The translations under genes were made by a program, and so were the position numbers. Below, in pieces: positions 1 through 64,000 of a stretch of DNA of 64,000 nt (within the stretch, counting starts at the first letter, position 1; each line of letters begins with the position of its first letter). The DNA lies in the NCBI GenBank assembly GCA_007692425.1, contig RECG01000006.1:62001-126000 (forward strand). Direction: 5' to 3'. The stretch is from Acholeplasmataceae bacterium (lineage in GTDB: Bacteria > Bacillota_I > Bacilli_A > Acholeplasmatales > Acholeplasmataceae). The notes under the pieces are model-generated. The model did not search any database, was not told where the DNA came from, and saw only the letters and a list, made by a program, of their open reading frames with translations.

Positions 1-3000
1 GCGGATATATCGCCCATTGAAGGACACAACGGCGATTTGAAGCTCTACTTCGAGGATCATTTCCTATCCGATCCAAAGTACAATGTCCAAGAATCCAAAA
101 AACGCGACGTCAACTATGCAAGAAATCTTTCGGTCAAGGCCAAACTTGAAAACGCCGTGACCGGTGAAGTCAGGGAAGGGCACGTCTTGATGTGTGAAAT
201 TCCCTACATGACACCATCAGGAACATTTGTGATCAATGGCGCTGAACGTGTTGTCGTCTCACAAATCATCCGTTCCGCAGGCGCTTATTTCACAGGAGAA
301 CTCGATAAGAAACTCAACCAGATGAAGTATGCGGCCCAGGTCATTCCGACACGTGGTGCATGGATTGAATACGAGCTCGGTTCAAAAGACATCATGTATG
401 CCAAGCTCGACCGTTCAAAGAAGGTTCCGATGACCACGTTGATGCGTGCACTCGGACTTTCCAAGAAAAAAGACATCCTCGAAGTATTTGGCAGGTCACC
501 GTATTTGGACTCAACCTTCGAGAAAGATGAAACCAAAAACAGCGATGAAGCCATCATCGATCTGTATTCGAAGTTAAGACAAGGGGAAAAAGTCCCTGCC
601 GACGCGGCGCGAGAGTTCATCCGTATGCGTCTTTTTGAGCGTCGTCGCTATGATTTGGCTGCCGTCGGACGCTACAAGTTCAACAAAAAACTTGATGTGT
701 TGGCACGCATCCTGGGGACGTATACCGCCGACGATGTCATCGATCGGGAAACAGGTGAAGTGATTGTCCCTAAAAATACGAAAATCGACAAGGCGGTCAT
801 TCAAAAGCTTAAGGCAAACCGTCATGTGCTTCGCACTGAAATCATTCCCAAAGAAGAGTCATTACAAAACGAGACACCAGATGAAATCATGGCGGTCCGT
901 CTTCCCGATGGCGGCGAAACGCTTTACACCAAAGACAATATCGTCAATCTTAAAACAGGTGAAATCATTCTCGCGAAAAACAGCGAAGTCAATGATGAAG
1001 CGCTTGCCGTTTTACGCCGTAATCGTCAGGCATTGGATGAAAAAGTCATCAAATATTTCTTGGGACGCAACCCTTACGATAAAGAAAAAGAGCGGGAAGG
1101 CGTCATTGTTGAAATGATTGATGTCACCATCAAGGAAACCGCGAAAAACACCGATCGGATCAATTCGATTAAAATACTTGGTAACGATCAACGTGAAACA
1201 CGTGAATACATCACCTTGTCAGACATCGTTGCCAGCATGAGTTATTATCTCAATCTTTATGAAGAGCTCGGTAGCACCGACGACATCGACCATCTTGGTA
1301 ATCGTCGTCTTCGCTTGATTGGCGAACTGCTGAAAAACCAGTTCCGGATCGGACTGGCCCGCGCTGAAAAGAACATCAAAGATAAAATGTCGACGACGAT
1401 CTTCTCCGAGGCGACCATTTCCCAGATTATCAACATGACACCGCTTGCGGGTGCCATCAAGACCTTCTTCGGAAGTTCACAGTTGTCCCAGTTCATGGAC
1501 CAGATCAACCCACTTGCCGAACTGACCCAAAAACGTCGCGTCTCAGCATTGGGAACCGGTGGTCTGGCCCGCGACCGTGCCGGCGTCGAAGTACGTGACG
1601 TCCATAACTCCCACTATGGCAGGGTGTGTCCCATCGAGACACCAGAAGGACCTTCCATTGGTTTGATCAGTTCGTTGTCTACTTATGGCAAGGTCGACCA
1701 ATATGGGTTTATCCAGACGCCATATCTCGTGATTGAGAAGCGTGACGGCAAATCGTTTGTCACTGACAATTATGTCTATTTGACCGCAGATGAGGAATAT
1801 GATGAAATCATTGCCTCGGCGGCATCTTTGCTGGATGATGAAGGATCGTTTGCCGAAGAACGCGTGATTGGACGTCATCGTGGCGAAACCTACATGTTCG
1901 ATGTTGAAGAAGTCACACATATGGACGTCTCACCGAAGCAGATCGTGTCGGTTGCGACCGCCACCATCCCCTTCCTTGAACATGATGATGCGTCACGTGC
2001 CTTGATGGGTGCGAACATGCAGCGTCAGGCCGTACCGCTATTACAGCCGGAAGCGCCGATTGTCGGCACCGGCATCGAATATCGGGCCGCCAAGGATTCC
2101 GGATCAGTGATCGTGTCCACCAATACGGGCTATGTCACTTATGCCGACAGCAAAAAGATTGTCATCACCTCCGAACCCGAACACAAGGTCGTGGTCGGTA
2201 ATACGGAACTCTATAATCCCAAAAAAGGTTTTTCATACGAAAGTGCGAAACTCCTCAATGATTATGGCATGGGCGAGAGCCAGACATATCAGCTGGTCAA
2301 TTTTTTCCGTTCCAACCAGGATACATGCGTGCTTCAAAAGCCGATTGTGTCGGCGGGAGAACTTGTAGATAAAGGCGACATCATCGCTGACGGGCCATCA
2401 ACCCGGAATGGTGAACTTGCCCTTGGACGCAACGTCACCGTCGCTTTCATGACATGGGAAGGTTACAATTATGAAGACGCCATCATCATGAGCGAAGATC
2501 TTGTGCGTGATGACATTTATACCTCTGTCCATATCGATGAATATGAGATTGAAACCCGTGAACTCAAGACCGGAACCGGTCAAGAGGAATTTACCCGTGA
2601 GGTGCCGAACGCAAGTCTTGAATCACTCAAGAATCTTGATGAACGAGGTATTATCACTGCGGGTTCAGAAGTCAAGGAAGGCGACATTCTTGTCGGAAAA
2701 ATCACCCCGAAGGGTGTCTTTGAACCCAGTCCCTCGGAAAAGCTGATTCATGCCGTCATTGGTGAGAAGTCACGTGAATATCGTGATTCATCGCTCCGCG
2801 TGCCACATGGCGGTGGCGGGATTGTGCAAAGTGTCCAGACATTGACCAAGAAAGAAGGCGTCCTACCCAGCGGCGTCAACGAATCCGTGCGCGTTTATGT
2901 TGCCAAGAAGCGCAAGATTTCCGAAGGCGACAAAATGGCCGGTCGTCATGGCAACAAAGGCGTCATCTCAAAAATTCTACCAAGAGAAGACATGCCTCAT

Positions 3001-3675
3001 ATGGCAGATGGGACACCGATTGACATCATGCTCAATCCTTTGGGTGTGCCATCACGTATGAACATCGGCCAGATTTTGGAAATCCATCTGGGCATTGCAG
3101 CCCAAAAGCTCGGTGTCAAGATTGCCACCCCTGTTTTTGATGGTGTCGATGATTCCGAACTCAAAGAAATCATGGCAGAAGCCGGCATCGAACCGGACGG
3201 CAAAACCGTCCTTTATGACGGCCGGACCGGCGAACCGTTTAAAAACCGGATTTCGGTCGGCGTCATGTACATGATCAAACTGTCTCACATGGTTGATGAC
3301 AAACTGCATGCCAGAAGTGTCGGTCCCTACACGCTTGTCACCCAGCAACCTATGGGCGGCAAGGCGCAAAACGGTGGACAACGATTCGGCGAAATGGAAG
3401 TGTGGGCCCTCTATGCTTATGGTGCCGCGCATACCCTTCAAGAAATGCTCACCGTCAAATCGGACGACATGCTCGGCCGTAACAAGGTCTATAGTGCCAT
3501 CACACATGACAAACCGATTCCGACAGCCAGCATACCTGAATCATTCAGGGTGTTGACGCGTGAACTTCAGGCACTTGGTCTATATGTTGAACTGATTGAT
3601 GCGATCACAGGCGAAAATGAAGCTGTCAAATCGCTTGTCGATCATTCGCGTCCCCGCTTCAGAGGAGGTTTCTAA
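1..3675 (+). CDS. rpoB: RNA polymerase subunit beta (5' end outside window)
   Basis: Catalytic beta subunit of RNA polymerase. The reading frame is open from base 1 ([17 protein letters not shown]) and matches beta from roughly residue 60-70 of the family onward, so the start codon lies upstream; 1224 residues are present. Recognisable blocks are [15 protein letters not shown], the rifampicin cluster [60 protein letters not shown] and the C-terminal [19 protein letters not shown]. The rifampicin cluster reads LTQKRR where E. coli has ITHKRR, so the residue equivalent to His526 is Gln (codon 1528-1530). The stop and the rpoC start overlap by one base (TAATG), with the ribosome site AGAGGAGG at 3661-3668, which implies translational coupling. 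Identification is secure. Confidence 0.99.
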
Positions 3676-6600
3676 TGGCAAAAGAAAAATTGACATTGCA
3701 TGTCGAATCACTCAAGCTCTCTGAAGAAGCACTCAAATCGCTCAAGCTTTCAGGGATTGACCAGCTCGAAGATTTCAACACCTTCAACCTCAAAGAACTC
3801 AGCATGTTGTTGGGCGACAGTTTTGAGGAAATCAAGTCGGTCTTGCGTCGCTATGCCTTGCCGCGCGGTCTCGATAACTTGAATCTTGGCGATGAAGTCG
3901 TCGAAATCCTTCAAAAGGCGAATATCGCGGATTTAAAAGCATTGCTCGAATATGACAGACATGATCTTTATCATTTGTTTGAAGATGATGCGCTGTTACG
4001 CCAGGAAATCAATGAACTGCTTGTGCTTTATGGTTTTGATCCTTTGAAAGAACATGTTCATGTTCCAGAGGCGGCCATTTTTGAAGAGGAAGGCGTTGAT
4101 GCGTTGGACATCGATTTGTCCGAACGCATCCAACGGCATGTCCAACCCATCCGTAAAGGTTATGGCAGCCGGACATTCAGTCATTTGAAAATCCGCTTGG
4201 CATCGCCAGATGAAATCAGACAATGGTCCTATGGTGAAGTCAAAACCCATGAAACCATCAATTATCGCACTTCCAAACCGGAAGAAGGCGGTTTGTTCTG
4301 TGAGCGTATTTTCGGTCCCACACGTGATTATCAATGTGCTTGTGGTAAAAAACAAAGCGGCAACAAAGGCATGGAATGTAAGAAATGTGGCATTGAAATC
4401 ACCGAATCAAAAGTGCGTCGCGAACGGATGGGCCATATTGAACTCGAAGCACCGGTCGTCCATACATGGTATTTGAAAAACACACCGTCACGACTGGCGA
4501 TTTTGCTCGGTATCCCGACCAAAGCGCTTGAAAACGTGGTCTATCAGGCTTCTTATATCGTGACCGATCCAGGCACCGCACCATTGGCTAAAAAACAAAT
4601 TTTGAGTGAACAGGAACACAGTGAACTCGAACCGTATTTTGGTAAATTCACAGCCCTTACCGGTGCGGAAGCCGTCAAAAAATTATTGCAGGAACTCGAC
4701 CTTGACAAAGAGGTCAAGTCTTTACGCCGTAAGCTCAAGACGAGCTCGAAACAAAAACGCGACCGCATCATCAAACGTTTGCAGGTTGTTGAAGACTTCA
4801 ACAATTCCGACAACAAGCCGGAATGGATGGTCATGGATGTCATCCCGGTCATTCCACCGGATTTACGTCCGATGGTCGCCTTGGATGGCGGACGTTTCGC
4901 CACCACCGACTTAAATGATTTATACAGACGTATTCTTAACCGTAACAACCGCTTGAAAAAACAAAAAGAGCAAATGGCGCCAAGCTTGATCACCAAGAAC
5001 GAGAAACGTATGTTGCAAGAAGCGGTCGATGCGCTCTTTGACAACGCCAAACGCGGTAAGAAAGCCGCCGTTGAACGCAACCGCCACTTGAAATCGTTGT
5101 CTGACATGTTGAGAGGGAAACAAGGACGTTTCCGTCAAAACCTGCTTGGGAAACGGGTTGACTACTCGGGCCGTTCCGTCATCATCGTCGGGCCGGACCT
5201 TGAGATGTATCAATGCGGGATTCCCCGCGAAATGGCCATCATCCTGTTCAAACCGTTCGTGTTGCGTGAACTACAAAAAATGTCCGGATTTGAAACCAAC
5301 ATCAAGAAAAACGCCAACAGCAAATACGACAAAATGGATGATGATGTCTGGGCCGCCTTGGACAAGGTCGTCAAAGAACACCCTGTGCTTTTGAACCGCG
5401 CACCGACCTTGCACCGCTTGGGCATCCAGGCATTTGAACCCAAATTGATTGATGGCAAGGCCATCCGCCTGCATCCGCTCGTCACACCGGCATTCAATGC
5501 CGATTTTGACGGCGACCAGATGGCGGTTCACGTGCCGTTATCGTATGAAGCACAGGCCGAAGCACGTCTTTTGATGCTGGCTTCCAACAACATCTTGAAT
5601 CCGAAAGACGGCAAACCGGTCGTCACACCCTCGCAAGACATGGTGCTTGGCAACTACTATCTGACCATTGAGGAACCGCTTGAAAGAAACAACTTCAACG
5701 GATACCTGTCTCAAGATCGGATGGATACCCACAAGCACACCCACCGCAACGAGTTTCATTTCTTCACGAATTTTGAAGAAGCCCAGCTCGCATACCAACA
5801 TGATGAAATCGGTCTGCATACACGCATCATCGTCGACCCCAGATCGATCAACCAGACATTCACTGAAGAACAAAGGAACATGTATCTTGTCACCACGCTC
5901 GGTAAAATGATTTTCAACCGCATCCTGCCGACATCGTTCCCCTATCTCAATGAACCCGAATTGGATAATCTTGAAAACAAGACACCGGACAAATATTTCA
6001 TTGCCAAAGGTCAAAACCCGAAAACAGCATTGAAAAAAGTACCGGTTCCCCAACCGTTCAAGAAAAGGTTCCTGTCACAGATCATCGCCCAGGTCTTCAA
6101 GGATCTTCACATCAGTGAGACCTCGAAGATGCTCGACAGACTGAAAGATCTCGGGTTTAAATATTCAACCGTCGCCGGCATCACGGTTTCATTTGCCGAT
6201 ATCACGGTTTATAGCAAGAAGGATGAAGTCATCGAAACAACCACCAAGGAAATCAATCAGATTATTGAATGGTATGAGGATGGCATGTTGACTGATGACG
6301 AGCGTAAAAAACTGATCATCGGGCAATGGAAGAAAGCCCGCGATGACATCCAAAAAGGACTCATGGGCGAATTTGATGAAGACAATAATATTTACATGAT
6401 GAGTGATTCCGGGGCCCGCGGTAATGCTTCCAACTTTGCCCAGTTGGCAGGTATGCGAGGCTTGATGAATAACCCGAAAGGTGACATCATCGAAGTGCCG
6501 GTCCAGGCATCCTTCCGTGAAGGCTTATCCGTTTCCGAGTTCTTTATCTCCACGCACGGTGCCCGCAAAGGCTCGACTGATACCGCGCTTAAAACAGCCG

Positions 6601-7829
6601 AGTCAGGCTATTTGACAAGGCGTTTGGTCGATGTCAGCCAGGATGTGATTGTGATTGAAGAAGATTGTGGAACTGAAAAAGGCATCACCATGCATCCAAT
6701 CGAGGAAGATTCGAAAGAAATCGTGCCATTGGCGGATCGTATCGTGGGACGCTTTGCCAGCAAGGATGTCATCATTCCCAAAACCAAACAAGTCTTGGTC
6801 AAACGCAACGAACTGATCACCGAAGAAATCGCTGCCCAAATCACTAAATACAACATTGAATCCGTTGAGATCCGCAGCAACCTGACCTGCAATTCCGACA
6901 ATGGTGTCTGTGCCAAATGTTACGGACGCAATCTCGCCACCAACACACGTGTCGAAGTCGGTGAGGCGGTCGGTGTCGTGGCTGCCCAATCCATCGGTGA
7001 ACCGGGCACACAGTTGACGATGAGAACCTTCCATACGGGAGGCGTCGCTTCAGCATCCGATATCACACAAGGTCTGCCCCGTATCCAGGAACTTTTCGAG
7101 GCACGCAAGCCCAAGGGTCAGGCAGTCCTCAACGAATACGAAGGCAAGATCAAGTCTATTGAACGTCAACGAAGCGGACATAGCATCATCAACATCGATG
7201 TCAATATCAAGGGCAGTCAGCAAACCAAAGAATATCCTGTCGATCCCAATGTCGAAATCATCGTCAAGAAGGGCATGACAGTTCGAGCAGGTGAACGATT
7301 GACCCATGGTTCGATCAATCCCAAAGAATTATTGAGGGTGAAATCAACCGAAGCAGCCGCAGACTATATCTTGAAGGAAGTTCAAAAAGTATACCGTGCC
7401 CAAGGTGTTGAAATCAGCGACAAGCACATCGAGTTGATCATCAGACAGATGCTCAGGCGTCTGAATGTGGTGACCGAAGGCGATACGGACTTGTTGCCGG
7501 GGACGGAAGTCTCCATCGCCGAGTTCAAACGCGCCAACAAGAAAGCATTCAAGGAAGGCAAACGACCCGCCGTCGGACGCGCCATCCTGCTCGGCATCAC
7601 ACGCGCATCCTTACGGAGTGATTCATTCTTGTCAGCCGCATCCTTCCAGGAAACCACCAGGATTCTGACCGATGCCGCCATCAAAGGCAAGACCGATGAA
7701 TTGCACGGCTTGAAGGAAAACGTCATCATTGGCGGACTGATTCCGGCCGGAACAGGCATCTTGAGGGAATCAGCCTTTGAATATGACCGACAAAACACGT
7801 ATACCGAAGAAGAAGAGATAGAGTATTGA
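3675..7829 (+). CDS. rpoC: RNA polymerase subunit beta' with N-terminal alpha-CTD-like extension
   Basis: Catalytic beta' subunit, 1384 residues. Canonical features are the first zinc site C221-x-C223...C235-x2-C238, the active-site motif NADFDGD (residues 608-614, Mg2+-binding aspartates), the bridge-helix/trigger region ([32 protein letters not shown]), a second Cys cluster ([13 protein letters not shown]) and the downstream [17 protein letters not shown]. In E. coli the first zinc cysteine is residue 70, so about 150 extra residues precede the normal beta' start. These contain two similar helix-hairpin-helix-like units, about residues 8-62 ([20 protein letters not shown]) and 68-124. They resemble the RNA polymerase alpha C-terminal domain pattern 'L-S-x-R-x-x-N-x-L-K-x-x-G-I-x-T-V-x-D-L'. 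An acidic linker follows, then conventional beta' sequence from about residue 157. The start is fixed by TAATG coupling to rpoB and the upstream AGAGGAGG. Confidence 0.98.
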
Positions 7830-7841
7830 TTGATGTTATCA

Positions 7842-7875
7842 AACAAGGCGATGGTCATGCATTGCCTTGTTTTTT
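7842..7875 (+). terminator. Intrinsic terminator of rpoBC
   Basis: AACAAGGC at 7842-7849 pairs with GCCTTGTT at 7864-7871 and runs into a T tract. It lies 13 bases after the rpoC stop. Confidence 0.85.
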
Positions 7876-7932
7876 ATTGGCATATGTCATGCGTAAACTT
7901 GTCGAAACACAACACGCTTCATTCGTTGACTA

Positions 7933-7941
7933 TGTTATAAT
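7933..7941 (+). promoter_or_regulatory. Extended -10 promoter for the K+ channel gene
   Basis: TGTTATAAT is a perfect extended -10 (TGn + TATAAT at 7936-7941), 30 bases before the chosen ATG. No convincing -35 is present at 17 bases; TTGACT at 7925 is too close to serve. Confidence 0.6.
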
Positions 7942-7970
7942 AAAGGCATCAAAGCAAGGAAGTGGCAGAC

Positions 7971-8993
7971 ATGTTGGAAGTCAAAACCATCAAAATCAGT
8001 AAACTCTTGATCTGGCTGTTGGTGATTATTTTCATCATCATCTCAGCCAGTATCGTCTACATGATTTTACTCAATGTGTCATTCTTGGATGGGTTATATA
8101 TGACCATCATCACTATTTCAACCGTGGGTTATCAGGAAGTTGGAGAGATGACGCCTGCAGCCAAAATATTTTCAATCAGCTTGATTCTGGTAAGTGTCGG
8201 TACGATTGGTTTTCTGGTTTCCAATGTCATCAGGTTTTTCAACGAAAGCAATATCAATGAAGCGTGGAGGAGAAATAAGATGGATAAACAGATCGCGCAA
8301 ATGACCAACCACATCATCATTTGTGGTGCAGGTGAAACCGGCATTCACATCGTCAAACAATTTAAGAAACGGCAAATTGAGTTTGTCGTGATTGACCTTG
8401 ATCAGGATGCAACCGAAACCTTGAAAGAAATGAATGTACCGCATTTATATGATGATGCGACAAAAGAAGAGGTGCTGGTTGCCGCTGGCGTCAAACAAGC
8501 GCGCGGATTGATCTCCTCATTGGCCAAAGATGCTGACAATGTCTTCGTCGTTCTCACCGCCCGTGAATTGAATCCAAGCTTGCATATTGTGGCACGCTCA
8601 CATGAGGAACAGTCTCATAAAAAACTGAAAATAGCAGGTGCGAACAACACGGTGAGCCCCAATGAAATGGGGGGCAGAAAAATGGCTTCGATGATGCTAA
8701 AACCGACATTGTCACATTTCATGGATCACATCATTGATACCAAGGACATGTCTATCGACATGGAGGAAGTCACCATTCACGAGTTTTCTGAGTTGTGCAA
8801 AAAAACGCTTCGTGAAGCGAAGATATCAGAGAAAACAGGGTTAATTGTCCTCGCCATCCGAAGGGATGATGTGGAAACCTTTATATTCAATCCTAATGCT
8901 GAGGAAAAACTGAGACCTGATGACAAAATGATTGTCGTCGGTGAAAAAGAGCAAATCAACAAGCTAAAAGAACTGGCCAAGGATCATGTCTGA
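7971..8993 (+). CDS. Two-TM potassium channel with RCK/TrkA domains
   Basis: Predicted ligand-gated K+ channel of the MthK/YugO type, 340 residues. A hydrophobic helix (about residues 11-33) is followed by a pore loop with selectivity filter TVGY in TISTVGYQEVG and a second helix (SISLILVSVGTIGFLVSNVI). The cytosolic part starts with a Rossmann RCK/TrkA-N domain (IIICGAGETGIHIVKQF, with the GxGxxG loop and acidic strand-2 end VIDLD) and ends with a TrkA-C-like domain (about residues 250-340). I prefer ATG 7971 over an in-frame GTG at 7962, because AAGGA at 7956-7960 sits 10 bases before the ATG but only one base before the GTG. In other bacteria such channels can respond to Ca2+, nucleotides or c-di-AMP; the ligand here is unknown. 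A gdpP homologue at 27 kb would degrade c-di-AMP. The end overlaps psuK by 8 bases. Confidence 0.9.
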   Translation: MLEVKTIKISKLLIWLLVIIFIIISASIVYMILLNVSFLDGLYMTIITISTVGYQEVGEMTPAAKIFSISLILVSVGTIGFLVSNVIRFFNESNINEAWRRNKMDKQIAQMTNHIIICGAGETGIHIVKQFKKRQIEFVVIDLDQDATETLKEMNVPHLYDDATKEEVLVAAGVKQARGLISSLAKDADNVFVVLTARELNPSLHIVARSHEEQSHKKLKIAGANNTVSPNEMGGRKMASMMLKPTLSHFMDHIIDTKDMSIDMEEVTIHEFSELCKKTLREAKISEKTGLIVLAIRRDDVETFIFNPNAEEKLRPDDKMIVVGEKEQINKLKELAKDHV

Positions 8994-9888
8994 TATCGTC
9001 TTGATTGGCGGGGCGAACATTGATGTCTTTGCCTTGCCCAAAACAACGCTCAGACTCGGGGATTCGAACCCCGGAACAATCAAGCGCTCCTATGGTGGCG
9101 TGGGAAGAAACATTGCCGAGAATCTGGCGAGATTGGACATGAAACCGACGCTCGTTACGGTCGTTGGACGAGATGTTGAAGGTCAAGCACTGGTTCGTCA
9201 CGGACAATCCATCGGCATTTCCTTCGATGTCGTGTATACCGATGACACACCGATGTATCTTGCTGTTGTCAATACTGATGGCGACATGGCGGTTGCTGTT
9301 GCGGCCATGGACGGATTCAATGCGCTTGATGTCAGCGAAATGAAAAAGCGAGAAGACATCATCAAACAAGCCAAACTTTTGTTTCTCGATACGAATATGG
9401 AAGAGCAAGTCATGTCTTATGTGCTCAACACATGCACGGCACCTGTTTATGTGGACGTCATTTCAGCACACAAAGCCAAAAAAATCATGCCTCATCTCGA
9501 TCAGATCCACACGTTGAAAATGAATCAAATGGAAGCGACGTTTTTAAGTGGATTTACCCGTTTTGATGCATTAGGACTTGTTGAAATTGGTCGTTTTTTT
9601 ATAGAACGTGGTGTCAAAGAAATCTTCATCACACTTGGTGATCGAGGCATTTTCCACATGGATGACCGCCATCATGAATGGCGCCAAACCAAACAGATAG
9701 AAGTCGTGAATGCCACAGGCGCCGGCGATGCCTTTCTAGCAGGTGTCATTTATGCGCGGATGACGGGAAAGGAACCACTTTCCTATGGACATGCCGCAGC
9801 CATGTTGACATTGTCGTCCCCAGAAGCCGTATCATCACACATGAGCGTCGACGCACTCGACAGACTGATCAAGGAGCTGGAATCATGA
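8986..9888 (+). CDS. psuK: Pseudouridine kinase (PfkB family)
   Basis: PfkB/ribokinase-fold sugar kinase, 300 residues. The N-terminal substrate-binding signature is GGVGRNIAENLARL and the C-terminal PfkB signature is NATGAGDAFLAG, whose GAGD forms the anion hole and catalytic base. PfkB members are hard to assign alone. The four-base ATGA overlap with a clear pseudouridine-5'-phosphate glycosidase gene downstream makes pseudouridine kinase the best call: pseudouridine + ATP to pseudouridine 5'-phosphate. The pair would salvage pseudouridine from RNA turnover into uracil and ribose 5-phosphate, and upp at 34.6 kb could recapture the uracil. The start overlaps the end of the K+ channel gene. 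Confidence 0.85.
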   Translation: MSDIVLIGGANIDVFALPKTTLRLGDSNPGTIKRSYGGVGRNIAENLARLDMKPTLVTVVGRDVEGQALVRHGQSIGISFDVVYTDDTPMYLAVVNTDGDMAVAVAAMDGFNALDVSEMKKREDIIKQAKLLFLDTNMEEQVMSYVLNTCTAPVYVDVISAHKAKKIMPHLDQIHTLKMNQMEATFLSGFTRFDALGLVEIGRFFIERGVKEIFITLGDRGIFHMDDRHHEWRQTKQIEVVNATGAGDAFLAGVIYARMTGKEPLSYGHAAAMLTLSSPEAVSSHMSVDALDRLIKELES

Positions 9889-10796
9889 ACCCTTATCTTC
9901 ATCTCATGCCTGAAGTACGTGAAGCCCTGGCAGCTGGAAAACCGGTTGTCGCACTCGAATCTACCATCATTTCACACGGCATGCCGTACCCTGAAAATCT
10001 GAATATGGCCAAACATGTCGAGACCATCATCCGCGAAGCGGGCGCCATCCCGGCAACCATTGCCATCATCAACGGCATTATCAAGGTGGGTCTTGACGAT
10101 GATGACCTCTTGCTTCTTTCAAAAAGTCAGGACATCATGAAAGTCTCCAAAAGAGATCTTGGCTATGTCTTGTCAAAACAACAACATGGCGCGACCACGG
10201 TTTCCGCCACCATGTTGATCGCCGCCATGGCCGGCATCAGCGTTTTTGCCACGGGCGGTATCGGCGGGGTGCACCGCAACGCACCGGAAACATTCGATAT
10301 TTCAAGAGATCTTGAAGAACTGGCCCAAGTGGAAGTCTGTGTCGTGTGTGCAGGCGCCAAATCCATTCTCGATCTTGGCTTGACGCTTGAATTTCTGGAA
10401 ACAAAAGGGGTTGAAATCATCGGTTATCAAACCAATGAACTCCCCGCCTTCTATACGCGCACCAGTGGACATCAACTTGACTTGAGATTGGATTCCGCTG
10501 CTGAAATCGCCCGACTCATGCAGGCCAAATGGTCGCTTGGGTTGACAGGGGGCATCGTGGTTGCCAATCCGATTCCGGCCGCTCATGAGATGGATGCCGA
10601 TTTTATCAATCATCTCATCGATCAGGCTACTGCAGCGGCCGGGAAACAAGACATCAAAGGCAAGGCATTGACACCTTTCCTGCTATCCTGGATCAAAGAA
10701 AACAGCAAAGGGGCCAGTTTGAAAGCCAACCTGGAACTGATGTTCGCCAATGCCAGACTGGCCGCAGACATTGCCGTCGCCCACAGCAAACTTTGA
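9885..10796 (+). CDS. psuG: Pseudouridine-5'-phosphate glycosidase
   Basis: 303 residues. Cleaves the C-glycosidic bond of pseudouridine 5'-phosphate to uracil and ribose 5-phosphate, a Mn2+-dependent lyase-type reaction. Diagnostic blocks are ALESTIISHGMPYPEN near the N-terminus, ISVFATGGIGGVHR, the lysine-containing VCAGAKSILDLG, and IVVANPIPAAHE. Length and domain order match the family. ATG 9885 overlaps the psuK stop (ATGA), so a longer upstream extension in the same frame is rejected. No terminator is visible downstream. Confidence 0.95.
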   Translation: MNPYLHLMPEVREALAAGKPVVALESTIISHGMPYPENLNMAKHVETIIREAGAIPATIAIINGIIKVGLDDDDLLLLSKSQDIMKVSKRDLGYVLSKQQHGATTVSATMLIAAMAGISVFATGGIGGVHRNAPETFDISRDLEELAQVEVCVVCAGAKSILDLGLTLEFLETKGVEIIGYQTNELPAFYTRTSGHQLDLRLDSAAEIARLMQAKWSLGLTGGIVVANPIPAAHEMDADFINHLIDQATAAAGKQDIKGKALTPFLLSWIKENSKGASLKANLELMFANARLAADIAVAHSKL

Positions 10797-10862
10797 TGTT
10801 GCCTACACGTGTGTCAGCGGACATGTCATGTCGTCACTTGGCGAGATTGGTATGCCCGGTTG

Positions 10863-10890
10863 TTGAGATGTCGCGAAACTATTGTATAAT
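10863..10890 (+). promoter_or_regulatory. Promoter of the kinase/vWA/PP2C cluster
   Basis: TTGAGA at 10863-10868, 16-base spacer, TATAAT at 10885-10890 preceded directly by TG. It lies 31 bases before the first gene of the six-gene cluster, and I see no other promoter until 16.86 kb. The cluster therefore has its own sigma-A-type promoter. Confidence 0.75.
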
Positions 10891-10920
10891 CTATATATAG
10901 CAAACCTAGGAGTCCATGCG

Positions 10921-11655
10921 ATGACCGATCAAACGGCAACCATTCCCAAAGAAACTCAAATTGCGCGATCAGAATCGAAACGATCTCTAAAGACATTCAT
11001 GTCTGAGACAGACATGTTTAAAACATTTTATCAAAGGTTGATGATGCTTCCCAAAATCATGGACCTTTATATTCGTTATGAAAAGCAATTGCCTGCAAAA
11101 GCAAACTATTGGCATCTTTTTGACTTGGAACGCATCATGATCATGCCCGATCAATCATTGCATATCGATGAAAAACAATTGTTTGAAGATGCCAGCCAAT
11201 CCAAACAGATCATGATTAAAAAACATCAGCATACCCTGGGCCTTGATCATTTACAGCGTGCAGCAAGCCTGATCAGACGCAAGAAAAAACCTGATTTTGC
11301 CAAACATAAAAACAAGCTGGCCGCCATGGACACATCAGGTATTGTCATGTTTGAATTCATTTTCGAAACGCATCCTTATTCGGGTGAAGCCTATTATGCC
11401 GAACGACGTTATGAGCATGACGGCTATATCACATGGCACGATAAACATCGGCCTCCGTTCATCTTTGATGCCGCAGACAATCATAACCGCCCCGTTCACG
11501 GGTATCATCATAAAGCAGCGAAACTCTGGCAGGACCTGACGTTGGACAAGATCGGTCTGACATCGCTTCAAACATTCTTCATCAATCTGTTTTCAAGACA
11601 GTTCAAGGACCTCGAATCCTGCCTGACATATTTCAAGGAACACGTGCGAGGTTAA
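10921..11655 (+). CDS. Kinase C-lobe-like protein of unknown function
   Basis: 244 residues, first gene of the phosphorylation cluster. ATG 10921 is preceded by AGGAG 8 bases upstream. No family is recognised outright, but by eye it resembles the C-lobe of the kinase encoded next. HPYSGEAYY (from residue 151) and FDAADNHNRPVHGYH (from residue 182) correspond to HGDPLEGK (residue 211) and FDPENTSNRPDPKIH (residue 243) of that kinase, with almost the same spacing (31 versus 32 residues). Both are followed by a Trp and a helix with LQ..F. No glycine-rich loop, ATP-binding Lys, HRD-like or DFG-like motif is present, so catalysis is unlikely. I infer a degenerate kinase-derived partner or substrate-recognition subunit. 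It is highly basic (RRKKKPDFAKHKNK) with no signal peptide or membrane segment. The gap to the kinase gene is 12 bases. Confidence 0.7.
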   Translation: MTDQTATIPKETQIARSESKRSLKTFMSETDMFKTFYQRLMMLPKIMDLYIRYEKQLPAKANYWHLFDLERIMIMPDQSLHIDEKQLFEDASQSKQIMIKKHQHTLGLDHLQRAASLIRRKKKPDFAKHKNKLAAMDTSGIVMFEFIFETHPYSGEAYYAERRYEHDGYITWHDKHRPPFIFDAADNHNRPVHGYHHKAAKLWQDLTLDKIGLTSLQTFFINLFSRQFKDLESCLTYFKEHVRG

Positions 11656-11667
11656 AAGGGGAGACAC

Positions 11668-13038
11668 ATGACCAAGAAGAAGATTGTGCAGATGGATAAC
11701 GGCCAGCAATGTGAAGTGTTGGGCATTCTGGGCGAAGGCGGTCAAGGCATCGTCTATAAAGTCCGCTATAGCGAAGACAACAAAATCTATGCCCTCAAGG
11801 TCTACACGGCGAAAAAAATGCCCCCTTATTTCATCAAGAACATGGCCAACAATATCGGCAAAGGGGCACCCAGCCGTGCTTTCATCTGGCCAAGGCTGCT
11901 GACCAAGCCTTTCGGTCAGCGTCAAAATCGCATTGGCTACATGATGGACATGTACGGCAAGGAATATGTGTCGCTGGCCAAACTGATCAAGGGCAAAGCA
12001 GCACCCAAAAATGCCTTCATCCAAATCAAACTGCTATTGGAACTTGTCCGTGCTTTTGAGGCCTTGCATGCCAAAGGGTATAGTTATCAAGATTTAAATG
12101 ATGGCGGCGTGGTCTTTGATGTTGACAAAGGCTACATCAAGATTTGCGATAACGACAATGTGGCTCCATACGGTCAAAATCTCGGCATCAAGGGCAAATT
12201 CAAATATATGGCGCCAGAAGTTGCCATCGGCATGTTTCCGCCAGATAAGTATTCCGATTATTTCTCGCTTGCCGTCTTGATTTTTATGATTCTCTTGCAC
12301 GGCGATCCACTAGAAGGTAAACGAAAAACCGCCTTGATTGCACTGACATTGGAAGACAAAGAACGCATTTACGGCACCAATCCCATCTTTGTTTTCGACC
12401 CTGAAAACACCAGCAACAGACCCGACCCCAAAATTCACAAGACCGTCATCAAGGCTTGGGAAAAATGTCCGGGGTATATCCAAGATTTGTTTATCAAAAC
12501 CTTGACCAAGGGTTTGCCGGGCGAAGGGAAGGAAAAACCAGACATCGCCAAAGAACGGCAGCTCAGGGCAACCGAAAAAGAGTGGATCAAGGGACTGAAC
12601 AAATGGCTGGCATCAATGGTGACGTGTCCGCATTGTGGCATCGGCACGTACCTCTTGATTGATGACCAACATCAAATCCAACCGAAAAAATGCACAAGTT
12701 GCGGCAAGCCGCTCAACACCAGACTTCCGATCCTGGCCATCAAGAAAGGCAACATGTGGTTGCACAACATCATTCTTGAAAAGGATAAACACATTTTAAA
12801 AACACAAGTCAGCGACGTCACCAGCGATCAAGCGGTGGCCACAGTTCTCCCTTCACAGCGCATCAAGGATTATTACGCCATCAGAAATATTTCAGGGCAA
12901 GCGTGGTCTTACCACCTTGACGAACAAACCAAGGTTTGTCATCCACAAGACATCATTCCAACCATTGACGGCCTGCACATCACTTTCAGTCCGTCGTATG
13001 AAGGCATTGTGCATTCGTTGATCAAACCCAAGAAATAA
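11668..13038 (+). CDS. Ser/Thr protein kinase with C-terminal zinc ribbon (TerY-P type)
   Basis: 456 residues. Kinase N-lobe: Gly-rich loop LGEGGQGIVYKV (residues 21-32) and ATP-binding Lys44 in YALKVY. C-lobe: catalytic Asp142 in YQDLNDGG, metal-binding Asp161 in the motif DND (in place of DFG), and A182-P-E184. The usual Asn five residues after the catalytic Asp is Gly147. After the kinase fold comes a treble-clef/zinc-ribbon-like unit, C320-x2-C323...C342-x2-C345, then about 105 beta-rich residues ending FSPSYEGIVHSL, possibly FHA-like (weak). A kinase with a C-terminal Zn ribbon beside a TerY-like vWA and a PP2C is the composition of the TerY-phosphorylation (TerY-P) triad. RBS AGGGGAG precedes ATG. 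Likely cytosolic; substrates unknown. Confidence 0.9.
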   Translation: MTKKKIVQMDNGQQCEVLGILGEGGQGIVYKVRYSEDNKIYALKVYTAKKMPPYFIKNMANNIGKGAPSRAFIWPRLLTKPFGQRQNRIGYMMDMYGKEYVSLAKLIKGKAAPKNAFIQIKLLLELVRAFEALHAKGYSYQDLNDGGVVFDVDKGYIKICDNDNVAPYGQNLGIKGKFKYMAPEVAIGMFPPDKYSDYFSLAVLIFMILLHGDPLEGKRKTALIALTLEDKERIYGTNPIFVFDPENTSNRPDPKIHKTVIKAWEKCPGYIQDLFIKTLTKGLPGEGKEKPDIAKERQLRATEKEWIKGLNKWLASMVTCPHCGIGTYLLIDDQHQIQPKKCTSCGKPLNTRLPILAIKKGNMWLHNIILEKDKHILKTQVSDVTSDQAVATVLPSQRIKDYYAIRNISGQAWSYHLDEQTKVCHPQDIIPTIDGLHITFSPSYEGIVHSLIKPKK

Positions 13039-13059
13039 AAAAACGAAAAGAGGTGTAGC

Positions 13060-13821
13060 ATGTCAGGAAAAATTGAAATGGTGGGCGAATTCGCCCAAGG
13101 TGAAATGGCGGTCATCGCCTTGATTGACACATCGGGAAGCATGATCGGTGAGAAAATCGGTCAAGTCAATGACGGCATGAGACACGCGATTGAATTTTTA
13201 AAGGAGTTTAATGAAAATTCGATTGATGTCGCGGTCAAGATTGCTTGTCTGACTTTTTCTTCAGGCGCTGACTGGGCCAACAAAAAAACGCCGCTCCAAG
13301 ATCCTGAAGATGTGATCTGGAACGACATCCATGCCGGAGGCTTCACCGAATTCGGGGCGGCCTGCAAAAAAATGAAGGACGTCTTGACCATTGAAGAAAA
13401 AGGCGGCTGGATGAAAAACAGAGGCGGCATCGCGCCTGTATTGATTTTGATTTCAGACGGTCAACCGACAGACGAGTACCAAGGCAGTCTCAACGCCTTG
13501 AAAAAAAGAGGTTGGTTCAAAGGGGCGCTGAAAACAGCTATTGCCATCGGGAATGACGCTGACCGGGAAATGCTGAAAGAATTCACGGGCCACGAAGAAG
13601 CCATTTTTGACGTGTATGCTTTCCAGGACCTTTCGAAAGTCATCCGCAAACTGGTCGTCACCGCTTCGATGGTTCAAAGCCAGACCACATCCCTGTCACA
13701 CGGACAAGGCGACGAAGGATTTGGCCTTGATGTCGAAAAGGCCCAGGAAGAACAGATCAAACAGCTGAAAGAAAGCGTTGAGGCAAGTCTTGATGATGCC
13801 GATCTTGCTGATGATTTTTAA
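13060..13821 (+). CDS. TerY-like von Willebrand factor A protein
   Basis: 253 residues. vWA domain with an intact metal-ion-dependent adhesion site: D23-T-S25-G-S27, the Thr in GGFTEFG, and the Asp in LISDGQPTDE. No signal peptide, so it is cytosolic like TerY. After the vWA fold (to about residue 205) there is a Gln/Ser-rich linker and an acidic C-terminal tail (EEQIKQLKESVEASLDDADLADDF would be the end region; positions 230-253) that could be a docking or phosphorylation segment. It sits between kinase (21-base gap) and phosphatase (24-base gap), which is the TerY-P arrangement. In this family MIDAS vWA proteins are thought to scaffold the kinase/phosphatase pair. RBS GAGGTG upstream of ATG. 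Confidence 0.9.
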   Translation: MSGKIEMVGEFAQGEMAVIALIDTSGSMIGEKIGQVNDGMRHAIEFLKEFNENSIDVAVKIACLTFSSGADWANKKTPLQDPEDVIWNDIHAGGFTEFGAACKKMKDVLTIEEKGGWMKNRGGIAPVLILISDGQPTDEYQGSLNALKKRGWFKGALKTAIAIGNDADREMLKEFTGHEEAIFDVYAFQDLSKVIRKLVVTASMVQSQTTSLSHGQGDEGFGLDVEKAQEEQIKQLKESVEASLDDADLADDF

Positions 13822-13845
13822 ACATACACCATAGGAGGGCTCGAC

Positions 13846-14769
13846 ATGAAATCGGTCCATGCATCATGTATCGGTGACGCACATGTCAAATCTAAAAAAC
13901 CGAAACAGGACGACGCCTTCTCATTTCCCAATGGCGACCCGGAAGCCGAACAAAAGCCCTATGCCATCGGCATTGTGGCAGACGGACACGGTAGTCCCCG
14001 TTATTTCAGAAGTCATATTGGTGCCGACATTGCCACAAAGGTCGTTTTTGAAATTCTCGAACATGTGGCAAACGCGTATCCATTGTTTGAAAACATCACC
14101 GACCACCAGGCGCTCATCAAAAACATCAAAGTCACCATCCTTGCCAAATGGGCAAAAGCCGTACGCGGGCATCTCGCAGACCAACCTGTCACGGAACACG
14201 ACTTCAAGCGCGTTATCAAAGAAAACGCGGTCAAAGGCGATGCCAACAAGAAGACAGATAAGACCGGCACTGCAGAACGCGTGAAGAAGTTGCAGGCCGA
14301 TCATGAAAAGAACCCCTACAAAACATATGGCACCACCCTTCTGGCCACATTGCTCACCCGGCATTATCACTTTTCCATCCAGCTTGGCGACGGGATGATC
14401 ATCATGTATGATCCTTCTTATGCGGAAAACCGGGTTTTGCATCAAAACGATCTTCAACACGAAGGCCCGCATGGTTTGACAGACTCTTTATGCACAACCG
14501 ATGCATATGAACATATGTATGCGACTTTCGAACCTTGTGATAACGATCAACGGATTGGTTTTTTCCTTTGTACGGACGGCGTATCGGAAGCCTTTGATAG
14601 AAACGAAAGTCTTTACGCCAATATCAAAAACATCACGAAAGCCTATTTAAGCATGGCTCATACGGAAGCTGTTGAAGCCATCACGGAATGGATACAACAC
14701 GTCTCCTCGCGCAGTTTGGCCAAAGACGATGCATCCTTGGCATTATTGTTGAATCACGAAGCATTTTAG
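13846..14769 (+). CDS. PP2C-type Ser/Thr protein phosphatase
   Basis: 307 residues. PPM/PP2C phosphatase fold with metal-binding motifs in order: KQDDAF (D22/D23), VADGHGS (D46-G-H-G49), GTTLLATLL, IQLGDGMIIMY, CTDGVSEAF and C-terminal KDDASLALLL. A Lys/Glu-rich insertion (about residues 120-160) lies between the second and third motifs. It should remove phosphates placed by the neighbouring kinase, completing the triad. RBS TAGGAGGG sits 8 bases before ATG 13846. All metal ligands expected for PP2C appear present, so activity is likely. Confidence 0.93.
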   Translation: MKSVHASCIGDAHVKSKKPKQDDAFSFPNGDPEAEQKPYAIGIVADGHGSPRYFRSHIGADIATKVVFEILEHVANAYPLFENITDHQALIKNIKVTILAKWAKAVRGHLADQPVTEHDFKRVIKENAVKGDANKKTDKTGTAERVKKLQADHEKNPYKTYGTTLLATLLTRHYHFSIQLGDGMIIMYDPSYAENRVLHQNDLQHEGPHGLTDSLCTTDAYEHMYATFEPCDNDQRIGFFLCTDGVSEAFDRNESLYANIKNITKAYLSMAHTEAVEAITEWIQHVSSRSLAKDDASLALLLNHEAF

Positions 14770-14783
14770 AAAAGAGGCAGGGC

Positions 14784-15317
14784 TTGAAGAAAAAGCACAT
14801 ATTTTTGTTGCTTGACACATCGGGAAGCATGAATCTTGAGCAAATCGGTATTGTCAACCACATGTTCAGAGAACTGTTCTCAGAACTGGACGAACTTTAT
14901 CGCCAGCACCTGATCACCGTGGATACAGTCCTTTTTTCTGATGATGCCGTGTTGCTTGAAGATGTACAGGCCCTATCAAACAAACAACTTACTTGGTTCG
15001 ATCTGCCTCGTGAAACGTTTCAAGGACGCACCAGTCTGGGCAAAGCCTACCGGCTTGTCCAGCAAACCTGCAAACTGTTCGATTATCCATTGACTGACAC
15101 CTTGATCGTACTAGTCACAGATGGATTACCCACCGACAATTTTGTGTTTGAACTAGAGAAAATGGATCCGAAAAAGCAAACCAAAAGATTGTCATTTTTG
15201 CTCGGTGAAAAAGCCAAAAGCATCATCCAGATTCACACGGGTTTCAAAACGGCCAAACAATATAAGCAACCCAATCAATTGATTGAAGCCATCAAGGGTG
15301 TGATTGAGCATGGCTAG
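14784..15317 (+). CDS. Second vWA-domain protein of the cluster
   Basis: 177 residues. Compact single vWA domain with MIDAS D11-T-S13-G-S15, the Thr in FQGRTSLG, and the Asp in LVTDGLPTDN. It is distinct from the TerY-like protein upstream and lacks its C-terminal tail. Start chosen as TTG 14784, six bases after AGAGG (14773-14777) and just after the PP2C stop. An in-frame ATG at 14688 would lie deep inside the phosphatase gene without a ribosome site. The 3' end overlaps the membrane-protein gene by 8 bases, suggesting co-translation and possibly physical interaction with that protein. Confidence 0.85.
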   Translation: MKKKHIFLLLDTSGSMNLEQIGIVNHMFRELFSELDELYRQHLITVDTVLFSDDAVLLEDVQALSNKQLTWFDLPRETFQGRTSLGKAYRLVQQTCKLFDYPLTDTLIVLVTDGLPTDNFVFELEKMDPKKQTKRLSFLLGEKAKSIIQIHTGFKTAKQYKQPNQLIEAIKGVIEHG

Positions 15318-16776
15318 CAAGGGACCCAAAGAAATCGCCCGCGAACTGTTACATGCCGTCAATCTGAAAAAAGCCTATTTCCAGCATGTGTCACACATTG
15401 AAGAAGACTTTTATTGTCTTGTTGAAAAAGATGCTTTCGAAGGATTGTTGGAAGATTTGTTCATCGATGATGAAACCAACAATAAAATCAAACACGCCTT
15501 CATGATGTCCTTTATTCATGATTTTGGCTTTAACTACTTCAAACAAGGCAAGGAAAGACTGCAAGATTTGTCATTCATCGCCAACAATGTCGCGCGAAGC
15601 GAGATTATCACCGAAGGCAAATATCTGGATCTTGTGCTAAATACCTGGCATCTCTTTTTTGAAGCCAGTGCCCAAATCGCCTCGTTTGATGTCAAAACGA
15701 GTCAAACGCTAAAAGACGAAGCCGAAAATCACAACATGACGCTTTTGGAATTCAACCGCGAAATCAGACTATATCGCCGCACGTTGTCGACAGACCTTTC
15801 ACTGCTGCCCCTGAACGGCTTGAAAGCTTTTACGAGGGAACTCAAAGACATGGAAACCAATGTCCGGACCCTCAACATGAAAATCAATCGTTCCCAGTTG
15901 CAAATACCGGAAGCGTTCACCAATTACTTTTCAACCATCAGTGAACAGTATGACGCGGTCTATTACGAAGTCTCTAAAAAGTTGACGGTTGAAATCGAAG
16001 CAAAGAAAAAAGAACTGCAGACACAAATCAAAATCGCCCAAAGCAAAGATCGAAGAAGCACGTTCAAGAAATTTATCCGCAGGGCGACACTGAGACTGGC
16101 CTTCATCTTTCTCTTCATCAGCGGATTTTACATCTTTTTACAACTTTATCTGGCACAGGCTTTCCACACATACATCCCGTTTGAAGGCATCAGGCAATGG
16201 TTGTCCGACATCCACGTCGGCGTGGTCGGCGCGTTGGCCTATCTTGACCCTTGGCAAGGGCTGATTTACGTGTTGTTCATGACTGGATTGATGTTTCTCG
16301 TCTTTCTTTTTGCCGGGAATCTCATTCACAAGACAATGCTCTTCATCATGTGGCTGATGACATTTCTCGGAGGCATGTTTTATGGCACCCACCCCTGGAC
16401 GCCCACACTCGAGCATCAAAACAACCTGCCTCTTGAGTGGGCGGGCACGTATGTTTATGACCACGTTTTCATGATCATGACGAGATTCGGCGTGTTTCAT
16501 CTGATCCTTGCCGGTATTGCGCTTTTGATCATCATGGGATCGATCCGTTATACCAAGGTCAAAAGATTGTCCTATTTCCTATTCCGATTCGGTTTGTTGA
16601 TCCTGGGTGTGGTTTTGATCATGCAGGCAATAGCAGACGTGATCACCATGCTTTTCACGGTTGACTGGCCGCTTGCGGATGTCATCAACTACGGTCACCT
16701 CGTCGGTTATTTGTTATTGTGGTCGGGGGCGCTATTCTCGTTTTTCTATTTTTTGCCCAGAAAAAAGAAACGCTGA
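15310..16776 (+). CDS. Six-TM membrane protein with long cytosolic N-terminal region
   Basis: 488 residues, last gene of the phosphorylation cluster; no family recognised. Residues 1 to about 255 are soluble, predicted mostly helical, with a Lys/Glu/Gln-rich segment just before the membrane (about residues 215-250) that is probably coiled coil. From about residue 260 there are six hydrophobic segments: LAFIFLFISGFYIFLQLYL, GLIYVLFMTGLMFLVFLFAG, MLFIMWLMTFLGGMF, FHLILAGIALLIIMG, LLILGVVLIMQAI and VGYLLLWSGALFSFFYFL. There is no pore or transporter signature. ATG 15310 overlaps the upstream vWA stop. It could be the membrane effector or sensor of the kinase/phosphatase module; that is inference from position only. 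Confidence 0.8.
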   Translation: MASKGPKEIARELLHAVNLKKAYFQHVSHIEEDFYCLVEKDAFEGLLEDLFIDDETNNKIKHAFMMSFIHDFGFNYFKQGKERLQDLSFIANNVARSEIITEGKYLDLVLNTWHLFFEASAQIASFDVKTSQTLKDEAENHNMTLLEFNREIRLYRRTLSTDLSLLPLNGLKAFTRELKDMETNVRTLNMKINRSQLQIPEAFTNYFSTISEQYDAVYYEVSKKLTVEIEAKKKELQTQIKIAQSKDRRSTFKKFIRRATLRLAFIFLFISGFYIFLQLYLAQAFHTYIPFEGIRQWLSDIHVGVVGALAYLDPWQGLIYVLFMTGLMFLVFLFAGNLIHKTMLFIMWLMTFLGGMFYGTHPWTPTLEHQNNLPLEWAGTYVYDHVFMIMTRFGVFHLILAGIALLIIMGSIRYTKVKRLSYFLFRFGLLILGVVLIMQAIADVITMLFTVDWPLADVINYGHLVGYLLLWSGALFSFFYFLPRKKKR

Positions 16777-16799
16777 AGGCGTCAGATGCAACAACGCCT
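16777..16799 (+). terminator. Hairpin after the phosphorylation cluster
   Basis: AGGCGT (16777-16782) pairs with ACGCCT (16794-16799) immediately after the last stop codon. No T tract follows, so it is at most a weak terminator or an mRNA 3' end structure. Confidence 0.3.
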
Positions 16800-16823
16800 G
16801 ATAGTGCGCACGGGTCCAGTCAA

Positions 16824-16852
16824 ACGTTTTTTTGTTTTAAAACAAAAAACGT
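16824..16852. repeat. A/T-rich palindrome between two gene blocks
   Basis: Near-perfect inverted repeat: ACG + seven T + GTTTT on the left mirrors AAAAC + six A + CGT on the right. It may act as a bidirectional terminator or protein-binding site. It sits 36 bases upstream of the spt-like gene promoter region. Confidence 0.55.
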
Positions 16853-16859
16853 ATTCATG

Positions 16860-16888
16860 GCGACATATTGGCGATTATGCATTATAAT
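16860..16888 (+). promoter_or_regulatory. Promoter of the spt-like/SDR pair
   Basis: TATAAT at 16883-16888 with GCGACA (4 of 6 matches to TTGACA) at 16860-16865 and a 17-base spacer. It lies 35 bases before the start codon. Confidence 0.5.
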
Positions 16889-16922
16889 AAGTTTAAACGA
16901 TTTTTTGAAATGAGGCATCACC

Positions 16923-18110
16923 ATGGACGTATTTAAGAAATGTCATACATATGAAGCCGCTAAAAAAGCACGCGAAGGCGGCTATTATCCCTATTTCCAC
17001 GAATTGACGAGCAAACAGGATACGATTGTCATGATGGAAGAAAAAGAAGTCATCATGATCGGATCCAATAATTATCTGGGACTGACCTCACATCCTGAGG
17101 TGATCCAAGCCGCCGTTGACGCCACCAACAAGTATGGCACCGGTGTTTCCGGCTCCCGCTTTTTAAACGGCACATTGGATCTTCATAAAGTGCTTGAAGC
17201 TGAGCTTGCGGCGTTTTTGAACAAGGAAGACTGCATTATTTTCGGAACGGGGTTTCAGAGTAATCTGGCCATTATTTCATCACTTGCAGGACGCAACGAC
17301 ATCATTTTTTCAGACAAAGAAAACCATGCCAGCATTTATGACGGCATTCGGTTGAGTTATGCTGAAATGGTCCGTTATCAGCACAGTGACATGGCAGACC
17401 TGGAATCCAAACTTGCCAAAGCCGATAAGAACAAGGGCTATCTGATCATTACCGATGGCGTTTTCAGCATGACCGGCGATATTGCCAATTTGCCTGAAAT
17501 TGTGGCGTTGGCCAAAAAATACGGGGCACGCGTGATGGTTGATGATGCCCATGCATTTGGTGTGTTAGGCCCGACCGGTCGTGGGACGGCAGAACATTTC
17601 GGACTTGAAAAAGAAGTCGACATCATCATGGGGACCTTTTCCAAATCATTGGCCAGCCTAGGCGGTTATGTGGTGGCGGAAAACGATGTGGTTGATTACA
17701 TCAGGCATACCTCGCGACCTTATATTTTCTCGGCGGCGATTCCGCCTTCAAACACGGCGGCCGCCCAGGCAGCCTTGCATATTCTCAAACGGGAACCAGA
17801 GCGGGTCAAAGCCTTGCATGATATCGCTGATTACATGCGTGAAGGCCTCAAAGCCAAAGGGCTCAAGATAAGGGATTCAAAGACGCCGATCATCGCCATA
17901 TTCACCTATATGCCGATGCGGACGATACTCGCCTGCAACATGCTCTTTGAAAACGGTGTCTATGTCAATCCGGTATTGCCACCGGCAACACCGATCGGCG
18001 AATGTCTGATCCGTACCAGTTATACGGCCACCCACACCAAAGAGCAAATGAATGCCGCCATCGAAAAGATCGTGGCCGTCCTGAATGAATTGGAAGGTTT
18101 GGAAGAGTGA
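16923..18110 (+). CDS. Serine palmitoyltransferase-like alpha-oxoamine synthase
   Basis: 395 residues, PLP-dependent alpha-oxoamine synthase (fold type I) that condenses an amino acid with an acyl-CoA. Landmarks: IGSNNYLGL and GVSGSRFLNGTLDLH near the N-terminus, DDAHAFGVLGPTGRG with the PLP-ring Asp, and the Schiff-base Lys241 in GTFSKSLASLGG. The family includes glycine C-acetyltransferase (Kbl), 8-amino-7-oxononanoate synthase (BioF), ALA synthase and bacterial serine palmitoyltransferase. The N-terminus DVFKKC..YEAAKKAREGGYYPYF and the FSKSLASLGGY block recall Bacteroidetes serine palmitoyltransferases as I remember them. The following SDR gene supports a sphingoid-base route (3-ketosphinganine, then reduction) but does not prove it; Kbl-type activity is the main alternative. 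Confidence 0.75.
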   Translation: MDVFKKCHTYEAAKKAREGGYYPYFHELTSKQDTIVMMEEKEVIMIGSNNYLGLTSHPEVIQAAVDATNKYGTGVSGSRFLNGTLDLHKVLEAELAAFLNKEDCIIFGTGFQSNLAIISSLAGRNDIIFSDKENHASIYDGIRLSYAEMVRYQHSDMADLESKLAKADKNKGYLIITDGVFSMTGDIANLPEIVALAKKYGARVMVDDAHAFGVLGPTGRGTAEHFGLEKEVDIIMGTFSKSLASLGGYVVAENDVVDYIRHTSRPYIFSAAIPPSNTAAAQAALHILKREPERVKALHDIADYMREGLKAKGLKIRDSKTPIIAIFTYMPMRTILACNMLFENGVYVNPVLPPATPIGECLIRTSYTATHTKEQMNAAIEKIVAVLNELEGLEE

Positions 18111-18112
18111 GT

Positions 18113-18937
18113 ATGAAAGTCATCATCATCACCGGCATATCCTCAGGCATCGGGTTCTCGATCGCTGAGCATCTTTGCAAGAAAGGCCACAAGGTTTACG
18201 GCGTCTCGCGTTCGAAAGTTCATGAAAAGAACGTGTTCAGCATTCAAGCCGATGTGACAGATTTCGAGCAATTGAAACAAGCATATCAGGAAATCCATGA
18301 CCAGGAAGGCAGGATTGATGTTGTCATCAATAGTGCCGGCATGGGTATTTCGGGAAGCATCGAAGACACGTCAACCGAGGATGCGTCGTATTTGTACAAT
18401 GTCAATTTCATCGGCACCTTTCATTCCATCAAAGCCGCCATTCCGTTGATGCGTGCGGCAGGTGGCGGCAAAATCATCAATATCAGTTCTGTCGCCGGCC
18501 GGATCGCGATTCCTTTCCAAGCTTTCTACAGCAGTTCAAAAGCCGCCATCAACAATCTGACAGAAGCGCTTGACAACGAAGTCTCCCCATTTGGCATTCA
18601 AGTGTGTGCTGTCATGCCGGGCGACATCAAGACGGGATTCACAAAACATCGGAAGAAGAATAGGGTCAATCACCCTTCTTATGACAAGCGTGTTGAAAAG
18701 TCGGTTGCCGTCATGGAACAAGATGAACAGGACGGCATGGAACCTGAATATGCGGCACGTGTCATATGCAAGTTGATCAAGCGGAAAAAGATCCCGCTAT
18801 ACAAAGTGATCGGGTTCAAATATAAACTCATTGTCATGTTGGCCAAGTGGCTTCCCAGCGCTTGGGTCAACAAGGTGGTGGGCAGCATATACGGCTTCAA
18901 ACGCCAGTCATCAAAAAATACCAAGAAAGCACGCTGA
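18113..18937 (+). CDS. Short-chain dehydrogenase/reductase, candidate 3-ketosphinganine reductase
   Basis: 274 residues, classical SDR. NAD(P) motif TGISSGIG (residues 7-14), NSAGMG, and the catalytic triad S126-Y139-x3-K143. The Arg/Ser after strand 2 (VSRSK) suggests NADP(H). The C-terminal 45 residues are basic and amphipathic (KLIVMLAKWLPSAWVNK), a likely membrane-surface anchor as in lipid-metabolising SDRs. It starts 3 bases after the stop of the alpha-oxoamine synthase (ATG 18113, with GGAAGA upstream), so the two are co-translated. Together they could make sphinganine; the substrate is inferred from neighbourhood only. The terminator stem overlaps its stop codon. Confidence 0.75.
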   Translation: MKVIIITGISSGIGFSIAEHLCKKGHKVYGVSRSKVHEKNVFSIQADVTDFEQLKQAYQEIHDQEGRIDVVINSAGMGISGSIEDTSTEDASYLYNVNFIGTFHSIKAAIPLMRAAGGGKIINISSVAGRIAIPFQAFYSSSKAAINNLTEALDNEVSPFGIQVCAVMPGDIKTGFTKHRKKNRVNHPSYDKRVEKSVAVMEQDEQDGMEPEYAARVICKLIKRKKIPLYKVIGFKYKLIVMLAKWLPSAWVNKVVGSIYGFKRQSSKNTKKAR

Positions 18938-18952
18938 AAAGCGTGTTTTTTT
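18930..18952 (+). terminator. Intrinsic terminator after the SDR gene
   Basis: CACGC (18930-18934) and GCGTG (18941-18945) form a short stem followed by a run of T. The stop codon lies in the loop side. Confidence 0.75.
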
Positions 18953-18963
18953 GTTTAAAAAAG

Positions 18964-18992
18964 TTGACATTGGCGACAAATCGTTATATAAT
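18964..18992 (+). promoter_or_regulatory. Consensus sigma-A promoter of the str operon
   Basis: Perfect TTGACA (18964-18969), 17-base spacer, perfect TATAAT (18987-18992). This is the strongest promoter match in the window, fitting rpsL-rpsG-fusA. Its existence shows that the ribosomal genes are transcribed independently of rpoBC here. Confidence 0.9.
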
Positions 18993-19000
18993 GAAAACGC

Positions 19001-19100
19001 TGTGTGAAACACACGCGTATATGACAAACGTTTTTGGCCTGGTTAAGCCAAAAATAATTTTAAAAAGAAAAATGAAACACATGGATGTGTGTAAGAAGAA
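19001..19100 (+). promoter_or_regulatory. Structured 5' leader of rpsL
   Basis: The roughly 110-base untranslated leader contains a small hairpin (GTGTG 19002-19006 with CACAC 19010-19014) and an 8-bp stem TTTTTGGC (19031-19038) / GCCAAAAA (19047-19054). It could be a ribosomal-protein autoregulatory site or simply mRNA structure; I recognise no known RNA family. Confidence 0.4.
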
Positions 19101-19113
19101 AGGAGGAAGATGA

Positions 19114-19539
19114 ATGCCAACAATCTCACAACTGGTCAAAACCGGTAGAACAGACAAGAAGTACAAGTCCAAATCACCTGCGCTCGGATATGGCTACAAT
19201 ACTTTGCAAAAAAGTTCGAGCGAATACAAATCACCGCAAAAGCGTGGCGTCTGCACCCGTGTGACCACGATGACACCCAAAAAGCCGAACTCCGCGTTGC
19301 GTAAGTACGCACGTGTCCGTCTGAGCAACGGCACCGAAGTCACCGCCTACATTCCCGGAATCGGTCACTCGCTACAAGAGCACAGTGTCGTCCTGATTCG
19401 TGGCGGACGCGTCAAGGACCTTCCCGGTGTCCGTTACCACATTATTCGTGGCACGCTCGATTCATCGGGTGTCGCCAACCGCAGGCAAGCACGCTCGAAA
19501 TACGGCGCAAAGCGTCCTAAAACGACAACCCTCAAATAA
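19114..19539 (+). CDS. rpsL: 30S ribosomal protein S12
   Basis: 141 residues; decoding-centre protein of the small subunit. Family blocks: [55 protein letters not shown] and a basic C-terminus. The streptomycin-determining Lys in TPKKPNS is wild type. AGGAGG (19101-19106) is spaced 7 bases from ATG 19114. First gene of the str operon. Confidence 0.99.
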
Positions 19540-19586
19540 CAAGCAAACATATTTAAGATTTTAACAAAAAGGAAGAAGGTGAACTC

Positions 19587-20057
19587 ATGCCACGTAAGGG
19601 ACACATTGTCAAACGTGATGTCTTGCCTGATCCGATCTACCATTCGAAATTGGTGACACGCATTGTCAACACCATCATGATCGATGGCAAGAAAGGCACG
19701 GCACAAAGCATACTCTACGGTGCATTTAATCGCGTCAAGGAAGCAACCGGACGCGAGCCGATTGAAGTGTTCAACGAAGCATTGAACAATATCACACCGG
19801 TTCTTGAAGTCCGCTCCCGTCGTATCGGGGGTCAGAACTATCAGATACCGGTGGAAGTCAGGGCTTCAAGAAAACAAACATTAGGATTACGTTGGTTGAT
19901 CCAATACGCCCGTCTCCGCCATGAAAAGACCATGGAAGAAAGACTGGCTAAAGAAATCATCGACGCATCACAAGGCCTGGGCGCCGCCGTCAAGAAACGG
20001 GAAGACGTCCATCGTATGGCCGAAGCCAACAAAGCATTCGCGCATTACCGTTGGTAA
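19587..20057 (+). CDS. rpsG: 30S ribosomal protein S7
   Basis: 156 residues, the usual length. S7 nucleates the small-subunit head and binds 16S rRNA. Seen: [45 protein letters not shown] and the C-terminal [20 protein letters not shown]. It lies 47 bases after rpsL with AGGAAGAAGGTG upstream. In enterobacteria S7 represses translation of this operon by binding the rpsL-rpsG spacer; the short spacer here shows no obvious large structure. Confidence 0.99.
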
Positions 20058-20072
20058 GAAGGAGACAACTTT

Positions 20073-22145
20073 ATGCCTCGCGCATACCCACTTGAAAAAA
20101 CCCGCAATATCGGCATCATGGCACACATCGATGCGGGCAAGACAACGACAACTGAACGGATTTTGTTTCATACCGGCAAAATCCACAAGCTTGGCGAAGT
20201 TCATGACGGGGCGGCAACAATGGACTGGATGGAGCAGGAACAAGAACGCGGCATCACCATCACATCAGCTGCAACCACAGCATTTTGGAAAGATCACCGC
20301 ATCAACATCATCGATACCCCGGGTCACGTTGACTTCACGGTAGAGGTGTCTCGTTCCTTGCGCGTCCTGGACGGTGCTGTCACCGTGTTAGACGCACAAG
20401 CCGGTGTCGAACCGCAGACGGAAACGGTCTGGCGGCAAGCCACCGAATATAAAGTGCCACGCATTGTCTATATCAACAAGATGGACAAAACCGGCGCTGA
20501 TTTTGAACGTTCAATCAAGTCGATGCATCATCGTCTCGGTGTGACAGCCTTTCCCATCCAATGGCCGATCGGCGCGGAAGCCGGTTTTAACGGCATCATC
20601 GATATTGTCGAAAGAAAAGCTTATGAATATGACGGAAAGCCTGATGAAAACAGCAAGCCCATCCCCATTCCACAACATTTGAAAGACGTGGTGGAAATCA
20701 AACGCGAACAACTCATCGAGGCGATTGCTGATTTTGATGAAGACATCATGATGTTATATCTCGAAGGTGAAGAGGTTTCCATTGAACTGATCAAGAAAGC
20801 CATCCGCAAGGGCACTTTGGCTGTCAAGTTTTTCCCGGTTTTATGTGGAACTTCGTTTAAAAACAAGGGCGTTAAGTTGATGCTGGATGCCGTGGTGGAC
20901 TATTTGCCGGCACCGTTCGATATCGATGCCGTGATTGGTCACAACAGCCATGGTGAGGAAATCATACGTCGCACCAGCGATAATGAACCTTTCACAGCGC
21001 TGGCTTTCAAGGTCATGACCGATCCGTATGTCGGACGTCTGACGTTCTTCCGGGTTTACTCGGGTACGTTGAACGCCGGCTCGTATGTCCTTAACACGAG
21101 CAAGAACAGAAAAGAGCGGTTTGGACGTATTTTGCAAATGCATGCCAATCACCGTGTAGAAATCAAGGAAGTGTTTGCCGGCGATATCGCTGCTGTAGTC
21201 GGTCTCAAAGACACCACGACCGGTGATACGTTGACAGGCGAACGCGATGACATCATTTTAGAGTCCATGCATTTTCCGGACCCCGTCATCAATGTCGCGA
21301 TCGAACCTAAAACCAAGTTGGACCAGGACCGCATGACCATGGCATTGACCAAACTCGCGGAAGAAGATCCGACTTTCCGGACGCATACCGACCATGAAAC
21401 CGGGCAAACCATCATTGCCGGCATGGGCGAACTCCATTTGGAAATCATCGTGGATCGCATGAAACGTGAGTTCAGAGTCGAAGCCAATGTCGCCGAACCC
21501 CAGGTCTCCTATCGTGAAACGATTACCAAGGAGGCTGAAATCGAGGGCAGATTTATCAGACAATCCGGTGGTCGTGGCCAATACGGACATGTCAACATCC
21601 GGTTTGAGCCCAATCCGGGCAAAGGATTTGAGTTTGTTGACAAGATTGTCGGCGGTGTCGTTCCCCGTGAATACATCCCGGCTGTCCTGAAGGGCCTTCA
21701 AGAATCACTTCCCAATGGTATCATGGCCGGCTATCCCGCCACCGATATCAAGGCCACCCTGTTTGACGGCTCTTATCATGAGGTTGACTCGTCCGAGCTG
21801 GCCTTCAAGATCGCAGCCTCGATGGCCCTCAAGGAGTGCAAGCATAAAGCCCAACCTGTCTTGATGGAACCCATCATGGATGTTGAAGTGGTCGCACCCA
21901 ACGATTATGTAGGCAATGTCATTGGCGATCTGACCTCCCGCAGGGGACGTTTGGAAAGCCAGGAAGGGCGTGGCAACGCCGTCGTCATTCGTGCCAATGT
22001 CCCGTTGTCAGAGATGTTCGGCTATGCGACCGCACTCCGTTCCAACACGCAAGGACGCGCCAACTTCATCATGCAGTTTTCGCGCTATGACCGCTGTCCG
22101 AAGTCCATCATGGAAGAAATCATCAAAAAGCGTGGATTGAACTAA
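20073..22145 (+). CDS. fusA: Elongation factor G
   Basis: 690 residues; translocation GTPase. G1 [14 protein letters not shown]2 region [12 protein letters not shown]3 [13 protein letters not shown]4 [11 protein letters not shown]5 GAEAGFNG, then domains II-V, including the domain IV block [15 protein letters not shown] and C-terminal [14 protein letters not shown]. Starts 15 bases after rpsG with AAGAAGGAGA upstream. Its length and features match canonical EF-G rather than a ribosome-protection protein. Confidence 0.99.
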
Positions 22146-22147
22146 TC

Positions 22148-22169
22148 CACTTGCAAAAACAAGTGTTTT
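22148..22169 (+). terminator. Short attenuating hairpin between fusA and tuf
   Basis: CACTTG (22148-22153) / CAAGTG (22160-22165) followed by TTTT. The 6-bp stem with only four T suggests partial termination. The same bases overlap the candidate tuf promoter. Confidence 0.4.
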
Positions 22170-22179
22170 AATATACAAT
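22151..22179 (+). promoter_or_regulatory. Candidate internal promoter for tuf
   Basis: TTGCAA (22151-22156), 17-base spacer, TACAAT (22174-22179), 55 bases before the tuf start. It would let EF-Tu be made in excess over EF-G. Confidence 0.5.
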
Positions 22180-22234
22180 GAGTATGATGAAAAAACTTAT
22201 AAAATGAATGAAATTTCTAGGAGGAAATCTTACA

Positions 22235-23419
<1,185 letters not shown>

Positions 23420-23431
23420 TCTTGATCAATT

Positions 23432-23467
23432 AAGAGCATGAGGCTTGACCTGATGCTCTTTTTTTAT
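23432..23467 (+). terminator. Terminator of the str operon
   Basis: AAGAGCAT (23432-23439) pairs with ATGCTCTT (23453-23460); inner bases GAGG/CCT add pairing. Seven T follow. Confidence 0.92.
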
Positions 23468-23593
23468 GCCTGTTCTCCGAGGTGATCACATCCTTTGTTT
23501 AAGTATTGACAGCGTTGAAAATGACAGGCATGTTTGGTAAAAAATGTGAAATGGGTCTTATCAGTTCATCACACATACATTTTGACATTCTTA

Positions 23594-23602
23594 TGTTAAA
23601 AT
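23594..23602 (+). promoter_or_regulatory. Extended -10 element before tatD
   Basis: TGTTAAAAT (TGn + TAAAAT) 28 bases before the tatD start. The TTGACA at 23582-23587 is only 9 bases away, too close for a normal -35. The remaining 23468-23580 spacer shows no gene. Confidence 0.45.
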
Positions 23603-23629
23603 GAGATTAGCAACTTGGAGGTCAAATCC

Positions 23630-24397
23630 ATGATTGTCGACACACACGCCCATTTGAATACACCGGATTTTCATGATGATCTGGACGAGGTTTTGGCACG
23701 CGCCCGGCAATTTGGTGTCACCAAGACCATTGTCATCGGCATGAATGAATCCGCCAATCACCAAGCCATTGAAATGGCCAGAAACCATGACATGCTTTTC
23801 GCGTCTGTCGGTGTTCATCCAGCAGACGTTGATCACGAGACAACCGCTCATCTGAAACATCTTGTTCGTGAAAAAGAAGTGGTGGCCATCGGTGAATGCG
23901 GCATTGATCTGTATTGGCGAAAAGACAATCTCGACACACAGAGACGCGTCTTCATCGAGCAGATTGAGCTGGCGGTGCAAACCGGCTTGCCGTTGATCAT
24001 CCACACCAGAAACTCATTTCCGGAGGCTTATGCGTGCCTGTTGCCCTACCGGGGGCGGGTCAAAGGCGTGTTTCACTGTTTCAGTGCCGGTCTTGATGAT
24101 GCGAGACGTGCCCTCGATCTTGGCTTTCATATCGGCATCGGCGGGCCTGTCACCTTTCCCAAGTCTTATGAATTGACCCGGGTTGTCAGGGAAACAGACC
24201 TGTCCTGGCTATTGGTTGAAACCGATAGTCCATATCTGGCGCCACACCCTTATCGCGGCAAACGCAATGAACCCGGCTATACGATCCATGTGGCAACCGC
24301 CATCGCCGCCATCAAAGGCATTTCCGTTGAAGAGGTCGCACGGCAGACCACCCACAACGCCCATCAATTGTTCCAATTAGGAGGAAACAAGACATGA
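23630..24397 (+). CDS. tatD: TatD-family metal-dependent hydrolase/DNase
   Basis: 255 residues, TIM-barrel amidohydrolase-type nuclease. Metal ligands are visible in DTHAHL (N-terminal HxH), IGECGIDLYW (Glu), PLIIHTR (His), VFHCFS (His) and VETDSPYLAP (Asp). In Firmicutes the YabD/TatD group acts as a 3'-5' exonuclease or in DNA repair; the exact substrate is unknown. ATG 23630 has TTGGAGG upstream. The stop overlaps the next start (ATGA). Confidence 0.93.
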   Translation: MIVDTHAHLNTPDFHDDLDEVLARARQFGVTKTIVIGMNESANHQAIEMARNHDMLFASVGVHPADVDHETTAHLKHLVREKEVVAIGECGIDLYWRKDNLDTQRRVFIEQIELAVQTGLPLIIHTRNSFPEAYACLLPYRGRVKGVFHCFSAGLDDARRALDLGFHIGIGGPVTFPKSYELTRVVRETDLSWLLVETDSPYLAPHPYRGKRNEPGYTIHVATAIAAIKGISVEEVARQTTHNAHQLFQLGGNKT

Positions 24398-25467
24398 AAA
24401 AAAGACTTTTAACCGCATTGTTGCTCGTGATGACCATTTTGGCACTGGTCGGATGCAACATCCAACTCAGGGCACAACTTCCCTACCAGTCACCACACAC
24501 TTACGAACAGCTGCGCATTGACATGCTGGCGACTGTCGAACCGACGGTGGTCGTGGTACGTACCGAAACGGGACACGGTTCGGGCATCATCTACAATAAG
24601 GAAATATTAGAAGACAATCTCAAGCGCTATGCCATCATGACCAACTATCACGTGGTTGAAGACGGCGGTGAAATGAGCATCTACTTCGGACCGGGAACAG
24701 ACTCGATTCCGGTCAAGGATGTTGCTGGCTATGAACTTTATGATATCGCGGTTGTCCGTATTGAGACGACCCGAGAACTGGCCGTCCATAACAGTCCCGC
24801 CATCAATGACAACGTTCGCCTTGAAATTGTCAAGGGACAAGACGTGTATGCCATCGGCACCCCGCAGAATATTGACAAATTCAATTATGTGACCAGTGGT
24901 GTTGTCAGCATGACCACCTATGCCTATAACGGCATCCCGGGATTGGCATTGATGCATAACGCCGAACTCAATCCGGGCAACAGCGGCGGACCACTGTTCA
25001 ATCTTAACGGCGATCTGATCGGCATCAATGTCGCCAAAGTCAGCGTGGTGGGCGGAAGTTCCGGCACGATTGCCGCCGAGGGACTCAATTATTCGCTTAA
25101 CATCAACCGGATCGCACCGGTTGTCGCGTCATTTTCAGACAGTGATTTTGAGGCCGTTGTCCGCAGACCACGACTCGGTATCACCGTCCAAGAAGTCGAG
25201 GTTTTCTTGGAAAACAATGATCCATCGTTGTTACCTGATGATCCAGTCGGCGTGGTTGTCATCGACCTCGATCCCACCAGGGATTCATACGGTAAGATCC
25301 AGGTCTATGACCTCATCATCGAAATGAACGGGTTGCCCGTCACATCGATTGCCGATATCGCCGCACAACTACAGGACGCCGCATTTGGCGATCAACATAC
25401 GGTTAAGGTGTTGCGCAAGGTTGGCGACATCTTCCAGGAATTCACGTATACCATCACCTTGTCATGA
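24394..25467 (+). CDS. HtrA/DegP-like trypsin-fold serine protease lipoprotein with PDZ domain
   Basis: 357 residues. Lipoprotein signal: basic MKKR, hydrophobic core, lipobox LVGC with Cys21, so it should be anchored on the outer face of the membrane. Trypsin-like catalytic triad is intact: His86 (TNYHVV), Asp117 (LYDIAVV), Ser197 (NPGNSGGPLF). The C-terminal PDZ-like region (about residues 255-357) contains VVVIDLDP and LIIEMNGLPVTS. Length and order match HtrA quality-control proteases, though most Firmicute HtrA use an N-terminal TM helix rather than a lipid anchor. ATGA overlap with tatD and with pncC downstream suggests one operon. Confidence 0.9.
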   Translation: MKKRLLTALLLVMTILALVGCNIQLRAQLPYQSPHTYEQLRIDMLATVEPTVVVVRTETGHGSGIIYNKEILEDNLKRYAIMTNYHVVEDGGEMSIYFGPGTDSIPVKDVAGYELYDIAVVRIETTRELAVHNSPAINDNVRLEIVKGQDVYAIGTPQNIDKFNYVTSGVVSMTTYAYNGIPGLALMHNAELNPGNSGGPLFNLNGDLIGINVAKVSVVGGSSGTIAAEGLNYSLNINRIAPVVASFSDSDFEAVVRRPRLGITVQEVEVFLENNDPSLLPDDPVGVVVIDLDPTRDSYGKIQVYDLIIEMNGLPVTSIADIAAQLQDAAFGDQHTVKVLRKVGDIFQEFTYTITLS

Positions 25468-25925
25468 CGACTCAGCAATGTCTGACCAAGCTGAGCAAAA
25501 AAAGCCTGACCATCGCTTGTGCCGAGAGCATAAGCGGTGGTGCTTTGGCTTTTGAGTGTGTGCGCCATGCCGGCGCATCCAAAGTCTTCAAAGGTGGCAT
25601 CATCGCGTATCATCCTGAAATCAAAATCCGGCAACTCGGCATCAGTCGACAAGACATCACCGCCTATGGCATCGTCAGTGCTGAGATCGCCGTGCAAATG
25701 GCTCAAAGCATCAGAACCCTTTACCAGGCCGATATCGGCCTCGCCACAACAGGAAATGCTGGTCCGAGCACTCAGGAAGGTGTGGGTAGAAGAGAGGCTT
25801 GGATTGCCATTGTGACACCGGACACCACCATCACAAAGCACCTCGTCTTTGAGCGTGAGACACGACTTCAAGCCATCAAGAAAACCGTTGACACCACCTA
25901 TCAAAAACTGCTTGAAACCATCTGA
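25464..25925 (+). CDS. pncC: Nicotinamide-nucleotide amidohydrolase (CinA C-terminal domain type)
   Basis: 153 residues, stand-alone CinA C-terminal domain. Deamidates nicotinamide mononucleotide to nicotinate mononucleotide for NAD recycling. Motifs: TIACAESISGGALAFE with the catalytic Ser, FKGGIIAYHPEIK, GIVSAEIAVQMA and GLATTGNAGPS. The N-terminal MoCF-like domain of full CinA is absent. Its ATG overlaps the protease stop (ATGA). Confidence 0.85.
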   Translation: MTTQQCLTKLSKKSLTIACAESISGGALAFECVRHAGASKVFKGGIIAYHPEIKIRQLGISRQDITAYGIVSAEIAVQMAQSIRTLYQADIGLATTGNAGPSTQEGVGRREAWIAIVTPDTTITKHLVFERETRLQAIKKTVDTTYQKLLETI

Positions 25926-25946
25926 TTGATTGCTTATATAAAAGCA

Positions 25947-25975
25947 TTGTATTATCATACCTTATATGTTATAAT
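25947..25975 (+). promoter_or_regulatory. Promoter of rpsF-ssb-rpsR
   Basis: TTGTAT (25947-25952), 17-base spacer, extended -10 TGTTATAAT with TATAAT at 25970-25975. It leaves a leader of about 55 bases before rpsF. Confidence 0.8.
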
Positions 25976-26035
25976 AACTTGGCGTAAGTTCATCCTTGTC
26001 TGAACAAGACCATAGACCAGAAGGAGGTGGAACAG

Positions 26036-26323
26036 ATGAAAAAATACGAAGTCATGTATATCATCCGTCCAACTGTTGAAAGCGAGAACATCAAAACAAT
26101 TGTCAACAATTTCAGTCAAATTTTTGTCAATTACGATAGCCAGGTTCTTGAGCTCAAAGAGTTGGGACTGAAGGACCTTGCCTACGAAATCGATCATCAT
26201 AAAAAAGGCTACTACGTATGGCTCCTTGTCGAAGCGACATCTGAAGCGATTGCTGAGTTCAATCGTGTTGTCAGAATTACGGAAGACATCATTCGCTACA
26301 TCGTCGTCAAGGAAGGTGAATAG
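26036..26323 (+). CDS. rpsF: 30S ribosomal protein S6
   Basis: 95 residues; binds S18 on the central domain of 16S rRNA. Seen: [31 protein letters not shown], and [18 protein letters not shown] 26036 follows AAGGAGGTG (26021-26029); the GTG inside that site at 26027 is in frame but cannot be the start. Classic rpsF-ssb-rpsR order. Confidence 0.98.
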
Positions 26324-26325
26324 CC

Positions 26326-26766
26326 ATGATCAACCGTACCATTCTAGTCGGACGCATCACACGTGATCCGGAACTTAAGATGACACAATCAAATATTCCT
26401 GTAGTATCGTTCACGCTTGCCGTCGATAGAAGATTCACCGATTCTTCTGGTGAAAAACAAGCAGATTTCATTCGTTGTGTCGTCTGGCGGAATCAAGCTG
26501 AAAATTTAGCCCGTTACATCAAAAAGGGTGCTATGCTTGGTATCGATGGACGCATTCAGACCAGCCAATATGAAGCGGAAACAGGCACCCGTTATGTCAC
26601 CGAAGTGGTTTGCGACTCCGTCCAGTTTTTGGAAAGCAGGAGTGACAGCGAATCAACCGAAAGAGAATCAACCGAAAAAGAATCAACCGAGACTGCGGAG
26701 AATGACAATGAAGAATTCTATGAAACAAGCAAACAGCTTGCCGCAGAAGAAGATCTACCATTTTAG
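26326..26766 (+). CDS. ssb: Single-stranded DNA-binding protein
   Basis: 146 residues. OB fold: [56 protein letters not shown]. The linker after residue 105 is very acidic and carries three copies of ESTE(R/K), then the conserved tip EEDLPF that recruits replication and repair partners. It starts 2 bases after the S6 stop. Confidence 0.98.
26650..26694 (+). repeat. Triplicated 15-bp unit in the ssb linker
   Basis: Three consecutive 15-base units starting GAATCAACCGA at 26650, 26665 and 26680 encode [10 protein letters not shown] and ESTET. In-frame microsatellite-like expansion in the disordered linker. Confidence 0.85.
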
Positions 26767-26777
26767 GAGGAGCCATC

Positions 26778-27014
26778 ATGCAACAACAGAGACGTGGGGG
26801 ATACAAAAAACGACGCAAGGTATGTTTCTTTACACAAAACAAAGTCGAGCATATTGATTTCAAAGATGTTGAACTATTGAAGCGTTTTATTACCGATCGA
26901 GGCAAGATTTTACCAAGACGTGTCACCGGCACATCCGCGAAATGGCAACGCCCCTTGGCTGTCGCCATCAAACGTGCGCGCCACATGGCCTTGATACCCT
27001 TTGTCAAAGACTAA
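26778..27014 (+). CDS. rpsR: 30S ribosomal protein S18
   Basis: 78 residues; S6 partner. Seen: [67 protein letters not shown] overlaps the ssb stop. Only one Cys is present (CFFT), so this is not the multi-Cys zinc-binding form. Confidence 0.98.
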
Positions 27015-27022
27015 ACAATCAA

Positions 27023-27048
27023 CTGCACTTCGGTGCGGTTTTTGTTTT
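27023..27048 (+). terminator. Terminator after rpsR
   Basis: ACTGCAC / GTGCGGT stem closed by a TTCG tetraloop (27030-27033), followed by five T. Confidence 0.9.
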
Positions 27049-27068
27049 CATCCAGCCCTCTTTTATCA

Positions 27069-27097
27069 TTGAAAAACAAAGAGATAATTGATATAAT
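27069..27097 (+). promoter_or_regulatory. Promoter of gdpP-rplI-dnaB
   Basis: TTGAAA (27069-27074), 17-base spacer, TGATATAAT extended -10 with TATAAT at 27092-27097. It lies 22 bases before the GTG start. Confidence 0.8.
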
Positions 27098-27118
27098 GCA
27101 GGTAAAGCAGGTGGTTAT

Positions 27119-29554
27119 GTGAAACGCTGGATTTTGCTGGCGATCGCGCTCGTCTTGTTAATTGTCAGCGCGATTTTCTATCTACCCGTCTTAAACTACG
27201 AAACGCCTTTGCACATCATTTTTCATGTCATGTTTCTGACAAGCTTGGTGCTTGTCTTTTTGGCTAGTTATTTCATGCTTCAATACGAAGACCATCAAAA
27301 AGTGCGGACCTTGCAAAACCGTTTGGCGATGTGGACCAAGCTTTCCTATCATGTCAATCAGGTGGGAGACGAGGTCTTCAACGAACTTCCCATCGGTATC
27401 TTGGCCATTGACGAGGATTATGAAATCAAATGGGCGAACCCCCACGCCAAGAGCATTTTCGATGCCAAAATCACAGGAAAAGATCTTGCAGATGTCCATG
27501 CCGGCCTGCATCAAGCGGCCGTCTCCAACAAAATGCATCTCACCCTTCCCATCAAGCAAGACATTTATGATGTCGTTTATCGGCCTGAATATCGCTTTTT
27601 CTATTTGTTCCTGGTCAGCGACAGAGAGAAGGTCAAGGATCAATATCAGAACCAAATTCCCGCCTTGGCCATCATCAATCTTGACAACCTCGATGAGGCC
27701 ATGGCAACCTTGGACGTCTCAGAGCAATCCAGCCTTAAGGGAGAGTACCTGGGTGTGATCGCCGACTGGGCTGCCAAATATAATGGTTACTTGAAACCCT
27801 ACAGTGATGAACGCTTACTGGTCATGGTCCACCGCAAGCAACTGAATTTGATGATTGAAGACAAATTCGATTTGCTTGAAAAGATCCGCCAGATTTCTCA
27901 ACAAAACCGGGTAAGGGTGACCCTTTCCCTCGGCATCGCCTCTTGGGATGTCAATTATGAAGAGTTGGCTGTTCATGCCCAAAATGCCATCGAGTTGGCT
28001 GAGAAACGTGGTGGCGACCAGGTCGTCGTCAACATCCAGGATCAAAAAATCATGTACTTTGGCGCGAAAAGCGATGCCACTGCGAAAAGTTCGAAAATCG
28101 GCGCACGTATCAACGCCCAGACCATCAAGGACTTCATCGACAACGCCAACAACGTGCTCATCATGGGGCATAACCAGGCTGATTTGGATGCCTATGGTTC
28201 GATGCTTGCCGTCTATCAGATGGCCAAGGTAAGCAAGAAAAACGTCTATATGGTCATCGAACCGGACAGACTTGATCAAACCGTCAATAAAATTCACGAA
28301 CGTCTGATGCGGGAAGGGCAGCACATGCAGGAGCGTTTCATTTCAATCGAGTCTGCCATGAAACTCGTCAACAATGAAAGTCTGCTCATCGTGCTCGATG
28401 CCCAGTCCCCAAAGGTGGTCATGAGTCCGGAACTGCTTGAAAAAGCATCCAAACTCGTCGTCATCGACCATCATCGGATCGGCGAAGAAGGCTTCAACGC
28501 GACGTTTTCATACATTGAACCTTATGCATCATCGACCATCGAACTGGTCATGGAACTAATGAACTTTTATAACATCGAAGAAGATATCGGATTGTCACCG
28601 TTGGAGGCGACCATCATGTATGGTGGTCTTGTCGTGGACACCAATAATTTCACCTATCGGACCGGATCACGCACATTCGAAGTCGCATCCAGACTCAAAG
28701 AACTCGGGGCCGACACGGCCGAGGTCAAGATCTGGCTCAGACGGGATTTGTTGAGGACGCTTGAAATCAACCGGCTCCTTTCACAAATCGATATCTTCCT
28801 GGACCGCTTTGCGTTTGTCGTGACCGAAGACATCTACGAGGACCGCATTCTTTTGGCACAAGTCGCGGATGCCGCTTTACAAATCAACGGGATCGATGCC
28901 GCCTTCACCATTGCCAGAATTGATGAAGACACCGTCGGTGTCAGCGCGCGTTCTTATCAGCAGATCAATGTCCAACTTTTGATGGAGTCGCTGGGTGGCG
29001 GCGGCCATTTGAGCAGTGCGGCCGCCCAAGTCAAAAAGACAGCCGTGAAAGATGTCTTTGAAAAATTGAAAGACCAGATAGAACTTGAATATGAGACAGG
29101 AGGAGAAACCATGAAAATCATCTTGCTGGAAGATGTCAAGGGAAAAGGCGCCAAGAATGATGTCATCGACGTCGCCAATGGCTTCGGCCAATTCCTGATC
29201 AATCAGAAGAAAGCGGTCATGGCAACCGAAGATCATCTTTCCAATGTCAACAAAATCAAAGAGGAAGCCCGCATGGATGCAGAACGTCATGTGGCGCTGA
29301 TGAACAAACTTAAAAGCGAAATCGACCAGAAAAAGGTGACCCTCGGTATCCAGATTGGTCAAGATGGAAAACTGTTTGGCAGCGTCACCACCAAACAGAT
29401 TGTCGAAGCGTTTGAGACCGCACACGGCATCTTGCTGGACAAGAAAAAAGTCGAACTTGACAGCGAAGTCAATTCGATTGGCATTTATACGGCCACGGTT
29501 AATCTCCACAAGGACATCAAAGCCCAGTTTGAAGTCCATATCGTTGAAAAGTAG
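27119..29554 (+). CDS. gdpP-rplI: GdpP c-di-AMP phosphodiesterase fused in frame to ribosomal protein L9
   Basis: 811 codons without a stop. Residues 1-60 hold two TM helices. They are followed by a degenerate PAS region (NELPIGILAIDEDYEIKWAN), a degenerate GGDEF region (about 175-305), a DHH phosphodiesterase domain (GHNQADLDAYGS; D450-H-H452) and a DHHA1 domain (SLGGGGHLSSAAAQ). These identify GdpP, which hydrolyses cyclic di-AMP. Residues 665-811 are a complete L9. No stop separates them, yet AGGAGGAG (29098-29105) stands 6 bases before the L9 ATG at 29111, so L9 may also be made alone. Mollicute genomes are known to carry such bifunctional signalling/L9 proteins. GTG 27119 is preceded by AGGTGG. 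The order gdpP-rplI-dnaB matches Bacillus yybT-rplI-dnaC. Confidence 0.92.
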   Translation: MKRWILLAIALVLLIVSAIFYLPVLNYETPLHIIFHVMFLTSLVLVFLASYFMLQYEDHQKVRTLQNRLAMWTKLSYHVNQVGDEVFNELPIGILAIDEDYEIKWANPHAKSIFDAKITGKDLADVHAGLHQAAVSNKMHLTLPIKQDIYDVVYRPEYRFFYLFLVSDREKVKDQYQNQIPALAIINLDNLDEAMATLDVSEQSSLKGEYLGVIADWAAKYNGYLKPYSDERLLVMVHRKQLNLMIEDKFDLLEKIRQISQQNRVRVTLSLGIASWDVNYEELAVHAQNAIELAEKRGGDQVVVNIQDQKIMYFGAKSDATAKSSKIGARINAQTIKDFIDNANNVLIMGHNQADLDAYGSMLAVYQMAKVSKKNVYMVIEPDRLDQTVNKIHERLMREGQHMQERFISIESAMKLVNNESLLIVLDAQSPKVVMSPELLEKASKLVVIDHHRIGEEGFNATFSYIEPYASSTIELVMELMNFYNIEEDIGLSPLEATIMYGGLVVDTNNFTYRTGSRTFEVASRLKELGADTAEVKIWLRRDLLRTLEINRLLSQIDIFLDRFAFVVTEDIYEDRILLAQVADAALQINGIDAAFTIARIDEDTVGVSARSYQQINVQLLMESLGGGGHLSSAAAQVKKTAVKDVFEKLKDQIELEYETGGETMKIILLEDVKGKGAKNDVIDVANGFGQFLINQKKAVMATEDHLSNVNKIKEEARMDAERHVALMNKLKSEIDQKKVTLGIQIGQDGKLFGSVTTKQIVEAFETAHGILLDKKKVELDSEVNSIGIYTATVNLHKDIKAQFEVHIVEK
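29111..29554 (+). CDS. rplI: 50S ribosomal protein L9 (internal start within the gdpP fusion)
   Basis: 147 residues, the full family length, from ATG 29111. N-terminal rRNA-binding domain MKIILLEDVKGKGAKND and NGFGQFLINQKKA, long connecting helix, and C-terminal domain GKLFGSVTTKQIVEAF. The strong ribosome site 6 bases upstream argues that free L9 is produced. A membrane-tethered L9 alone would be hard to reconcile with one copy per ribosome. Whether the long form is also translated or processed cannot be told from sequence. Confidence 0.85.
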   Translation: MKIILLEDVKGKGAKNDVIDVANGFGQFLINQKKAVMATEDHLSNVNKIKEEARMDAERHVALMNKLKSEIDQKKVTLGIQIGQDGKLFGSVTTKQIVEAFETAHGILLDKKKVELDSEVNSIGIYTATVNLHKDIKAQFEVHIVEK

Positions 29555-29563
29555 GTGATGATG

Positions 29564-30913
29564 ATGGCCAGAAGCCTGCCGTATCATCGTGAGGCGGAAC
29601 AATCCGTTCTCGGTTCCATCTTTCTTGATCCCAAACAAATCGCCATGGTCATGGACCGCTTGGAAAACCGTGATTTCTTTGAACAGGGACATATCCTGAT
29701 TTTTCAGGCGATGAAAGACCTTTACGAAGAAAACATGAACATCGACTATGCCAGTGTCGCATCACAACTCGAACAAGGACAAAACCTTGCCAAAGCGGGC
29801 GGAAAAAAATACCTCTTCGATCTTTCAGATGCGGTTCCGTCGACCGCCCACCTTGAGACATACATTGATTTGGTCAGAGGTGGATCGATCAAACGACAGG
29901 TCATTGATGTCACAGGCAAGATTCTCGAAGAAGGTTTTACAGGTGACATGGAAGCGAATGCTTATCTTGCCAGAGCGGAAGAAGAGATTTTTGCTTTGGC
30001 ACAAAAACGCAAAACATCCGAATTCGCCACGCTTTCGGAAATCATCAAAGAAGTCAAGACCAAGACCGAACGCAACCGCGATAAAAGCGGGGGCATCACC
30101 GGCCTGCGTTCGGGTTTTTCCAATCTTGACTCCATCACAGCGGGTTTTCAACCAGAAGAACTGATGATTTTGGCAGCCCGCCCATCAATGGGTAAAAGTG
30201 CGTTTGCCATGAATGCCGCCATCCAGGTAGCCAAACGCAATCAAGACGGTCAGGCACATGTGGCCATCTTCAGCCTGGAGATGAGCAATGAACAGCTGGC
30301 GGCCCGCATGTTGTCAGCCGAAGCCAATGTCAAAAACACGAAAATCAAGAGTGGTACACTGACCCCCAAGGAATGGCAATTTTTAGAAGGCGGCATGCAG
30401 TCGCTGGACAAGCTCAACATCGTATTTGACGACTCGGCGGCGGTCATGGTCAATGACATCCGCGCCAAATGCCGCAAGCTCAAACAGGAAAACAAACTTG
30501 ACTTTGTCGTGGTGGACTATTTGCAGTTGATCAAAGGCGATGAACGCGCCGGCAACCGTCAAGAGGAGGTCGCCCGCATCTCGCGTAGTCTCAAACAGAT
30601 GGCCCGCGAACTCAAAGTGCCGATTTTAGCACTTTCACAGCTTTCACGGGAAGTCGAAAAACGAGAAGATAAACGGCCATTGCTGGCCGACCTCAGGGAA
30701 TCGGGCAGCATCGAACAAGATGCGGACATCGTCATGTTCCTACATCGTCCGGACTACTATACCCGCACCGAGACACCAACCGGGGAAGTTGAACTGATCA
30801 TTGCCAAAAACCGACAAGGTCTGGCAGGCGTCACGCTCAAATTCCAGTTTGACACGGATTATAGCCGTTTTACAGCCAGAGCGGAGCGCGAGGACCTCAT
30901 TACCAAAGACTAA
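29564..30913 (+). CDS. dnaB: Replicative DNA helicase
   Basis: 449 residues, hexameric RecA-fold helicase at the replication fork (called DnaC in Bacillus). N-terminal DnaB domain (PYHREAEQSVLGSIFLD), linker, then C-terminal domain with Walker A ARPSMGKSAFAMN, the Glu motif IFSLEMSNEQL, Walker B VVVDYLQLI and SQLSREVEKR. No intein. Four in-frame starts lie in a row (GTG ATG ATG ATG from 29555). The last, ATG 29564, is 6 bases from AGGTG and best matches family starts. Confidence 0.97.
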   Translation: MARSLPYHREAEQSVLGSIFLDPKQIAMVMDRLENRDFFEQGHILIFQAMKDLYEENMNIDYASVASQLEQGQNLAKAGGKKYLFDLSDAVPSTAHLETYIDLVRGGSIKRQVIDVTGKILEEGFTGDMEANAYLARAEEEIFALAQKRKTSEFATLSEIIKEVKTKTERNRDKSGGITGLRSGFSNLDSITAGFQPEELMILAARPSMGKSAFAMNAAIQVAKRNQDGQAHVAIFSLEMSNEQLAARMLSAEANVKNTKIKSGTLTPKEWQFLEGGMQSLDKLNIVFDDSAAVMVNDIRAKCRKLKQENKLDFVVVDYLQLIKGDERAGNRQEEVARISRSLKQMARELKVPILALSQLSREVEKREDKRPLLADLRESGSIEQDADIVMFLHRPDYYTRTETPTGEVELIIAKNRQGLAGVTLKFQFDTDYSRFTARAEREDLITKD

Positions 30914-30915
30914 AC

Positions 30916-30946
30916 AAAAAAGGCACAACACATGTGCCTTTTTTTT
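30916..30946. terminator. Bidirectional terminator between dnaB and dps
   Basis: Six A, GGCACA (30922-30927), loop, TGTGCC (30933-30938), eight T. It serves the plus-strand dnaB unit and the convergent dps gene. Confidence 0.92.
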
Positions 30947-30957
30947 GAAATCAATGA

Positions 30958-31392
30958 TTAACGCAGTGTGAAGTCCAACATCCAGATGGTCTTCTCGAAA
31001 CCGGCGATGGTGCCAATCAACAGATCAGCAGTCTGCTCATCTTCAAGTTCCTGTGAAAGCACCGTGGCGGCTTTCATTTCCTTGACCATCAACTTCATGT
31101 CGTTCATGACGTCTCTGACCATGTCAAGGGCGCCATCAATGCCTGATGCTTCTTTCAAGGATGTTTTTTCCAAATAAGCTTTCATCGTGGAGGCGGGTTT
31201 GCCACCAATGGTCAGAAGTCTCTCGCCGAAAGCGTCATACAGTTCGTTGACTTCATCATAAAGTTCTTCAAATTTGACGTGCAAGGCAAAGAAGTTTGGC
31301 CCGGTCACATACCAATGGTAATGATGTAACTTGGTGAAGAACACGCTCAGGTTCGCGACCTGCTTGTCTAATGCTTGATACAGTTTTTCCAT
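30958..31392 (-). CDS. dps: Dps-family ferritin-like DNA/iron protection protein
   Basis: 144 residues. Ferroxidase residues expected at the dimer interface are all present with Listeria Dps spacing: His26, His38, Glu42, Asp53 and Glu57 (from HHYHWYVTGPNFFALH to DAFGER). Should oxidise Fe2+ with H2O2 and store iron as a dodecamer. The N-terminus is short without a Lys-rich tail, so direct DNA binding is doubtful. Monocistronic on the minus strand, with its own promoter and a shared terminator. Confidence 0.92.
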   Translation of the reverse strand: MEKLYQALDKQVANLSVFFTKLHHYHWYVTGPNFFALHVKFEELYDEVNELYDAFGERLLTIGGKPASTMKAYLEKTSLKEASGIDGALDMVRDVMNDMKLMVKEMKAATVLSQELEDEQTADLLIGTIAGFEKTIWMLDFTLR

Positions 31393-31428
31393 ATTATTTT
31401 CAGTCCTTTCATTTGATTAACCATCAAT

Positions 31429-31457
31429 ATTATACCACAAGCAACATGCTTAAACAA
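31429..31457 (-). promoter_or_regulatory. Promoter of dps
   Basis: On the minus strand TTGTTT (31452-31457), 17-base spacer, TATAAT (31429-31434) with an upstream TGG extension. The A/T-rich core resembles half of a PerR box, but a full palindrome is not present. Confidence 0.65.
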
Positions 31458-31511
31458 GCAATGAACATCAGATGAAACACAATGAAATGAATGGATAAAT
31501 CATGAATAATG

Positions 31512-31520
31512 TGGTAAAAT
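31512..31520 (+). promoter_or_regulatory. Extended -10 before prfA
   Basis: TGGTAAAAT ends 18 bases before the prfA ATG. The -35 region (TGGATA at 31492) is weak. Confidence 0.5.
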
Positions 31521-31538
31521 TTATCAATAGGTGATGAC

Positions 31539-32603
31539 ATGTTTGAACGTTTGGAACTCATCGAAAAACAATATCAGGATATCCTGGACCAACTGTCGAA
31601 GGGCAAGCTTGAAGTCAAAGAGATGACGACGCTGCTCAAACAGTCCAGCGACCTTCAAGAAACGGTTGAAACCTACCGTTTTTTCAAATTGAAACGGGCC
31701 GAACTTGATGAACTGTCGTCATTGGCCGATGAGGAACATGATCCGGACCTGGCCGAGATGATGCGTCATGAGCTTGACGTGTTGAAAAACACGCTTGCCG
31801 ATATCGAGGAGAAGCTGAAAATATTGTTGCTGCCCAAAGATCCCAATGATGCCAAGAATGTCGTCATGGAAATCAAGGGAGCGGCCGGTGGCGACGAAGG
31901 CAACCTGTTTGCCGGCGACCTCTTTAAAATGTATGGCCGTTATGCCGAATCACGTGGTTGGAACATTGAAATACTCAATGCGATGGAAGGCGCTGTAGGC
32001 GGATACACGTCCATCGAGTTCGTGATCAGCGGTAAACTGGTCTATTCATTGATGAAATATGAATCCGGAACCCACCGTGTCCAACGTGTGCCGGAAACCG
32101 AATCGCAAGGACGCATCCATACTTCGACAGCGGTTGTGCTGGTCATGCCTGAAGCGGAAGAAGTCGAGCTTGATGTCAAATGGGACGATATCCGTGTGGA
32201 CACGTTCAATTCAAGCGGACCGGGCGGGCAATCGGTCAATACCACGAAATCCGCGGTCCGTCTGACCCATCTGCCCACCAATATCGTCGCATCATGTCAA
32301 GAGGGCAAGAGCCAGCATGACAACAAAGACAAGGCTTTCCGTTTACTGAAAACGCGCATTTATGACAATGCCATTGAAGCACAACTCGAAAAAGAAGGCG
32401 CGGCACGCAGGTCCTTGATCGGCCGCGGCGACCGCAGCGAGAAAATCAGAACCTATAATTATCCTCAAAACCGGGTCACTGACCATCGCATCGGCTTGAC
32501 ATTGCAGCGGTTGGATGTCATCATGGAAGGCAAACTTGATCTTGTTCTCGAACCACTATTGAACGAATTTCAGAAGCAACAACTGACAGGGGAAGCGACG
32601 TGA
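31539..32603 (+). CDS. prfA: Peptide chain release factor 1
   Basis: 354 residues; recognises UAA/UAG. The stop-codon reading tripeptide is P-E-T in HRVQRVPETESQGR, and the peptidyl-hydrolysis motif is G229-G-Q231 in SSGPGGQSVNTT. Starts in the prfA-prmC-tsaC order of Firmicutes; the stop overlaps the prmC GTG start, which couples RF1 with its own methyltransferase. AGGTGATG precedes ATG 31539. Confidence 0.98.
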   Translation: MFERLELIEKQYQDILDQLSKGKLEVKEMTTLLKQSSDLQETVETYRFFKLKRAELDELSSLADEEHDPDLAEMMRHELDVLKNTLADIEEKLKILLLPKDPNDAKNVVMEIKGAAGGDEGNLFAGDLFKMYGRYAESRGWNIEILNAMEGAVGGYTSIEFVISGKLVYSLMKYESGTHRVQRVPETESQGRIHTSTAVVLVMPEAEEVELDVKWDDIRVDTFNSSGPGGQSVNTTKSAVRLTHLPTNIVASCQEGKSQHDNKDKAFRLLKTRIYDNAIEAQLEKEGAARRSLIGRGDRSEKIRTYNYPQNRVTDHRIGLTLQRLDVIMEGKLDLVLEPLLNEFQKQQLTGEAT

Positions 32604-33448
32604 CATACGAAGCCTTGCTCAAGGAAGCCTACGTCAAGGCTGACCGGCATCACAAGGAAAGAGAAGCAGTCAAGTTGTTGTTGATGGAGTTGTCCCATCA
32701 AACGCCATCTTCCTTTTTCATGAATCAAAAGACAGAGGTTGATGATGAGATGGTGTCACGCTTTCGAACCGCGCTCGACCGATATGTGCATCAGCACATT
32801 CCGGTCCAACATCTGATCGGCCATGCCTGGTTTTTCGGATATCCCCTGACTGTCAACGAACACGTCTTGATTCCGCGTGGTGAAACCGAACAACTCGTCG
32901 AACATGTCTTGCACATGATTGACACCTGGTTTGATCAAGATCATGTCGACGTGCTTGACCTTGGGACAGGGAGCGGATGCATCGGTCTGACCATTGCCCT
33001 GGAAGCACCACACGCGATCGTGACCATGAGTGACATCAGCACCAAAGCACTCGAGGTTGCCACCATGAATCGTGACAAGCTCGGTGCGAAAGCAACCTTG
33101 ATACAAAGCGATTTGTTTTCAGCCATTCAGGGCACTTATGACATCATTGTCTCGAACCCCCCTTACATTCCGCGAAACGAACCCGTCGATGAAATCGTGG
33201 GGAAAGAGCCCTACATGGCGCTTTATGGTGGTGAGCAAGGCATTGAGTTTTATGAGCATATTCTCGAGCATGCCAACCATTATCTCAAGCCAAAAGGACT
33301 GATTGCCTTTGAACATGGCGATCGTCAAAAAGAAGCGATTCATACCATTGCCTGCCGTTATCTTGACAACATCGCCGTCATCCAGAAAAAAGATCTTGCT
33401 GGAAAAGACCGCTTCACATTCATTGGCACCGGAGGTATCCTGAAATGA
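32600..33448 (+). CDS. prmC: Release factor glutamine methyltransferase
   Basis: 282 residues. N5-methylates the GGQ glutamine of RF1/RF2. N-terminal helical RF-binding domain, then AdoMet-binding VLDLGTGSGCIGL and the Gln-binding NPPY in VSNPPYIPRNEP. GTG 32600 overlaps the prfA stop; the stop overlaps tsaC (ATGA). Confidence 0.97.
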   Translation: MTYEALLKEAYVKADRHHKEREAVKLLLMELSHQTPSSFFMNQKTEVDDEMVSRFRTALDRYVHQHIPVQHLIGHAWFFGYPLTVNEHVLIPRGETEQLVEHVLHMIDTWFDQDHVDVLDLGTGSGCIGLTIALEAPHAIVTMSDISTKALEVATMNRDKLGAKATLIQSDLFSAIQGTYDIIVSNPPYIPRNEPVDEIVGKEPYMALYGGEQGIEFYEHILEHANHYLKPKGLIAFEHGDRQKEAIHTIACRYLDNIAVIQKKDLAGKDRFTFIGTGGILK

Positions 33449-34023
33449 AAAAAGGTGATATCATCGTCGTTCCGACAGATACGGTTTATGGACTTGCCGC
33501 CTGTTTATATGACGACCAGGCGTTAGAGAAAATTTATGAAATCAAGGGGCGCGAACAATCCAAGCAGATTGCCATCCTTTGTGCAAACATCGGCCAACTC
33601 GAGGGTATTGTCCGGATTGACGAGGCAAGCAGGGCTTTGATGGAAGCGTTCTGGCCAGGGTCTTTGACCATTGTCATGAAGACGACAGAACAGCATAAGC
33701 AAAAGACCGGCGAGGATACCATCGCCGTCAGAATGCCAAAGCACCGTTACTTGTTGAATCTGATCGAGGTCAGAGGCGTGCTCAGGGTCACGAGCTTGAA
33801 TAAAAGTGGTGAACCCCCTTTGCACAACATCAAAGACATCCATTGTCAATATGGTGATCTGGTCTCCGAAATCCACACCCAGGATGAAACGGTTGCCAGC
33901 CAAATCGCGTCGACGATTGTCGATGTGACAACAGGTAGGGTCAACATGATCAGACAAGGGTCGATCACCGTCGATGACATCAATAAAGTCATCAGTGGAA
34001 CATCATCAAAGAAACAAGATTAA
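33445..34023 (+). CDS. tsaC: Threonylcarbamoyl-AMP synthase (TsaC/Sua5/YwlC family)
   Basis: 192 residues. Makes L-threonylcarbamoyladenylate from Thr, bicarbonate and ATP for t6A37 of ANN-decoding tRNAs. YrdC fold signatures: VVPTDTVYGLAA, EIKGREQSKQIAIL and FWPGSLTIVM. It is the short TsaC-type form; the C-terminal Sua5 domain is absent. The Ser/Thr-binding region RVTSLNKSGEPP is slightly divergent (SLNKSGE for the common SAN.SG). ATGA overlap with prmC. Confidence 0.92.
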   Translation: MKKGDIIVVPTDTVYGLAACLYDDQALEKIYEIKGREQSKQIAILCANIGQLEGIVRIDEASRALMEAFWPGSLTIVMKTTEQHKQKTGEDTIAVRMPKHRYLLNLIEVRGVLRVTSLNKSGEPPLHNIKDIHCQYGDLVSEIHTQDETVASQIASTIVDVTTGRVNMIRQGSITVDDINKVISGTSSKKQD

Positions 34024-34045
34024 AGTCTCTTCTTGAGACTTTTTT
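34023..34045 (+). terminator. Terminator after tsaC
   Basis: AAGTCTC (34023-34029), TTCTT loop, GAGACTT (34035-34041), T tract. It begins at the last base of the tsaC stop codon. Confidence 0.9.
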
Positions 34046-34104
34046 GTGCATCAGGACTTTTCCTTGAGATGGTCGATTTCAAAGCATAAAAACATTGGTT
34101 TTTA

Positions 34105-34113
34105 TGTTATAAT
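34105..34113 (+). promoter_or_regulatory. Extended -10 promoter of rpiB-upp-atp unit
   Basis: TGTTATAAT (TATAAT at 34108-34113), 31 bases before rpiB. No further terminator or clear promoter is seen until 43.77 kb, so the ATP synthase genes may be read from here. Confidence 0.65.
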
Positions 34114-34143
34114 AGTGAATAGGTCAAACAGAGGAGTGATGAT

Positions 34144-34587
34144 ATGCGCATTGCCATTGGCAGCGATCATGGTGGCTATCTGTTGAAAGAACATCTCAAA
34201 AAGTGGCTTGGACAAAACAAGTTGGCTTTTGATGATTTCGGTGCTGACGGACCTGCATCTGTCGACTATCCTGATTTTGGTAAACACGTGGCAAGGGCAG
34301 TTGTCAAAGGCCAATATGATTTTGGCATCATCATCTGCGGGACCGGCATCGGCATCAGCATTGCCGCCAACAAAGTCAAAGGAGCCCGCGCCGCCCTCGT
34401 CTATGATGAAGAAACAGCATGCTTGGCCAAACAACATAACAACGCGAACATCATCGCACTCGGCGGACGGACCACGTCCAACGAACGTGCAGAGCAAATC
34501 ATCAAGGCTTACATGAATGCCACCTATGAATCCAGACATCAACCACGCATTCAGAAGATCTCAGACATCGAGGAGGAAGAAACATGA
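34144..34587 (+). CDS. rpiB: Ribose-5-phosphate isomerase B
   Basis: 147 residues, RpiB/LacAB fold. Interconverts ribulose 5-phosphate and ribose 5-phosphate. Seen: [32 protein letters not shown] (anion loop), and [15 protein letters not shown]. The usual catalytic Cys is in IIICGTG. It can feed PRPP for upp and use ribose 5-phosphate from PsuG. GAGGAG precedes ATG 34144; ATGA overlap with upp. Confidence 0.93.
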
Positions 34588-35210
34588 GCAAGGTCGTCAT
34601 CCTTAATCATCCCTTGATTGACCATAAAATGACCAAGATTCGTGATAAGCGGACAGGGACCAAGGAGTTCAGGGAAAGCGTCTCTGAAGTCGGCGGATTG
34701 ATCACCTATGAAATCACCCGCGATCTAAGCACCCGCGCCAAAACAATCGAGACACCGATTTGTGAGACCACGGCGTACGAACTTGAAAAACAAGTGCTCA
34801 TTATTCCTATCTTGCGTGCCGGTCTTGGCATGGTTGAAGGTATCCATAACATTATTCCCACAGCTAAAATCGGCCATATCGGGCTTTACCGTAACGAGGA
34901 AACCTTGGAGCCTCATGTCTATTATTCGAAGTTTCCGAAAGATATCAAAGACAGTGTCATCCTGGTGGTCGATCCAATGCTCGCCACGGGTGGCTCAGCA
35001 TCGAAAACCATTGACATTTTAAAAATGAACGGCGCGTGTGACATCCGTTATGTCGGACTGGTCGGATGTCCGGAAGGTGTCGCTCGCTTGCAAAAAGACC
35101 ATCCGGATGTCAGCATATACCTGGCAGCGCTTGACGATCATTTGAACGAAAAGGGCTATATCGTTCCGGGACTTGGAGATTGCGGGGATCGTTTGTTTGG
35201 CACGAAATAA
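34584..35210 (+). CDS. upp: Uracil phosphoribosyltransferase
   Basis: 208 residues; uracil + PRPP to UMP. Seen: [26 protein letters not shown], the PRPP loop [10 protein letters not shown], and the C-terminal uracil-recognising [18 protein letters not shown]. Directly upstream of the atp genes, as in Bacillus. Confidence 0.98.
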
Positions 35211-35226
35211 GGGAAAACGTATTTTC

Positions 35227-35430
35227 ATGCTCTACCTCCTGGTCATGCAGTTGATTTTCACCGTGATCGGGTTGTCATTGCTGGGTATCTACATCGGCAT
35301 GAAAATGGATCCTGACGGAACCTTGCCGACCGTGTTAGGTGCAACCGGTTTGTTTCTCGGCATCATCGTCAGTTTTTTTACCATCCTTCAATTTATCAAA
35401 AGTGAGGAACGTTATGAAAGACGCTCATAA
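35227..35430 (+). CDS. atpZ: AtpZ-like small two-TM protein
   Basis: 67 residues with two hydrophobic helices separated by KMDPDGTLPTV. This is the pattern of AtpZ proteins found before atpI in many F-ATPase operons (reported to help Mg2+/Ca2+ transport or assembly). ATG 35227 with AGGGAA 11 bases upstream. The last 17 bases overlap atpI. Family assignment rests on pattern and position. Confidence 0.75.
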   Translation: MLYLLVMQLIFTVIGLSLLGIYIGMKMDPDGTLPTVLGATGLFLGIIVSFFTILQFIKSEERYERRS

Positions 35431-35818
35431 AATTGGTTTGATCGCCATCGGTTATGCTGTCATTCTGACCTTGGCCACCCTCATTTTTTATCCGGATTAT
35501 ATGGCTTGGGCGGTGCTTGGTGCCGCCACAGCCCTTTTCAATCATAGCCAGATGATTCACATCACCAAAGGCAAATATTCGACAGAACGTTTGTTGTTGC
35601 ATTTGTTTCAACGCTATATTCTCTATATCATCATTATTGCCGTGGCCTGGTTTTCCACCAGGGAACAGGAAACAATCATCATGACACAGACCTTCGTGTT
35701 TCTTTTGTTGGGGTTCATCTCCGTCAAGGTCGGTGCCATCATTTTTGCCACACCTTTGTTCAAAAAGAACGAAACCCCTGAAGAGGAGGCGCAGACCGAT
35801 GATGCAGCAAGTGACTGA
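35414..35818 (+). CDS. atpI: ATP synthase subunit I
   Basis: 134 residues, four predicted TM helices (GLIAIGYAVILTLATLIFY; WAVLGAATALFN; YILYIIIIAVAWF; TFVFLLLGFISVKVGAIIF) and an acidic C-terminal tail. AtpI helps assemble the c ring. GAGGAA lies 5 bases before ATG 35414. It overlaps both atpZ and atpB, so translation is coupled. Sequence conservation in this family is low, so position weighs heavily. Confidence 0.8.
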   Translation: MKDAHKIGLIAIGYAVILTLATLIFYPDYMAWAVLGAATALFNHSQMIHITKGKYSTERLLLHLFQRYILYIIIIAVAWFSTREQETIIMTQTFVFLLLGFISVKVGAIIFATPLFKKNETPEEEAQTDDAASD

Positions 35819-36476
35819 TTACATCGCCACCCTGCCGGTCTATTATTGGACCTCCTTGGGCATCATGGCCTTCATCGCGTTGCTTTCCGTCGTCGTCGGC
35901 AGACGCGTCAAGAAACTCGATGTCCGTGAAAAACCCAATCGTTTTTTAACGGCGCTGATCAGTTTCACCAGCTTTTTCAACGACATGGTCAAAGGTTACA
36001 TCGGCAAGCACTGGCGCTATGTCGCCCCCTTGCTTTTCACCTTGGCGCTTTATGTGTTGCTGTCTAACATCTCCGGTCTTTTCGCGCTGGATGCGCCAAC
36101 CAAATACACCAGTATCACCTTCTCGCTTTCGATTGCCGCTTTCATCATCATCCAGACGACCGGTTTTGTCAGTCAGAGCTGGCGTCACATCCTGACCTTG
36201 TTCAAACCGTTTTTCCCCATGTTTCCACTTAATCTGATCAGTGATTTGACACCGATCATTTCCATGGCGCTCCGTCTTTTCGGAAACATCGCCAGCGGCT
36301 CGGTCTTCTTGATTTTGATTTATCGGTTCACCGGATGGGTCTCACCGCTCATCGCACCTGCCTTCCATCTCGTGTTTGATATCGGCTTCGGTGTGATCCA
36401 AACGCTTGTCCTGGTGTTGCTGACGGTTATTTTTGCTTCCAACAAAGTCGATGAAAACGACTTTGCGGTAGAATAG
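35799..36476 (+). CDS. atpB: ATP synthase subunit a
   Basis: 225 residues, polytopic stator subunit forming the ion half-channels. The essential Arg is in ISMALRLFGNIASGSV; a second conserved block is FDIGFGVIQTLVLVLLTVIF. AGGAGG (35784-35789) precedes ATG 35799. Starts within the atpI 3' end. Confidence 0.95.
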   Translation: MMQQVTDYIATLPVYYWTSLGIMAFIALLSVVVGRRVKKLDVREKPNRFLTALISFTSFFNDMVKGYIGKHWRYVAPLLFTLALYVLLSNISGLFALDAPTKYTSITFSLSIAAFIIIQTTGFVSQSWRHILTLFKPFFPMFPLNLISDLTPIISMALRLFGNIASGSVFLILIYRFTGWVSPLIAPAFHLVFDIGFGVIQTLVLVLLTVIFASNKVDENDFAVE

Positions 36477-36510
36477 ATTCATGTTGACAAACAGATAAAG
36501 GAGAATACAC

Positions 36511-36792
36511 ATGCTTACTTTTTTGATTCAGATGTTACCCGTCGTGCTTGAAGTGGTGCCCAATGAGTTTTATGCCAGGGGCTTTGCCTATATCGGCGCC
36601 GGCATTGCCGTCTTCACCGGTGTTGGTACCGCCATCGGACAAGGCCTCGCAGCCTCCAAGGCTGTTGAAGCCGTCGGACGTCAGCCGGAAGCATCAGGCA
36701 AGATCACGACCACGATGATCATCGGTCAGGCGGTTTCTGAAACATCTGCGCTTTACGGCTTGTTGATCGCTTTCATTTTGATCAACCAATAA
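36511..36792 (+). CDS. atpE: ATP synthase subunit c with Na+-binding signature
   Basis: 93 residues, hairpin of two TM helices with the loop GRQPEASGK. The ion-binding carboxylate is Glu77. Around it are Gln44 (helix 1, IGQGLA), Val75, Thr78, Ser79 and Tyr82, aligning with Gln32, Val63, Ser66, Thr67 and Tyr70 of the Na+-binding Ilyobacter c subunit with identical 33-residue Gln-Glu spacing. This predicts Na+ coupling. The N-terminus is about 12 residues longer than usual. AAAGGAGA precedes ATG 36511. Confidence 0.95.
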   Translation: MLTFLIQMLPVVLEVVPNEFYARGFAYIGAGIAVFTGVGTAIGQGLAASKAVEAVGRQPEASGKITTTMIIGQAVSETSALYGLLIAFILINQ

Positions 36793-36812
36793 ACCCATAA
36801 GGATTTGATGAC

Positions 36813-37352
36813 GTGCGAGAAATATTTCAAGAAGTTACATCGTTGATCGAAGAAGGTTTGTACTCGGTCTTCAACCGGCCTGACATCGTCATATTGAACC
36901 TGCTGTCACTTTTGGTGCTGTTTATCATTGTGCGCAAGTTTCTTTGGACCAAGGTCACGACCTATCTTGAATTGCGCCAGGAAGCATTGACTGAAGCATT
37001 GGCGGCCGCCGATGCCGAAAGGGAACGCGCCCAGGAACTGCAAGAGAAATCCGTCCGTGAATATGAACGGATGAAAGAAGAAACCCGCGAACTGAAAGAC
37101 AAACTGATGCAAGAAGCCTATCAGCAGCAAGAAGCATTGGTCACCAGTGCCAAGGCGGAAGCCAAGCGCAGGATCGAACAAGCGGAAAAAGACATTGCCT
37201 TTGAAATCGAGCAGGCCAATGAAGCGGTCAAGGCATCGATCAAAGACGTTGCTTTTGCTGCTGCACGCAAAATTGTCAAGCGTGAAATCGACGAAAGCAT
37301 GCACGAGGAGATCATCGACAAGATCACCAATGAAAGAACCAAGAAGACATGA
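36813..37352 (+). CDS. atpF: ATP synthase subunit b
   Basis: 179 residues; one N-terminal TM helix (IVILNLLSLLVLFIIVRKFLW) and a long charged coiled coil forming the peripheral stalk. GTG 36813 with AAGGA about 10 bases upstream. ATGA overlap with atpH. Confidence 0.93.
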   Translation: MREIFQEVTSLIEEGLYSVFNRPDIVILNLLSLLVLFIIVRKFLWTKVTTYLELRQEALTEALAAADAERERAQELQEKSVREYERMKEETRELKDKLMQEAYQQQEALVTSAKAEAKRRIEQAEKDIAFEIEQANEAVKASIKDVAFAAARKIVKREIDESMHEEIIDKITNERTKKT

Positions 37353-37861
37353 GCATTTACAATTATGCCAAGGCGTTGCATGACATCGCCCGCCAAAAAG
37401 ACAAACTTGATGTGTTGACGTATCAACTCGACCAGTTCAAAGACATGGTCGAACAACACCCGAAATGGGTCCTGATAATGGATTCACCCATGGTCGCACA
37501 TCACAAGAAGATCGCACTGATCGAAGGACTGGCATATGACGTCTCTTTTTTGGCATTTTTGAAATTGCTTGCCCGCAAGCATCACATGCATCTGTTTTTG
37601 GAGATTTATGAAGAGTGGGCATTTCTTGCCCGTCAGTATCAAAAAATCGCCCATGTTCATTTGTACACGGCCAAACCGCTGACAGACAAACAAGAAGAAG
37701 CCTTGAAAACAGTCCTCAGTCACCGGTTTGCACATCAGACGATCACCTTTCATACGACGATTGACGACAAGCTGTTAGGCGGCGTCAAGGTCGTCTATAA
37801 TGGCCAATCGCTCGATCGTTCGATTCTTCGTGAACTGCTTGAACTGGAAACATTCATCTAA
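37349..37861 (+). CDS. atpH: ATP synthase subunit delta
   Basis: 170 residues; OSCP-like subunit joining the b stalk to the top of F1. Helical N-domain ([22 protein letters not shown]) and C-terminal [15 protein letters not shown], a variant of the usual D-x-S-x-R-x-x-L block. Starts by ATGA overlap with atpF. Confidence 0.9.
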
Positions 37862-37874
37862 GGTGGTGGAACGT

Positions 37875-39380
37875 TTGTCAAAAATCAGAGTCCAGGAAAT
37901 GACCGAAATCATCAAAAAGCAAATCGAGTCATTTGAACAGGACGTCAAAATGGAAAATATCGGCAAGGTGCTGAGCGTCGGAGACGGCATCGCCATCGTC
38001 TATGGCCTGCAACAGGCCATGATGGGCGAACTGCTCGATTTTCCGCATGGTGTCAGAGGCCTTGTCTTCAATCTTGAGGCTCATCATGTCGGCGTCATCT
38101 TGCTTGGCGAAAGCGAAAAAATACGAGAAGGTGACTTGGTCAAGACGACCAAGCGTATTTTCGAAGTCCCCGTCGGGGAGGAACTGCTCGGTCGCGTTGT
38201 CAATCCTTTAGGTGACGCGTTGGATGCTGCCGGTCCCATCAAGACCGATCATTATCTACCGGTCGAACGCAAGGCGCAAGGCGTCATGGCAAGAGGATCG
38301 ATCGATGCATCTCTGGAAACCGGCATCAAAATCATTGATGCCTTGATTCCCATCGGTCGCGGTCAGCGTGAGTTGATCATCGGTGACCGCCAGACCGGGA
38401 AAACCACCATCGCCGTCGATACGATCATCAATCAACGCGGCAAGGACTGCATCTGCATCTATGTGGCCATTGGTCAGAAAGAATCTTCGGTCACGGCACT
38501 CGTCCAGTTGTTGAACCAGCATCAAGCCATGGATTATACGATCGTGGTCACCGCCGGGGCATCCAAAGAAGGCACGCTCCTTTATCTGGCACCATTTGCC
38601 GGTGTCACGATGGCCGAATACTTCATGCAAAAAGGCAAGGATGTACTCATCATTTATGATGACTTGTCCAAGCATGCCGTCGCTTATCGCGAACTTTCCT
38701 TGTTGCTCAGACGTCCGCCGGGACGTGAAGCGTATCCGGGTGATGTCTTTTACCTGCATTCAAGATTGCTGGAACGCTCCGCCCGTTTGAATGACAAACT
38801 GGGTGGAGGCAGCATCACCGCCTTGCCGATCATCGAGACCAAGGCCGGTGATATTTCCGCCTACATCTCCACCAACGTGATTTCCATCACGGATGGCCAG
38901 ATTTTTCTGGAAAGCGAACTCTTCTATTCCGGCATCCGTCCCGCCATCAATGCGGGTCTCAGTGTCTCACGTGTCGGCGGTGCCGCCCAGTGGAACGGCA
39001 TGAAAAAAATCGCCGGGACTTTGCGTATCGGCCTTGCCAATTATCGCGAACTCGAGCAGTTCGCCCAGTTCGGATCCGATCTCGACGCCAGTGCCAAGCG
39101 CCGTCTTGAAAGAGGACGCAAGACCGTTGAACTGTTGAAACAAGATGTCCACGAACTGATTCCGATGCCGACCCAGATCGTCGTCATCTATGCCTTGTCC
39201 AAAGGCTATCTGGATGACCTGAATATCGATCAGGTCCGGTTGCTTGAAGCGGAAATCAACCAAGGATTGAAAATGAATGATCAAGGAAAGAAAATCAACA
39301 AGCATCTGATGGAAACCAAAAAACTTCCTGATGAACAAGAACTCGATGCCTTCATCCGTGAACTGAAAAGGATGATCTGA
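37875..39380 (+). CDS. atpA: ATP synthase subunit alpha
   Basis: 501 residues; non-catalytic nucleotide-binding F1 subunit. Walker [14 protein letters not shown], the block [20 protein letters not shown], and [16 protein letters not shown]. Start taken as TTG 37875 ([12 protein letters not shown]), five bases after AGGTGGTGG (37861-37869). This matches other AtpA N-termini; the in-frame upstream codons would fall inside atpH. Confidence 0.96.
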
Positions 39381-39381
39381 C

Positions 39382-42006
<2,625 letters not shown>

Positions 42007-42019
42007 AAGGAGGCCTGAA

Positions 42020-42229
42020 ATGGAACACATCATCTATTTCACATCATTGTTGCTTTTCTTCGCCTTGAACCTCAGGATTCTTCAGGCGTTGCACATCGAG
42101 AATAAGTTTCAGAAAATGAAGTTGTGGGAAATTAAGACAGCCTATTTCCTGCTGGCATTGATCACAGCACACATGCTGGCGGAAATCATGGTTCGTTTTT
42201 CAAAGTTGTTATTAGGTATCATGCCATGA
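42020..42229 (+). CDS. DUF1146-like small membrane protein
   Basis: 69 residues with two hydrophobic helices (IYFTSLLLFFALNLRIL; TAYFLLALITAHMLAEIMV). It occupies the position of Bacillus ywzB (DUF1146) just after atpC. AAAGGAGG is 6 bases before ATG 42020. Function unknown; an accessory of ATP synthase is a guess from synteny. Confidence 0.7.
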   Translation: MEHIIYFTSLLLFFALNLRILQALHIENKFQKMKLWEIKTAYFLLALITAHMLAEIMVRFSKLLLGIMP

Positions 42230-43773
42230 AGAAATCATGGTTAAGCGTTTGTTTGCGACACATCACCGTGCTGCTCATGTCCTTCATGGGCAGCTTGCTT
42301 CTTTATGGCTGCAGTCCCCTGGGTCCGGAAGACATGGAGACTCTCGCGATACGGATCCAAGAGGATTTGCCACGGGTGGTCAACCATGATTTTACGCTAC
42401 CTTCTTACCCTGGTGCCAATATCACCTGGTCCGTTCAAGGAAACACGTATGAGGACACCTTTGTTTATGAATCGCCCTGGACCGATCTTGAAACCCAAAT
42501 CGACGCACGCATCCGGATTGGTGGCACCACACAAACATACACCTATCCTCTGACCGTGCTTGCACGTGATTCGGCCGCAAACCAAAATCGGCTTGACATC
42601 ACCATGCCGGTTCCGCTTTCACAATTGACACGAGAGACATATGTCCCGATTTCCATCACGGTGACCACGACCAGAAACGGTGAGGCTTTCCTTGAGCATC
42701 ACGCCAGTGATGCAGAAATCCGCGGTCGTGGCAACTCGACCTGGTTCATGCCGAAAAAACCGTTTCGTGTCCGCTTTTCATCCAACACGTCCGTATTAGG
42801 CATGCCGGCAGCCCGCAACTATGTCTTGCTGGCCGAATATGCGGATAAATCGCTGCTTAGAAACACCATTGTCCATAAATTTTCATCTTTGCTGGAACAT
42901 CTTGACCATCACATCCAGACCAGGGCGGTCGAGGTTTATGTCAACGGGACAAACCAAGGTGTCTACACCTTGACCGAACATGTCGAAATCCATCGTAACA
43001 AACTCTTCATCGAGTCGGTTCCCGGCGAACTCAACACGGGCTATTTCTTCGAATTGGACCAGCGTTTCTGGGAACAAGACATCGATGAAGGATTTGACTG
43101 GATTGTGGTACGCGGTATTCCTTATGACATCAAAAGACCAAACACCAGCCATGATAACTACACAGCGGCACAAGCGGAGTTCTTAAGAGAAATCATTCTG
43201 GCGGCGGAAGATGCCCTGATTGCCCAAAGCGGCTATGAAGACCTGATTGATGTCGACAACTGGATTGATTATTTCATTGTTCATGAATTATTCAAGAACG
43301 TAGATGTCGGATGGAGCAGCGTCTTTGCTTATCGTGAAAAAGACGGCAAGCTCAAACTCGGGCCGTTGTGGGATTTCGATCTGGCAATCGGCAACGCCAA
43401 TTATATCGATTGGGGTGTGGAAAACTGGTATGGCATGCGTGAACACAAGAACCGGTGGTTCCGCCTGATGATGGACGTGCCTGAAATCCGTTTGCGCTTT
43501 CGTGACCGCTATCTTGAGATTCATGCGCTTTATCTTCCCGAGATCATCCAGGCCGTGCCTGTGCTTGCCCATGCCATGTCCGACATGGCCGGCCGTAATT
43601 TTCATCGTTGGCAGATATTGAACATGTGGGTATGGCCCAACACACCGCCCATGCTTGAGGCAACCACCTACATGGGACAAACTGAATTTGTACTTGATTA
43701 TATCCAATATCGGGCGCAATGGATGGCAGAAGCCGTCAACAGCAGTCGTTTCCTCAATGGTCAGTTCGATTAA
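42226..43773 (+). CDS. CotH-family kinase-like lipoprotein
   Basis: 515 residues. Lipoprotein signal with lipobox LYGC (Cys29). Residues about 35-115 form a beta-rich Ig-like domain. From about 125 on is a CotH domain: IRGRGNSTWFMPKKPFR, LLAEYADKSLLRN, GVYTLTEHVE, and the C-terminal GPLWDFDLAIGNANY whose DFD corresponds to the metal-binding motif. CotH of Bacillus is an atypical protein kinase phosphorylating spore-coat proteins; here the lipid anchor places it outside the cell. ATGA overlap with the DUF1146 gene ties it to the atp unit, an unusual neighbour. Substrate unknown. Confidence 0.88.
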   Translation: MKKSWLSVCLRHITVLLMSFMGSLLLYGCSPLGPEDMETLAIRIQEDLPRVVNHDFTLPSYPGANITWSVQGNTYEDTFVYESPWTDLETQIDARIRIGGTTQTYTYPLTVLARDSAANQNRLDITMPVPLSQLTRETYVPISITVTTTRNGEAFLEHHASDAEIRGRGNSTWFMPKKPFRVRFSSNTSVLGMPAARNYVLLAEYADKSLLRNTIVHKFSSLLEHLDHHIQTRAVEVYVNGTNQGVYTLTEHVEIHRNKLFIESVPGELNTGYFFELDQRFWEQDIDEGFDWIVVRGIPYDIKRPNTSHDNYTAAQAEFLREIILAAEDALIAQSGYEDLIDVDNWIDYFIVHELFKNVDVGWSSVFAYREKDGKLKLGPLWDFDLAIGNANYIDWGVENWYGMREHKNRWFRLMMDVPEIRLRFRDRYLEIHALYLPEIIQAVPVLAHAMSDMAGRNFHRWQILNMWVWPNTPPMLEATTYMGQTEFVLDYIQYRAQWMAEAVNSSRFLNGQFD

Positions 43774-43793
43774 AAAAAAGCCCTGTCAGGCTT
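43772..43793 (-). terminator. Terminator of the YigZ-like gene
   Basis: On the minus strand AAGCC...GGCTT followed by eight T. The hairpin contains the gene's stop codon. It also ends where the plus-strand cotH gene stops. Confidence 0.75.
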
Positions 43794-44394
43794 CAATCAG
43801 AAGCTGATGGGGCGCTAATGTCTCATAAGCATGCAAGAGATGCCGGACATCATCGAGGATCTCCGGTCCGGATTGGTCGAAGACAATATCGAAGGTGACC
43901 ATCGCCGCATAAGCGCTGTTGATGATGGTGGCCTTTTTTTCCAACAGGTGATGCAATTTGTCAATCAAGGTGTAGTCAAAGGTGATCCGGACCACCGCGA
44001 CAGTCTTCTTGATATAAAACGACGCCTGTTTGATCACGTTGGCACAAGCCTTCGTATAAGCACGGACAAGCCCGCCGGCACCCAGTTTGATGCCGCCGAA
44101 ATAGCGCACGACCACACAAAGGATATGGGTCACATCATGGTGCTTGAGCACCTCGAGAACCGGATAACCGGCGGTTCTTGATGGTTCGCCGTCATCATCG
44201 GCAGAGGCATGCTCACCGTTTTCACCCCATATGGAGGCCGTCACATAATGATTGGCCCCAGGATAGCGTTGTCTGGCGTCTTGCAGACAACGGTCACGAT
44301 CTTCAATGTGTGCCAAAGGATACAAAAGCGCGATGAATCTGGACTTGTTGACGACCAGTTCATGGCTTTCCATGTGTTTGAGATAGCGCATCCG
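43786..44394 (-). CDS. YigZ/IMPACT family protein
   Basis: 202 residues. N-terminal IMPACT domain: VNKSRFIALLYPL, HYVTASIWGENGE, ASDDGEPSRTAG-like block (ASADDDGEPSRTAGYPVL), VVVRYFGGIKLGAGGLVRAY; C-terminal DUF1949 ferredoxin-like domain. Homologue of E. coli YigZ and eukaryotic translation regulator IMPACT; biochemical role unsettled. ATG 44394 has GGGTGA 5 bases upstream; a longer in-frame start at 44433 would precede the promoter-like sequence. Confidence 0.9.
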   Translation of the reverse strand, partial: RMRYLKHMESHELVVNKSRFIALLYPLAHIEDRDRCLQDARQRYPGANHYVTASIWGENGEHASADDDGEPSRTAGYPVLEVLKHHDVTHILCVVVRYFGGIKLGAGGLVRAYTKACANVIKQASFYIKKTVAVVRITFDYTLIDKLHHLLEKKATIINSAYAAMVTFDIVFDQSGPEILDDVRHLLHAYETLAPHQLLIEA

Positions 44395-44407
44395 ATCACC
44401 CTGTTCC

Positions 44408-44416
44408 AGTATAGCA
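44408..44416 (-). promoter_or_regulatory. Extended -10 of the YigZ-like gene
   Basis: Minus strand TGCTATACT (TATACT at 44408-44413). It is about 14 bases from the start codon, so the leader would be very short. Confidence 0.4.
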
Positions 44417-44472
44417 TGATTTGGACAAACCATATCTTTTCAAGGCTTGTACTACTCAAATCCAGCGAAACT

Positions 44473-44481
44473 TGGTATAAT
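44473..44481 (+). promoter_or_regulatory. Extended -10 of cca
   Basis: TGGTATAAT with TATAAT at 44476-44481, 16 bases before ATG 44498. This rules out a start codon farther upstream at 44447. Confidence 0.6.
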
Positions 44482-44497
44482 GAAAATTGGTGATTAC

Positions 44498-45646
44498 ATG
44501 AGCGCATTACGAGGTGCGAAAAGAGTTTTGTTGGAACTCAAGCGACATGGATATGAAGCATACATTGTCGGTGGCGCGGTCCGCGACCACCTTTTGAAAT
44601 TGCCTTTGACCGATGTCGACATCACCACCAATGCCAAACCATACCAGGTGGCCAAATTATTCAAGACCAAACCGACCGGCGTCAAATATGGCACGGTCAC
44701 GGTCATGATGAGCGATGACACGTATGAAGTGACGACCTACCGGATTGACGGCACCTATGTGGACACCAGACACCCCGAAAGTGTCACCTACTCGGACTTG
44801 GTCGAAGAGGATGTCAAAAGACGTGATTTCCGGATCAACGGTCTTCTCATGGATGAACGCGAAGAGATCATCGACCTGGTCGAAGGTCGTCAAGACATCA
44901 GGGATAAGATCATCCGTACAATCGGTGATCCGTTAGATCGTTTCAACGAAGATGCCTTGCGGATCATGCGGGCCTTCTATTTTCAAGCCAAGCTCGGTTT
45001 CGACATCGACCAGGACACCTTGTCGGCGATTGAAGCTCAACGTCACTTGCTTGAGAAAATCGCCATGGAACGGATCATGACCGAAATCATCAAACTGCTG
45101 AAGAGCACGTATGCCAAACGGGCCATCCACGCCATGGTCACCACCAAGGTCCATACCGTACTGCCCGGTCTCGAAAAAGGCATGATCTACATCGATGGCA
45201 TGCAGGAAGTGCCTTTTGTCGATCCCTTTTTCACCATTTGTTTCACGTTGCATGGCAGCATCCCTGACGCCTGGCCTTTTTCCAACAAGCATCGTCACCG
45301 CTATCAAATGGCCAGCCAGCTGGCCAACCAGTATGAGTCGTTCGACGCCGAAGCGTTGTATACATACGGCGTCGATTTGTGTCTCCTGGCCAACAAGGTC
45401 AATGTCATGCTCAAACGTGCCCGGAACCAGCGGACCCAAATCGAGTCTGATTTCCAAAACCTGCCCATCCAGAGCGAACTTGATCTCAAGCTCAGGGCGC
45501 ATGACCTCATGCGCCTGACCGGTAAAAAAGCAGGTGCCTGGCTCAAAGAGATTCAAAAAGAAATGGTGCTTGCCATCCTTAATGGCAGGCTTGAAAACAA
45601 AAAAGAAGCGCTTGAACAGTTTGTCCTTGAGCGCATCAAAACATAA
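44498..45646 (+). CDS. cca: CCA tRNA nucleotidyltransferase
   Basis: 382 residues, class II CCA-adding enzyme completing tRNA 3' ends. Nucleotidyltransferase head with VGGAVRDHLL and catalytic DVDIT; RRDFRINGLL and the nucleotide-selecting EDALRIMRAFYF follow, then a helical tRNA-binding tail. No HD domain is seen. GGTGA lies 4 bases before the ATG. Confidence 0.94.
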   Translation: MSALRGAKRVLLELKRHGYEAYIVGGAVRDHLLKLPLTDVDITTNAKPYQVAKLFKTKPTGVKYGTVTVMMSDDTYEVTTYRIDGTYVDTRHPESVTYSDLVEEDVKRRDFRINGLLMDEREEIIDLVEGRQDIRDKIIRTIGDPLDRFNEDALRIMRAFYFQAKLGFDIDQDTLSAIEAQRHLLEKIAMERIMTEIIKLLKSTYAKRAIHAMVTTKVHTVLPGLEKGMIYIDGMQEVPFVDPFFTICFTLHGSIPDAWPFSNKHRHRYQMASQLANQYESFDAEALYTYGVDLCLLANKVNVMLKRARNQRTQIESDFQNLPIQSELDLKLRAHDLMRLTGKKAGAWLKEIQKEMVLAILNGRLENKKEALEQFVLERIKT

Positions 45647-45658
45647 GGAGAGTTGTCC

Positions 45659-46579
45659 ATGGAACTTCAAGAAAATCAAACGTATACCATGATTGCCAAG
45701 GTGGAAAGCATCAATCACGGCATTCATTTCTGCAATACGACGGTGCTGACCACGGAAGGCGAACACGTCAATCTAAAACTTGATTTCGATCAATTACCCC
45801 TCATTGCCATGGGTAAGGCATACCAGTTCGAAGCCCTGGCCGTTATCAAAATCGAGGATGAACTCATTCTGAAGTGCACAGGCATCAAACCGGCTGAAGA
45901 TGTCCTTAAAAATGAAGAACTTGCCAAGGTTTTTGAGCAGTTTTATGTCTATGCGCCCATGCCGATGATGGACATCAAGAAAACGATTGAAACATTTATG
46001 AACGACATCAGCAACCCTGTTCTCAAAGCCATCACGACCACCATCTATCGTTCACATGAACAAGCTTTTTACATCCATCCCGCCGCCACGAAGTTCCATC
46101 ACGCCTATGTGGGCGGGCTCAGTTATCACACCATGACCATGCTTAAATTGATCGATCCTTTTGTGGTGATCTATCCCTATTTGGACCGCGACCTCCTGGT
46201 GGCGGGAACGATTCTCCATGACATGTCGAAAATCGATGAAATCAGCGGCGTCGACGGCGAATACACGACAGAAGGACAATTGATCGGCCATCTTGTCATG
46301 CAGACATCAGAAATCGACCGTGTCGCTGATCAACTCGGATACAAGGACACTGAGGAAGTGTTGATGCTCAAGCACATGATTGTCGCGCATCACGGCTTGT
46401 ATCACTTTGGATCGCCCAAACGTCCCCAGACCGGTGAAGCCCTCCTGTTATGGTATCTGGATACGATTGATTCCAAACTGACCGTCTTGGGTGAAGCCTT
46501 GGAAACAACCGCCGAGGGCGCTTTCACAAGCATGATTTCCGTCTTGGATAAAATGAAGTTTTACAAACCGAAAAAATAG
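45659..46579 (+). CDS. yhaM: YhaM-like 3'-5' exoribonuclease (OB + HD domains)
   Basis: 306 residues. N-terminal OB-fold-like strands (about 5-85), then an HD domain with metal ligands in FHHAYVGGLSYHT, ILHDMSKI and MIVAHHGLYHFG. YhaM family enzymes trim 3' ends of RNA (and ssDNA) with Mn2+. ATG 45659 is 6 bases from AAGGAGAG; an in-frame TTG at 45653 touches that site and is rejected. Likely co-transcribed with cca. Confidence 0.88.
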   Translation: MELQENQTYTMIAKVESINHGIHFCNTTVLTTEGEHVNLKLDFDQLPLIAMGKAYQFEALAVIKIEDELILKCTGIKPAEDVLKNEELAKVFEQFYVYAPMPMMDIKKTIETFMNDISNPVLKAITTTIYRSHEQAFYIHPAATKFHHAYVGGLSYHTMTMLKLIDPFVVIYPYLDRDLLVAGTILHDMSKIDEISGVDGEYTTEGQLIGHLVMQTSEIDRVADQLGYKDTEEVLMLKHMIVAHHGLYHFGSPKRPQTGEALLLWYLDTIDSKLTVLGEALETTAEGAFTSMISVLDKMKFYKPKK

Positions 46580-46595
46580 CCGACAACATCAAAAA

Positions 46596-46623
46596 AAAGC
46601 GCTCTGGATTCAGAGCGCTTTTT
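46596..46623. terminator. Bidirectional terminator between yhaM and the parvulin-like gene
   Basis: Perfect 11-bp stem AAAGCGCTCTG / CAGAGCGCTTT with GATT loop, flanked by A and T tracts. Confidence 0.95.
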
Positions 46624-46639
46624 GATTCATCATATCAAA

Positions 46640-49615
46640 TCAAGGTCTTTCAGTGGCTTCAAGGATGTTAAACCAATTACCGTAAAGATTAAAATAATTG
46701 GCATCAAATACACCGACGACCTCACCACCAACCTCAAGGGTTGAAAGCATGTATTCAAAGAATTGGCGACGATTGATGTCACGGATGGTTTGGAAACGCA
46801 AGGCATCGTCAGCAGAAGCAAATTCCACATCTTCCAACATCTTGAAGATCAACTCACGCTGCATGTGGGTATTGTTATAACGGTTGAGTATCGGATTCAA
46901 ATAAGCAGTGACAGCAGTCTGGACGGCAGAGGGTAGGACCACGCCTTCAGGTGATTCCTTCTCAACGAGATAGAACTCGATCTGCCCGGCTGTGAGCGTT
47001 TCTGAATCTTCGTTGTAAGCATTGCGCTCGTCATCATCCGAGATATAGCGTCCATCTTCATCGCTTGATTCCTTGAAAATGGCACTGACCGGTTCGCGGA
47101 CAGAAGTGGCAAGGATCAGATGCCAACCGAAGGACGACTGGACTTCATCAAGCGCATCACGGGTAATCACGTCACTGTAGAGGTCGAGATACGGGAACTT
47201 CGATTCATCATCAACCATGTCGGCGAGTCTGGCATGGATGTCCATGGCGCGGTTGTAGAAGACTTTGTCAAGCACGCCTGCACCGGTGATGAAGTTCGAG
47301 GTGTTCGTAACGGCGCTCTGAATGCTTTCAAATCTGAGGTGGAAGCCCAATTGACGATATTCAGCCCAAATTTGCTCCAAGGTGTAATCATAAGGCGGAA
47401 TCTTGTTTTCACCACGGAAGATACGTCCGGTTGCATTGAATTCGTCAGCCAATGCACGCAGGCCTTCTGATTGGCCTTTGTAGTTGCCGACACGCTGGTA
47501 AAGCAATTCAACCAGGTTGACCAGGCCATCCAAGACCTGATCGCGTCCTTCCGGACTCAATTTGTCAAGATATTCGGCCGGATTATCGGGCGAACCATCG
47601 CCATTTTCATCGACGTAGATTAGCAAATGACTGACATTGATTGACTCGAAGAATGCGTGTTGTTTGGCAGCCAGGTCCGCAAGTTTTTCATAAATACTGT
47701 AATCATCGCCGTCATAATGGGCATTCATGTCTTGCAAGTATTGTTGTCTGAGTTCGGGGTAAATATAGAGCTGGTTCACGGCTTCCGCGTTGGTGGTGAC
47801 ACCAAAAGCAAGGAGCAGGAAGTTGTCGCGACCCATGCTGGCCGGGTAACCGGCGGTCGCGAACTGGTCGGCAGAGAACTGACGGATGATATCCTTGAAC
47901 TGTTCCTCGTAGTTATCTCGGTCGGTTTCACTGATTGAATAGTCTTCGCTGTTTAACAACCAAAGGTTGGACAACTGGTCAAGCGCCAAGTTGATGCCAT
48001 AAGATGCTTCAAGACGGTCATACAGTTCACGGACCGTGATTTCATAATCAGCAAAATCAGCAATCACGTCACCGGCACGGTTCCTTGTCGTCCCTTCGTA
48101 ACCGTAATATTGTTCGTAGAAAGCGCGTACAATGGGGTCATAAATGTTGACTGTCAGGTCCTCGTAGAGCGTTTGAACCGCAGTGGTGATATAAGCGTTG
48201 GTCAAACGGCTTTCAAAAATCTTATCATACATTTCTTGCCGGATGGCGTCTGCATCTTCGGTATCGGCAAAGATTTCCTTGTCGGGATCTTCAGGATCTT
48301 CAATCAAGATGCCTTCCTCAGAATCACTGTCGTCACTCAACTTGAAAACAAGATAACGAGAGTTACCAAACGTCTGGACGCGGGATGAAAAGGGTCTTCC
48401 CTCAGCCGGATCATCGGGATCGATGCTGTCTGCTGCAGCAAGGGTGTTGTATATGTGATTGCGCAGCGAGGCATTCAGCTTGGTCAGTTCATCATATGTG
48501 TAAGAAGTGTTGAAATCAGCACCGCCGACACCGACAATGGTGCCGTCCAAAGCGATTTCAATTTCCGAGGCCGGATTCAGGAAGTTGTAAATCCTGACAA
48601 ACGCCTCCAAGACTTCCTCATTGGTCATGGACACGTCACGCAAACCGGTTTCACGGTTGGTGCTGATGACGTAGGCTTTGTAATAATTTTCGTAATCAAG
48701 TACGCTGATGGTGCTTCTGTCTTCATAATCAGCGCCAAGTTTACCCAAAAGGTTCAGGTTTTCAAGAATGGTTTTGACGTGACCATATGAAATGGTGTCA
48801 TTGAGATCGATGTATCCAGGTTCACCCACCGGAATGCGGATATCGGGCACTTGATACCACAAACCACGGGCATCAGCCTTGATGCTGGCCTTGTATAGCG
48901 CCGCATTCGCTTCATTCAAATTGATGAAACGGATGACAAGCGTTTCGACATCATAACGGCCTTGACGGTTGTTTCGATAATAGGCAAGCACGTTCTCATC
49001 GCTGATGAATACGGTGCTTTCTTCATCAAGCACTTCCTCGGCCAGTTTTTGCTGGGCGAAATAACGTTGTGCGACACGAAGTTCATAACGGGTGACGATG
49101 GCCGGAATGGAGGCATAGCCACTGTAAGGTGTGTCTTGCGTGTTGACAAGGTCGACCAAGGCGGCAATAATATCAGTGATGACCAACGCATTGTCAAGTA
49201 GATACAACGAATCCGCATATTGTTCGATGTTTCTATAAAAACGTTCAGGGTTCTGCTCGAAAAGCCTTTCCAGATTGTCTTTGTTTGACGTGCCGTGGAT
49301 CGCGTTGTTGACGGTGTCATCAAAATACTCGTTGGCATCCTCGTCACCATCGGCAAGTAAATTCCTGACAATCACAAGCTCGTCGGCAAACAGTTTTTCA
49401 TCAATCATGGTAGCCAGGATGGTTGCACCCTGCAAACGTAATTGATTGTATAATGCTTTTTCGGTGATGGTGATGTCACCGAGTGTCAGATAGACGTTGT
49501 CGGACAAATCACCATAGGGTGTGTCGTCGCCGCGATTGCATGCGGCCAACGTCAGAACACTTGCCACTACGAGCATGAAAATGGCAAGCTTTCTTAGTGT
49601 TTTGAATCGGTTCAT
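46640..49615 (-). CDS. Giant PrsA/SurA-like parvulin-type lipoprotein
   Basis: 991 residues. Lipoprotein signal MNRFKTLRKLAIFML...LAAC then a very acidic mature protein. The first 100 mature residues resemble PrsA/SurA N-domains (LGDITITEKALYNQLRLQG, MIDEKLFADEL), and a second similar unit follows near residue 535 (FADYEITVRELYDRLEASYG). A spread-out parvulin PPIase-like domain is suggested by VSHLLIYVDENGD, ALADEFNATG and SSFGWHLILATSV (about residues 675-850), with large insertions. Normal PrsA has about 290-320 residues. Predicted extracytoplasmic chaperone; isomerase activity uncertain. ATG 49615 preceded by AAGGAG; own promoter. Confidence 0.8.
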   Translation of the reverse strand: MNRFKTLRKLAIFMLVVASVLTLAACNRGDDTPYGDLSDNVYLTLGDITITEKALYNQLRLQGATILATMIDEKLFADELVIVRNLLADGDEDANEYFDDTVNNAIHGTSNKDNLERLFEQNPERFYRNIEQYADSLYLLDNALVITDIIAALVDLVNTQDTPYSGYASIPAIVTRYELRVAQRYFAQQKLAEEVLDEESTVFISDENVLAYYRNNRQGRYDVETLVIRFINLNEANAALYKASIKADARGLWYQVPDIRIPVGEPGYIDLNDTISYGHVKTILENLNLLGKLGADYEDRSTISVLDYENYYKAYVISTNRETGLRDVSMTNEEVLEAFVRIYNFLNPASEIEIALDGTIVGVGGADFNTSYTYDELTKLNASLRNHIYNTLAAADSIDPDDPAEGRPFSSRVQTFGNSRYLVFKLSDDSDSEEGILIEDPEDPDKEIFADTEDADAIRQEMYDKIFESRLTNAYITTAVQTLYEDLTVNIYDPIVRAFYEQYYGYEGTTRNRAGDVIADFADYEITVRELYDRLEASYGINLALDQLSNLWLLNSEDYSISETDRDNYEEQFKDIIRQFSADQFATAGYPASMGRDNFLLLAFGVTTNAEAVNQLYIYPELRQQYLQDMNAHYDGDDYSIYEKLADLAAKQHAFFESINVSHLLIYVDENGDGSPDNPAEYLDKLSPEGRDQVLDGLVNLVELLYQRVGNYKGQSEGLRALADEFNATGRIFRGENKIPPYDYTLEQIWAEYRQLGFHLRFESIQSAVTNTSNFITGAGVLDKVFYNRAMDIHARLADMVDDESKFPYLDLYSDVITRDALDEVQSSFGWHLILATSVREPVSAIFKESSDEDGRYISDDDERNAYNEDSETLTAGQIEFYLVEKESPEGVVLPSAVQTAVTAYLNPILNRYNNTHMQRELIFKMLEDVEFASADDALRFQTIRDINRRQFFEYMLSTLEVGGEVVGVFDANYFNLYGNWFNILEATERP

Positions 49616-49656
49616 GATGTGTACACTCCTTCTTTGTATTTCATACAAGCATTATT

Positions 49657-49685
49657 AATATAGCATGTTTACCAGGGTATTGCAA
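49657..49685 (-). promoter_or_regulatory. Promoter of the parvulin-like lipoprotein gene
   Basis: Minus strand TTGCAA (49680-49685), 17-base spacer ending TGC, TATATT (49657-49662). Confidence 0.7.
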
Positions 49686-49722
49686 CCACTTTCATTTTAT
49701 TTGATAATCTCACACATTTATA

Positions 49723-49731
49723 TGGTAAAAT
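49723..49731 (+). promoter_or_regulatory. Extended -10 before walJ
   Basis: TGGTAAAAT (TAAAAT at 49726-49731) with TTGATA at 49701-49706 at a long 19-base spacing. Divergent from the lipoprotein promoter 37 bases away. Confidence 0.5.
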
Positions 49732-49747
49732 ATACAAAGGTGATTGC

Positions 49748-50521
49748 ATGGACATCCATATCCTGGCCAGTGGCTCCAAAGGAAACGCCACCGTCATTCG
49801 CTCGGGTGATATCCGCTTGATGATTGACGCCGGTATCAGTTTCCCGAAAATCAAACAAAGAATGCAACAACACAAAGAGGAGTTGACCCAGGTTAAAACT
49901 CTTTTTCTTACACACGAGCACGGCGATCACATCGCCGGTCTTAAAGGATTGCTCAAACAAGGTTTTATCGAAGAAGTGTTTTTGACCAAGGGAACTTATC
50001 ATGCACTACCCGCTGACTTGATACCGCTCTTCCCGCCCAGGGTTCACTTTATTCAAAACGAAGTGCCGGTTCGCTGGAACGGTTTTGTCGTGACACCTTT
50101 TGCCGTCTCACATGATGCCGCCGAACCTGTGGCCTTCATTTTTGAAGAAAATGGCAAAAAAGTGGTTCATCTGACTGACACCGGATATGTTGATCAAAGT
50201 TATCATGCATTGTTAAGTGATGCCGACCTCTATCTTGTGGAAGCCAATCACGACCCGGTCAAACTGATGCATTCGCCAAGACCATTCCCTTTGAAAAAAC
50301 GGATTCTCGGTGAACGAGGTCATCTTTCCAACGAGGATGCCGCCTGGTTGGTCAATCGGTTGGTCGGCAAACGCAAAAGCGTATGGATCGTCACCCATAT
50401 CTCCGAAGACTGCAACACCGCACTCGATATCGAGGAAGCCATCGTCAGAATGTTCGATGACCCGACCAAGGTCGAGGTTTACTACACCACGCAGGACGGA
50501 TTGCCGGTGATCACATTATGA
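49748..50521 (+). CDS. walJ: WalJ/YycJ-type metallo-beta-lactamase-fold hydrolase
   Basis: 257 residues. MBL signature THEHGDHIAG, plus SHDAAEPV, HLTDTGYV, LVEANHDPVKL and the YycJ-specific RGHLSNEDAA. YycJ is a DNA 5'-exonuclease-like protein linked to cell-wall/DNA-repair coordination in Bacillus. Here it is paired with rlmH as in Bacillus, but the WalRK two-component genes are absent from this locus. ATG 49748; ATGA overlap with rlmH. Confidence 0.9.
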   Translation: MDIHILASGSKGNATVIRSGDIRLMIDAGISFPKIKQRMQQHKEELTQVKTLFLTHEHGDHIAGLKGLLKQGFIEEVFLTKGTYHALPADLIPLFPPRVHFIQNEVPVRWNGFVVTPFAVSHDAAEPVAFIFEENGKKVVHLTDTGYVDQSYHALLSDADLYLVEANHDPVKLMHSPRPFPLKKRILGERGHLSNEDAAWLVNRLVGKRKSVWIVTHISEDCNTALDIEEAIVRMFDDPTKVEVYYTTQDGLPVITL

Positions 50522-50961
50522 TGAAAATCATTTGTGTCGGAAAACTGTCACAACCTCATCTCAAAACCGGCATCGAGCATTATCAAAAACAATTGCCGTT
50601 CAAACTGACCTGGATCGACATCAAGGATGAACCCGATGTACGAGGGCTTGACAAGGAAGGCGAACGGATTATAAGCAAACTCAAATCAGATGATTTGATC
50701 ATCGCGCTTGCCATTGAAGGCACTTCATTGGACAGTGAGGGGTTTGCCAGACTGCTGGATGATGCTTTTTCTTATCATCAAGGTGACCTCGTTTGGATCA
50801 TCGGTGGGTCCCATGGACTTTCCGAGGCCGTCAAAAAAAGAGCAAGCAAACTGATTTCTTTTTCCAACCTTACCTTTCCTCATCAATTGATGAGACTGAT
50901 CTTGATCGAGCAGATCTATCGAGGGGTCTCGATCATGAGACAACACCCTTATCATAAGTGA
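50518..50961 (+). CDS. rlmH: 23S rRNA pseudouridine-1915 N3-methyltransferase
   Basis: 147 residues (family about 155-160), SPOUT knot: MKIICVGKL, LAIEGTSLDSEGFA, VWIIGGSHGLSEAV, LTFPHQLMRLILIEQIYRG and C-terminal HPYHK. Methylates pseudouridine 1915 of helix 69. The slight shortening is in the N-terminal half. Confidence 0.95.
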   Translation: MMKIICVGKLSQPHLKTGIEHYQKQLPFKLTWIDIKDEPDVRGLDKEGERIISKLKSDDLIIALAIEGTSLDSEGFARLLDDAFSYHQGDLVWIIGGSHGLSEAVKKRASKLISFSNLTFPHQLMRLILIEQIYRGVSIMRQHPYHK

Positions 50962-50970
50962 GGTGATGAC

Positions 50971-51594
50971 ATGACCCACATATTCTGGGATTTCAACGGC
51001 ACCATCCTGGATGATGCCCGTCTTTGTCATGACATCTTGGTGGACATGTTGGCGGAAGAAGGACAGCCAACAGTCAGTTATGACGAATATCTCATGATTT
51101 TTGATTTCCCTGTCGAAGCGTATTATGCCAAAGTCTATGATTTCAGCAAAACCAGCTTTGACGTGCTGGCACAACGATTCATCGAACGCTATCAGCCCCA
51201 AAGCCTGCATTTGAAACTTCACGACCATGTCTTGACCGTCATTGATCATTTTGCCCGTCAAGGCATCCAAAACGTCCTGCTTTCGGCCTCTGAACAAAAT
51301 AATCTTCTTGAACAACTCGAACATTATGGCATCGGTCACCACTTTGCCCATGTGCTCGGCACAAGCAATGTCCATGCTGCCAGTAAAATCGATGTGGCCC
51401 GACAGTTCATCACTAATCAAAAGATCGATCCAAGCGCCATCATCCTCGTCGGTGACACGCTCCATGATGCCGAAGTCGCCGAAGCCTTGGGCTGCCGGGT
51501 CGTCCTTTACACCAAAGGCCATCAACATCCCGACAGGCTGACAGCCTATGATAATATTGACGATTTTCGTCAATTGATTGATATAATGAAATAA
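50971..51594 (+). CDS. HAD-superfamily phosphatase
   Basis: 207 residues. Motif I is WDFNGTILDD, with Asn in place of the second Asp of DxDGT; motif II LLSAS; Lys in ASKIDVA; motif IV VGDTLHDAEVA. Phosphoglycolate phosphatase-like fold. The DFNGT variant occurs in a subset of HAD phosphatases. Substrate not predictable. Starts 9 bases after rlmH. Confidence 0.85.
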   Translation: MTHIFWDFNGTILDDARLCHDILVDMLAEEGQPTVSYDEYLMIFDFPVEAYYAKVYDFSKTSFDVLAQRFIERYQPQSLHLKLHDHVLTVIDHFARQGIQNVLLSASEQNNLLEQLEHYGIGHHFAHVLGTSNVHAASKIDVARQFITNQKIDPSAIILVGDTLHDAEVAEALGCRVVLYTKGHQHPDRLTAYDNIDDFRQLIDIMK

Positions 51595-51607
51595 AGGAGT
51601 GATCACG

Positions 51608-52468
51608 ATGGCGAAAAAAACGGCTGTGCTCGCATGCAGCAATTCAGGGCTTGATTATTTGGATTATCCCAAGGATATCCGGATTTTGCGTTCGGTCATC
51701 CATTTCGAGGATGATGACAAGGCCTATGATGATTTCGTCGACATGGATGCCAAGACCTTTTACAACCGGATTGCCAAACATCCCGACAATGTGCCGAAGA
51801 CCTCTTACGTCTCGGTCGGACGCATGATCGAAATCTTCAAGGAATTAGAAGAAGAAGGTTATGAGGAGGCACTTGTCATCACCATCTCATCCGCACTCAG
51901 CGGGTTGTATGAAGCTGTCCGACGCACGGCGCAGACAGACGAGGTCACTTTGAAGGTCACGGTTTTCGATTCCAAGACACTGGCGTTCGCACAGGCCTAT
52001 ATGGTTCTGGAAGCGCATCGTCTGCTCTCAGAAGGCAAACCGATGGACAAGGTGCTTGAGGCTTTGGAAACGATTCGTGACAACGACATGGTCTACTTTG
52101 CCGTTGACACCTTGCTTTATCTGGTCAAGAATGGACGTTTGTCCAAACTGCAAGGCACACTTGGCACCATGTTGAAACTCAAGCCGTTGTTGATGCTGGG
52201 TGATGATGGCAAGGTGGTCACACTCGAAAAGATCAGAACCACGCCCAAGGCACAGCAACGCGTGCTTGAGAAGTATTTCGATGACACCAAAGACAAGAAG
52301 GTGTTATCGTATATCGCACATGCCCACAACGAAGAGGCGGCTGCCTGGTTCAAATCGGAAATCCAGAAAATCTATCCGAAACGAGAGGTTGTCGTGGCTC
52401 ACCTGACACCGGTGGTCGGCGCCCATACAGGACCGAAAGCCATCGGTCTGGGTTATATCAGATTATAA
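51608..52468 (+). CDS. DegV-family fatty-acid-binding protein
   Basis: 286 residues. DegV/FakB fold that binds a fatty acid for the FakA kinase in exogenous fatty-acid use. Seen: CSNSGLDYL, PKTSYVSVGRM, ISSALSGLYEAVR, FDSKTLAFAQ, LVKNGRLSKLQGTLG. No fakA is in the window. ATG 51608 is 8 bases after AAAGGAG. Confidence 0.88.
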   Translation: MAKKTAVLACSNSGLDYLDYPKDIRILRSVIHFEDDDKAYDDFVDMDAKTFYNRIAKHPDNVPKTSYVSVGRMIEIFKELEEEGYEEALVITISSALSGLYEAVRRTAQTDEVTLKVTVFDSKTLAFAQAYMVLEAHRLLSEGKPMDKVLEALETIRDNDMVYFAVDTLLYLVKNGRLSKLQGTLGTMLKLKPLLMLGDDGKVVTLEKIRTTPKAQQRVLEKYFDDTKDKKVLSYIAHAHNEEAAAWFKSEIQKIYPKREVVVAHLTPVVGAHTGPKAIGLGYIRL

Positions 52469-52480
52469 GCAAAACCTGGC

Positions 52481-52517
52481 AAAAGAGGATGCGTCAATCA
52501 GACGCATCCTCTTTTTT
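52481..52517. terminator. Bidirectional terminator between degV and pdxT
   Basis: Perfect 15-bp stem AAAAGAGGATGCGTC / GACGCATCCTCTTTT with a five-base loop and T tract. The pdxT stop codon lies at its top. Confidence 0.95.
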
Positions 52518-53075
52518 GATGATTGATAAGAATAAAGCATGGACAGTGGGATCCGCTGACAACTCCGGATGAAAGGCCGTGCCGATCATCTGTCCTTGCC
52601 GGGCGGCGACCACACGATCATCTACGGTTGCAAGCACATCGACTTCGTCGCCATAGGAAGCGATATAAGGTGCACGGATGAACACCATTTCCAAAGGGTT
52701 TCCTTGAAAAGGGGCGGTTGTGACAAAGCTGCCGAGTTGTCGGCCGTAAGCATTGCGTCTGACCGTGACATCCATGGTTTTGAAATGGCCATCTTCGCGT
52801 CCTTCGATGTCTTTGGCGAGTAAAATCAAACCGGCACATGTGCCCAGAACGGGCAACCCCTGTTCAATTTTCTGTTTGAGCGGCTCATGGAGATCAAGGT
52901 CTTTCAACAGTTTGCCCATGGTGGTCGATTCGCCACCAGGCAACACCAGACCATCCATCTCTTGATCCGCATCCTTTCTTTGTCGAATTTCAAAGGTGTC
53001 TGCGCCCAATTGTTTCAAGATGGCGGCATGTTCGACGAATGCCCCCTGAAGCGCCAGGATGCCGATACGGATCAT
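52494..53075 (-). CDS. pdxT: Pyridoxal 5'-phosphate synthase glutaminase subunit
   Basis: 193 residues, class I glutamine amidotransferase supplying ammonia to PdxS. Seen: GILALQGAFVEH, LPGGESTTMGK, nucleophile Cys in VLGTCAGLILLA, and His-Glu in TAFHPELS. One-base stop/start overlap (TAATG) with pdxS. Confidence 0.97.
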   Translation of the reverse strand: MIRIGILALQGAFVEHAAILKQLGADTFEIRQRKDADQEMDGLVLPGGESTTMGKLLKDLDLHEPLKQKIEQGLPVLGTCAGLILLAKDIEGREDGHFKTMDVTVRRNAYGRQLGSFVTTAPFQGNPLEMVFIRAPYIASYGDEVDVLATVDDRVVAARQGQMIGTAFHPELSADPTVHALFLSIIKKEDASD

Positions 53076-53953
53076 TACTTGCCCCGCTCGGACATGATGA
53101 GATCAATCTCATCCTCATTGATGCCGACCATCGCTTCACCGAGATTCTTGGATACTTCGGCCAGCACTTTCGGATCATTGTAATTCGTGACCGCCTTGAC
53201 AATGGCGTCGGCCCGTTTTTGCGGGTTGCCTGACTTGAAGATGCCTGAACCGACAAACACGCCCTCAGCACCCAGCTGCATCATCAAGGCCGCATCCGCT
53301 GGTGTGGCGATGCCGCCGGCAGCGAAATTAACGACCGGCAGTTTGCCATGTTCGTGCACGTAACGGATCAGGTCGATGGAGACCATCCATTCTTTTTGAA
53401 GGACATAAAGCTCATCTTCACGCATCGATTGGATGCGTTTGATCTCACGTTGGATGCCACGCATGTGCCGGACGGCTTGAATGACATCACCGGTTCCCGG
53501 TTCGCCTTTGGTACGGATCATGGCGGCCCCTTCGCTGATGCGTCTGAGGGCTTCGCCCAGATCCTTGGCGCCACAGACGAAAGGCACGGCAAAGCGGGTC
53601 TTGTCGATGTGATACACATCGTCAGCGGGTGAAAGCACTTCGCTTTCATCAATATAATCGATGTCAATCGCTTCCAAAATACGAGCTTCCATGAAATGGC
53701 CGATACGGACCTTGGCCATGACCGGTATGGAGACCGCTTGTTGGATTTCCTGGATCATGGTGGGATCACTCATGCGAGAGACGCCGCCGGCGGCACGGAT
53801 ATCGGCCGGTATGCGTTCAAGCGCCATAACGGCGCAGGCACCGGCCTGTTCGGCGATTTTGGCCTGTTCGACGTCTGTCACGTCCATGATGACGCCGCCT
53901 TTCAGCATTTGTGCCAATTCTTTGTTCAGTTGATAACGTTTGTTGTCCATCAT
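53075..53953 (-). CDS. pdxS: Pyridoxal 5'-phosphate synthase lyase subunit
   Basis: 292 residues; TIM barrel making PLP from ribose 5-phosphate, glyceraldehyde 3-phosphate and ammonia. Seen: [28 protein letters not shown] with an active-site Lys, [21 protein letters not shown], and [19 protein letters not shown] 53953 has GGAGG 7 bases upstream. PLP made here would serve the alpha-oxoamine synthase at 16.9 kb among others. Confidence 0.98.
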
Positions 53954-53987
53954 GAAAAAAACCTCCACTTGTATTTATGTCACTTCT

Positions 53988-54016
53988 ATTATAAAATAGA
54001 AACTGGTATGGTTAAA
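53988..54016 (-). promoter_or_regulatory. Promoter of pdxS-pdxT
   Basis: Minus strand TTTAAC (54011-54016), 17-base spacer, perfect TATAAT (53988-53993). The left operator half-site at 54003-54012 lies within the spacer and touches the -35. Confidence 0.65.
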
Positions 54017-54047
54017 TAGTCAGATATATAAAATATGACCATACCAG
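54003..54047. promoter_or_regulatory. Candidate PdxR operator (inverted repeat)
   Basis: Perfect 10-bp inverted repeat CTGGTATGGT (54003-54012) and ACCATACCAG (54038-54047), separated by 25 bases in the pdxS/pdxR divergent spacer. One half overlaps the pdxS promoter, the other the expected pdxR transcription start. This fits a MocR-type regulator that controls both directions. Confidence 0.75.
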
Positions 54048-54059
54048 ATGAGGATAAAC

Positions 54060-55484
54060 ATGCTGACGATATATTTAGATGAACATGCCAAAAAGCCGTT
54101 ATACATGCAACTCTATGATCATGTCAGACAAGCAATCATCGAAGGACGTGTCGAAGCGCATGAAAAACTGCCGTCAAAACGCCGTCTGGCAGCACACTTG
54201 AAAGTCAGCACCTTGACTGTCGAGCAAGCTTATCAGCAGTTGATTGTCGAAGGCTATGTGTATGCAATTGAAAAGAAAGGTTATTTTGTCGAACCATACA
54301 TCGCACCTGAGATCAAACCCGTCAGACGTCTGAAAACCCATCACGAAGCGCGTGTTTCCGCACCGGCTCCCACATTGGCTTTCAAAACCAATGTGGTGGA
54401 CACCGATCTTTTTCCAAATCAGACATGGGCGAAACTCGCACGCGAGGTATTGTCTGAAAACCACCACGAAATGTTGAATGTGACCCATCCGCAAGGATTG
54501 CCGTTGTTAAGGGAAGAAATCGCGCGACACCTCGCCCGCTATCGCGGCATCGATGCCGATCCCGCACGCATCATCATCGGATCCGGATCTGAATCATTGC
54601 TCGCCATGATCGTTCAAATCATCGGTAGGCGTTCACATTATGCAATGGAAGATCCAGGCTATCCGAAAATTCATGACTTGCTCAAAGGCAATGATGTCAA
54701 ATTGACCTTGATTCCGCTTGATGAATCAGGACTTCGTCTCGATGCACTCATGCAGGCGAATGCCGATGTGGTCCACATCACGCCCTCACACCAGTTCCCA
54801 TCGGGCATCGTCATGCCGATCAAAAGAAGAAACGAACTGCTGAACTGGTCATATCTCGAACCGCAACGTCATATCATTGAAGATGACTATGATTCCGAAT
54901 TCCGGTTTCAAGGCAAACCGATTCCGGCTTTGCTTGGTCTTGACGAGCAAGACAAGGTCATCTATATGAACACATTCACCAAAAGTCTGGCGCCTTCGTT
55001 CAGAATCAGTTATCTGGTGTTGCCCGCCCATCTGATGCCACGGTATCGCGAGGTTTCCGTTTATCATAGCTGCAGCGTGCCCAACTTCGAACAATACATT
55101 TTATACAAGTTCATGAAAGGCAGTTATTTCGAAAGACATATCAGCCGCATGAGAAAAGCCTACAAATTCAAGCTGGACCTGATCATATCCGCCTTTCAGC
55201 CAGCCGTTGATGCCGGTGAGATCCGTATCATGGGTGCAGACGCAGGGTTACATTTCACAATCAAAGATCTAAGAGGTTTTGATGAACGGACCTTGGTTGA
55301 TCGCGCAGCTGAAGAAGGTGTCCAGGTGACAGGCATGAGCCGCTATCGACACAGGTCAGAAAAAGTCGGATCTGACCATGCCACTTTGGTCATCGGCTAT
55401 TCAGGTCTCTCGACAAAAGCGCTCGAACAAGGGCTTGAGGCATTGTCCAAAGCCTGGTATTTGACACGATCAGACAAGGCATGA
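54060..55484 (+). CDS. pdxR: MocR/GntR-type PLP-dependent regulator PdxR
   Basis: 474 residues. N-terminal GntR winged helix (LYMQLYDHVRQAIIEGRV, KLPSKRRLAAHLKVSTLTVEQAYQQL) fused to a fold-type I aminotransferase-like domain with PLP Lys308 in NTFTKSLAPSFR. Divergent from pdxST, the usual arrangement for PdxR, which senses PLP. ATG 54060 preceded by GAGGA. The strength and direction of regulation cannot be read from sequence. Confidence 0.93.
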   Translation: MLTIYLDEHAKKPLYMQLYDHVRQAIIEGRVEAHEKLPSKRRLAAHLKVSTLTVEQAYQQLIVEGYVYAIEKKGYFVEPYIAPEIKPVRRLKTHHEARVSAPAPTLAFKTNVVDTDLFPNQTWAKLAREVLSENHHEMLNVTHPQGLPLLREEIARHLARYRGIDADPARIIIGSGSESLLAMIVQIIGRRSHYAMEDPGYPKIHDLLKGNDVKLTLIPLDESGLRLDALMQANADVVHITPSHQFPSGIVMPIKRRNELLNWSYLEPQRHIIEDDYDSEFRFQGKPIPALLGLDEQDKVIYMNTFTKSLAPSFRISYLVLPAHLMPRYREVSVYHSCSVPNFEQYILYKFMKGSYFERHISRMRKAYKFKLDLIISAFQPAVDAGEIRIMGADAGLHFTIKDLRGFDERTLVDRAAEEGVQVTGMSRYRHRSEKVGSDHATLVIGYSGLSTKALEQGLEALSKAWYLTRSDKA

Positions 55485-55583
55485 GTTCATCATCTCCACA
55501 TGATCGTTTCAGGGCCTGATCAATTTGTTTGATGTTGTCAAGACCATCGGTTGGTGGCAATGTCATATTTGTGGTTGGCTTTC
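55485..55583. other. Intergenic spacer after pdxR
   Basis: The 311-base stretch between pdxR and aroF begins with about 100 bases showing no gene, no convincing terminator and no T-box. The rest (from 55584) holds the promoter, leader peptide and attenuator listed separately. Confidence 0.6.
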
Positions 55584-55612
55584 TTGTATTTTCAAACAAC
55601 CTGTGATACACT
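55584..55612 (+). promoter_or_regulatory. Promoter of the aromatic operon
   Basis: TTGTAT (55584-55589), 17-base spacer, TGATACACT (-10 TACACT at 55607-55612 with TGn extension). Predicted transcript start near 55619, leaving a leader of about 175 bases. Confidence 0.7.
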
Positions 55613-55638
55613 GTCTACAAACAAGAAAGGTGATCACC

Positions 55639-55683
55639 ATGTCATTGGTTCAACGCGCTGTTTACGCTTATACTTATGATTGA
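55639..55683 (+). CDS. Tyrosine-rich leader peptide (14 residues)
   Basis: MSLVQRAVYAYTYD then TGA. Ribosome site AAAGGTGA (55626-55633) is spaced 5 bases from the ATG. Tyr codons at 55663, 55669 and 55675 sit just before a set of mutually exclusive hairpins and a terminator upstream of the first gene of aromatic biosynthesis. I interpret it as the sensing peptide of a ribosome-mediated transcription attenuator. Confidence 0.75.
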   Translation: MSLVQRAVYAYTYD

Positions 55684-55684
55684 C

Positions 55685-55775
55685 AAAGGACTGCCCGGGC
55701 ATTCCTTTTTGAGCAAGTAGAAGGAACAGCCAACACATGACACGATCATCCTTGGGGTTCCTCAGGGATTTTTTT
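55685..55775 (+). promoter_or_regulatory. Transcription attenuator of the aromatic operon
   Basis: Four pairing segments are visible. 1:2 is AAAGGA (55685-55690) with TCCTTT (55703-55708), stacked on TGC/GCA. 2:3 is TTCCTTTT (55702-55709) with AGAAGGAA (55719-55726). 3:4 is AGGAAC (55722-55727) with GTTCCT (55757-55762). The terminator is ATCCTTGGGG (55748-55757) with CCTCAGGGAT (55760-55769) plus six more T. Stalling at the first Tyr codons leaves 1:2 and then 3:4 (read-through). A ribosome reaching the stop masks segment 1, giving 2:3 and the terminator. Confidence 0.75.
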
Positions 55776-55795
55776 ATTAAAAGGAGACAAATCAT

Positions 55796-56815
55796 ATGAT
55801 TATTAAAATGAAAGAACAAGCCACAAAAAAAGAATACGAAAAGATTGTTGCCTATCTCGAAAGCCGCCATTTCGAAATTAAAGACGTCAGCAGTGAACAC
55901 ATCATGGTGTTTGGCGTCATCGGCGACACGTCATCGATTGATCCGCATGATTTGTATGCCTTTCAAGGCGTGGGTGAAATCACGCGGGTGTCGACACCCT
56001 TCAAAAAGGCAAGCCGCAGTTTCAAACGAGGGGACACGATCATCAACCTTGGCAAGGGTGTCCAGATTGGCGGGGATCAATTCATCGTCATGGCCGGTCC
56101 TTGTTCGGTTGAATCGGAAAAACAGCTGATGAAAATCGCGGAAAACGTCAAAAAAGCAGGCGCGCATATTCTCAGAGGCGGGGCTTACAAGCCACGCACG
56201 TCGCCTTATTCGTTTCAAGGCTTGGAAGAAGAAGGGTTGAAACTGATGCGGAAAGTCGGTGACCAGACCGGGTTGTTCGTCATCAGTGAAATCCCAAGTG
56301 CGGATTTGTTACCGCTTTTTGAAACCTATGTCGACATCATCCAGGTCGGGACACGAAACATGCAAAATTTCCACTTGCTTAAAGCGTTGGGCAAAGCCAA
56401 GAAGCCGGTCATGTTGAAACGGGGCATGTCAGCCACCATTGAAGAATGGTTGATGTCGGCCGAATATATCATGGCGGGCGGTAATGAGCAGGTCATCTTG
56501 TGTGAACGCGGGATCAGAACCTATGAACGCTACACCCGCAACACGCTCGATATCAGTGCGGTGTTGGCGGTCAAAGAATTGTCGCATCTGCCCATCATCA
56601 TCGATCCTTCGCACGCGGCCGGACGATGGAACATGGTTGAAAAACTATCATTGGCCTCGCTTGCCGTCGGTGCGCACGGTTTAATGGTCGAAGTCCATCA
56701 TGATCCCGAACACGCCTTGAGTGACGGCGCCCAGTCACTTAAGATCAACAAGTTCAAAACCATGATGACCGAAATCGACAAGATTTCACAAGTGTTGGGA
56801 AAACGACACCTATGA
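55796..56815 (+). CDS. aroF: 3-deoxy-7-phosphoheptulonate (DAHP) synthase, type I-beta
   Basis: 339 residues; phosphoenolpyruvate + erythrose 4-phosphate to DAHP, the first shikimate step. An N-terminal ferredoxin-like (ACT-like) domain of about 70 residues (MIIKMKEQATKKEYEKIVAY) precedes the TIM barrel: IVMAGPCSVESEKQ, LRGGAYKPRTSPYSFQG, VGTRNMQNF, MLKRGM, and IIDPSHAAGRW. In the Thermotoga homologue this N-terminal domain binds Tyr for feedback inhibition, consistent with a Tyr-responsive leader here. AAAAGGAG lies 9 bases before ATG 55796. Confidence 0.96.
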   Translation: MIIKMKEQATKKEYEKIVAYLESRHFEIKDVSSEHIMVFGVIGDTSSIDPHDLYAFQGVGEITRVSTPFKKASRSFKRGDTIINLGKGVQIGGDQFIVMAGPCSVESEKQLMKIAENVKKAGAHILRGGAYKPRTSPYSFQGLEEEGLKLMRKVGDQTGLFVISEIPSADLLPLFETYVDIIQVGTRNMQNFHLLKALGKAKKPVMLKRGMSATIEEWLMSAEYIMAGGNEQVILCERGIRTYERYTRNTLDISAVLAVKELSHLPIIIDPSHAAGRWNMVEKLSLASLAVGAHGLMVEVHHDPEHALSDGAQSLKINKFKTMMTEIDKISQVLGKRHL

Positions 56816-57639
56816 ATGTCTTTATTGTCGGTCTTGGATTGATGGGTGCGTCCTATGCCGAAGGACTGAAAGCAAAAGGATATCGTGTGAATGGTTTTGA
56901 CCAAGACGACAAGACCATGGCAGCGGCAAGACAATCAGGTTTGATCAACAATCAAACATTAGACGACATCAGCGAGGCCGATGTCGTCATCCTGGCATTG
57001 TATCCAAAAGATAACATCCGTTTCATGCAAGATCATGCATGTTTGTTGAAACCGGGTCAGATCTTGACCGATCTCAGCGGCGTGAAACAGCACATGATGA
57101 AGGCCATCGAAGCGTTGCTTCCCGATGGCGTCTCATACACATCCCATCACCCGATGGCAGGCAGAGAGAAAAAGGGCTTCTCAGCCCGCGATGCCACGAT
57201 GTTTCACCATGCGAATGCACTCATCATCACAGGTACGCACACGGGCCCACAGGATGAAACTGTGATTTTGAACATGCTCAAGGACTTGAAATTTGGTAAA
57301 ATAACAGTAGTGGACGCCCACGTTCACGATCAATTGATCGCCTTTACCAGCCAGTTGACACATGTCATGGCTGTTGCGTTGATCCAGGCTGATCATCATG
57401 AACTCACCCGTCAGGCCACCGGTGATTCATTTCGTGACCTGACCCGTATCGCCAAGATCAATGAAACGATGTGGAGCGAACTGTTTTTAGAAAACAAGGA
57501 TGCCTTGCTTGAGGCCATAGACATGTTTCGTCATGAAATCGATCAAGTCAGGCAATGGATCCGTCAGGAAGACAAGGCATCATTGATGCGTTATTTGCGT
57601 GAAGCCAGGGAAAAGAGGCAGACGTTTGACCAAGATTGA
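56812..57639 (+). CDS. tyrA: Prephenate dehydrogenase
   Basis: 275 residues; prephenate + NAD(P)+ to 4-hydroxyphenylpyruvate, committing to Tyr. Rossmann motif VGLGLMGASYAEGL, TDLSGVKQHMM, catalytic His region SHHPMAGREKKG, and helical dimerisation domain (AFTSQLTHVMAVAL). No C-terminal ACT domain, so no built-in feedback site. ATGA overlap with aroF. Confidence 0.94.
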   Translation: MNVFIVGLGLMGASYAEGLKAKGYRVNGFDQDDKTMAAARQSGLINNQTLDDISEADVVILALYPKDNIRFMQDHACLLKPGQILTDLSGVKQHMMKAIEALLPDGVSYTSHHPMAGREKKGFSARDATMFHHANALIITGTHTGPQDETVILNMLKDLKFGKITVVDAHVHDQLIAFTSQLTHVMAVALIQADHHELTRQATGDSFRDLTRIAKINETMWSELFLENKDALLEAIDMFRHEIDQVRQWIRQEDKASLMRYLREAREKRQTFDQD

Positions 57640-58639
57640 CATGCCGTCATACAACATATTCATCAAAGAGGGAGCCATCCGCCAACTCAGTCAGCAGCTG
57701 ACGGATGTTTATCACGGCAGACATGTCTTTATCATCACGGATCGACATGTTTCAAACCTTTACCTGCAAACGATTGAATCAGCATTGCCTGATCATGTCG
57801 TACAAGTTGTCGAGATTGAACCCGGCGAGGTTTCGAAATCGCTTGATGTTTATCAACAGGTCATCAGCAAACTCCTTTCACAAGGCATCAAACGTGATCA
57901 TCTGATCATTGCTTTTGGTGGCGGTGTGGTCGGAGACCTGGCCGGTTATGTGGCAGCCACCCTGTATCGCGGCATGGCTTATGTCCACATTCCGACCACC
58001 TTGCTGGCACAGGTCGACAGCAGTATCGGCGGCAAGGTCGGCATCGACCTGCCGGAGGGGAAAAACCTGATCGGCGCGTTTCATCAGCCCGGCATGGTGT
58101 TGATTGATCCGGCCTTTCTCAAGACACTCGAACCAAGGGAATATGCCAACGGTCTGGCGGAAATGATCAAAGCCGGCCTGATTGGCGACGCCAGACTTTA
58201 TCAAGATTTATTAATCAAATCAACCGTCGATCAGGAGGACATCATCCGCGCCATCCATGTCAAACGCAAACTGGTGTTGGCCGATCCCTATGATCATCAC
58301 GAACGGTTGTTACTCAATTTCGGACATACTTTTGGTCATGCCATCGAACAACAACACGGTTATCGCACCTACAAACATGGTGAAGCCATCAGCCACGGCA
58401 TGTTGATGGCACTTGAAATCGGCATCCGCCTGGGCGTATCTTCCCAAGCATTATATGACGAAGTCAAAACATTACTGGTTGATCGTCAATTGGTCCAAGA
58501 GCCTTTGCTCGACCGCCGTAATTATCTCGATGCCCTCGTCCATGATAAAAAACAGATGACGACCGGCTTGCGTTTTGTCCTTGTTGAACAACCGGGCAAA
58601 GCCCTTGTCAAAGTCTTGCAAAAGGAGGACTTGTCATGA
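57626..58639 (+). CDS. aroB: 3-dehydroquinate synthase
   Basis: 337 residues; NAD+- and metal-dependent cyclisation of DAHP. Seen: FGGGVVGDLAGYVAATLYRG, PTTLLAQVDSSIGGKVGID, NLIGAFHQP, and metal ligands in NFGHTFGHAIEQQ and HGEAISHG. Start taken as TTG 57626, 7 bases after AGAGG (57614-57618); it overlaps tyrA by 14 bases. ATG 57641 is possible but has no ribosome site. Confidence 0.95.
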   Translation: MTKIDMPSYNIFIKEGAIRQLSQQLTDVYHGRHVFIITDRHVSNLYLQTIESALPDHVVQVVEIEPGEVSKSLDVYQQVISKLLSQGIKRDHLIIAFGGGVVGDLAGYVAATLYRGMAYVHIPTTLLAQVDSSIGGKVGIDLPEGKNLIGAFHQPGMVLIDPAFLKTLEPREYANGLAEMIKAGLIGDARLYQDLLIKSTVDQEDIIRAIHVKRKLVLADPYDHHERLLLNFGHTFGHAIEQQHGYRTYKHGEAISHGMLMALEIGIRLGVSSQALYDEVKTLLVDRQLVQEPLLDRRNYLDALVHDKKQMTTGLRFVLVEQPGKALVKVLQKEDLS

Positions 58640-59895
58640 ACATCCGCATCGAACCACGACCGCTTGGCGGCAAGGTCCGGATCATATCCTCCAAATCATT
58701 GTCACACCGTTATGTGCTGGCAGCCGGTTTGGCACAAGGACAAAGTGACATCCGCAACGTCCTGGTCTCCGATGATCTCAAGGCCACCAAGAACGCCCTT
58801 TCAGCATTGGGAGTCCGTTTTGAAGACACCTTGATCAACGGTGGCGATTTTATCTTGAGACAAGACACGATTGATGTCATGGAGTCCGGATCGACATTGC
58901 GTTTCATGATTCCGGTTTCGATGCTCCAACCCCGAACCGTCACCTTCACCGGCCGGGGTCGTTTGGATCAAAGGCCGCTCGATGTCTATGAAACCCTCTT
59001 CAACAAACAAGGAATGACGTTTTCAAGACCGGCTGATGCCTGGTTGCCTTTGACGGTGCAGGGTCCTTTGAAAGCGGGCTATTTTCCCGTGCCCGGTGAT
59101 ATCAGTTCCCAGTTTGTCACCGGTCTTATGTTTGCATGTCCGTTGTTAAAAAAAGATTCGGTGATCGAATTGACATCACCGTTACAATCCAAGGGGTATG
59201 TCGATCTGACCATGGATGTGCTCAAACGTTTCGGCATCCACATTCTCAAGGTCGATCCGTTCATCTATATCAAGGGTGGACAATCCTACCAACCCCAAAG
59301 CCTGACGGTGGAAGGTGATTTCTCACAAGCGGCCTTTTTCTTCGTGGCCGGCACGGTCGGTCAGACCATTGAGTTGTCGGCTTTGAATCCTTTGACCAAA
59401 CAGGGTGACGCCGCCATTGTTGACATCTTGCGCAAGATGGGGGCGGACATCACTTACCAGACGAAAGAAGCCACCTATCTGGTCAAGCCCAGCCAAACCA
59501 AAGGCATCACCATCGATCTTGCCGATGTGCCGGATCTCGGACCCATACTGATGGTCCTGGCGGCCTTGAGCGAAGGCAAGACGGTATTCAAGCACATCAA
59601 GCGGTTGCGCATCAAGGAATCAGACCGTATGGAAGCCATGCGCCGCACATTGACGTCGTTCGGTGTCAACATCAAGGTGCTTGAAGATGAGGCTGTCATT
59701 GAGGGCGTGACGCGCCTGCGCGGCAACCAGTCCTTTGATAGTTTCGGCGATCATCGGATCGCCATGGCGATTGCCATCGCATCCCAGCACGCAGATGGCC
59801 CCGTCACGATTGAGAACGCAGGTGTCGTCAGCAAGTCCTTTCCAGACTTTTTCGACATCTTTCAAACATTGGGAGGTGTGTGTCATGAAACTTGA
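58636..59895 (+). CDS. aroA: 5-enolpyruvylshikimate-3-phosphate synthase
   Basis: 419 residues. Seen: SKSLSHRYVLAAGLAQG, ESGSTLRFMIP, GDISSQFVTGLMFA, DVPDLGPILMVLAAL, RLRIKESDRMEAM, and FGDHRIAMAIAIAS. AAAAGGAGG precedes ATG 58636, which overlaps the aroB stop. The PEP-binding SGSTLRFMIPVS region differs from the GNAGTA type, more like class II or divergent enzymes. Confidence 0.95.
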   Translation: MNIRIEPRPLGGKVRIISSKSLSHRYVLAAGLAQGQSDIRNVLVSDDLKATKNALSALGVRFEDTLINGGDFILRQDTIDVMESGSTLRFMIPVSMLQPRTVTFTGRGRLDQRPLDVYETLFNKQGMTFSRPADAWLPLTVQGPLKAGYFPVPGDISSQFVTGLMFACPLLKKDSVIELTSPLQSKGYVDLTMDVLKRFGIHILKVDPFIYIKGGQSYQPQSLTVEGDFSQAAFFFVAGTVGQTIELSALNPLTKQGDAAIVDILRKMGADITYQTKEATYLVKPSQTKGITIDLADVPDLGPILMVLAALSEGKTVFKHIKRLRIKESDRMEAMRRTLTSFGVNIKVLEDEAVIEGVTRLRGNQSFDSFGDHRIAMAIAIASQHADGPVTIENAGVVSKSFPDFFDIFQTLGGVCHET

Positions 59896-60139
59896 AACCA
59901 TGCGCAAGGAAATCGATCAGATTGATGATGCATTGATGACGTTGTTCAAACAACGCATGCATGTTGCCAAAAACATCGGTGCGCTTAAACGGATCGCTGG
60001 TTTGCCAATCGAAGATTCCGCAAGGGAGGCCCGCATGATGCAGATGCGTCAAGAAGCCTTTGCCGATGAAAGTTTGTGGCCTTACTTTGAAAAATGGTTC
60101 AATATGCTTGTCGATATGTCCAAAGAGGTGCAACGATGA
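59885..60139 (+). CDS. aroQ: Chorismate mutase (AroQ type)
   Basis: 84 residues, stand-alone all-helical mutase: chorismate to prephenate. Seen: MRKEIDQIDDALMTLFKQRM, VAKNIGALKR and REARMM, the helix-1, helix-2 and loop active-site charges. It overlaps the end of aroA by 11 bases, with GGAGGTG upstream. Supplies prephenate to TyrA in the same operon. Confidence 0.88.
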   Translation: MKLETMRKEIDQIDDALMTLFKQRMHVAKNIGALKRIAGLPIEDSAREARMMQMRQEAFADESLWPYFEKWFNMLVDMSKEVQR

Positions 60140-60924
60140 AAACACGCTATGGATTGATTGGCCGCCACATCGGCCAAAGCCAATCACCCGTCATTCATCA
60201 AACCATTGCCAGCCTGGCAGGAAAAGATATCGCTTATGATCTTTTGGATGTCGACGAGGTGATGCTTCCGGAACTGATTGAATATCTGTTCCGCGAGATG
60301 TATCACGGCTATAATGTCACCATGCCTTACAAACAAACGATCATCCCTTTCGTGCATCGTCTGACCAAGCAGGCTTCCAGGATCGGTGCGGTCAACACCA
60401 TCTACCTTGATCAGGAAACGGTGATTGGTGACAACACGGATTACCATGGTTTCATCGGTTTGGTCAAATACCATAAAATCAAAGTCAGAAGAAAGAAAGT
60501 GGCCATTCTCGGCAACGGCGGTGCGGCGATGGCCGTTTATGTCGCCCTCAAAGATCTGGGTGCCAAACCCATCGTCGTGGTGCGTCCCGACAGTCAGGTC
60601 GAACCCCTTTTCAAGGAAGTCGTCACCTATGAAGAGTTTGATTGGACGGTCATCGATCTTTTTGTCAATGCCACACCGATAGGCAGTCATGAGACGGAAG
60701 GGCAATCACTGTTACATCCTTCGTGTGTTCAAAAAAAGACGGTGATCGACTTGCTTTATCAACCATCCGTCACACAAATGATGAAGGATGCGAAACTCGG
60801 TTTCAACGGTGAGATGATGCTCATTATCCAAGCGCTTAGAAGTGCGTCGATCTGGTATCAGAAAGACTTGCAGGCGAATGCTAAAAACCTGCAAGCCATC
60901 AAGGATGTGATCAAGCATGAATAG
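60136..60924 (+). CDS. aroE: Shikimate dehydrogenase
   Basis: 262 residues; 3-dehydroshikimate + NADPH to shikimate. Seen: YGLIGRHIGQSQSPVIHQ, YNVTMPYKQTIIPF with the catalytic Lys, IGAVNTIYL, DNTDYHGF, and nucleotide loop VAILGNGGAAMAVY. GAGGTG lies 5 bases before ATG 60136. Confidence 0.95.
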   Translation: MKTRYGLIGRHIGQSQSPVIHQTIASLAGKDIAYDLLDVDEVMLPELIEYLFREMYHGYNVTMPYKQTIIPFVHRLTKQASRIGAVNTIYLDQETVIGDNTDYHGFIGLVKYHKIKVRRKKVAILGNGGAAMAVYVALKDLGAKPIVVVRPDSQVEPLFKEVVTYEEFDWTVIDLFVNATPIGSHETEGQSLLHPSCVQKKTVIDLLYQPSVTQMMKDAKLGFNGEMMLIIQALRSASIWYQKDLQANAKNLQAIKDVIKHE

Positions 60925-61906
60925 CTACGGGACATTGTTCAAAGTCACCCTTTATGGTGAATCCCACCAACCTTCAATCGGTGTCATCATCGATGGCATG
61001 CCACCCGGCATCGTCATTGATGAAGAGACCATCCACGCTGATCTGGCCCAACGCAAACCGGGTGCGACCGGCACGACAACCCGTCATGAAGATGACGCGT
61101 TTGTCATCACCGCAGGTGTATTCAACGGACGTTCAACCGGTTCGCCGATTCACCTCATGATTGAAAACAAGAATATCCGATCGAAAGATTATGAGCATTT
61201 GAGACAACAACCCAGACCCGGTCACGCCGACTTCGTGGCAGGGATCAAGTATCAAGGGTTTCAAGACTATCGGGGTGGGGGTCGCTTCTCCGGAAGACTC
61301 ACGGCCGCATTGGTCGCGGCTGGGTCGTTCGCGAAAATGTTCACCCCTTGTCAAATCACCCACGCCATCACCCGGATTGGCACCTTGACCGACATGTCAA
61401 AGCTTGACACTTACTTACGTGAAATCGCAGAACAGGGCGATTCCGTGGGTGGGATTGTCGAACTCAAAGTCAGTGGTTTACCTGTTGGTTTAGGCGAACC
61501 CTTCTTTCAAAAACTGGATGCCGAACTGGCAAAAATGCTTTTTTCGGTACCCGCTGTCAAAGGTGTTGAGTTCGGTACCGGTTTTGCCGGTGTCAACATG
61601 ATGGGAAGCGAATTCAACGATGTCATGGTTAATGGCTATGGCAAAACAAAAACCAATCATTCTGGTGGCGTGACCGGCGGTCTTTCAAACGGCAACGATT
61701 TGATCATCCGCGTCTTTGTCAAACCCCCTTCAAGCATCAGCAAACCGCAAGACACCTACGACGATGAAACCAAGGCTGTCAAGCCGCTGGTTGTCGGTGG
61801 GCGACATGATGTCGCGATTGTCAGACGGATCGGTATCGTCTTGGAAAATGTTGTGGCCATTGTCCTGGCCGACATGTATTTGATGGATAAGGCTTACCAC
61901 GGTTGA
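60917..61906 (+). CDS. aroC: Chorismate synthase
   Basis: 329 residues (family 350-390); FMN-dependent conversion of EPSP to chorismate. Seen: TLYGESHQPSIGVIIDG, QRKPGATGTTTRHEDD, RPGHADFVAGIKY, DYRGGGRFSGRLTAA, NHSGGVTGGLSNG, and GGRHDVAIVRRIGIVLE. The shortening is spread over loops, and the C-terminal core ends normally. It overlaps aroE by 8 bases. Confidence 0.96.
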   Translation: MNSYGTLFKVTLYGESHQPSIGVIIDGMPPGIVIDEETIHADLAQRKPGATGTTTRHEDDAFVITAGVFNGRSTGSPIHLMIENKNIRSKDYEHLRQQPRPGHADFVAGIKYQGFQDYRGGGRFSGRLTAALVAAGSFAKMFTPCQITHAITRIGTLTDMSKLDTYLREIAEQGDSVGGIVELKVSGLPVGLGEPFFQKLDAELAKMLFSVPAVKGVEFGTGFAGVNMMGSEFNDVMVNGYGKTKTNHSGGVTGGLSNGNDLIIRVFVKPPSSISKPQDTYDDETKAVKPLVVGGRHDVAIVRRIGIVLENVVAIVLADMYLMDKAYHG

Positions 61907-61980
61907 CCATACCATCCAACCAGCAAGACAGCCAAACTGACCGACATGGTGTCAGCGTGAAAAAACAAAAGGAAAGACTC

Positions 61981-63945
61981 ATGGAAATCCGGCTTGAAAC
62001 GATCAAAGGGGTCGGCGACAAGCTGATCCGATATTTCCGGCGTGCCGGCATCTGGTCGACATACGACCTGCTTTTACATGTGCCAAAAGGGTATGAGGAT
62101 TTCACCATCACGTCACTCGAGCGGGCTCAGGACAATACCACGATCACGGTGTTGGCGACTGTCAAAACCCCGCTTGAAAATCAACGACTCAGACGGGTGG
62201 AACGACAACAATTTCAAGCAGAAGTGATGGGCAAGACGGTTGATGTCGTCATCTTCAACCGCGCCTATCTTGTCAAACAACTCAAGCCCGGTGATGACAT
62301 CATCATCAAGGGGGTTTATCATCTCTATCGGAAACAGTTGGTCGCTGCCACCATCAAAATGGCCGGCAAAGTTCCGGCCATCAAACCGGTGTATGGTATC
62401 GAGGGTGTATATGACCAGACAGTCTCAAAGATCGTCAAGACCATTCTCGATGAACAACAAGTGACCATTCATGAAACCATCCCGGTCGAATTTTTGAAAG
62501 CCTATCAGATGCCGGACAGGACACGTGCTTTCGTCATGATTCATCTGCCGGAACGCTTCGATGACATCAGACAGGCACGCCGGCGTTTCAAATATGAAGA
62601 AGCTTTTTATCTGCAACTCAAACTGCAGACGGGTCTGGCCGCGCAACCTGCGCGTCCGCCCAAACCTTATGATCTTGCCGTGGTGAAACAAATCATCACA
62701 GGCCTTCCCTATGAACTGACAGATGACCAAAAACAAGCAGTCAATGACCTGTTTCGCGATTTCAAAAACGGGCAGGCCGGATTCAGATTGATCCAAGGTG
62801 ATGTCGGGTCAGGCAAAACCATGGTGGCGGCACTCGGTGCCCTGGCTTGCGTGACTGCCGGCGAACAGGTCGCCTTCATGGCACCGACCGAATTGCTCGC
62901 CATCCAACATGCCCGTTTCTTTCACGCGCAATTTCCGTTGTTAAGGACAGCGCTTCTGACACGCAAGACGAAAGACAAGCCGCTGGTCAAAACACATATC
63001 CGACAACAACAATATGATCTGGTCATCGGCACGCATGCCATGATCGAACAAGATGTCGTCTTCAATCGTTTGGGGCTGGTCATCATTGATGAACAGCACA
63101 AATTTGGTGTCAACACAAGAGACGAACTGGTGAAAAAAGCCTGGGCCAAAGATGTCATTTATCTGACCGCCACACCGATTCCAAGAACGTTGGCGATGAT
63201 TGCCTTCGGTGAATCGAATGTCAGCATCATCCATGAGAAACCCAAAAACCGACAACCCATCAAGACCCACTATCTCACCAGGAACCAGATCGAGCCGTTG
63301 TATCAAGCCATCCAGGAAACACTTGTGCAAAAACAACACGTCTATCTAGTCGTGCCGGCCATCACATCACTGGAACGTGGTGATAACATCGACACGGTCT
63401 ACCAAGACATCAAAGACCGTTTTGACGCGCCTTTGTTCGTACTCCATGGTCAGTTGAAAGAGGATGAGAAAGAAACACGGATGAAAGCCTTCGTCGACAC
63501 GCCAGGCAGCATCCTTTTGGCCACCACCATGATCGAAGTCGGCATCGATGTGCCGACCGCGACGTTGATCGCCATTTATGGCGCTGAACATTTCGGTTTG
63601 TCACAACTCCATCAATTAAGAGGCAGGGTCGGCAGAAGCCACTTGCCAAGCCGTTGTTTTCTCATCGCCACACAAGAAGATGTCGAACGTCTTGAACTGT
63701 TGGTGAAAACCAATGACGGTTTCGTCTTGAGCGAATACGATCTCATGGCCCGTGGACCGGGTGATTTCCTTGGTCTTGAACAAAGCGGTCATTTTCGTTT
63801 TCGTTTTCTGGATTTGATCTCAGACCAGCCTGTTTTGATGGAAGCACAAAAAAACGTACGTGATTTGCTGGCACAACCAGCTTTCAAAAAAAATCCGGAC
63901 TACCGGTATTTGCATCGACACATGAAGTCAATCATCAGAATGTGA
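61981..63945 (+). CDS. recG: ATP-dependent DNA helicase RecG
   Basis: 654 residues; branch-migrates stalled forks and Holliday junctions. N-terminal wedge/OB domain (ETIKGVGDKLIRYF, LLHVPKGYEDF), then SF2 helicase: ELTDDQKQAVNDL, Walker A GDVGSGKTMVA, MAPTELLAIQHA, Walker B IIDEQHKFGV, TATPIPRTLAM, MIEVGIDVP, and QLRGRVGRS. ATG 61981 has AAAGGAAAG upstream. In-frame codons back to 61903 would overlap aroC and lack a ribosome site. Confidence 0.96.
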   Translation: MEIRLETIKGVGDKLIRYFRRAGIWSTYDLLLHVPKGYEDFTITSLERAQDNTTITVLATVKTPLENQRLRRVERQQFQAEVMGKTVDVVIFNRAYLVKQLKPGDDIIIKGVYHLYRKQLVAATIKMAGKVPAIKPVYGIEGVYDQTVSKIVKTILDEQQVTIHETIPVEFLKAYQMPDRTRAFVMIHLPERFDDIRQARRRFKYEEAFYLQLKLQTGLAAQPARPPKPYDLAVVKQIITGLPYELTDDQKQAVNDLFRDFKNGQAGFRLIQGDVGSGKTMVAALGALACVTAGEQVAFMAPTELLAIQHARFFHAQFPLLRTALLTRKTKDKPLVKTHIRQQQYDLVIGTHAMIEQDVVFNRLGLVIIDEQHKFGVNTRDELVKKAWAKDVIYLTATPIPRTLAMIAFGESNVSIIHEKPKNRQPIKTHYLTRNQIEPLYQAIQETLVQKQHVYLVVPAITSLERGDNIDTVYQDIKDRFDAPLFVLHGQLKEDEKETRMKAFVDTPGSILLATTMIEVGIDVPTATLIAIYGAEHFGLSQLHQLRGRVGRSHLPSRCFLIATQEDVERLELLVKTNDGFVLSEYDLMARGPGDFLGLEQSGHFRFRFLDLISDQPVLMEAQKNVRDLLAQPAFKKNPDYRYLHRHMKSIIRM

Positions 63946-63951
63946 TATAAT
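63943..63951 (+). promoter_or_regulatory. Extended -10 before the last partial gene
   Basis: TGATATAAT with TATAAT at 63946-63951; its TGA is also the recG stop codon. It lies 25 bases before ATG 63977. Confidence 0.55.
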
Positions 63952-63976
63952 CAAACATGACGAAAGAAGGGATGAC

Positions 63977-64000
63977 ATGATCCGCATCGCAGTAGACGGC
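63977..64000 (+). CDS. plsX: Probable phosphate acyltransferase PlsX (first 8 codons)
   Basis: Only MIRIAVDG is inside the window, preceded by AAGGGATGAC. PlsX proteins begin M-(I/K)-I-A-(V/I)-D-(A/G)-M-G-G-D, and plsX commonly follows recG (often via fapR) in Firmicutes. Eight residues cannot prove it. Confidence 0.5.

Follow-up and report, generated by a model that had tools for sequence, protein, structure and literature searches.

The first gene of a six-gene cassette in an Acholeplasmataceae bacterium encodes a 244-residue protein that, by sequence comparison, is related to the C-lobe of the Ser/Thr kinases of TerY-P triads, and that has neither an N-lobe nor catalytic machinery. Because this machinery is lacking and the gene stands first in the cassette, the protein is probably the built-in regulator of the complete kinase encoded beside it and not an enzyme. 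As a whole, the cassette is a TerY-P triad variant in which a half-kinase is the unusual component. Its features are listed below, all on the forward (+) strand, with positions counted in the window (the whole stretch of 64,000 nucleotides that was analysed).

10797..16922, +, whole cassette, between psuG and a KBL-like gene
10863..10890, +, promoter-like site TTGAGA-16-TATAAT directly 5' of the C-lobe gene (consensus match only)
10921..11655, +, C-lobe-only kinase relative, 244 residues (open frame with an AGGAG ribosome-binding site upstream)
11668..13038, +, complete TerY-P-type Ser/Thr kinase, 456 residues (Pfam Pkinase, E = 9e-17; 83-sequence alignment)
13060..13821, +, TerY-like VWA protein (VWA1), 253 residues (Pfam VWA, E = 2.4e-11)
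13846..14769, +, PP2C-type phosphatase, 307 residues (Pfam PP2C_2, E = 3.3e-27)
14688..15317, +, second VWA protein (VWA2; Pfam VWA, E = 1.7e-6; ortholog in genome G006)
15304..16776, +, 490-residue protein, soluble over its N-terminal half and then, from residue 261 on, with about five hydrophobic segments (hydropathy; ortholog in G006)
16824..16852, +, AT-rich inverted repeat, possible terminator (repeat search; absent from the terminator scan output)

Homology to the kinase C-lobe

The sequence-only reading had matched two motif blocks of the C-lobe protein to the neighbouring kinase. HPYSGE is indeed seen in the translated frame from residue 151, and both kinase blocks (HGDPLEGK from 211 and FDPENTSNRP from 243) can be read in the 456-residue protein. 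The second block of the C-lobe protein is present at residue 182 as FDAADNHNRP, with the spacing F-D-x2-D-N-x-N-R-P in place of the x3 originally given; the distance between the blocks is nearly equal, as had been claimed (31 residues in the C-lobe protein, 32 in the kinase).

This likeness extends beyond chance. The BLASTP match of the C-lobe protein to the neighbouring kinase has E = 2e-4, and its match to a TerY-P kinase of a different family within the order has E = 1e-9. A query profile made of two sequences (the window protein, P0001, and its G006 ortholog, P0002) was compared with an alignment of 83 TerY-P kinases, giving E = 6.9e-12 with residues 22-229 of P0001 aligned to kinase positions 102-284; the controls were clean (reversed, E = 0.035; eight column shuffles, E = 0.20-0.55). 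Compared with separate parts of the kinase, the profile matched the C-lobe (96-316) at E = 2e-12, the N-lobe at 0.13 and the zinc ribbon region at 0.24. In a search of the open frames at 88 loci, the C-lobe profile matched more than 60 TerY-P kinases, nearly all of them at one C-lobe stretch. The C-lobe protein had no significant family match in Pfam, NCBIfam, PHROGs or PADLOC, and thus none to a family other than kinases, and the PDB, searched by sequence with this protein's profile, returned weak matches only, none of them to a kinase.

At the level of sequence, then, the relation to the C-lobe of TerY-P kinases holds, and it is carried by the C-terminal half of the protein: residues 135-244 alone match the kinase profile with E = 6e-13, and residues 1-134 alone reach E of about 0.1-0.16, which is not significant. 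The C-lobe likeness that had been proposed for the whole protein accordingly stands on its own for residues 135-229, which correspond to the helix F-H region of the kinase; residues 22-134 are colinear with the kinase without significance, which is why the presence of helices D-E and of the catalytic-loop strands in the N-terminal half is given as likely. When the stretch 22-77 was searched alone, its top local placement was the colinear kinase segment 102-153, and two aligners, with both orthologs included, placed helix E and the catalytic loop identically.

A single-sequence AlphaFold model of the C-lobe protein (pLDDT 39.8) was too poor for use. A second model, for which the alignment consisted of kinase APE-to-helix-H fragments only and the G006 ortholog was left out, reached a mean pLDDT of 71.8; it is helical, mostly at 79-95 from residue 131, and has a long N-terminal helix (10-55), which differs from the short helices D and E and lies where the alignment has no depth. 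We regard this model as weak evidence, because its alignment favours a kinase-like outcome; a Foldseek comparison of it with the PDB listed mostly kinases, none significant (all with E of at least 3). An earlier kinase alignment for folding was dropped, having matched an LH to the kinase LHxxG and misplaced the N-terminal half.

The cassette and its distribution

The six genes (C-lobe protein, kinase with zinc ribbon, VWA1, PP2C, VWA2 and membrane protein) lie on one strand with short gaps, 12 bp in the case of the C-lobe gene and the kinase. The frame of the C-lobe gene is enclosed by a longer, TTG-started one, with the ATG 39 bp inside; the promoter-like site upstream has 11 of 12 consensus matches and is the top site within 10700-17000. 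The C-terminal zinc ribbon of the kinase (CPHCG...CTSCG, 320-346) was read from the sequence, the Pfam zinc-ribbon matches being below cut-off, and its C..C/C..C pattern is mostly conserved over the 83 kinases. The MIDAS motif of VWA1 (DTSGS...T...D) is visible in its sequence. The VWA2 frame overlaps the end of the PP2C gene, and its true start probably lies just past 14769 (the G006 ortholog has 172 residues). The 490-residue protein is, from its sequence, a candidate membrane effector or sensor. Judged by operon layout, the C-lobe gene is co-expressed with the complete triad, the second VWA protein and the membrane protein.

The TerY-P triad consists of a TerY-like VWA protein, a PP2C phosphatase and a Ser/Thr kinase that bears a zinc ribbon at its C-terminus (Anantharaman et al. 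2012, following the account in PMC11090510). All three components, together with the kinase zinc ribbon, occur here in one operon, as in that description (PMC11090510); the window cassette adds a C-lobe-only first gene and a membrane-protein last gene, and has no nuclease or helicase partner inside it. Duplicated VWA genes are known from Type III-A CoCoNuT operons (PMC11090510). TerY-P-like anti-phage systems (Gao et al. 2020, cited in PMC11090510; PMC10889362) likewise have a kinase-phosphatase-VWA signalling module on a discrete cassette, and TerY-P systems have shown anti-phage activity in Pseudomonas, where most cells survive (PMC10889362). Among the roles considered for such triads, namely tellurite resistance, stress signalling and phage defence, the last is thus plausible for the present cassette. 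The systems of Gao et al. 2020, as cited in PMC11090510, differ in that their kinase carries an OB-fold, whereas the window kinase carries a zinc ribbon.

All six genes are found in identical order, in a different genomic context, in G006, a genome from another genus of the same family. Its C-lobe ortholog lies directly 5' of the kinase, and the two frames (244 and 246 residues) are both intact. Identity between window and G006 is 25% for the C-lobe protein, 59% for the kinase, 73% for VWA1, 39% for PP2C, 40% for VWA2 and 30% (over part of the length) for the membrane protein. In G006 the two genes that flank the window cassette, psuG and the KBL-like one, lie next to each other, 237 bp apart, which we read as an empty site; because this site is empty, the cassette is a discrete unit, and the shared six-gene order together with the empty site indicates that the C-lobe gene belongs to it and is not a chance host neighbour. 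On the G006 contig that carries the cassette (contig 41; L097, positions 1-100, the contig start), what looks like the 3' part of a tRNA gene, ending in CCA, precedes the C-lobe gene by about 300 bp; it was read by eye, and ARAGORN made no call.

Across 160 genomes of the order, full-length matches to the C-lobe profile come from the window and G006 only, two further matches (G043 and G116) being the C-lobes of complete kinases. The kinase itself is present in five genomes of the order, three of which belong to other families and have no C-lobe gene. Of the 88 genomes of the family, two have the VWA1 marker, and each of these also has the C-lobe gene; relatives of VWA1 were found in triad operons of G043, G116 and G132. 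Samples of the class and of the phylum (nearly 400 genomes each) yielded complete-kinase or weak partial matches only; no relatives of the C-lobe protein were found among phages, plasmids and viral contigs, nor any C-lobe-only neighbour gene beside the kinase at 81 TerY-P kinase loci.

Several observations were made in passing at these loci. Proteins of 490-640 residues encoded next to TerY-P kinases (L073, 2546-4345; L067, 5375-7297 on the reverse strand; L080, 9077-10552; L078, 9126-10616) match, at their C-terminal end, the kinase region past the zinc ribbon (E from 3.6e-14 to 1e-3), which suggests, from sequence, that the kinase and these effectors share a C-terminal domain. Residues 45-78 of the 490-residue window protein have a weak colinear likeness to the starts of other TerY-P-operon accessory proteins (LL.DLF; E = 0.05, not significant). 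In an uncultured Selenomonadaceae bin (L079) the TerY-P kinase is split into an N-lobe frame (6983-7312, 110 residues) and a C-lobe/zinc-ribbon frame (7335-8276, 314 residues), probably by a frameshift or assembly error, and it could be a true split kinase. A 567-residue frame near a TerY-P kinase (L020, 13543-15243) has a weak kinase-profile match (E = 0.006) and is perhaps a divergent kinase.

Losses, divergence and parentage

The claim that the N-lobe and the ATP-binding and catalytic motifs are missing was borne out both by a six-frame search and by counts of conserved positions. No N-lobe remnant was found in the C-lobe gene or in the six frames upstream of it, in the window or in G006 (best E = 1.5); the same search on the neighbouring kinase gave E = 4.9e-29. 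Kinase positions were scored as conserved where at least 80% of the sequences agree. Of these, 10 of the 21 in helix F-H survive in both C-lobe proteins, as do 2 of the 19 in the catalytic loop/DFG stretch; none is left of the 9 in the activation segment or of the 27 in the N-lobe. A Fisher test that sets helix F-H against the catalytic loop and activation segment combined gives p = 0.002. These counts hinge on the alignment, and for the N-terminal half the alignment is uncertain. The Gly loop, the Lys, the catalytic Asp (H and L at that position in the two proteins) and APE are all missing; the DFG Asp may have a counterpart in D83, which would be useless without the remaining catalytic residues. 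The protein thus lacks the set of features that make an active kinase (an N-lobe with Gly-rich loop and VAIK Lys; catalytic Asp, DFG/DND and APE). Because the N-lobe is absent, we call it a half-kinase and not a pseudokinase in the strict bilobal sense. Bacterial Ser/Thr pseudokinases (PMC12599244) are, like the C-lobe protein, kinase relatives without catalytic residues; the text of that review mentions none of C-lobe, truncated, TerY, VWA and PP2C, and in its one passage on an N-lobe the domain has this lobe, which the C-lobe protein does not.

In a tree of the 110 columns common to the C-lobe proteins and the kinases, the C-lobe pair and the neighbouring-kinase pair form separate clades, each well supported. 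It follows from these clades that the C-lobe and kinase lines had already split when the two cassettes diverged. Forcing all four sequences together costs 4.15 log units (p-AU = 0.167), so sisterhood of the two pairs is neither supported nor rejected; the kinase nearest to the C-lobe proteins by tree path is that of G043, and the C-lobe branch is long, which makes its position unsure. The tree path is 2.43 for the C-lobe protein and 0.33 for its kinase neighbour, the former diverging much faster. The idea of a duplicated and eroded kinase is right in outline (C-lobe homology, no N-lobe, catalytic loss, a frame kept in two genera), whereas descent from the neighbouring kinase in particular is left undecided by the tree, the better BLASTP match (1e-9 against 2e-4) lying elsewhere. 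The adaptor or decoy role suggested along with that idea is putative.

Possible roles of the half-kinase

We put at about an even chance the proposal that the C-lobe protein is a maintained, non-catalytic half-kinase that regulates or scaffolds the triad through its helix F-H surface. Made alongside the triad, it would have a regulatory part in the complex, with the helix F-H surface that it retains mimicking the docking face of the kinase itself. It would bind either the kinase or one of the proteins that partner it (PP2C, a VWA protein or the membrane protein), and, once bound, it would either bridge the complex or compete with the kinase for that partner (scaffolding or inhibition). The proposal builds on the homology, the losses, the operon layout and the co-inheritance in two genera described above, and on a physical docking that we infer. 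Weighing against it, the protein is represented by two sequences only, and its fast divergence could mean weak constraint; no kinase origin can be demonstrated for residues 1-134, in which the function might lie; and the confident part of the model starts for the most part near residue 131, with no significant Foldseek match.

A known arrangement offers a partial parallel. In HipBST, a split-kinase toxin-antitoxin system, HipS is the counterpart of the HipA N-terminus and acts as an inhibitor of HipT (PMC9325769); there, as here, a small part-kinase protein is encoded upstream of a kinase, which in HipBST it regulates (PMC9325769). HipS is an N-terminal part, however, whereas the C-lobe protein is a C-terminal lobe beside a complete kinase, and the families differ. 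By this analogy we suggest, tentatively, that a dedicated C-lobe-only subunit may control a kinase-phosphatase cassette, probably one for defence, by docking-face mimicry, as a mirror image of HipS.

It is rather doubtful, given the evidence on both sides, that the working part is instead the N-terminal half (1-134), a non-kinase domain acting as sensor, antitoxin or effector-control element and tethered by helix F-H. That half is not significantly kinase-like, no family was matched, and its modelled helix 10-55 is unlike helices D and E, in a region of no alignment depth; yet the stretch 22-77 alone falls on the colinear kinase segment, two aligners agree on helix E and the catalytic loop, and length and order suit a whole C-lobe. 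An unlikely, narrower form of the regulatory-subunit reading is a dominant-negative dimer partner, whose helix-G face would bind the kinase and block or seed activation-loop phosphorylation in trans. PknB-like bacterial kinases are thought to be activated through an asymmetric front-to-front association that leads to activation-loop phosphorylation (PMC3601408), and the helix F-H region is among the parts retained; for TerY-P kinases such dimerisation is an analogy only.

A decaying duplicate without function would account for the very fast divergence, the loss of every catalytic motif and the two known copies, but we hold it to be improbable, because frames of 244 and 246 residues have stayed intact in two genera at about 25% identity, the operon position was kept as the cassette changed locus, the losses are centred on catalytic positions with helix F-H kept, and the gene has a promoter-like site of its own. 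Very improbable is a chance likeness or membership of another family: no curated family calls the protein a kinase, but the E-value of the best single comparison, the profile-profile match with its clean controls and the matches to 60 or more independent TerY-P kinases, placed almost always on one stretch, stand against it.

TerY-P triads are widespread, some modules akin to them give protection from phages, and to our knowledge the wiring of kinase, phosphatase and VWA protein within them has not been established. If the half-kinase is the regulatory subunit that we propose, a protein retaining one kinase face points to that face as a docking surface and would offer a ready-made tool for dissecting the triad. 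It would also exemplify kinase evolution through the loss of an entire lobe and not of catalytic residues alone.
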